A stretch of DNA of 27,312 nucleotides from a virus, in the IMG/VR virus record IMGVR_UViG_3300021185_002827, positions 1 to 27,312 of that record. The stretch is one strand, 5' to 3'. The notes below the pieces were generated by a model that saw only the letters and a program-made list of their open reading frames with translations, was not told the DNA's origin and ran no database searches. A program made the position numbers and the translations under genes. Shown in pieces: positions 1 to 27,312 of the stretch (positions within the stretch are counted from its first letter, which is position 1; every line of letters starts with the position of its first letter).

Positions 1-13
1 GAAGGAGTTAGAA

Positions 14-289
14 ATGAGTGTAGAACTTAGAACTGTTGTTTCAGATTTAAATTATATTCGTGGCACGGCTACTCCACGCCAACGTTTAATTGATATGACT
101 GTAATGACCCCACATCAGGCTAATGATGTATTTGAATTTATTAGTTACAGTTTAGATCCAAAAATAATGAAAAAACAAGGCGAGCGTACACGTATTGAAG
201 TAAAGCGTGAAACAAATAAACTACGTAGTGCAATCACTGCAATGCAAAATATGGGATTTAATACTCCCGCCAATCTTTCAAATATATAG
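14..289 (+). CDS. Hypothetical protein, 91 aa
   Basis: I do not recognise this protein. It is small, charged and has no membrane segment; the C-terminal half (roughly residues 45-80) is rich in Lys, Arg and Glu and looks helical. The start is supported by GAAGGAG at the very start of the window, 6 nt before the ATG. The next gene begins 9 nt after its stop, so the two are probably co-transcribed. A 15-base stretch near its end (229-243) recurs exactly near the start of the next gene. Its position before strong sigma70-type promoters suggests an early or middle gene, but that is inference. Confidence 0.8.
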   Translation: MSVELRTVVSDLNYIRGTATPRQRLIDMTVMTPHQANDVFEFISYSLDPKIMKKQGERTRIEVKRETNKLRSAITAMQNMGFNTPANLSNI

Positions 290-298
290 GAGACTATA

Positions 299-595
299 AT
301 GACGAATGAACTTCAAACTGCAATCACTGCAATCCGTAAAATTCAAACACAATCCGATCTTAATATGCTTGCAGATGTCTGGAAACAGCAAATGACATTT
401 ATTGGCAACCAGGCCAAACGTGGGCTTAAAAAAGGTGATGTGGTTAATTGGGAATCACGTGGCTTTGTGCGTACTGGTACTATTACCAAAATGAACCGCA
501 AGACTGTTGAAGTTGTTGATGCAGGCGCAACACCATTTGGTCGCACTGTAACTCGTATTCCAGCCAGTATGATTACAGGAAAGGTTGCAGCATAA
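299..595 (+). CDS. Small SH3/KOW-like protein, 98 aa
   Basis: Residues about 42-93 have the pattern of a small beta-barrel of the KOW/SH3 type: KKGDVVNW, then GTITKMNRKTVEVVD, then a closing strand TRIPASMI. Such barrels often bind nucleic acid or proteins, but the role here is unknown. The N-terminal 40 residues look helical. TAGGAG lies 6 nt upstream of the ATG. The stop overlaps the next start as TAATG, which points to translational coupling. Similar small barrel proteins are common in T4-like marine phages; this is recognition of a fold pattern, not a firm family assignment. Confidence 0.75.
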   Translation: MTNELQTAITAIRKIQTQSDLNMLADVWKQQMTFIGNQAKRGLKKGDVVNWESRGFVRTGTITKMNRKTVEVVDAGATPFGRTVTRIPASMITGKVAA

Positions 596-771
596 TGGTA
601 AAAGATAATGAATTCCGTCTGTATGTGAATAATATGTTTCACGCCGCAATGAAAGAGCGGAAAAACTACAATCAGGAAACATGTACAATACAAGAATATT
701 TTGATTTAAATAAATTTTGGTTGAAATCAATGTATAAAAAACATGGTAATTTACTTGACATCCAGGATTAA
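595..771 (+). CDS. Small hypothetical protein, 58 aa
   Basis: This short frame starts at the A shared with the previous stop (TAATG) and runs 58 codons to TAA. The product is basic and aromatic-rich, beginning MVKDNEFRLY and ending GNLLDIQD, with no membrane segment. Support is the coupled start and filling of an otherwise empty interval with phage-like composition. The last codons overlap a consensus promoter (755-783) that serves the next gene. Function is unknown. Confidence 0.6.
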   Translation: MVKDNEFRLYVNNMFHAAMKERKNYNQETCTIQEYFDLNKFWLKSMYKKHGNLLDIQD

Positions 772-783
772 ATTTCGTATAAT
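755..783 (+). promoter_or_regulatory. Consensus sigma70-type promoter
   Basis: A perfect -35 TTGACA (755-760), a 17-bp spacer and a perfect -10 TATAAT (778-783) lie over the 3' end of the 58-aa gene and the following gap. The predicted transcription start is near 790, giving a leader of about 26 nt before the ATG at 816. A full consensus match to the host housekeeping sigma factor suggests an early promoter. Confidence 0.85.
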
Positions 784-815
784 ATCTGAGTAAACAGGGC
801 AAAAGGCACAATACA

Positions 816-1508
816 ATGAAAAAGAAATATGATATCATTGAAGTAATGACACTTGCTATCGCAGTTGATGAGAATCAGGGGTTTATTAAAAGTGGATATG
901 GTTATTATGACGTTAAAAAAGAAACTAACGTGTATGATAACAAAACTACAATTAAAAATATTCTTAATGAAACTGAGAATGCTTCAGACATCACTATAAC
1001 GGACAGTCATCGTGAACAAGCTCAGGAGCTCAAAGAATACTTTGACAGTGTTATTGTAATGAAAAAGCTCACTGGCAGTGTTAATGGATTTGAAGACACT
1101 GTGGGACAATTGCTTAACCATAATGAAGTAGATAATTATGGTGTTAGTGTAATTGCTAGTCTGCCAAATAGTTTGCGTATTCAGAAACAACGTGATGAAA
1201 TGGAAGAGTTTTATGACAAAATGCGAATTTCCAGCCAATACGTTGGCACTGTTGGAAAACGTTTTAAGTTTGAGCTACTAATTCAGGACATTAAATTTAT
1301 TGCCAAATATAATATTCATTTGGTAACCGGTGTAGAAGGTGAACAAAACTTAGTTAAGTTCTTTTGGAGCAAGGATCCAGACATCAGCAGTATCCTTGTT
1401 GGCAAAAAAATGTCAGTTACTGGATTTATTAAAGAACAGAGCATTAGTAAATTCAGTAAATGTAAAGAAACTGTAATTAATCGTGTAAAAATTCAAGAAA
1501 GTGCTTGA
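816..1508 (+). CDS. Protein with C-terminal OB-fold-like domain, 230 aa
   Basis: Residues about 140-228 follow the pattern of an OB-like domain seen in assorted phage proteins: SSQYVGTVGKRFKFELL, then NLVKFFWSKD, then VGKKMSVTGFIKEQ and a final ETVINRVKI. OB domains commonly bind single-stranded nucleic acid, so a DNA metabolism role is plausible but not shown. The N-terminal 130 residues are not recognised. It is the first gene after a consensus promoter; the ribosome site is weak (AAAAGG about 10 nt upstream). Its stop codon overlaps the -35 box of the next promoter. Confidence 0.8.
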   Translation: MKKKYDIIEVMTLAIAVDENQGFIKSGYGYYDVKKETNVYDNKTTIKNILNETENASDITITDSHREQAQELKEYFDSVIVMKKLTGSVNGFEDTVGQLLNHNEVDNYGVSVIASLPNSLRIQKQRDEMEEFYDKMRISSQYVGTVGKRFKFELLIQDIKFIAKYNIHLVTGVEGEQNLVKFFWSKDPDISSILVGKKMSVTGFIKEQSISKFSKCKETVINRVKIQESA

Positions 1509-1532
1509 CATTGATCGCGGTTATGTTATCAT
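1505..1532 (+). promoter_or_regulatory. Sigma70-type promoter overlapping a stop codon
   Basis: TTGACA (1505-1510), a 16-bp spacer and TATCAT (1527-1532). The TGA of the upstream gene (1506-1508) lies inside the -35 box. The predicted start near 1539 leaves a short leader carrying AAAGGAG before the ATG at 1568. Confidence 0.7.
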
Positions 1533-1567
1533 GTTTATATAAGTTAATTGTAAAGGAGTGAGAACCA

Positions 1568-2578
1568 ATGCAAAAAGTACGTGTTTTAACCGGAGTATAT
1601 GCCGGAGCAACAATCAAAGATGTCGTTTTTAAACTTGAGAAGCCTTTTAAAGTAGGCCGTAACGGTGGATTTATCACAGTGTGTGGTAAAGATATTCCAG
1701 GAATGCCAGATCGTAGGATCCGTATTAAAGTGGAAAGCCCAAACAGTTTTGAAGATGTGTCATCAGATGAAATAGTTGGTACACCAACTCAGGATACAAA
1801 ACCTCAAGAAACTGATAATCAGATAATTGAACGACTACGTGAGCGGTTCCAAATTTTGGAAGACATGACAGAGGCCGCTATTGATGGAGTTGTTCGCGGA
1901 ATGGTTGTAACAGGCCCTCCAGGTGTAGGTAAAAGTTTTGGAGTAGAGCAAGTGCTGGATTCAGCAAAGGTTGCGACAAAACTAACCAATGCCCCAGAAC
2001 GTTACGGTATGGTTAAAGGCGCCAGTTCTGCTATTGGTTTGTACAAAACATTGTATGAATATGCAGAAAAAGGTTCAGTACTTGTATTGGATGATTGCGA
2101 TACTGTACTGTATGATGAAACAAGTCTAAATTTGCTCAAGGCGGCACTTGACTCAGGTAAGAAGCGTAAATTAAGCTGGTTAGCTGACAGTGCATTACTA
2201 CGTCGAGAAGGAATTCCAGACACGTTTGAATTTAAAGGAAGTGTTGTGTTTATTACAAACCTCAAGTTTGAAAAAGCTCGTGGTAAGATTGCAGACCATT
2301 TGGGTGCTATCATGTCACGTTGCCATTACTTGGACTTGACAATGGATACAATGCGTGAAAAGTTTTTGCGGTGTAAACAAATCGTTGGAGACGGTATGCT
2401 TGATGAGTATGGCTTCAATAAAGAGCAACAGGCAGAGTTGCTGGAATATGTTTACGTTAATCGCAACCGACTGCGTGAGCTGAGTTTGCGTATGGTTACC
2501 AAAATTGCAGATTTAAGAAAGATGAATCCTGTAAAGTGGAAAACATATGCAGAGTCAACATGCATGCGGAGAGTTTAA
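1568..2578 (+). CDS. AAA+ ATPase with N-terminal KOW-like segment
   Basis: Residues 116-123 are a clear Walker A (GPPGVGKS) and 171-178 a Walker B (VLVLDDCD). A sensor-1-like strand VVFITN follows near 226-231, and a conserved-looking Arg lies in SRCHYLDL. This order fits a single AAA+ module of about 220 residues. Residues 3-55 (VRVLTGVYAGA onwards) resemble a KOW/SH3 barrel. The substrate is unknown; remodelling of DNA or a protein complex is possible. The start has a strong AAAGGAG 7-8 nt upstream and its own promoter. A strong hairpin follows the gene, so it may be a single-gene transcript. It is not the clamp loader ATPase gp44, whose characteristic motifs are absent. Confidence 0.85.
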   Translation: MQKVRVLTGVYAGATIKDVVFKLEKPFKVGRNGGFITVCGKDIPGMPDRRIRIKVESPNSFEDVSSDEIVGTPTQDTKPQETDNQIIERLRERFQILEDMTEAAIDGVVRGMVVTGPPGVGKSFGVEQVLDSAKVATKLTNAPERYGMVKGASSAIGLYKTLYEYAEKGSVLVLDDCDTVLYDETSLNLLKAALDSGKKRKLSWLADSALLRREGIPDTFEFKGSVVFITNLKFEKARGKIADHLGAIMSRCHYLDLTMDTMREKFLRCKQIVGDGMLDEYGFNKEQQAELLEYVYVNRNRLRELSLRMVTKIADLRKMNPVKWKTYAESTCMRRV

Positions 2579-2632
2579 TTGGTTAGCTTCTCCTCTGTCT
2601 ATATCACTCTCACTCCAGCTAGCTAATTAAAA

Positions 2633-2656
2633 TGGGGGGATCGAAAGGTCCCCCCA
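2633..2656 (+). terminator. Strong GNRA-capped hairpin, likely terminator
   Basis: A 10-bp stem, TGGGGGGATC paired with GGTCCCCCCA (one G-U pair), is closed by a GAAA tetraloop (2643-2646). It follows the AAA+ gene and precedes the uvsW promoter. There is no run of T after the stem, so it is not a textbook intrinsic terminator. The preceding 2586-2620 is rich in C and T and poor in G, as in Rho-loading sites. It could also act as a 3'-end stabiliser of mRNA. Confidence 0.65.
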
Positions 2657-2667
2657 CCCTTATCTTA

Positions 2668-2696
2668 TTGACAATTATGGATTAAATGTGTATAGT
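2668..2696 (+). promoter_or_regulatory. Sigma70-type promoter for uvsW
   Basis: TTGACA (2668-2673), 17-bp spacer, TATAGT (2691-2696). Only six bases (AATAAT) separate the -10 box from the ATG at 2703, so the predicted +1 falls on or next to the start codon. Confidence 0.75.
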
Positions 2697-2702
2697 AATA
2701 AT

Positions 2703-4157
2703 ATGGCAAAAATTATTTTAAAAGATGAAGTAAACTGCAAGATTGAAGGTCTTGATCTGGACACTCGTAAGAAATTAGCCAACAAGTTTAGTTTTATGTT
2801 ACCGTATGCATATCATGTACCAGCATATAAACTAGGACGTTGGGACGGCAAGGTCAATTACTTCAATATCGGCGGTACTACATATACAAATCTATTGGAA
2901 GACATATTGCCAATATTGATTAGTGAAGGTTATGAAGTAGATATTGATGACCGTAGAAATGAAATTAAATTAGATTTCCCACAAATTACAGAAAAACATT
3001 TTAGTGATAAACTATGGCCTGAGAAACATCCAGTGGCAGGCGAGCCAGTGGTATTGCGTGACTATCAGGTTGAAATTATAAACCAGTTCCTCAGTAACCC
3101 ACAGTGTCTGCAGGAGATTGCAACAGGTGCTGGCAAGACACTGATTACAGCCGCACTCAGCAACCTGATAGAACCATATGGGCGTAGTATTGTAATTGTG
3201 CCCAACAAAGACTTGGTAATACAAACTGAAGCAGATTACATTAACCTAGGGTTGGATGTGGGTGTGTATTTTGGGGATAGAAAAGAGTTTGGCAAAACAC
3301 ATACTATTTGTACATGGCAAAGTTTAAACAGCATGGAAAAGCGTTTTCGTAACGGAGACAGCGATGTAAGTGTTGTGGACTTTGCTGAAGATGTACAGTG
3401 TGTTATTGTAGATGAGGTGCATCAGGCAAAAGCTGATGTACTTAAAAAACTACTCACAGGAGTATTTGCTAATGTTCCAATACGTTGGGGTCTTACTGGT
3501 ACAATACCAAAAGAAGATTCAGACAAAATTGGACTTACAATTAGTCTGGGGCAAGTGGTAAATAAACTTGCAGCCAGTGAGTTACAAGACATGGGCGTTC
3601 TAGCACAGTGTGATGTGAACGTTCTTCAACTTCAGGATACTGCTGAATACAGCAACTATCAGGAAGAATTAACATACTTGACTACAGATAAACAGCGCCT
3701 GGATTACATGGCTGGTTTAATTAAGAGTTTAAGTCTTGAAGGCAATACACTAGTATTGGTTGACAGGATCAAGGCTGGAGAAGGATTAATTGAACGACTC
3801 CCACCAGAGTCAGTGTTTATTAGTGGTAGTATGAAAAGTAAAGATCGCAAAGATGAATATGATGAAGTTAGTGAGGCAGACAACAAGATTATTATTGCTA
3901 CTTACGGTGTGGCCGCTGTTGGTATTAATATCCCTCGTATCTTTAATCTTGTTCTTGTTGAGCCTGGCAAGTCTTTTGTTCGTGTTATACAGTCTATTGG
4001 CCGTGGTATACGTAGAGCAAAGGATAAAGACAGTGTTCAAATTTGGGATATAACGAGTACAGCTAAGTTTAGCAAGCGACATTTACGTGAGCGCAAAAAG
4101 TTTTATAAAGATGCTAGCTATCCTTTTACTATAGATAAGGTAAAATATAGAAAATGA
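2703..4157 (+). CDS. uvsW: UvsW-type superfamily 2 DNA/RNA helicase
   Basis: UvsW unwinds branched DNA and R-loops and helps switch T4 from origin-dependent to recombination-dependent replication. Seen here in the 484-residue product: an N-terminal substrate-recognition-like domain (1-110), a Q-motif-like LRDYQVEII (118-126), Walker A ATGAGKT (140-146), DEVH box (237-240), motif III GLTGT (263-267), and motif VI QSIGRGIRR (430-438). Length fits the T4 family. I chose ATG 2703, not the in-frame ATG at 2688, because the latter overlaps the spacer and -10 box of the promoter. No Shine-Dalgarno precedes 2703; see the leaderless finding. The stop overlaps the next start as ATGA. Confidence 0.95.
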   Translation: MAKIILKDEVNCKIEGLDLDTRKKLANKFSFMLPYAYHVPAYKLGRWDGKVNYFNIGGTTYTNLLEDILPILISEGYEVDIDDRRNEIKLDFPQITEKHFSDKLWPEKHPVAGEPVVLRDYQVEIINQFLSNPQCLQEIATGAGKTLITAALSNLIEPYGRSIVIVPNKDLVIQTEADYINLGLDVGVYFGDRKEFGKTHTICTWQSLNSMEKRFRNGDSDVSVVDFAEDVQCVIVDEVHQAKADVLKKLLTGVFANVPIRWGLTGTIPKEDSDKIGLTISLGQVVNKLAASELQDMGVLAQCDVNVLQLQDTAEYSNYQEELTYLTTDKQRLDYMAGLIKSLSLEGNTLVLVDRIKAGEGLIERLPPESVFISGSMKSKDRKDEYDEVSEADNKIIIATYGVAAVGINIPRIFNLVLVEPGKSFVRVIQSIGRGIRRAKDKDSVQIWDITSTAKFSKRHLRERKKFYKDASYPFTIDKVKYRK

Positions 4158-4654
4158 AAATATTAACAGTAGACAATCAAAGCTATGAATTAGACTTTGT
4201 ACCAGAAGAAATAGAAGATATACGCTATAGCGTGTTGGATTACAGTAACAAAAATGATGCAGATTATTTCTTCGTCCCACTAGTGTTTCTTGAAATCTTT
4301 AATGCTCCTGCCGCAGTGTTACGCATAGGCAATCACATGGTTAAAATGCCGCTGGACTGGAGTTTAATTATATGTGAACCAGATGTTGGTGATCCTGAAG
4401 TAGTACCCATTACAAGTTTAAATGATCGTGGCTTTCATGCATTTACATTTAATCCAATTACAGGATTTTTACCACAGTTTCAAAATGTAGAAATTACAAA
4501 TGTATTTCAGGAAGTAAAATGGACTTTCCCCAAACTTAAATTTGGACACTTTTTAGCAGTACCATTGGGCGATGAGGAAGGTAGTAATTGTGCCTTTTTT
4601 GTCAAAGAAACCAGTAAAGTACCTGACATATTGGATACATATCATTTATGGTAA
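4154..4654 (+). CDS. Hypothetical protein, 166 aa
   Basis: I do not recognise a named domain. The protein is soluble, acidic in its N-terminal third and rich in beta-strand-like hydrophobic segments (FFVPLVFLEIF, AAVLRIGNHMVKMPLDWSLII, KLKFGHFLAVPLG). The start overlaps the uvsW stop (ATGA) and its own stop overlaps the next start, so it belongs to a translationally coupled run after uvsW. Proteins of this kind recur in cyanophage genomes next to replication genes, as far as I recall. Function unknown. Confidence 0.85.
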   Translation: MKILTVDNQSYELDFVPEEIEDIRYSVLDYSNKNDADYFFVPLVFLEIFNAPAAVLRIGNHMVKMPLDWSLIICEPDVGDPEVVPITSLNDRGFHAFTFNPITGFLPQFQNVEITNVFQEVKWTFPKLKFGHFLAVPLGDEEGSNCAFFVKETSKVPDILDTYHLW

Positions 4655-4818
4655 ACAGTAAAAAAACATGTGATGCTTTCTTTTGCACCAAACGAACACC
4701 TGCCAAATATAGATATTGTTATGATTGTGCAAAAGCAAAAGGACACATCGGTGGTAATGGCATTGGGCTGTTTGGATGGTTGTTTATAATATTCATTGTA
4801 TGGGCAATATTTTTATGA
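4648..4818 (+). CDS. Zinc-ribbon membrane microprotein, 56 aa
   Basis: Starting at the ATG that overlaps the upstream stop, this short frame encodes four cysteines in two pairs (C8, C13, C24, C27), the spacing of a small zinc ribbon. A glycine-rich turn and one strongly hydrophobic segment (about residues 39-56, GLFGWLFIIFIVWAIFL) follow, ending at the stop. That predicts a cytoplasmic metal-binding head on a C-terminal membrane anchor. The TGA overlaps the next ATG (ATGA). Coupling at both ends and the clear domain pattern argue it is real. Role unknown. Confidence 0.75.
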   Translation: MVNSKKTCDAFFCTKRTPAKYRYCYDCAKAKGHIGGNGIGLFGWLFIIFIVWAIFL

Positions 4819-5024
4819 GTGGGCAAAGACGATTTTTAAAGTTTTGGAGTAGAACAGTTGGCATGCCTGTGGGTGTCAATGATGATGACAAGCCAGAGTT
4901 TCTACCTATTAAACAAGAAGATGTTATTAAAGCATTGTGGTTTAGAACCTTCTGGATTGTCTTGCATATTTGTACATGTTGCTTTATAATAGTAGGTAAC
5001 GGAAAGACTATAGGACTATGGTAA
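4815..5024 (+). CDS. Small membrane protein, 69 aa
   Basis: The chosen start, MSGQRRFLKFW, overlaps the previous stop as ATGA; the longer frame from 4776 lies inside the microprotein gene and lacks support. Residues 1-45 are soluble and basic to mixed; residues about 46-62 (RTFWIVLHICTCCFIIVG) form one hydrophobic segment, so a single-pass membrane protein is likely. It looks like a conserved small protein of T4-like cyanophages, but I know no function. It overlaps the next gene by 7 nt. With the neighbouring zinc-ribbon protein it forms a pair of consecutive tiny membrane proteins. Confidence 0.8.
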   Translation: MSGQRRFLKFWSRTVGMPVGVNDDDKPEFLPIKQEDVIKALWFRTFWIVLHICTCCFIIVGNGKTIGLW

Positions 5025-5479
5025 ACAAACTTAGTATTAAAGAAGAGATGCGAGCTATTGACGAACGTGACGTTGGATGGTGGGATACTCTTACTGAAGA
5101 AGAACAAAAGAAGATATCGCCCTGGGTGTTGATGCGATACACCAGTGCATGTGATACTAATCATGACTCAATACGTGATCACTATTTGTCTATGACTAAT
5201 GAGTTAGTTAATGTACAGTTTAATACATTACGACATCATGTACAACTACAGCATCGGTTGTTACAGGTAGTTGGCATTGGTAAAGGTCAATATCATCCAT
5301 GGATAGCACCCGGCAAGCGAAAGAAAAAAAATAAAGTGGCAGACTGGTTATTAACATTGTATCCACAACTAAATGATGATGAACTAGATATATTGTTACA
5401 AAGCACAAAAGCAGAATTAAAAAGTCTGGCAGAGTCAACAGGCATGACAGACAAGGATATAAAGGCATTATTTAAATAA
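5018..5479 (+). CDS. Hypothetical protein, 153 aa
   Basis: No named domain is recognised. The protein has an acidic Trp-containing N-terminus (DVGWWDTLTEEEQKKISPW), a helical middle, a basic patch GKRKKKNK near residue 100 and a helical acidic C-terminus (SLAESTGMTDKDIKALFK) resembling a small helix-turn-helix or protein-binding tail. It overlaps the genes on both sides by a few bases, so it is part of the uvsW-downstream coupled run. A nucleic-acid role is possible from the basic patch, but that is only a suggestion. Confidence 0.85.
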   Translation: MVNKLSIKEEMRAIDERDVGWWDTLTEEEQKKISPWVLMRYTSACDTNHDSIRDHYLSMTNELVNVQFNTLRHHVQLQHRLLQVVGIGKGQYHPWIAPGKRKKKNKVADWLLTLYPQLNDDELDILLQSTKAELKSLAESTGMTDKDIKALFK

Positions 5480-6138
5480 TGTATACATGTGAGTATTGCA
5501 AAAAAAGTTTTAAACGTGAGAACAGTCTTGCTGTACACATGTGCGAACGCAAGCGACGGGCTCTTAATCGCAACGAGAAGCATGTTGTAGCAGGATATAC
5601 TGCTTACGTCTACTGGTATAAATTGGCAATGGGCAGTAAGAAAGACAAAACATATAATGATTTTGCTGGCAGTCAATACTACAGTGCGTTTGTAAAGTTT
5701 GGCAGATACATACTTGACATACGTGCAGTTAATCCAGAATCATATATACGCTGGCTGACAACAAACAAAACTAAATTGGATACATGGTGTAAGGATAGTG
5801 TGTACAATCGTTACTTGGCTGACAGTAGTAAAAGTGAAACTGCTGATAGAGCACTGGAACGTTTTGTAATACATGCCGAGGCTTGGAGTAAAACAAGCGG
5901 ACATCACTGGAGTGACTATTTTGAAAAAGCACCTCCACACAGTATTGTTATACATATTGGTAACGGAAAAATATCGCCCTGGATAATTTACAGTAGTGAT
6001 AAAGCACAAAAATGGTTGGATACTATTCCCAATGATATGCTCAAGCAAATAGCAGAAACACTGGATCCTAATTTTTGGGTACGCAAGACAAAACTATTCC
6101 CACAGGAAGTTAATTTTATAAGAGAGACAATTGGATGA
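5479..6138 (+). CDS. N-terminal zinc-finger protein, 219 aa
   Basis: Residues 4-22 are a classical C2H2-like finger with a final Cys: C4, C7, F11, L17, H20, C22 (pattern CEYCKKSFKRENSLAVHMC). It is followed by a basic stretch CERKRRALNRNEKH. The remaining 180 residues are not recognised; they are rich in Trp and Tyr and look helical. The finger plus basic tail suggests nucleic-acid binding. The gene starts at the final base of the preceding stop and overlaps the DnaE-like gene by 4 nt (ATGA), so the two products are made together and may work together; that last point is inference. Confidence 0.85.
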   Translation: MYTCEYCKKSFKRENSLAVHMCERKRRALNRNEKHVVAGYTAYVYWYKLAMGSKKDKTYNDFAGSQYYSAFVKFGRYILDIRAVNPESYIRWLTTNKTKLDTWCKDSVYNRYLADSSKSETADRALERFVIHAEAWSKTSGHHWSDYFEKAPPHSIVIHIGNGKISPWIIYSSDKAQKWLDTIPNDMLKQIAETLDPNFWVRKTKLFPQEVNFIRETIG

Positions 6139-6710
6139 TCCCAGCAACAGATATTGACATTGACACAGCAGACAGACGCCGTGTACTGGAATTATTTCCA
6201 CACACAGTGGCAGTAATTAAACGTGATAAAAAAACTGTTAAGCACAACACAGGTGTATATTTTCATAATATTCCCAGTGATCCGTTTACCGGTATGGCCA
6301 CAATTGATCACAAAGAAGCAGAAGACCGCGGCTTTTTTAAACTTGATATACTTAACCTAAGTTTATACAAAGACATAAAAACTCCAGATCAATTGGATGA
6401 ACTGATGCAAATAGAGCCACAGTGGGATTTACTTACACATAATGAATTTACAGATATGTTATTCCATGTTAACGGGCATGGAGATATATTACGTAAACTA
6501 AAGCCCACTAACATTACACAACTGGCCGCAGTGTTGGCTATCATACGTCCTGCAAAGCGACATCTGGTTGATAGTGATTGGGATACTATTATGAAACAAG
6601 TGTGGATCCCGCCAACAGACGGAACTTATTACTTTAAAAAATCACATGCTATTGCTTATGCACATGTTGTGGTTGTACAAATGAATCAGTTGGTAGCCAC
6701 TCTGACATGA
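6135..6710 (+). CDS. Miniature DnaE (Pol III alpha)-like protein, 191 aa
   Basis: Several motifs match the C-family polymerase palm in the right order: TDIDIDTADRRRV (5-17) like PDIDIDF..RR with D8 and D10 in the catalytic positions; GFFKLDILNL (66-75) like the third-aspartate motif, with D71; LRKLKPTNITQLAAVLAIIRP (119-139) like the DnaE segment before the fingers; and YYFKKSHAIAYAHV (165-178) like the FNKSHS/AAYA motif. Full DnaE proteins exceed 1,000 residues; PHP, thumb, beta-binding and OB regions are absent here. T4-like phages replicate with a B-family polymerase, so this may be a regulator, a decoy for the host holoenzyme, or a remnant. It is coupled to neighbours by ATGA overlaps at both ends. 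Confidence 0.7.
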   Translation: MIPATDIDIDTADRRRVLELFPHTVAVIKRDKKTVKHNTGVYFHNIPSDPFTGMATIDHKEAEDRGFFKLDILNLSLYKDIKTPDQLDELMQIEPQWDLLTHNEFTDMLFHVNGHGDILRKLKPTNITQLAAVLAIIRPAKRHLVDSDWDTIMKQVWIPPTDGTYYFKKSHAIAYAHVVVVQMNQLVATLT

Positions 6711-7402
6711 GTTTCAATACAGAAGAATTTTGGCACCATGGCTTCTGCAAAGTAAGAGAAAATATTCCACGCAGTACAATAGATGCACATCGTACATTTT
6801 TAAACTCCAGTCAGATACAAATTGACCGTGGACATGATATACACGGTAACTATTACAGTAGTACACCCAAACGTAAAATACAATGGGCTAATACCTGGAG
6901 TCAGGAACTAAGTGAAACACAAATAGTACATGCATGTGATAAGTTTTACATGCCTCAGATAGCATTGTTGTTGGAAGATCCAGTATTGTACCACAGTGAT
7001 GTGGTAACAACTTATCCAAACTATCAGACAGTACGTCCACATATTGACACACCTTACAGACACGAAAGTTTTGCTGATGAGGATCAGTTCTTGGGTGTAC
7101 AATGCTTGTTACCACTGACTGAAGACTTTGGTCCACGCACTGGCGGCACAGCATTTGTACCAGGCAGTCATAATACCAAATGGAATATCAAAGACTGTTA
7201 TAATGGCAAACATGATGATTATTTTACAGAAAATTGTGTAACCACACAAGTAAACTATGGCGAAATGCTGATATGGCATCCCAGAGTATTACACAGTGCA
7301 ACCCCAAATCATGGTGTGGAAAAACGCCCAGCACTATTAATGCTGTATGTAGAGCGCCACATACATGATGAATTAAGAATAATTGAAAATATTATTAGCT
7401 AA
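6707..7402 (+). CDS. PhyH-type Fe(II)/2-oxoglutarate dioxygenase
   Basis: The PhyH (phytanoyl-CoA dioxygenase) superfamily uses Fe(II) and 2-oxoglutarate to hydroxylate varied substrates. Here the HxD motif is H112-I-D114 (RPHIDTP), the distal iron ligand H196 lies in WHPRVLHSA, and R207 (EKRPAL) is placed to bind 2-oxoglutarate. The core strand FGPRTGGTAFVPGSH is typical. Length (231 aa) fits. Such genes are frequent in T4-like cyanophages; the substrate is unknown. It starts with an ATGA overlap and its 3' end overlaps a convergent minus-strand gene by 8 nt. Confidence 0.88.
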   Translation: MSFNTEEFWHHGFCKVRENIPRSTIDAHRTFLNSSQIQIDRGHDIHGNYYSSTPKRKIQWANTWSQELSETQIVHACDKFYMPQIALLLEDPVLYHSDVVTTYPNYQTVRPHIDTPYRHESFADEDQFLGVQCLLPLTEDFGPRTGGTAFVPGSHNTKWNIKDCYNGKHDDYFTENCVTTQVNYGEMLIWHPRVLHSATPNHGVEKRPALLMLYVERHIHDELRIIENIIS

Positions 7403-7775
7403 CTTTTCGGACTAACTGAACATTTTTACGTTTAACTCGTTTTTGCATAATGTCACGCAAACAAATACTTGGTCCATGCAGGACTTCAAAGTCTTTATTT
7501 GTAAATGTCACTAATGAATCGCGAAATACTTTAAAACGTCCGCCCATAATAATATTAATTGGAATTTTACGATTAGTTTCCCACCACCATTCTTCTCCCA
7601 ATTGGAGGAATGATCGTCTTAATTTTGGATCTTTGATTTGATCGTAAATATACATGCTGATAACATTGTTATCAATATTTTGCATAATACCTACATACTC
7701 ATTGTTGCCATAACTGGCAAGTGTTAAAAATGGGAACTGCTCTAAAAGTTCTTGGTACTGTTTTGATATCGTCAT
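7395..7775 (-). CDS. Hypothetical protein, 126 aa (minus strand)
   Basis: This is one of only two genes on the minus strand. The product (MTISKQYQELLEQF...) has a hydrophobic beta-rich core (FLTLASYGNNEYVGIMQN, VISMYIYDQI), a Trp-rich EEWWWETNRK and a basic C-terminus. It looks like a conserved protein of T4-like cyanophages, but I do not know its function. Only the last 8 nt overlap the PhyH gene. It is transcribed divergently from the structural gene at 7819. No strong Shine-Dalgarno is seen. On the minus strand a late-box-like TATAAATT (positions 7817 down to 7810) lies about 35 nt before its ATG; this is weak evidence for its promoter. Confidence 0.8.
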   Translation of the reverse strand: MTISKQYQELLEQFPFLTLASYGNNEYVGIMQNIDNNVISMYIYDQIKDPKLRRSFLQLGEEWWWETNRKIPINIIMGGRFKVFRDSLVTFTNKDFEVLHGPSICLRDIMQKRVKRKNVQLVRKVS

Positions 7776-7792
7776 AATAATACTTATCTTTT

Positions 7793-7800
7793 AATAAATA
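7793..7800 (+). promoter_or_regulatory. T4-type late promoter box AATAAATA
   Basis: AATAAATA matches the T4 late consensus TATAAATA at 7 of 8 positions. The predicted +1 (near 7806) coincides with the first base of the GGAG ribosome site of the structural gene starting at 7819. Confidence 0.65.
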
Positions 7801-7818
7801 GTGTTGGAGAATTTATAT

Positions 7819-8967
7819 ATGGCACAAGGCACCGGATACATTAACACCCAACGTGGTGATGTCGTTTTGACAACCCGAACGGGAACTACTAGGAACCAAC
7901 CCAGTAGTTACAAACCTTTTAAACTTCTGAAAGGTGTAGACACTACTATTACGTTTTTTATTAAAGAGCTTGACGCTAGTCCTGTACAATTGCATGACAA
8001 AACGATCAAAGCACAAATAACTAAAACTAAAGATAATACTGTCCTTGTTAGTAAAAACTTAAAAATTGCAGACTACGACAATGGTGTCGTTACCTTGCAT
8101 ATCGCTCCTGGTGATATTTCCAGTTTTGATCCTGCCTTCTACAATATACTACTTACTTATACTAATCCAAATAACCAGATTCACGCCATGCATGCAGACC
8201 AAAATTACAGGTATTGCTATACAGCAGAAGTGGTAGACGATTGTGGTCCAATGGAAATGGGCGCAAGTTCAGAGGTAATGGCATCAAATTTAATATTTGA
8301 AGCTGAAACTCCACTAACTGCATCTGTAACATACTCTGGTTTAACCAGTGCATTGTTTGCAAGCGGTAGCGCAATGGGCAATACTCATTACACCACTGAT
8401 AAATTTGTATACTCTGGCAGTGGAGTTAATGCTAGTTTAGACATAACCAAAACAAACGGTAATTATGCAGTGAGTGCCACCAATGGTGGAGTAGGCTATA
8501 GTGTGGGCGAAACAATTACAATATTGGGAACTTTCCTGGGTGGTGAATCACCAGTACATGATTGTGTGATTACTATTGGTACAGTAAGCGCAAGTGGTGG
8601 TATCACCAGTTTAAGTGCAGGCGGTACACCAAACTTTAATAGTCAGTCATATGTTACTAGCTCACTAGCTGGTCCAGCAATGCGAGCTGGTGCATGTAAT
8701 GGGCTAAACACTGTTAGTATACAGAACAGCGGATTTGAAGGCTCATTTCAAATACAAGGTACACTGTTAAACAATCCAACAAATGATAATGATTGGTTTG
8801 TGATCAACCCACACAGTCAGACTGATATCTTTGGTGCTGTAAGTTTAAATAATACCACAAATACACAGTCTACTGAAGCATTTATATTTGACGGTAATTT
8901 TATGTATATTAGAATTAAATTTAATATTATCAAAGGATCGATTGACAAAATACTATATAGAAGTTAA
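7819..8967 (+). CDS. Virion structural protein (cyanophage type)
   Basis: The product (382 aa from ATG 7819) begins MAQGTGYINTQRGD and is Gly/Ser/Thr/Asn-rich, as in phage tail and baseplate-associated proteins. Residues about 30-110 form an Ig-like or beta-sandwich region (VDTTITFFIKELDASPVQLH...). A middle segment, GGVGYSVGETITILGTFLGG followed by SASGGITSLSAGGTP, resembles a glycine-rich module found repeatedly in marine phage structural proteins. I chose ATG 7819 over the upstream in-frame GTG because GGAG lies at 7806-7809 and a late box ends at 7800. Its exact virion position is unknown. Its TAA forms part of the putative primase promoter. Confidence 0.8.
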   Translation: MAQGTGYINTQRGDVVLTTRTGTTRNQPSSYKPFKLLKGVDTTITFFIKELDASPVQLHDKTIKAQITKTKDNTVLVSKNLKIADYDNGVVTLHIAPGDISSFDPAFYNILLTYTNPNNQIHAMHADQNYRYCYTAEVVDDCGPMEMGASSEVMASNLIFEAETPLTASVTYSGLTSALFASGSAMGNTHYTTDKFVYSGSGVNASLDITKTNGNYAVSATNGGVGYSVGETITILGTFLGGESPVHDCVITIGTVSASGGITSLSAGGTPNFNSQSYVTSSLAGPAMRAGACNGLNTVSIQNSGFEGSFQIQGTLLNNPTNDNDWFVINPHSQTDIFGAVSLNNTTNTQSTEAFIFDGNFMYIRIKFNIIKGSIDKILYRS

Positions 8968-8970
8968 TAT
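8942..8970 (+). promoter_or_regulatory. Possible sigma70-type promoter for primase
   Basis: TTGACA (8942-8947), 17-bp spacer, and a weak -10 TAATAT (8965-8970, 4 of 6) whose first three bases are the stop codon of the virion gene. The -10 box ends six bases before the primase ATG at 8977. A TATAGT at 8968-8973 would need an unusually long 20-bp spacer. Confidence 0.45.
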
Positions 8971-8976
8971 AGTAAT

Positions 8977-9996
8977 ATGCATATCGTAATTGAATTCACT
9001 AAAAATCTGATACCTGCTGTTTGGAAATCAACTAGTTCTGGCTGGACTAGTGGTAATTGTCCTATGTGTATTACAAATGGACAAGGCAGACCAGATACAA
9101 AAAAGCGTGGTGGATTTTATTTTGAAGAAGAAAAGTTTCAGTATAATTGCTTTAATTGTGGGTATAAAACTGGTTGGAGTACTGGTAAGCAGTTGAGCGG
9201 GCGTCTGAAGCGTTTATACAGCGTGTTCGGCGCAGATGAATCAGACATACACCGCTTACAAATTGAACTAATGCGTGAACGAGACACAGCAGAATTGTTC
9301 ATACAAACAACAAAAGAACAAAAGCCGGTACACATGGACTGGCCAATCATGCAGTTACCACAAGACTCGCACCCAATAAAAAACTTTCCAGTTCATGAAC
9401 TGGATGAAAAGAGTGTTGAACGGTTTGTGTCTGCATGTGAATTTTTAGTAGAGCGTGGACTTGACAACTGGACTGATTGGCACTACAGTACATTTAGTCA
9501 CTTTCGTAATCGTGTTATACTTCCATTTCGTTACAAAGGAAACATAGTTGGATATACTGCCCGATGGGTTGGCAATGTCCCCAATAAAGAAACAACAAAA
9601 TATTATGTGCAACAGCCCAAAGACTTTGTGTTTGGTTTAGACCGTCAGGCTGACAAACAGATAACTATTGTAACGGAAGGACAACTGGATGCAGTTGCTA
9701 TTGATGGCGTAGCTATTGGAAGCAATAATATGAGTGTGGAGCAAAGTAGAATTATAGAACTAAGTGGCAACAGAAATATATTATTACCAGATGCAGACAA
9801 GGCTGGTATGCAACTTGTGCGACAAGCAATTAAACGAGGATGGGAAGTAAGTTTTCCGCCCTGGGACGAAGATATTAAAGATGCTAATGATGCTGTACAA
9901 AAGTATGGCAAATTATTTACAATTAAGAGTATTTTAGACTTCAGTATAGGAAATCCTACCAAAGCAGAAATAATGGGAAAGACATATTGTAAATGA
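8977..9996 (+). CDS. 61: DNA primase, T4 gp61 type
   Basis: Makes RNA primers for lagging-strand synthesis together with the gp41 helicase. The N-terminal zinc-binding domain has C28, C31, C58 and C61 (NCPMC and NCFNCGYKT). The TOPRIM core shows the conserved acidic motif IVTEGQLDAVA with E234 and the PDADKAG motif (271-277), then DIKDANDAV (299-307). Length (339 aa) matches the T4 family. No Shine-Dalgarno is visible; the start is supported by the typical N-terminus IEFTKNLIPAVWKS. The stop overlaps the next start (ATGA), and the replicative helicase is two genes downstream, as expected for a primosome cluster. Confidence 0.92.
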   Translation: MHIVIEFTKNLIPAVWKSTSSGWTSGNCPMCITNGQGRPDTKKRGGFYFEEEKFQYNCFNCGYKTGWSTGKQLSGRLKRLYSVFGADESDIHRLQIELMRERDTAELFIQTTKEQKPVHMDWPIMQLPQDSHPIKNFPVHELDEKSVERFVSACEFLVERGLDNWTDWHYSTFSHFRNRVILPFRYKGNIVGYTARWVGNVPNKETTKYYVQQPKDFVFGLDRQADKQITIVTEGQLDAVAIDGVAIGSNNMSVEQSRIIELSGNRNILLPDADKAGMQLVRQAIKRGWEVSFPPWDEDIKDANDAVQKYGKLFTIKSILDFSIGNPTKAEIMGKTYCK

Positions 9997-10301
9997 AATA
10001 TAGTAGAACTAGGCGAGTAACCGAGCATAACCAAATTAGTTGGCCCGGTTGGGAAAACTTGCCGTTACATGAGGTGGATCATTTGAGAACATTTGTAGTT
10101 GAGCCTGACAAAACAACATTACGAGAAGAGTTTGCGTGGTTTCCAAAACGTTCAACTTTTGGCTCGATTATTTGGATGAAATCGTATATAATATACGAAA
10201 CATGGATAACAATACGTGGTGTAGAAAAGAGACTAGTGGATACAGCATTGTATACACAATGCGAGTTCGTGGAAGCAAAATTAAAAGGTGAAGTCAATTA
10301 A
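9993..10301 (+). CDS. Hypothetical protein between primase and helicase
   Basis: A 102-residue basic protein rich in Trp and aromatic residues (SWPGWENLPLHEVDHLRTF, EEFAWFPKRSTFGSIIWMKS). No named domain is recognised. It overlaps the primase stop by ATGA and the helicase start by TAATG, so it sits translationally coupled inside the primosome cluster and may assist primase or helicase; this is inference from position. A 17-bp perfect inverted repeat lies within the gene at 10182-10198. Confidence 0.85.
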   Translation: MKYSRTRRVTEHNQISWPGWENLPLHEVDHLRTFVVEPDKTTLREEFAWFPKRSTFGSIIWMKSYIIYETWITIRGVEKRLVDTALYTQCEFVEAKLKGEVN

Positions 10302-11695
10302 TGGCAGAAGAATATGGAGTAGATTTACAAAAGCTGTATCTAGAGTTTTTACAAGCAGATAAAGAATTATTTGTACGCTGTAATGCTATTATAGATTCAG
10401 AGTATTTTGATCGTAGTTTGCGCAGTGCGGTTCGCTTTATGCAAGAGCACGTGGAAAAATACGGCGACATGCCTACACTTGAGCAAATGAAAGTTAAAGG
10501 CAGTGTGGAGTTACAGGACTTACGGGACAATACATCAGCACATCAAGACTGGTTTTTGGATGAGTTTGAAAAGTTTTGTAAGCACAAAGGATTAGAGAAG
10601 GCAATTTTAGCAAGTACAGACAAACTGGAAAAAGGTGAGTTTGGTGCTGTTGAGATGATGATTAAAGATGCAGTTGGTATTGGACTTGCAAAAGAACTAG
10701 GGTCTAACTATTGGGATGATCCTGCAGGACGTATACAAAGTATCAAGGACAACCGTGGACAAAACAGTACTGGTTGGAAAACAATGGACACTATACTGTA
10801 TGGTGGGTTTAATCCAGGCGAACTAAACATCTTTGCAGGTGGTAGTGGATCAGGTAAAAGTTTGTTTATGCAGAACATGGCACTTAACTGGAGTTTGGCT
10901 GGTAAGAATGTGGTGTATGTTAGTTTAGAGCTTAGTGAAGAGCTGTGTGGTATGCGTATTGACGCTATGGTAACTGGTATGAGTACCAGAGACGTTATGC
11001 GCAATGCTGATGATGCCGCACTTAAAGTTAAAATGAAAGGCAAAAAAGCCGGAGTAATACAAACTATACAAATGCCCAATGGTGCAACCATTAATGATAT
11101 TAAAGCATACATTAAAGAAGTACAAATACAAATGGGCATTAAAGTTGATGCATTGTTTGTGGATTATTTGGATTTAATGATGCCAGTAACAGTTAAAGTT
11201 AATCCAAGTGATCAATTTATCAAAGATAAATTTGTGTCGGAAGAACTACGTAACTTGGCAACTGAACTAAACATATTGTTTGTTACAGCATCGCAGTTGA
11301 ATCGTGGTAGTGTTGATGAAGTTGAATTTGATCACAGTCACATTGCAGGTGGTATTAGTAAAATTAATACAGCAGATAATGTTATTGGTATCTTTACAAG
11401 CCGTGCAATGCGTGAACGTGGAAGGGCACAAATACAGTTTATGAAAACACGTAGTAGTAGTGGTGTTGGTAGTAAACTTGATTTAGATTTTAATATTGAG
11501 ACACTGCGGATAACAGATTTAGATGAAGATGCGGAAGATTCAGATAGTGTAGGAACAAGTGCCATATACGACAAGCTCAAACGACAAAATGGAAGCAGTA
11601 ATGATTCGTTAGGCATTTCTCAAACAAATAACATTGTTGAAAGTGCTGTTGATAATACTGATAGACTACGTAGTATACTTAAACGTGCTGAATAG
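10301..11695 (+). CDS. 41: Replicative DNA helicase, gp41/DnaB type
   Basis: A hexameric 5'-3' helicase that drives the fork and carries primase. Residues 1-140 form the helical N-terminal domain. The RecA-like core has a TGWKTMDTILYGGFNPGEL lead-in (157-175), Walker A GGSGSGKS (180-187), the catalytic glutamate E210 in VSLELSEE, Walker B LFVDYLDLM around D288, and motif H3 VTASQLNR (328-335). Motif H4 follows around IQFMKTRSSSGVG. Length (464 aa) fits the T4 family. It shares one base with the upstream stop. It ends directly against the 3' end of a minus-strand gene with no spacer and no obvious hairpin between them. Confidence 0.93.
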   Translation: MAEEYGVDLQKLYLEFLQADKELFVRCNAIIDSEYFDRSLRSAVRFMQEHVEKYGDMPTLEQMKVKGSVELQDLRDNTSAHQDWFLDEFEKFCKHKGLEKAILASTDKLEKGEFGAVEMMIKDAVGIGLAKELGSNYWDDPAGRIQSIKDNRGQNSTGWKTMDTILYGGFNPGELNIFAGGSGSGKSLFMQNMALNWSLAGKNVVYVSLELSEELCGMRIDAMVTGMSTRDVMRNADDAALKVKMKGKKAGVIQTIQMPNGATINDIKAYIKEVQIQMGIKVDALFVDYLDLMMPVTVKVNPSDQFIKDKFVSEELRNLATELNILFVTASQLNRGSVDEVEFDHSHIAGGISKINTADNVIGIFTSRAMRERGRAQIQFMKTRSSSGVGSKLDLDFNIETLRITDLDEDAEDSDSVGTSAIYDKLKRQNGSSNDSLGISQTNNIVESAVDNTDRLRSILKRAE

Positions 11696-12016
11696 TTATT
11701 CCTTATCCTCCGGTTGGTCTTGTTTTTGCATTTGTGTGCGTATTCTTTGGTACATGCTCATGTCGCTGGTAATTATTTCAGCGAGGGTTCCCAACATGCC
11801 CATTAATACATCACGTTGCTGTGGGGAAGGTAACCGTCCTGCGTCCATAGTCCTCATTGCCGATCGCACAAACCTTACATCTTCTTCTGGTACTAAACCA
11901 TCGTTGGCAAGTATCATAAGTTTGCTTAGTTGTGCATTATCCATGCCATCGTTATTTTCTTTTAAATCACGGAGTCTATCAATGATAGAACGAATTTCTT
12001 CTGCGCTTTTTGACAT
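11696..12016 (-). CDS. Hypothetical helical protein, 106 aa (minus strand)
   Basis: The start MSKSAEEIRSIIDRL is chosen because the minus strand shows GAAGGAGA 6-7 nt before this ATG; the longer frame would start inside that site. The product is almost wholly helical and charged (LRDLKENNDGMDNAQLSKLM, VDVLMG-like core, MYQRIRTQMQKQ) with no membrane segment. Function is unknown. It lies tail-to-tail against the helicase and head-to-head with the gene at 12082. A plus-strand frame over the same bases is rejected. Both minus-strand genes in the window flank the primase-helicase block. Confidence 0.8.
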   Translation of the reverse strand: MSKSAEEIRSIIDRLRDLKENNDGMDNAQLSKLMILANDGLVPEEDVRFVRSAMRTMDAGRLPSPQQRDVLMGMLGTLAEIITSDMSMYQRIRTQMQKQDQPEDKE

Positions 12017-12049
12017 TATTGTCTCCTTCAATACTAATTATCTATTTCA

Positions 12050-12057
12050 GCTAAATA
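12050..12057 (+). promoter_or_regulatory. Possible late promoter variant GCTAAATA
   Basis: GCTAAATA matches TATAAATA at 6 of 8 positions and lies at the distance from the ATG at 12082 (predicted leader about 19 nt) seen at the clearer late boxes in this window. Confidence 0.35.
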
Positions 12058-12081
12058 CCATTAACAAAAGGGCAGAGTATT

Positions 12082-12345
12082 ATGAAAAAACGTACTAGAA
12101 GCATCCTTGATGAGATTAATAGCATAAGTGATCAGCGTGATCGCCGTTACATTGTAGAAAATACAGCGGATAACGTTATTGCCAGTGCTAGTAATTTGAT
12201 CAAATTAATTAACGAAACCTATGATGCCGATACAAGTGCGGATTTAGTTAAGCGTTTTATTAATAGTATTCGTACCCAAGACGAAATGAAATTCCGTCGT
12301 GGTATTAGGAAAGCTAATGAAAGTAAAAGACATACTGGGAAGTAA
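12082..12345 (+). CDS. Hypothetical protein, 87 aa
   Basis: A small, highly charged helical protein (MKKRTRSILDEINSISDQRD...). No domain is recognised. The ribosome site is weak (AAAAGGGCAG about 9 nt upstream). It overlaps the next gene, a nucleotidyltransferase, by 29 nt, which implies co-translation; a role in the same late module is likely but not shown. It resembles small conserved proteins found upstream of the nucleotidyltransferase in cyanophage-like genomes, as far as I can recall. Confidence 0.75.
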   Translation: MKKRTRSILDEINSISDQRDRRYIVENTADNVIASASNLIKLINETYDADTSADLVKRFINSIRTQDEMKFRRGIRKANESKRHTGK

Positions 12346-13234
12346 CCCACTAAACAAAAAACATCGAGGACCGCACCGTAAACCACGTCATCGTGGTCGT
12401 GACTTTTTCAATGAAAGCGGATCAGCACCAGGTGTTGGTCCAATTCATCGTGACGAAATTGAAGCAACACTAAAGCCATTGTCTAATGCATTGGGTGTTG
12501 ATCTTGTTAGTCAGGCGCTTGGTAGTGTTGGCAAAAAACAATTTAGTGGCGACATTGATGTTGCAATCAAGATCCCCCCAGAAAAAATTGACGAATTTGG
12601 CGAAATGCTAAAAAATCATCCGCTAATTTTATACTATGCGAAAACCAGCGTATACATTACTAAAATTAAAATCCAAAATTATGACCCTAACCGTGAAATG
12701 TTTGACCCTAAAACTAAAAAAAGTTTAGGTGTACCTGAAGGGCGCACTGGCTTTGTACAACTGGACTTTATGCCAGGCGATCCAAAATGGATGAAAACAT
12801 ATTATCACTCACCACATGAAGAAGATAGCAAGTATAAAGGTGTTTATCGTAACATCATGATTGCCAGTATTGCGGGCAGATTAAACGTGGCGGCAAGTGA
12901 TGAGAAAACTGAAGATGGTCGTCCAATGGAAATGGAACGTTGGATGTGGAGTTCAAACGGTCTAGTACGTGTTCGTCGAACACCTGTTCCTAAAAAGAAC
13001 GGCGAAGGTTATACTAAGAAAAACAATAACGAAGTAATTGACGGCCCATATTATGACGATGCATCGATTGCTAAAAAACTACAGTTAGATAGTCCTGCAG
13101 ATATGGATAGTTTTGAAACACTATTGATAGCCATGCAAAAAAACTATAGTAAAGAACTAACAGCAACAATTATTGATGATTTTAAGCGCAATGGCGTAAT
13201 ACAAAAAATGGGTATACCAGATGAAATTTCGTGA
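12317..13234 (+). CDS. Pol beta-superfamily nucleotidyltransferase
   Basis: The core signature is present: G69-S70 in QALGSVGKKQFSGDIDVAI, the paired metal-binding aspartates D79 and D81, and a third acidic residue D150 in GFVQLDFMPGD. This is the GS...DxD...D pattern of nucleotidyltransferases, which add nucleotides to RNA, DNA, proteins or antibiotics. Residues 1-40 are a basic, low-complexity extension (NKKHRGPHRKPRHRGRD) that could bind nucleic acid. The C-terminal region is unassigned. I chose ATG 12317 because AGGAAAG lies a few bases upstream. It overlaps the ligase-like gene by 14 nt. Substrate unknown; it could be a tRNA or DNA end. Confidence 0.82.
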   Translation: MKVKDILGSNPLNKKHRGPHRKPRHRGRDFFNESGSAPGVGPIHRDEIEATLKPLSNALGVDLVSQALGSVGKKQFSGDIDVAIKIPPEKIDEFGEMLKNHPLILYYAKTSVYITKIKIQNYDPNREMFDPKTKKSLGVPEGRTGFVQLDFMPGDPKWMKTYYHSPHEEDSKYKGVYRNIMIASIAGRLNVAASDEKTEDGRPMEMERWMWSSNGLVRVRRTPVPKKNGEGYTKKNNNEVIDGPYYDDASIAKKLQLDSPADMDSFETLLIAMQKNYSKELTATIIDDFKRNGVIQKMGIPDEIS

Positions 13235-14354
13235 ATTAATAACAGAAAATAAAAAGCCCTTGTTGGAAAATGCTGAAGCTCGTATTCATCATCTGGAAGA
13301 CAAAGTATTATGGGGTGGCAGTGCAGGCGCTCGTCAAGCACTAGACACACTGGAAAATATTCAAGGCAATCCCAAAGCAATCACAGTTAAATGGGACGGT
13401 TCTCCAGCAATTATATTTGGACGTGATGAACGTGGCGAATTTATAATGACTGACAAAAGTGGATTTGGCGCAGTAGGTTATGACGGTAAAGTAAAAACAC
13501 CACAAGCATTACAAAACATGTTGCTTAATCGTGGTAAAGAAGCACCAGACGATGGCCGTAAAGCATTTGCAGCTAGTATGGCACAAGCATTCACAGTTTT
13601 TGAAAGTGCAGTACCAGATAACTTCCGTGGATTTATGTGGGGCGATTTATTGTATTACACACGCCCACAAGTTGATGATGGCGACTTTGTGTTTAAGCCA
13701 CAAATGGTTGTATATCGTGTTAAAGCTGATAGTGATATTGGTAAACGTATTGCCAGAAGTAATGCTGGTGTTGTTATCCACATGAAGATTGATTTGGACG
13801 GCAACAAAAGCCGTGCTGATGCAAGTGAATTAAACGAAGGCGCATTACTGGTAATGCCACCTGTAACAGCACAACAGCCACCAAAGATTGATCAAAAGAT
13901 TTTTACAACAGCAGAATCATTATTACAAAAACACGGCAATGGTATTGACAAATTACTCAATGCTGAAATGGTAAAGCAACTTAAAATCAGTGACTTTAGT
14001 AAAATATTATACAGTTATATCAACCACAAAACCAAAACACGTAGTTTAGATAATTTATCTGGAGAGTTTATTGATTGGTTAAGTGGTAGTAAAGTAACTG
14101 GGGTCAAACAGGACCGTATACGTCAGCATATTGAGACTGACCCAGCGGCATTCAAAGGAATGTTTGATTTAATTACTGCTATTATGCAGACAAAGAATGA
14201 TGTCATCCAACAGCTGGACAATCAGGATGCAGACGTTGAGGCCTATACAGACGGTCAGCGTGGCGGAGAAGGTTATGTTATTGGAAATGGCGATGCTAAA
14301 CTTGTTAACCGCAGTGGCTTCAGTGCCGCTAACTTAAACAAGGTAAAGAAATAA
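13221..14354 (+). CDS. KxDG covalent nucleotidyltransferase (ligase-like)
   Basis: The motif K57-W-D59-G60 in AITVKWDGSPAIIFGRD is the adenylation site of ATP-dependent ligases and capping enzymes. FRGFMWGDLLYY (135-146) resembles motif III, and E350-GYVI followed by K360-LVNRSGFS resembles motifs IV and V. The internal region 210-340 is an unusual insertion between these motifs. The fold assignment is by motif only; an RNA or DNA ligase role is inferred. The N-terminus MKFRELITE followed by N resembles the capsid-targeting peptides of T4 internal proteins, which the prohead protease cuts after (L/I)xE. It overlaps the nucleotidyltransferase gene, so the pair is coupled. Confidence 0.75.
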   Translation: MKFRELITENKKPLLENAEARIHHLEDKVLWGGSAGARQALDTLENIQGNPKAITVKWDGSPAIIFGRDERGEFIMTDKSGFGAVGYDGKVKTPQALQNMLLNRGKEAPDDGRKAFAASMAQAFTVFESAVPDNFRGFMWGDLLYYTRPQVDDGDFVFKPQMVVYRVKADSDIGKRIARSNAGVVIHMKIDLDGNKSRADASELNEGALLVMPPVTAQQPPKIDQKIFTTAESLLQKHGNGIDKLLNAEMVKQLKISDFSKILYSYINHKTKTRSLDNLSGEFIDWLSGSKVTGVKQDRIRQHIETDPAAFKGMFDLITAIMQTKNDVIQQLDNQDADVEAYTDGQRGGEGYVIGNGDAKLVNRSGFSAANLNKVKK

Positions 14355-14356
14355 CG

Positions 14357-14364
14357 GATAAATA
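14357..14364 (+). promoter_or_regulatory. T4-type late promoter box GATAAATA
   Basis: GATAAATA, 7 of 8 matches to the T4 late consensus, directly after the ligase-like gene. The predicted +1 falls at about 14370, the first base of the next open frame's upstream ATG. Confidence 0.65.
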
Positions 14365-14369
14365 TTAGT

Positions 14370-15164
14370 ATGGAAAAGTACACAGCAAAACAATGGGCAG
14401 AGATCGAAGGCGGCCACACAATGAGTGAAGACAAAGAACCAAAATTTGGATTTGTTAGAGACCTTAATGAAAGTCGTCAGTATCGCACACGTCAACAAAT
14501 ACAACGCAGTAATGCACGAGAGATTGTGGATCATGCATTTTTGGATATGATTACATTATATATTTTATATAATGAATTTGACATGGCACCAATTGCTGTT
14601 AAGTATGCAAAAAAGACTATGATGTATGGTAATTTTAAAGCCTACAGACAAAGTGGTACAGATTTATATGTAGCATTACATTTAATACAACGAAAAGATG
14701 CTGATGCACTGGCTGGTGACAGCTCAGATGATGCGTTACTTCAGCGTATTAAATTTCCAGAACAACAAATTAAAGTATTTTTAAATACAATGAAAATGAA
14801 TAATATAAATCCATCAACAGCAAGACAGACATTACAGTTGGTTGAACGTAAGTTTTTTATTACAAACAGTGGTTACCGCAGTGTACGCAGACTTGCACAA
14901 GATTGGCCACGTATTAATGCAACACAACGAGCGTTGGTGGTCACACGTTTATTACAGTTTTATCGAACACATGCACGTAGAAGTGAATTGTTTGGATTCT
15001 TGCAGGACTATGCACGTACTAAGAAACTGGAAATACGCAATGCACACAACGCAGAAACACCAAAAAGCAAAACTATGCAAACTGTTGCAACAGCCGCCGC
15101 CATGGGCGCCGCTGGCTATGCAGGGTTCCAAGTAGGCCGAAGCATTGGTAAAAGTTTAGTATAA
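14370..15164 (+). CDS. Putative virion protein with C-terminal glycine zipper
   Basis: The product is mostly helical and basic (LNESRQYRTRQQIQRSNARE..., ITLYILYNEFDMAPIAVKYA) and ends with MQTVATAAAMGAAGYAGFQVGRSIGKS, an Ala/Gly segment with GxxxG spacing typical of membrane-interacting glycine zippers. That suggests a protein that meets a membrane, perhaps during DNA delivery. The start is uncertain: ATG 14370 has no Shine-Dalgarno and lies at the predicted transcription start, while in-frame ATG 14421 (MSEDKEPKFGF) has GAAGG 10 nt upstream. A late promoter precedes it. I know it only as a conserved type in cyanophage-like genomes. Confidence 0.78.
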   Translation: MEKYTAKQWAEIEGGHTMSEDKEPKFGFVRDLNESRQYRTRQQIQRSNAREIVDHAFLDMITLYILYNEFDMAPIAVKYAKKTMMYGNFKAYRQSGTDLYVALHLIQRKDADALAGDSSDDALLQRIKFPEQQIKVFLNTMKMNNINPSTARQTLQLVERKFFITNSGYRSVRRLAQDWPRINATQRALVVTRLLQFYRTHARRSELFGFLQDYARTKKLEIRNAHNAETPKSKTMQTVATAAAMGAAGYAGFQVGRSIGKSLV

Positions 15165-15181
15165 AGATATAGGAGATCAAG

Positions 15182-15658
15182 ATGCCCATACAGAAGAATG
15201 GCACTGGAAGACCTGGAGAACATCTAACAGGCGATATAGAATATTTTACAGCTTACACTCTAGTAGATGTAACTGACAGTGGAATAACAGACCCCAACAG
15301 TGGAAACGCAGACGGGTATAATCAAGCACAAAATTTAAATGTATTATTACAAACAATGAGCTTAAGAACTCAACCAATTATCAGTAGTGTAATAAAAAGA
15401 ACAACACAAGCAATGGCAGATTATAGTTTTGGTACTGGGCATACTGGTAATCAAACAATTTGGATTGTAAAGTTTGCAACAGAATACAAAGGCGCATGGG
15501 CAAATGCTGGTGATGACAAATATCATTTGGTGCAAGACTGTGATAGTGTAGCAGTTACAACTAGCTTGGATGATACAGCAACATTTAATGCTAATACTTT
15601 TGATACGTCTGATGCAACACATTTAAATTTATATTTTGTTCGAAACGACGAACTATAA
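15182..15658 (+). CDS. Putative virion protein, 158 aa
   Basis: The product starts MPIQKNGTGRPGEHLTGDIE and is rich in Thr, Asn, Gly and Asp, with a beta-strand pattern and a central IWIVKFATEYKGAW segment, as in small phage tail or head-decoration proteins. No named family is recognised. AGGAG lies 6 nt upstream of the ATG. A late-box-like TATAAAGA at 15160-15167 may contribute a promoter but would place +1 inside the ribosome site, so read-through from the upstream late promoter is more likely. Confidence 0.78.
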   Translation: MPIQKNGTGRPGEHLTGDIEYFTAYTLVDVTDSGITDPNSGNADGYNQAQNLNVLLQTMSLRTQPIISSVIKRTTQAMADYSFGTGHTGNQTIWIVKFATEYKGAWANAGDDKYHLVQDCDSVAVTTSLDDTATFNANTFDTSDATHLNLYFVRNDEL

Positions 15659-15697
15659 TCATACAATATCTAGTAGTTTAATTAAAATTCCAATACC

Positions 15698-15705
15698 TAT
15701 AAATA
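15698..15705 (+). promoter_or_regulatory. T4-type late promoter, perfect TATAAATA
   Basis: A perfect TATAAATA lying inside a short palindrome (ACCTA-TAAA-TAGGT, 15695-15708). The predicted +1 is about 15711, which is the first base of a hairpin at the head of a 147-nt untranslated leader. Confidence 0.8.
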
Positions 15706-15710
15706 GGTGT

Positions 15711-15857
15711 ATGGGATTGATTCCCATTAGGCAAGCAAATAGGCACACTTTCAATAACCCACGGAGTCGGTCACTAGCCTCCGTTAACAAAAGGCCAAAA
15801 CAATACTCACACTATTGTAACACTAACTGAGTTAGTGAAGACAAAATAGGAAGAGAA
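15711..15857 (+). promoter_or_regulatory. Structured 147-nt leader before holin-like gene
   Basis: No credible gene lies here. Four hairpins are visible in order: ATGGGA/TCCCAT (15711-15716 with 15722-15727), ACGGAG/CTCCGT (15761-15766 with 15779-15784), ACAATA/TATTGT (15800-15805 with 15813-15818) and CACTAAC/GTTAGTG (15821-15827 with 15831-15837, loop TGA). The last ends about 11 nt before the AGGAAGAG ribosome site. None is followed by a T-run, so they are not terminators. It could be a regulatory leader or a small RNA; I cannot match it to a known family. Confidence 0.5.
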
Positions 15858-16106
15858 ATGTCAAAACTGGAAAGAGAAAACCTAGAGGCTCATGTCGATC
15901 TTTGCGAAGAGAGGTATAGAGTGTTGGAAGAAAAAGTAAACCGTGTTGGAGACGGCCTGGACCGTCTGTCTAAAGATGTCGCTGAAATGCGAGAAGAAAA
16001 TATCAAACAACATCAAAGCAGTAATAAAGTAATTATTATGGCTGCTGGCACAGTTATCAGTGGACTATTAGGAACAATTGCGGTTGCCCTAATGGCGTTT
16101 TTATAA
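15858..16106 (+). CDS. XhlA/holin-like coiled-coil membrane protein, 82 aa
   Basis: Residues 1-55 are a charged coiled coil (LERENLEAHVDLCEERYRVLEEKV, VNRVGDGLDRLSKDVAEM), and residues 59-82 form one hydrophobic segment (IIMAAGTVISGLLGTIAVALMAFL) reaching the C-terminus. This layout matches XhlA-type proteins that work with holins in host lysis; it is an analogy of architecture, so a virion or membrane adaptor is also possible. The start has AGGAAGAG 2-9 nt upstream. It is the only gene in the window with a long structured late leader, which would fit tight timing of a lysis protein. A hairpin begins at its stop codon. Confidence 0.75.
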   Translation: MSKLERENLEAHVDLCEERYRVLEEKVNRVGDGLDRLSKDVAEMREENIKQHQSSNKVIIMAAGTVISGLLGTIAVALMAFL

Positions 16107-16155
16107 AACTCCTTGTAATTTGTTATAATGATAAATATATGCAAGGAGTTTTTTT
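16105..16155 (+). terminator. Hairpin terminator with late promoter in its loop
   Basis: AAAACTCCTTG (16105-16115) pairs perfectly with CAAGGAGTTTT (16142-16152), and the right arm runs into seven T residues (16149-16155). The loop is 26 nt and contains a late box (16130-16137). The right arm also contains AAGGAG (16143-16148), the ribosome site of the next gene. Confidence 0.65.
16130..16137 (+). promoter_or_regulatory. T4-type late promoter box GATAAATA
   Basis: GATAAATA in the hairpin loop. The predicted +1 (about 16143) makes an mRNA that starts at AAGGAG, without the left arm of the hairpin. A TATAAT at 16124-16129 just before it has only a poor -35 partner. Confidence 0.65.
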
Positions 16156-16157
16156 CT

Positions 16158-16451
16158 ATGCATTTAACCGAATTATGTGAAAGCACAAGCGTATCTACAG
16201 TATTAGAGGCCAAACTAGTGTGGGCTCGAGCTGGCAAGAGTTTAACACGCAAATATCGCTGTACAGTTGGCAAACGCAAAGGAAGAGTTGTTGCTAACCC
16301 ATCACAATGTAATGCTCCAATAGATTTAAAAAAGCGTTTTACGCTAAGAAGAACAAAAGCAATGAAAGGTGCCCGTATGGCACGTAAGGCTAAGAGAACT
16401 AAGAAGTTTAATCCAGCCAGCAGAATGGTACAAAAGTTGAATAAAAAATGA
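16158..16451 (+). CDS. Very basic small protein, prohead-core-like, 97 aa
   Basis: Residues 20-97 are strikingly rich in Lys and Arg (RKYRCTVGKRKGRVV, LKKRFTLRRTKAMKGARMAR, KAKRTKKFNPASRMVQKLNK), suggesting DNA or capsid-interior binding. The N-terminus MHLTELCE followed by S matches the (L/I)xE cleavage pattern of T4 prohead protease and resembles a capsid-targeting peptide. It may be an internal or prohead core protein; T4 gp67/gp68 or internal proteins are analogues, not proven homologues. The start at 16158 is chosen over the in-frame ATG at 16128 because of AAGGAG 9 nt upstream. It overlaps the next gene by 4 nt. Confidence 0.75.
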   Translation: MHLTELCESTSVSTVLEAKLVWARAGKSLTRKYRCTVGKRKGRVVANPSQCNAPIDLKKRFTLRRTKAMKGARMARKAKRTKKFNPASRMVQKLNKK

Positions 16452-16909
16452 AAATATTTGAAGGCATGGAAGAATACGGACATCAGATGCACTTAGCTAT
16501 AAAGGCTATGTTAAAAGATGTATTGACAATGGATGTAAGTGACGAAGAAGCTCGTACACTCACAGATAAACTTGGTCTCAGTGATGTATTGGCATTGGAC
16601 ACAGCATTAGATGATCACAACGAAGAAGCAATTCGTGACATTATAAGTAAACATATGAGCTTGGAAGAATACAGTTTACCAGGACGTGGTGGTAACTTAA
16701 AAAGTCAAGCAAGTACTAGACCATTGGCACAAAAAACTGGTGGTACAACAAAGACAACCACAATGACAAAACCAGTAGCAGGTGGAAACAAAACAGCAAC
16801 TGGCGGAGCAGACGAAATTGGACAAGACGACAACAAAGACGCTGAAGCAGAAATTGCAGATCGTGAAGCAGAACTTGCAGATTTAAAAAAGAAGGCAGGC
16901 ATCAGATGA
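16448..16909 (+). CDS. Putative prohead/virion protein, Thr/Gly-rich middle
   Basis: Residues 1-80 are helical and acidic (MKIFEGMEEYGHQMHLAIKA..., DVSDEEARTLTDKLGLSDVL). Residues about 88-132 are a Thr/Gly/Lys-rich, probably disordered linker (KTGGTTKTTTMTKPVAGG). The C-terminus is an acidic-basic coiled coil (AEAEIADREAELADLKKKAG). This layout resembles scaffold or core proteins but I cannot name the family. ATGA-type overlaps link it to both neighbours, so it is in the late operon opened at 16130. Confidence 0.78.
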   Translation: MKIFEGMEEYGHQMHLAIKAMLKDVLTMDVSDEEARTLTDKLGLSDVLALDTALDDHNEEAIRDIISKHMSLEEYSLPGRGGNLKSQASTRPLAQKTGGTTKTTTMTKPVAGGNKTATGGADEIGQDDNKDAEAEIADREAELADLKKKAGIR

Positions 16910-17124
16910 GAACAGTTATGGTTAGCGGCGGTATCGAAACCTTTGTTACACTACAGGAAGGTGTCTGGTTGGACAAATATACTGACGCTAAAGTATACAA
17001 GGCTGATTTAAATGAACGTGAAAGATACATGGCTAAAACGCTGTGCAAAAAAGGTATCCTAAACCTACATGTTAGGGAAGGAAAAACATTTTATACTCGA
17101 AACATTAATAGGTTAATATCATGA
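16906..17124 (+). CDS. Hypothetical protein, 72 aa
   Basis: A small protein (MRTVMVSGGIETFVTLQEGVW...) with a predicted beta-rich N-terminus and a C-terminal part, LNERERYMAKTLCKKGILNL then REGKTFYTRN, that reads like a small winged-helix fold (helix, helix, wing). This is a pattern impression only. It overlaps both neighbours by 4 nt and so belongs to the same late operon. Function unknown. Confidence 0.8.
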   Translation: MRTVMVSGGIETFVTLQEGVWLDKYTDAKVYKADLNERERYMAKTLCKKGILNLHVREGKTFYTRNINRLIS

Positions 17125-17633
17125 AACTTGACTACAGCAATACAGAAGTAATGGCTGATTTATTACGCCGTTTGGAAAACGCTACCACACATGGCGCAAA
17201 GCAAATGATCGCAGAAAGTGATAGTTGTAAAGAAACATTTCTAGCACTTAATACTCATCGTACACAAACTGGTGTGCGTATGGGCAATTATGATATTGTT
17301 GTTGAAAAGGTCAACATGGATGGCCTAAAAAAGAATTACTACACTATTATTGATACACAATACGACGAAGTACTTTACAAAGATTTAAGTTTATTTGAAA
17401 GTGCATTGAGTATTACAAAAAGATTAGTGTTCAACAGAAGAACTATTGATTGTAATAATATACAATCACTGGATGCAAACTACGATAGTTATGTCCGGGA
17501 GGCTTATCATTATAAGCAAAAAATAAAACATGTTAACCAAGATTATTCAAGACTTGACGTGTTTGAAGCCAAGTACAGCAATGTATTGGGTAAATTAAAA
17601 AATACTAAAGAGAAAATTCTAGAAACTCTATAA
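17121..17633 (+). CDS. Hypothetical protein, 170 aa
   Basis: No named domain is recognised. The middle shows a beta-rich segment (VRMGNYDIVVEKVNMDGLKKNYYTIID) followed by a long helical region (LFESALSITKRLVF, YHYKQKIKHVNQDYSRLDVFEAKYSNVLGK). It starts in an ATGA-type overlap. Its stop codon TAA is part of the next late promoter (TATAAATA at 17629-17636). Probably a late gene with its upstream neighbours; similar proteins are known to me only as conserved hypotheticals of T4-like cyanophages. Confidence 0.8.
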   Translation: MKLDYSNTEVMADLLRRLENATTHGAKQMIAESDSCKETFLALNTHRTQTGVRMGNYDIVVEKVNMDGLKKNYYTIIDTQYDEVLYKDLSLFESALSITKRLVFNRRTIDCNNIQSLDANYDSYVREAYHYKQKIKHVNQDYSRLDVFEAKYSNVLGKLKNTKEKILETL

Positions 17634-17636
17634 ATA
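17629..17636 (+). promoter_or_regulatory. T4-type late promoter, perfect TATAAATA
   Basis: A perfect TATAAATA that contains the stop codon of the upstream gene (17631-17633). The predicted +1 is about 17642, giving a 20-nt leader with CGGAG before the ATG at 17662. Confidence 0.8.
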
Positions 17637-17661
17637 CAGTAAACTAAACGGAGATCGAACA

Positions 17662-18462
17662 ATGTTTTTACAAGATTTTGAAACAAAAGAGTCAAAATTC
17701 GGAAAAATGCAAAGGTACTTGAAAGAGAACCACGGCTACGAACTTGACATGAGTGCAATGGATGCAACAAAAGTTGCAGACATTATTAACAGCACAACAA
17801 ATAAAATGAAAGTAACAGAGGACTCAACAGAGTACACTAGGTTACATATGATTGCTGAAAGTCTTAAATTATGGACACCAGCACCAGTGCAAACTGAACT
17901 AACTGACATGGTTGCAGAAGCTGTTGACGACGACGGTGTTGAGCAAGCTAAAGTTATCTTGGCTGCACAGGAAATGAATGACGAACTACAAAAAATGGTA
18001 GAGCGTGTTGCAGAGATGCAAGTTCAAGACCTTATTCCACTAGTGGATGCTATGAAAGCAGAACTAGGTATGGAGCAAGCGGAAGCATTTAATAGTGCAG
18101 CCGATACAGCATTAGGTGGACTATTAGACACAGTTAAAAGTACAAAAGAAGCAGTTGAAAATGCTATCTTGGGTGCGCAAGGTCAAGCACCAGCAGTTGA
18201 CATGGAAATGCCAGCCGCTGATATCGGTGCTGACGATGTTGATATGACTGGCATGGATGCAGATGCACCAGACGATGATGCATTTGGCGGTGACGATGCT
18301 GCTGCAGATGCAGATGGCGAACCAGAAGGACGTGAACTAAAAGCTGAATCAGCTGATGTATTTGATACAATGTTGGAAGAATTACAGTCTAAAGTAAACG
18401 AAAATGGCGAAGTTAGCCGTGCTGATCTCGAAGGCGCCCTGGCACAGTTTAGAGCAAAATAA
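17662..18462 (+). CDS. Acidic coiled-coil virion or scaffold-like protein
   Basis: The 266-residue product has a helical N-terminus (MFLQDFETKESKFGKMQRYL), long helical stretches rich in Glu and Ala (70-175), a very acidic low-complexity segment at about 180-222 (Asp/Ala/Gly/Met, for example DDDAFGGDDAAADADGE), and a helical C-terminus (FDTMLEELQSKVNENGE, LEGALAQFRAK). Acidic helical composition and its own perfect late promoter fit a prohead scaffold or internal protein; gp22 is an analogue, but I do not see sequence proof. Start supported by CGGAG 9 nt upstream. It is probably abundant, given the promoter. Confidence 0.78.
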   Translation: MFLQDFETKESKFGKMQRYLKENHGYELDMSAMDATKVADIINSTTNKMKVTEDSTEYTRLHMIAESLKLWTPAPVQTELTDMVAEAVDDDGVEQAKVILAAQEMNDELQKMVERVAEMQVQDLIPLVDAMKAELGMEQAEAFNSAADTALGGLLDTVKSTKEAVENAILGAQGQAPAVDMEMPAADIGADDVDMTGMDADAPDDDAFGGDDAAADADGEPEGRELKAESADVFDTMLEELQSKVNENGEVSRADLEGALAQFRAK

Positions 18463-18463
18463 T

Positions 18464-18796
18464 ATGAGATTTAAGCAGTTAGTAGAAAGTAATTATGAAG
18501 GTGAGTTAGAGGATGCAATTGTAACACTTCTAACAGCCATTGGTGCAGAGGGCATTAATACAGTTGATACTGATCAACTTGTACTCGATCTCCAAAACCA
18601 AGGATTCAGTATTAACAAAAATAGCCTTTTTTCAACACTAAACGGCTTACCAATAGTTGCTAACGCTAACAGCGAAACAATTCAAATTCGCGGCGCAGAT
18701 ATGACACGTGCCGCGGATTTAAAAACAAGAGACAGAGAACAAAGTAAAATTACAAAGGATGCGCAAAAGCAGGCTAAAAAGGATCTAGGATTATGA
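18464..18796 (+). CDS. Small protein with capsid-targeting-like N-terminus
   Basis: The product (110 aa) begins MRFKQLVE followed by SN, again matching (L/I)xE cleavage by a T4-type prohead protease. The next part (LEDAIVTLLTAIGAEGINTVDTDQLVLDLQNQGFSI) reads as a small helical domain, and the C-terminus is a charged helix (KTRDREQSKITKDAQKQAKK). Function unknown; an internal virion protein is an inference. I chose ATG 18464, one base after the upstream stop; the longer frame from 18404 lies inside that gene. It overlaps the next gene by 4 nt. Confidence 0.78.
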   Translation: MRFKQLVESNYEGELEDAIVTLLTAIGAEGINTVDTDQLVLDLQNQGFSINKNSLFSTLNGLPIVANANSETIQIRGADMTRAADLKTRDREQSKITKDAQKQAKKDLGL

Positions 18797-19413
18797 CATA
18801 TCAATTAAACAAAACACAGGCCCGTAGCCATGCAAGAAGTCAATTAAATATTTTTGATGAAGTAAACACAATTATGCGCAAAGTTATTGTTGCCAGTGAT
18901 GCTGGTGATTACAGTGTAACCGTAGACGATGGTACTACTATGACAGAGAGTACGCCCACCACCACAGTTACAGGTACTGTAAGTAATCCAACAATAACAG
19001 GAACACCAACACTGATAATTGCTGGTGTGACAATTACATTGGGTACAAGTGGAACTAATTTAAATGCAATTATAGCCGATATCAATGATAGTGGTGTAAC
19101 AGGCTTAGTAGCAAGTAAAGATGCTGGTAATAGCTTAGTTTTGGCGTATACGCACCCACAGCAAGCTAGCTGGAGTGTAACGATCGGTAGTGGAACTGCA
19201 AACACAGACCTGGGATTAAGTGCAAGCACATTGAGCCCAACCACACCTTCCAGTGTCACTTACAATAGTGTACACACTGGCGCAGTAACAGATCGTAAAA
19301 GTGATGACGAAATGACACAAGTTAGATCATACTTTACTAACTTGGGGTATAACATTCAACAACAAACCAATGCTACTACCGGAAAAACCTTTAAATGGAT
19401 AATTTACTGGTAG
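18793..19413 (+). CDS. Virion structural protein with beta-rich insertion
   Basis: The ends look like a common marine phage structural module: a helical N-terminus (LNKTQARSHARSQLNIFDEV) and a C-terminus with SYFTNLGYNIQQQTNATTG and FKWIIYW. Between them (about residues 55-160) lies a Thr/Gly/Ser-rich segment whose pattern (TLIIAGVTITLGTSGTNLNA, IIADINDSGVTGLVASKDAG, then SWSVTIGSGTANTDLGLS) resembles flagellar-hook IN motifs. A receptor-facing or assembly role is possible. It starts in an ATGA overlap. Its TAG stop forms the first half of the -35 box of the nuclease promoter. Confidence 0.78.
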   Translation: MTYQLNKTQARSHARSQLNIFDEVNTIMRKVIVASDAGDYSVTVDDGTTMTESTPTTTVTGTVSNPTITGTPTLIIAGVTITLGTSGTNLNAIIADINDSGVTGLVASKDAGNSLVLAYTHPQQASWSVTIGSGTANTDLGLSASTLSPTTPSSVTYNSVHTGAVTDRKSDDEMTQVRSYFTNLGYNIQQQTNATTGKTFKWIIYW

Positions 19414-19439
19414 ACAAACACTAATTTATTTGTTATAAT
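19411..19439 (+). promoter_or_regulatory. Sigma70-type promoter for the exonuclease gene
   Basis: TAGACA (19411-19416, 5 of 6), 17-bp spacer, perfect TATAAT (19434-19439). The stop codon TAG of the upstream gene forms the first half of the -35 box. Seven bases separate the -10 box from the ATG at 19447. Confidence 0.75.
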
Positions 19440-19446
19440 ACTAAGT

Positions 19447-20133
19447 ATGTTAACAATAAATGAAAAATACCCGTATAAAGAATTAAAGCGTACAGAAGTA
19501 GACGGTAAACGTCTATATCAAAATCCGTATGGAGACCCTGTACCCAGTGTAACAACAATCCTAAGCGCCACACAACCAGCTGAAAAGCGACAAGCATTAG
19601 CTAACTGGCGTAAACGTGTTGGTACACAAGAAGCACAGCGTATTACAACAACTGCCGCCAATAGAGGCACAGTTATGCACAATATCCTGGAACACTGGGC
19701 ATTGGGCGAATACGAAACTTATAATCCTGGCAACAACTTAGTACATCAACAAGCTAAAGCAATGGCTAAAGTTGTTGTAGATAATATTGAAAATGATGTT
19801 GATGAAATATGGGGTACAGAAGTAAACTTGTGTGCCGCTAACTTGTATGCTGGTACAACTGACTTGGTTGGCATGTACAAAGGCAAACCAACTATCATGG
19901 ACTTTAAGCAAACCAATAAGCCCAAAAAGCGTGAATGGATTGAAGACTATTTCCTTCAGGGCGCCGCATATGGTATTGCACACAATGAAATGTTTGAAAC
20001 TAAGATTCAAAACATTGCTATCTTTATGTGCAGTGGCGATTGTGAATGGCAATTGTTTGAGGTCAAAGACGAAGAATTTAAACATTACGAAACACTGTGG
20101 GCTAAAAGATTAGAACAATTTTATAATCTTTAA
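19447..20133 (+). CDS. PD-(D/E)XK nuclease (RecB/Cas4-like)
   Basis: Core motifs fit the PD-(D/E)XK exonuclease superfamily: RGTVMHNILE (73-82), E125 in WGTEVNL, D139 in AGTTDLVGM, the DxK pair D152 and K154 in IMDFKQTNKP, and the following Q171 and Y175 in YFLQGAAY. Such nucleases process DNA ends in recombination or degrade host DNA. The 228-residue length suits a stand-alone domain. It lies between structural genes but has its own sigma70-type promoter, so it is probably expressed earlier than its neighbours. No Shine-Dalgarno is seen before the ATG; see the leaderless finding. Confidence 0.87.
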   Translation: MLTINEKYPYKELKRTEVDGKRLYQNPYGDPVPSVTTILSATQPAEKRQALANWRKRVGTQEAQRITTTAANRGTVMHNILEHWALGEYETYNPGNNLVHQQAKAMAKVVVDNIENDVDEIWGTEVNLCAANLYAGTTDLVGMYKGKPTIMDFKQTNKPKKREWIEDYFLQGAAYGIAHNEMFETKIQNIAIFMCSGDCEWQLFEVKDEEFKHYETLWAKRLEQFYNL

Positions 20134-20137
20134 GACG

Positions 20138-20145
20138 CATAAATA
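20138..20145 (+). promoter_or_regulatory. T4-type late promoter box CATAAATA
   Basis: CATAAATA, 7 of 8 to the T4 late consensus. The predicted +1 is about 20151, giving a 14-nt leader with TGGAG before the ATG at 20165. Confidence 0.7.
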
Positions 20146-20164
20146 TGTTTAGTGGAGAAAAAAT

Positions 20165-20851
20165 ATGGCAGATACACGCATTAGTAAAATACAAATTAGA
20201 CGAGGTGATATTGCAGACCTTCCAATCTTAGCCCCTGGCGAGTTTGGTTATGCAACAGATACACAACGACTATTTTTAGGAAATGAAGAATACACAGTTG
20301 GAACAGGAAATGCAGTAAGGACAGTGTTTCAGTTACCCTCAGGTGCTGATTATCCGTTAACAACACTTAATATTACAAACCCTTCTTTGTATTTGAACAG
20401 TACATTAATCAATGGTGCTGATTATACAGTTGCTGGTACTACTATTACTTTTGGCTCTCCACCAGCCGCTGGTACAATCACAATGAAGTTCAATAGTGAA
20501 ATTTCCACTATTAATGACACAGTGCGCCCAGGAAACTTACCGTTAGCTGCTAGTGCAGTTGCTGGTACTGCAACTGGGTTTGGTTTTGATACATCAGTTT
20601 ACGATACAGCCTTTATCGACTACAGTATTAAACTGGCAGGAGGCACAGGTTATCGCATGGGTCAGTTAAGAATATTGATTGACAGTAGTGCAGGAACAGT
20701 GTATATTGATGATCAATACAACACGTTAACAGCAAACGTAGACGTAGTGTTTGCTGGAAACATCAATGGTAGTGATTTTTCACTAACATATACTAATAAC
20801 GAGACTTCAACAGCAACCCTTTATTATACGTTCAAATTTTGGAAAATGTAA
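20165..20851 (+). CDS. Tail-fibre-like protein with Mtd-type N-terminus
   Basis: Residues 6-40 (ISKIQIRRGDIADLPILAPG, then EFGYATDTQRLFLGN) match the N-terminal attachment motif found in many phage tail fibres and in major tropism determinant proteins: RRG, a Pro-x-Leu-x-x-GE-G turn, then TD-x-x-RLF-G. The rest is Thr/Gly/Ser/Asn-rich beta structure, as in fibres and receptor-binding proteins. It ends FKFWKM. Length 228 aa is short for a full fibre, so it may be a distal piece or a small adhesin. The late promoter and TGGAG ribosome site support the start. Confidence 0.82.
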   Translation: MADTRISKIQIRRGDIADLPILAPGEFGYATDTQRLFLGNEEYTVGTGNAVRTVFQLPSGADYPLTTLNITNPSLYLNSTLINGADYTVAGTTITFGSPPAAGTITMKFNSEISTINDTVRPGNLPLAASAVAGTATGFGFDTSVYDTAFIDYSIKLAGGTGYRMGQLRILIDSSAGTVYIDDQYNTLTANVDVVFAGNINGSDFSLTYTNNETSTATLYYTFKFWKM

Positions 20852-20865
20852 ATCAGCTTAGAACC

Positions 20866-21321
20866 ATGTGGTTTGAATCTCCTCAGAAGCGACTAGCCTC
20901 TTGGAGAAACTTTAGAAAAGGATTGGACATCAACGACTTATTACATACATGTCGTGATGTTTGTGAGTGGTGGAGGTTTGCTCCACTAAGTAATATAAGT
21001 TTGGATCCATATGATATCGAAACTTGGCCAAGTGTGTGGGAGATGCTACACCGCGGAGATTACTGTAAATTTAGTACTGCAATTGGCATGTCATACACGC
21101 TTTTTTATATTGACGAAAAAGTAGAAAATCGTATTATAAGAGTGTATGATCAAGCAAATTCAGATATATATATGACAGCATTGATTGATGGCCGTTGGTT
21201 ACTTAACTACAACCTCAGTGAGGTTGCAGATTGGTCGTCTGTAAAAGACAGTCTACAAGTGCAAGAAAGTTTTTTATGTAAAGACGTAGTTGAAGTAACA
21301 AAACACAATCTATCAGCATAA
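20866..21321 (+). CDS. Hypothetical protein, about 151 aa
   Basis: The product begins MWFESPQKRLASWRNFRKGL and is rich in Trp and Cys (CRDVCEWWRFAPLSNISLDP, WPSVWEMLHRGDYCKFSTAI). Similar proteins seem common in T4-like marine phages, but I know no function. Start is uncertain: the frame is open from TTG 20839, overlapping the upstream gene, but ATG 20866 gives the N-terminus I consider most natural. Neither has a good Shine-Dalgarno. It ends 21 nt before nrdA and may be transcribed with it. Confidence 0.75.
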   Translation: MWFESPQKRLASWRNFRKGLDINDLLHTCRDVCEWWRFAPLSNISLDPYDIETWPSVWEMLHRGDYCKFSTAIGMSYTLFYIDEKVENRIIRVYDQANSDIYMTALIDGRWLLNYNLSEVADWSSVKDSLQVQESFLCKDVVEVTKHNLSA

Positions 21322-21342
21322 GATAAGAGGAAAGATGAAATA

Positions 21343-23634
21343 ATGAGCGACATACAAATAATTAAAAGAAACGGCGATCGAGAAGATTTAGACATAGACA
21401 AACTACACAAAGTTGTATTTCATGCATGTGAAGGCATCAGTGGTGTAAGCCCAAGCCAAGTAGAAATAAAAAGCCATATACAATTTTATAATGGCATTAC
21501 AAGTGAAGACATTCAAGAAACATTAATAAAAAGCGCCGCTGATTTAATTAGTGAGGAAACGCCCAACTACCAGTGGGTAGCGGGTAGACTTATAAATTAT
21601 CATTTGCGTAAAATGGTATACAGTCAGTATGACCCCTGGCACATCAGCCGCTTGATTGAAGTAAACACTGAGCGTGGATTTTATGATCCAGAATTAGGCT
21701 CAAGTTATTCTCAAGCGGAATGGGATATACTAAACAACTATATTAAGCACGAACGTGATAACAGCATTGCATATGTTGGTATGGAACAGTTTCGTGGCAA
21801 GTACTTGGTACAAAACCGTGCAAGTGGTGAAATATTTGAAACACCACAAATGGCATATATGTTGATTGCCGCTACATTGTTTAGCGACTATCCAGTGGAA
21901 ACACGTATACGTTGGGTCAAAGACTACTATGATGCTGTTAGTACATTTGAGATTAGTTTGCCAACACCAGTAATGGCAGGTGTACGTACACCACAGCGTC
22001 AATTTAGTAGTTGTGTACTTATTGAAACAGGCGACAGTTTAGATAGTATTAATGCAACATCAAGTGCAGTTGTAAAATATGTAAGCCAAAAAGCAGGCAT
22101 TGGTATTGGTGCAGGTAGTATTAGAGCTATTGGTAGCCCTATACGTAAAGGAGACGCAACACACACGGGTGTCATTCCTTTCTATAAAATGTTCCAAGCG
22201 GCTGTTAAGTCATGTAGCCAGGGTGGTGTACGTGGTGGAGCGGCAACGCTATACTATCCAGTCTGGCACTTGGAAGTAGAAGATATGTTGGTGCTTAAAA
22301 ACAACAAAGGCACTGAAGACAATCGTGTGCGTCATTTAGACTATGGTGTACAATTTAACAAACTTATGTATGAGCGTCTGCTTACAGGTGGAGATATTAC
22401 ACTGTTCTCACCGAGTGATGTTCCTGGTTTATATGAAGCATTTTTTGCTGACCAAGACGAATTTAAACGTTTGTATGAAACAGCAGAGCGCAATACAAGA
22501 TTACGTAAAAAGAGTATCAAAGCAATTGACTTGTTTAGTGCATTTATTGAAGAGCGTAAAAACACTGGTCGTGTATACCTAATGAACGTGGACCATGCAA
22601 ATGATCATGGTGCATTTGATAAAGCAGTTGCACCAATACATCAGAGTAACTTGTGTAGTGAGATTGATCTACCCACCAAACCATTAAACCATGTGTTTGA
22701 TGAAGAAGGTGAAATTAGTCTTTGTACACTGAGTGCTGTAAATTGGGGAGTAATGCGTGGTGTTGATAACTTCAAGAGTGCATGTGAACTAGCAGTGCGT
22801 GGACTTGATGCATTACTGGACTATCAAAAATATCCAGTATTAGCGGCTGAACTAAGCACAATGAAACGCCGACCAATTGGTATTGGAATTATTAACTTTG
22901 CATATTGGCTTGCTAAAAATGATACAACATATCAAAATCCCAACTTGGAACTTGTGGATGAGTGGGCAGAAGCATGGAGTTACTATCTAATTAAAGCAAG
23001 TGCAGATTTAGCGGCAGAACGTGGAGCATGCCCTGGCACACCGGAAACATTGTATGGCAAAGGTATTACACCAAACATGACATACAAAACAGATGTTGAC
23101 GAACTTGTTCCACATCAAGAACGTATGGACTGGAAAAGCCTGCGTGAACAACTTAAACAAACAGGTATCCGTAATTCAACACTAATGGCATTGATGCCAG
23201 CAGAGACATCAGCGCAAATTTCAAACAGTACAAATGGCATTGAACCGCCACGTAGTTTTGTAAGTGTTAAGCAATCCAAGCATGGCATATTAAAACAAGT
23301 TGTGCCGGGTATCCACAAACTAAAAAGTAAATATGACCTACTGTGGGATCAAAAGAGTCCTGAAGGTTACTTAAAAATTATGGCAGTGTTACAAAAATAT
23401 ATTGATCAAGGTATCAGTGTTAACACTACTTACAATCCAACATTCTTTGAGGATGAAAAGATCCCAATGAGTGTTATGCTACAGCATCTTATTATGTTTT
23501 ACAAATATGGTGGCAAGCAATTATACTATTTTAATACATTCGATGGTCAGGGCGAACTTGACATCAACGCAGAAGACAGTGAACTAGCCGCAGGTCAGAT
23601 GGATGACGAAGACTGCGATGCTTGTGTAATATAG
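21343..23634 (+). CDS. nrdA: Ribonucleotide reductase class Ia, alpha subunit NrdA
   Basis: Reduces ribonucleoside diphosphates to deoxyribonucleotides for phage DNA synthesis. Key residues align with E. coli NrdA: C224 (SSCVLIE), C438 and E440 (SNLCSEI), C461 (SLCTLSAVN), the Tyr pair of the radical pathway in KQLYYFNT, and a C-terminal CDAC (C758, C761) that exchanges electrons with glutaredoxin. An ATP-cone-like regulatory segment occupies about residues 4-90 (IIKRNGDREDLDIDKLHKVV). Length 763 aa matches the family. AGAGGAAAG lies about 12 nt upstream. It is the first of a nrdA-nrdB-glutaredoxin operon. Confidence 0.96.
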   Translation: MSDIQIIKRNGDREDLDIDKLHKVVFHACEGISGVSPSQVEIKSHIQFYNGITSEDIQETLIKSAADLISEETPNYQWVAGRLINYHLRKMVYSQYDPWHISRLIEVNTERGFYDPELGSSYSQAEWDILNNYIKHERDNSIAYVGMEQFRGKYLVQNRASGEIFETPQMAYMLIAATLFSDYPVETRIRWVKDYYDAVSTFEISLPTPVMAGVRTPQRQFSSCVLIETGDSLDSINATSSAVVKYVSQKAGIGIGAGSIRAIGSPIRKGDATHTGVIPFYKMFQAAVKSCSQGGVRGGAATLYYPVWHLEVEDMLVLKNNKGTEDNRVRHLDYGVQFNKLMYERLLTGGDITLFSPSDVPGLYEAFFADQDEFKRLYETAERNTRLRKKSIKAIDLFSAFIEERKNTGRVYLMNVDHANDHGAFDKAVAPIHQSNLCSEIDLPTKPLNHVFDEEGEISLCTLSAVNWGVMRGVDNFKSACELAVRGLDALLDYQKYPVLAAELSTMKRRPIGIGIINFAYWLAKNDTTYQNPNLELVDEWAEAWSYYLIKASADLAAERGACPGTPETLYGKGITPNMTYKTDVDELVPHQERMDWKSLREQLKQTGIRNSTLMALMPAETSAQISNSTNGIEPPRSFVSVKQSKHGILKQVVPGIHKLKSKYDLLWDQKSPEGYLKIMAVLQKYIDQGISVNTTYNPTFFEDEKIPMSVMLQHLIMFYKYGGKQLYYFNTFDGQGELDINAEDSELAAGQMDDEDCDACVI

Positions 23635-23647
23635 GGAAGAGTGAACA

Positions 23648-24778
23648 ATGAGTGTTTTTAACAGCAACAAAGAAGGCAACCACACGGAAGCATTAGCGTT
23701 TCTAGATCCAGAAGGCGGGGTAGACATCCAGCGTTACGATACGCTGAAGTATCGTAAGTTTGATCAGTTAACTGACAAACAATTGGGATTCTTTTGGCGT
23801 CCTGAAGAAGTTGATGTATACAAAGACGGAAAAGACTTCAAAGATTTAAATGAGCATGAACGTCATATCTTTACAAGTAATCTCAAAAGACAAATCTTGT
23901 TGGACAGTGTACAAGGTCGTGCGCCAGCTGAAGCATTTGGTAGCCTAGTTAGTATTCCTGAATTGGAAAACTGGGTAATTACATGGACATTTAGTGAAAC
24001 AATCCACAGTCGTAGTTACACACATATTATTCGTAACATTTATAATGACCCAACAAAAATCTTTGATGAGCTCATGGACATTCCAGAAATTGTAGATTGT
24101 GCTGATGATATCTCAAAGTATTATGATGACTTGATTGAGAAAAGCGGATACTACAGTTTACTTGGTGCAGGAACGCACACTGTAAATGGTAAAAAAGTAG
24201 AAGTTAATCTATACGATCTTAAAAAAGCATTGTACAAAACTATTATGAGTGTAAACATCTTGGAAGGCGTTCGCTTTTATGTATCGTTTGCATGTAGTTG
24301 GGCGTTTGCTGAACTTAAAAAGATGGAAGGTAATGCTAAGATTATTAAATTAATCTGTCGTGATGAAAATCTACACTTGGCAAGTACACAATACTTGTTG
24401 AAAATCTTACCAAAAGACGATCCAGACTTTATTAAGATTGCCAAAGAGTGTGAAGATGAAATGGTACAAATGTTTGTTGATGCTGTTGACCAAGAAAAAG
24501 CATGGGCAAGTTACTTGTTTAAAGATGGTAGTATGATTGGTCTTAACGAGCAACTACTGAGTGAATTTGTAGAGTGGATTGCAAACAAACGTATGACAGC
24601 GGTTGGATTGCCAAGCCCATATAAAACTCCACAGGCAAGTCCATTACCATGGACACAAAAATGGATCAGTGGTGCAGACGTACAAGTAGCACCGCAAGAA
24701 ACAGAAATTAGCAGTTATGTGATCGGTGGAGTTAACAAAGATGTTAGCGAAGATACTTTTAAAGGAATGAGCTTATGA
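23648..24778 (+). CDS. nrdB: Ribonucleotide reductase class Ia, beta subunit NrdB
   Basis: Holds the diiron-tyrosyl radical cofactor that starts catalysis in NrdA. All expected ligands are seen: D86 (LLDSVQG), E117 and H120 with the radical Tyr Y124 (SETIHSRSYTH), E206 (NILEGVRFY), E240 and H243 (CRDENLHLAS). So it is a standard tyrosyl-radical enzyme, not a metal-free or Phe-substituted variant. Length 376 aa. It follows nrdA by 13 nt with GGGAAGAG upstream of the ATG and overlaps the glutaredoxin start by ATGA. Confidence 0.96.
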   Translation: MSVFNSNKEGNHTEALAFLDPEGGVDIQRYDTLKYRKFDQLTDKQLGFFWRPEEVDVYKDGKDFKDLNEHERHIFTSNLKRQILLDSVQGRAPAEAFGSLVSIPELENWVITWTFSETIHSRSYTHIIRNIYNDPTKIFDELMDIPEIVDCADDISKYYDDLIEKSGYYSLLGAGTHTVNGKKVEVNLYDLKKALYKTIMSVNILEGVRFYVSFACSWAFAELKKMEGNAKIIKLICRDENLHLASTQYLLKILPKDDPDFIKIAKECEDEMVQMFVDAVDQEKAWASYLFKDGSMIGLNEQLLSEFVEWIANKRMTAVGLPSPYKTPQASPLPWTQKWISGADVQVAPQETEISSYVIGGVNKDVSEDTFKGMSL

Positions 24779-25032
24779 GAGAAATCGTTGTATACAGTAA
24801 ACCAAATTGTCCTTACTGTGTCAAAGCAAAGCGACTGCTCGATCAGATGGAATTACCTTTTACTGAGAGAGTAGTTGGTGTAGATGCAACACGTGAGCAA
24901 CTATTAGAGGCGGCTCCAAATGCAAGAACAGTACCACAGATTATTATAGATGATAAAGTAATAGGTGGCTATGATCAATTAGCTACATATATTGAAACTA
25001 CAGGATTTAATGGAACAGGTTATAGCCTCTGA
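24775..25032 (+). CDS. nrdC: Glutaredoxin
   Basis: An 85-residue thioredoxin-fold protein with the dithiol active site C12-P-Y-C15, the cis-proline loop TVPQIIIDD and the glutathione-binding IGGYDQL. It most likely re-reduces the NrdA C-terminal cysteines, since it is coupled to nrdB by an ATGA overlap. The symbol nrdC follows T4 usage for the phage reductant; the sequence is a classical CPYC glutaredoxin. Its last 23 nt overlap the start of the next gene. Confidence 0.93.
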   Translation: MREIVVYSKPNCPYCVKAKRLLDQMELPFTERVVGVDATREQLLEAAPNARTVPQIIIDDKVIGGYDQLATYIETTGFNGTGYSL

Positions 25033-25585
25033 TAGGCATCGGCAAGATTATATACGGATACTACATTACATAGATACGTATACAGATATCGAGTACTTTA
25101 AAGGATATTTCTTAGATATTGGTGTACACCAAAAACAAGAAATGTTATTATTTGCTAACACATTTGCAAACTATGTTGGCTATGATGCAAATCCATATTA
25201 CTGTAATGAACTGAATAAAGCAGGGTATACTATAGAAAATTACATTATAAGTGATAGTATAGGGCAAAAAACTTTATATGTTAGTGGTACTCCAGGGTAT
25301 GACAGTTTAGTTCGAAGTAATGTAACAGATGTGATAGGAGAAGTTATAGTACCCTGTCAAACAATAGATAACTTATGTAAAAATAAACTTAGGGTAGATA
25401 TAATAAATGTGGATGTTGAAGGCCACGACGGAAATGTGTTAGTGGGTGCTAGATCAACAATAGAAAAACATAAACCATTACTGATTGTCGAAACATTACC
25501 AGATTATATTAAGCCTTGGTTAGAGTTACAGGGTTACATTTTTTATCAAGACCGAGATTGGTTTTGTATTCCAAGGAGAACATAA
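25010..25585 (+). CDS. FkbM-family SAM-dependent methyltransferase
   Basis: The SAM-binding motif FLDIGVHQKQE (34-44), the second strand YVGYDANP (55-62), VPCQTIDNL (115-122) and the metal- or catalysis-associated VDIINVDVEGHDGNVL (129-144) match the FkbM pattern, known for O-methylation of sugars, lipids and small molecules. The acceptor here is unknown; surface glycans or a virion modification are options. ATG 25010 is chosen (AGGA just upstream); the frame is open from TTG 24992. It overlaps the glutaredoxin gene by 23 nt, so it is translated with the reductase operon. Stop overlaps the next start (TAATG). Confidence 0.82.
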   Translation: MEQVIASDRHRQDYIRILHYIDTYTDIEYFKGYFLDIGVHQKQEMLLFANTFANYVGYDANPYYCNELNKAGYTIENYIISDSIGQKTLYVSGTPGYDSLVRSNVTDVIGEVIVPCQTIDNLCKNKLRVDIINVDVEGHDGNVLVGARSTIEKHKPLLIVETLPDYIKPWLELQGYIFYQDRDWFCIPRRT

Positions 25586-25905
25586 TGATTATTGATATTA
25601 ATAAAAAGGGCGATGTTATTGCCCTTAAACTTACAAGCGGAGAAGAGGTTATTGGCGTGTGGCAAGAACACAGCAACGGTCAAATACGTATGCGTAAACC
25701 ACTTGCTATGGTAATGACAGAAAAAGGCCCAGCAATGGCTCCATATTTTGCAACAGCAGATGTTATGACTGACACACCAGAGATTTCGTTTAACGAAAAC
25801 TTGGTCGTAGCACAAGCCAAAGCACATAAGCCATTTAAAGATGCTTATATGCAAGCAACCACTGGTATTGACACCAGTGCTGAGGGATCTAAACTTATTT
25901 TCTGA
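25585..25905 (+). CDS. Sm/Hfq-like small protein, 106 aa
   Basis: Residues 8-50 (GDVIALKLTSGEEVIGVWQE, GQIRMRKPLAMVM) have the two-strand pattern of LSm-like barrels: a hydrophobic strand, a TSGEE turn, G-V, then a second strand. The rest (AMAPYFATADVMTDTPEISF, helical QAKAHKPFKDAYMQATTG) is typical of a conserved cyanophage protein whose function I do not know. Hfq-like RNA binding is only a fold-level suggestion. AAGGAG 6 nt upstream fixes the start. Its TGA overlaps the next late promoter box. Confidence 0.8.
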   Translation: MIIDINKKGDVIALKLTSGEEVIGVWQEHSNGQIRMRKPLAMVMTEKGPAMAPYFATADVMTDTPEISFNENLVVAQAKAHKPFKDAYMQATTGIDTSAEGSKLIF

Positions 25906-25911
25906 TAAATA
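25904..25911 (+). promoter_or_regulatory. T4-type late promoter box GATAAATA
   Basis: GATAAATA, 7 of 8 to consensus, overlapping the TGA of the upstream gene (25903-25905). The predicted +1 is about 25917, giving a 15-nt leader with TAGGAAAAAG before the ATG at 25932. Confidence 0.7.
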
Positions 25912-25931
25912 TCATTAGATAGGAAAAAGTT

Positions 25932-26219
25932 ATGCCAGCAGTTCATAGAGATACAGACGCAAGAGCATGTGGTGCTCAAACAAACGCCGCATGTGAACGT
26001 GTTTATACAAACAATTTAATAACATCAGTTGATGGTAATCCCAATAGTCACGGCGGAGGCAACCTAAATGCCGCTAATCCTAATGTGTATATTGGTGGAA
26101 TACTCACTGTTATTGTAGGCAATAGTGCAGGTGCAGATAGTTTATGCCCTATTCCAGGCGGAAGTCATTGTAATCCAAGTGCTACATCTGGTAGTAATAA
26201 TGTGTTTATTGGAGGGTAA
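25932..26219 (+). CDS. 5.4: PAAR-motif spike-tip protein (gp5.4-like)
   Basis: PAAR proteins cap the central tail spike and sharpen it for membrane piercing. The N-terminus MPAVHRDTDARACGA, the SHGGGNLNAANPNVYIGG strand-turn segment (about 43-60) and the C-terminal SGSNNVFIGG repeat the typical PAAR pattern, with His and Cys residues available for metal binding (H5, C13, H44, C72, H75 or C76). Length 95 aa fits T4 gp5.4. A late promoter and AGGAAAAAG precede it. The next gene starts 2 nt after its stop. Confidence 0.88.
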   Translation: MPAVHRDTDARACGAQTNAACERVYTNNLITSVDGNPNSHGGGNLNAANPNVYIGGILTVIVGNSAGADSLCPIPGGSHCNPSATSGSNNVFIGG

Positions 26220-26221
26220 CA

Positions 26222-27312
26222 ATGGCGTCAACAGATTTTCCAAATGGTTTAGCAAGTGTTAATGAGTACTTAGATACTCGACATCACACAAATACTGATA
26301 TTCAAGGCCAGATAGGCGATAACGCAAAAGTTGTTGTAAAGAGTGAGTATGATTTCTCATTACGTGAAATCATATGTAACCTGTTGGCTGGACGTGGTAT
26401 TAAATTACCAAACATACAAGTGTGTTTGAGTGTTAACCTTAAGGCAATCTTGGGCGTGCCTGGAATACAAGCAGAACTACTGGATGCGTTAAATGAACTT
26501 GACAGTGAATTTGACAAGTTTATGACACACACTGGTATTGAAGAAACACTGGGCCGTGTAAACAGCGCACTTGCTGAAGTAACACAGATAGCAAATATGA
26601 TTAACTTCTGTGCTACACCAATTGAACCAATAGCAATTCCAAACATACTTGAACAAACTATGGATAGTTTCCTTGGTGCTGGTAAAGACATTATTAATGC
26701 TATTGGCAATATGGTTCCAGATCAAGTTGGTGGATGTCTTGGGTTTAATGGACAGGAATTTAACTTAAATTTATTTAATGGCGGTATACTTGGTGATATA
26801 TCCAGTCAGTGGGATGCTATCAAAGGCGGATCACTAACACAAAACCAACTTAACGGTTTAGTGGCAAGTATTAACAGTGTAAAAGATGACCTAAGGTCAC
26901 TAATGGATCGTGAAAACAGCGTTGTAGGTACTGAAGGTACACTGGGCGGCAGTATGTTTAGTAATGATGTTAGTACAACCACAAACACTGATATGGGCTT
27001 GATGCATAATGCAGATGCGGCAGGGATACAAGGCAACACACGTCTAGCAAGTCAATTAAAAGCACAGTATGACCGATTGGCCGGATATCCAGTAGTTGAC
27101 AAAAATGGTAAGGTATACAAAAATATATTTGAACTAATACTGGAGCCAGGGTTAATAGCATTATTGGATAGTTTACAAGACCCAAGCCCAGAAATTAGCC
27201 AAAGACAGCCAGTTTTCAGTTATTGTGGTGAGATTGTGGGATACACTGCATCAATAACACAAGATGATCCAGACAACAGTAGTGGATATGTACCAGCAAC
27301 AACTACCCCAGA
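26222..27312 (+). CDS. Virion structural protein, 3' end cut off by the window
   Basis: The frame from ATG 26222 stays open to the end of the window (363 complete codons). The product (MASTDFPNGLASVNEYLDTR...) has a Leu-rich region (IICNLLAGRGIKLPNIQVCL), helical repeats with Gly/Asn turns, and coiled-coil stretches (LNGLVASINSVKDDLRSLMD). Its place right after the PAAR gene, with a 2-nt gap, suggests a tail or baseplate protein expressed from the same late promoter. I cannot name the family. A segment FNLNLFNGGILGDIS is Asn-rich like other phage structural proteins. Confidence 0.78.
   Translation, partial: MASTDFPNGLASVNEYLDTRHHTNTDIQGQIGDNAKVVVKSEYDFSLREIICNLLAGRGIKLPNIQVCLSVNLKAILGVPGIQAELLDALNELDSEFDKFMTHTGIEETLGRVNSALAEVTQIANMINFCATPIEPIAIPNILEQTMDSFLGAGKDIINAIGNMVPDQVGGCLGFNGQEFNLNLFNGGILGDISSQWDAIKGGSLTQNQLNGLVASINSVKDDLRSLMDRENSVVGTEGTLGGSMFSNDVSTTTNTDMGLMHNADAAGIQGNTRLASQLKAQYDRLAGYPVVDKNGKVYKNIFELILEPGLIALLDSLQDPSPEISQRQPVFSYCGEIVGYTASITQDDPDNSSGYVPATTTP

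Follow-up and report, generated by a model that had tools for sequence, protein, structure and literature searches.

A candidate strand-repair pair in marine T4-like and jumbo phages: a PolX-like nucleotidyltransferase and a ligase-fold DUF6267 protein with prohead-protease-type leaders

Introduction

African swine fever virus (ASFV) has a minimal PolX polymerase without a lyase domain and a viral DNA ligase, and the two are thought to repair gaps in the viral genome (PMC5330486). In jumbo phages, predicted pairs of RlaP transferases with Rnl ligases have been described (PMC7824862). Carriage of proteins inside the phage head is known from T4, the internal proteins of which have a short N-terminal capsid-targeting peptide; they are packed into the core, undergo cleavage and are injected (PMC3012670, PMC9958956). 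The head ejection proteins of SPN3US and phiKZ have propeptides that are cut after Glu, while their homologues in some phages are unprocessed (PMC5694885).

Here we describe two adjacent phage genes, P0001 and P0002, and compare them with these systems. Like the ASFV pair, they combine a ligase-fold protein with what appears to be a minimal PolX-like enzyme without a lyase domain (P0001). The differences are that the pair is phage-borne, its genes are adjacent or fused, its ligase has no OB domain, prohead-protease-type sites are present, and no AP endonuclease was found next to it. With the RlaP and Rnl pairs they have in common that a Pol beta-superfamily transferase neighbours a ligase in a phage genome; however, P0001 is not RlaP by profile, its partner is a DUF6267 protein and the products are probably packaged in the head. 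With IPI-III and Alt of T4 the proteins share a short leader with a predicted prohead-protease cut, whereas the T4 internal proteins known so far comprise inhibitors and an ADP-ribosyltransferase rather than a polymerase-ligase pair. SPN3US and phiKZ differ in the cleavage motif (A/S-x-E) and in the cargo, which consists of RNA polymerase and proteins of unknown function. P0002 belongs to the same family as T4-GC71 (DUF6267) of cyanophages, but T4-GC71 pairs with, or is fused to, the HIGH-type cytidylyltransferase GC190.

The locus and its surroundings

The window, by which we mean the whole stretch of 27,312 nucleotides that was analysed, corresponds to a virus record that is a 27.3 kb fragment. 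It encodes a DNA helicase, a partial DNA polymerase, a primase and a DnaB-type helicase, as well as an exonuclease and phage-type head genes. A first-pass annotation made from the sequence alone had described two open reading frames with a 14-nt overlap, and both are present at the positions it gave, on the plus strand (Table 1). P0001 has an alternative, longer open reading frame with a GTG start at 12299.

Table 1. Features of the locus in the window (a slash marks a predicted cut)
Feature	Position	Strand	Description
87-aa protein upstream of P0001	12082..12345	+	phrog_11854 'virion structural protein', head and packaging, E=6.3e-15
P0001 ORF	12317..13234	+	305 aa; PolX/Pol beta-like nucleotidyltransferase (likely); Asp triad D79, D81, D150
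P0001 propeptide, predicted	12317..12415	+	Residues 1-33 (MKVKDILG...RDFFNE), predicted cut E33/S34
P0002 ORF	13221..14354	+	377 aa; DUF6267, ligase-fold protein (likely); motif I K57-W-D-G, IV E350, V K360
P0002 leader, capsid-targeting-like	13221..13247	+	MKFRELITE, predicted cut E9/N10
P0002 helical insert	13893..14219	+	Residues ~225-333, secondary structure of the model
Third module protein	14370..15164	+	[IL]xE site at E34/S35 (RDLNE/SRQYRT); glycine-rich hydrophobic C-terminus

Elsewhere in the window two more head/packaging proteins are encoded at 18464-18796 and 17662-18462 (phrog_15050 and phrog_14154), the first of which has a capsid-targeting-like N-terminus, MRFKQLVE/S. An FkbM-type methyltransferase (25013-25585; PF05050, E=2e-12) and a phytanoyl-CoA dioxygenase family protein (6707-7402; PF05721, E=4e-15) were also found.

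The transferase P0001

Relatives of P0001 were collected from IMG/VR into an alignment of 35 rows. Residues S77, G78, D79, D81 and D150 are invariant in it, and there is little or no variation in the motifs GS69-70, SGDID77-81 and D150. The AlphaFold model (pLDDT 87.8, pTM 0.78), in which residues 1-33 are the sole stretch with a pLDDT below 50, has DNA polymerases lambda and beta and bacterial PolX as its best solved matches in the VIA comparison (Z 9.7; rmsd 3.5-4.1 over 176-182 aligned residues). A Pol beta-type nucleotidyltransferase had been read from the pattern GS..SGDIDV and D150, and both the conservation of these motifs in the 35 relatives and the modelled fold agree with that reading.

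At the profile level, an hhalign comparison of P0001 with bacterial PolX gave P=0.0058, a value that is weak alone, over 98 columns, which begin with the GS/GDxD motif, take in the third Asp and reach the fingers motif (TGS..N..R..A..G..(N/S)xxGL). This alignment agrees with the structure matches. P0001 is called PolX-like here; it is likely so by its modelled fold and Asp triad, which does not make it a proven member of PolX. CCA-adding (P=0.027) and MNT-type (P=0.072) enzymes were rejected as identities, their profile matches being poorer than that of PolX. RlaP was rejected as well (P=0.21): PF10127 matched neither P0001 nor any of 34 relatives at E<=1, and in the control a bacterial RlaP was matched by the same profile at 1e-93. 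The Pfam palm and thumb domains had no match in P0001, nor was any convincing family match found in Pfam, PHROG or NCBIfam. PDB sequence searches with single proteins and with profiles returned nothing relevant, and NCBIfam and PADLOC searches gave no match.

Bacterial genomes yielded a single relative of P0001, L214 (NYSS01000163.1), on a contig of 5.6 kb assigned to a Planctomycetota MAG. All of its proteins are phage-like in appearance, and it is probably a mis-binned phage contig. Many P0001 relatives (e.g., L168, L178 and L191) end in a conserved tail, ES-LADKQLxRIKxL, which the window copy lacks and which is possibly another signal. Five others (L162, L164, L172, L173 and L193) are proproteins of ~600-1100 aa that share the N-terminal domain MRINEVD..FTRHFLDRVNDERNVKQIT, followed by a low-complexity middle and, behind [IL]xE/GG, the P0001 domain at the end. 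L172, the one of the five that was scanned, had no Pfam match.

The ligase-fold protein P0002

P0002 is a member of Pfam family PF19782 (DUF6267), matched with E=2.6e-33 and 116 bits against a cut-off of 27 over profile positions 4-375 of 376, and also of phrog_455. Both families are without an assigned function, and no paper on DUF6267 was found in the literature searched. The first-pass annotation had noted a ligase adenylation motif, K57-W-D-G, together with late motifs around E350-G and K360. In an alignment of 67 DUF6267 proteins, IMG/VR relatives with 20-98% identity, the following positions of these motifs are invariant: K57, W58, D59, G60, E350, G351, V353, K360 and V362. Invariance down to about 20% identity goes well past what chance would produce and indicates that the motifs of P0001 and P0002 are active-site-like and strongly constrained.

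The AlphaFold model of P0002 (pLDDT 91.4, pTM 0.87; residues 4-18 disordered with pLDDT below 50) has the adenylyltransferase domain of a fungal tRNA ligase as its best solved match by Foldseek (E=0.034). Among the matches listed by VIA, 50 of 50 are ligases or related covalent nucleotidyltransferases, headed by the Naegleria RNA ligase at a moderate Z of 6.8 (rmsd 4.5, 180 residues aligned) and with DNA ligase IV, T4 Rnl1 and T4 Rnl2 below it. The consistency of this list and the order of the motifs make the ligase-fold assignment likely despite the moderate Z, and by motifs and modelled fold P0002 likely belongs to the covalent nucleotidyltransferase superfamily of ligases and capping enzymes. 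The fold and the motif order are also consistent with K57, E350 and K360 sharing a single pocket, as the earlier reading would require. Structure models and matches to solved structures thus agree with the folds guessed earlier for both proteins, and we hold these two assignments to be correct with high confidence.

The model lacks the OB-fold domain that would follow motif V in an ATP-dependent DNA ligase; only 17 residues, modelled as one helix, come after K360. About 130 residues between the motif blocks, which the earlier reading could not place, correspond in the model to an all-helical insert (Table 1), located after the middle strands and ahead of motif IV. Two DUF6267 members matched RNA_lig_T4_1 weakly, and hhalign of DUF6267 against bacterial RNA ligases found nothing.

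The missing OB domain and the closest likeness to RNA ligases, namely the Naegleria enzyme and the fungal tRNA ligase, make an RNA substrate possible for P0002. In such a case P0001 would restore nucleotides and P0002 would seal tRNA of the host or the phage after cleavage by anticodon nucleases, the enzymes being either injected or made in the cell. The weak RNA_lig_T4_1 matches and the description of Pol beta-family transferases beside RNA ligases in jumbo phages (PMC7824862) point the same way. Against this stand the PolX-like rather than RlaP-like profile of P0001, the fact that no kinase or phosphatase was seen beside it, and the consideration that virion packaging suits incoming DNA better than tRNA which is cut later. 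On balance RNA repair seems unlikely to us, albeit deserving of attention. The earlier proposal of an end-repair pair is borne out in its folds and in the linkage of the genes, described below, but not in its example of tRNA repair, given that RlaP has no match and the transferase is PolX-like.

Linkage of the two genes

A ligase-like gene lies near P0001, or is fused to it, in 32 of 42 non-redundant relatives. The partner is a downstream DUF6267 gene in 28 of them, overlapping or abutting P0001 in 25 of the 28; in three relatives it is a divergent, Phosso-type ligase-like gene placed upstream, and in one the two are fused. A second P0001-DUF6267 fusion besides this one (L056) was found in L024. 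No close ligase gene was found in the other 10 relatives, for three of which DUF6267 is located elsewhere in the same contig or in that of a close relative (G001, G006 and G067, the last through L171, which is closely related to L169). G001 has the gene order of the window minus P0001. The absence of co-occurrence elsewhere had been named in advance as grounds for abandoning the proposed pairing; the genes are in fact adjacent, or even fused, across unrelated phages, and the pair is a true module.

A third gene often follows the pair, including in jumbo phages. Its product in the window is 31% identical to Phosso CDS448 (E=3e-30). Sinorhizobium phage Phosso and Agrobacterium phage Atu_ph07 both have the ligase-like gene first, then the P0001 homologue and the third protein, with the module located a few genes downstream of a helicase. 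The Phosso-type ligase-like protein has the motifs EKLDGS and EGVV...KVVDKxxF. Its alignment with DUF6267 gave P=0.0026 for motifs I/III and P=1.7e-4 for motifs IV-V, the latter from windows centred on EG and thus biased.

In Kyanoviridae DUF6267 adjoins, or is fused to, a cytidylyltransferase of the HIGH type instead of the PolX-like enzyme, which indicates that the DUF6267 ligase can do without P0001. In S-PM2 (p141/p142, L046:5016-6795) the DUF6267 protein is split over two open reading frames; the C-terminal half forms a fusion protein with the cytidylyltransferase T4-GC190, a fact hidden by the annotation of p142.

An exchangeable partner, PolX-like here and of the HIGH type in cyanophages, would also suit another kind of chemistry. 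P0002 could transfer AMP or GMP to a protein or to a nucleic-acid end in a capping-like manner while its partner modifies the same target, which would disarm a host function on entry in the manner of T4 Alt and IPI. T4-type internal proteins are indeed mostly directed at the host (PMC3012670), and with a helical insert present and the OB domain missing, the chemistry after the lysyl-AMP step is uncertain. The palm and fingers of PolX type point to nucleic-acid ends, however, and a strict linkage with a ligase agrees with filling and sealing, for which reasons we regard modification of this sort as improbable.

Leaders and prohead-protease-type sites

The T4 prohead protease gp21 cuts after [IL]-x-E. 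Glu immediately precedes the domain in all 35 aligned relatives of P0001, with Leu, Ile or Phe two places ahead of it, any residue in between, and [GS]G following. The full pattern [IL]-x-E/[GS]G stands at the start of the domain in 30 of 32 non-redundant relatives; the window copy reads FNE. The leader, counted up to and including the Glu, is from 4 to 834 residues long, and the P0001 homologues of Phosso, Atu_ph07, Lak and PA5oct begin directly at M[GS]G.

DUF6267 proteins start either at the domain (about 14 of 75 are without a leader) or with a leader such as MQSFLTFLTE, MNFSDFITE or that of the window copy. P0002 has a second possible site, LLE, at residues 14-16. A stringent T4-like leader expression matched 26 of 77 DUF6267 proteins versus 49 of 825 other open reading frames (Fisher P ~1e-11, with relatedness ignored). 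In the third protein [ILV]xE precedes the domain in nearly all of 25 distinct N-termini (e.g., MDFLKDLHE/ARMTRN). Both P0001-DUF6267 fusions keep a site at the junction, LSE/G in L024 and LRE/S in L056, and the leader of the G001 DUF6267 protein resembles that of the window P0001 (5 of 2000 shuffles were as good).

A loose count of [IL]xE was discarded as sole evidence, since 42% of other open reading frames have the motif within their first 32 residues. The weight was put on the position at the domain start, on invariance and on the stringent leader pattern, and binomial P values for the site, which ignore relatedness, were not used as probabilities. P0001, P0002 and the third protein thus carry conserved sites of the T4 prohead-protease type at the start of their domains, and together with the capsid-targeting-like leaders these sites indicate packaging in the head.

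The same sites, the disordered leaders and the neighbouring head proteins might also be expected of core or scaffold proteins which serve head assembly and in which the enzyme folds are no longer of importance. Catalytic residues invariant at 20-98% identity would be unexpected for mere structural parts, and we consider this very improbable.

Similar leaders were seen on other proteins. A RimK-like ATP-grasp protein of Methylophilales phage Melnitz (L211:82-1131; PF08443, E=3e-33) begins with MTQKFSQFITE/EPK and is possibly another injected enzyme. Genes 15-18 of Melnitz, around DUF6267 (L045:3920-8583), are four consecutive genes with leaders that end in [IL]xE (MQGFKTFLSE, ..INFSKYITE, MKKFSELTSELIE and MKKFSEIIE); a HIGH-type cytidylyltransferase is among the products, and by its leaders the group resembles an internal-head-protein cluster.

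Protease and virion records

Among the relatives, G001 and G004 encode a gp21-type protease; the G001 enzyme has 51-60% identity to its counterparts in Phosso, PA5oct and Atu_ph07. The G001 capsid protein has the same kind of site, YLSE/SANSG, at the expected place. In G003, the closest long contig (its P0001 is 81% identical to that of the window), which may be incomplete, no protease was found.

Two records bear on the presence of these proteins in virions. The P0001 homologue of PA5oct, gp253 (HMM E=1e-20; also matched with a 237-residue viral model at E=1e-12), is annotated as 'structural protein, ESI-MS/MS', and the ligase-like gp256 in the same record only as 'hypothetical'. In cyanophages, T4-GC190, the cytidylyltransferase that follows DUF6267 (T4-GC71) or is fused to half of it in S-PM2, was detected in S-SM1 virions; GC190, not GC71, is named in the main text of that study (PMC3037559). 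Based on the sites and on these records for a homologue and a neighbour, P0001 and P0002 are probably packaged in the phage head.

Proposed mechanism

We see about an even chance that the module is a two-enzyme strand-repair kit which is packaged in the phage head, injected with the genome, and works by filling and sealing. The leaders would bring P0001, P0002 and the third protein into the prohead core, where a protease of the T4 gp21 type would trim them after [IL]-x-E, leaving the mature domains inside the head. The trimmed proteins would then enter the cell with the phage DNA. P0001 would act as a minimal PolX-type nucleotidyltransferase made up of palm and fingers and without a lyase domain, and P0002 as the core of a polynucleotide ligase of the ATP type, carrying the helical insert. 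Catalysis is likely, and in the joint reaction that we infer P0001 would add missing nucleotides at a gap or an end and P0002 would then close the break, all ahead of the expression of any phage gene. The substrate of this fill-and-seal reaction would somewhat more probably be DNA than RNA.

A wider reading, which we put forward tentatively and with rather less than even confidence, is that a widespread family among marine T4-like and jumbo phages packages a polymerase-ligase end-joining machine, produced in proprotein or polyprotein form, and injects it to mend breaks in the incoming genome, by filling and sealing, ahead of expression. This would amount to virion-borne DNA repair or to an NHEJ-like circularisation.

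Significance

The ingredients of this module are known singly, and their combination in a family of many marine phages appears to be undescribed in the literature searched. DUF6267 is widely carried among ocean phages, with 68 records in the phage collection and more than 590 contigs in IMG/VR. If a ligase and a PolX-like partner are indeed packaged, phages would carry repair enzymes into the cell, and the view of the first minutes of phage DNA in the cell would change. The leader signal would in addition offer a means of finding more injected enzymes in T4-like phages.
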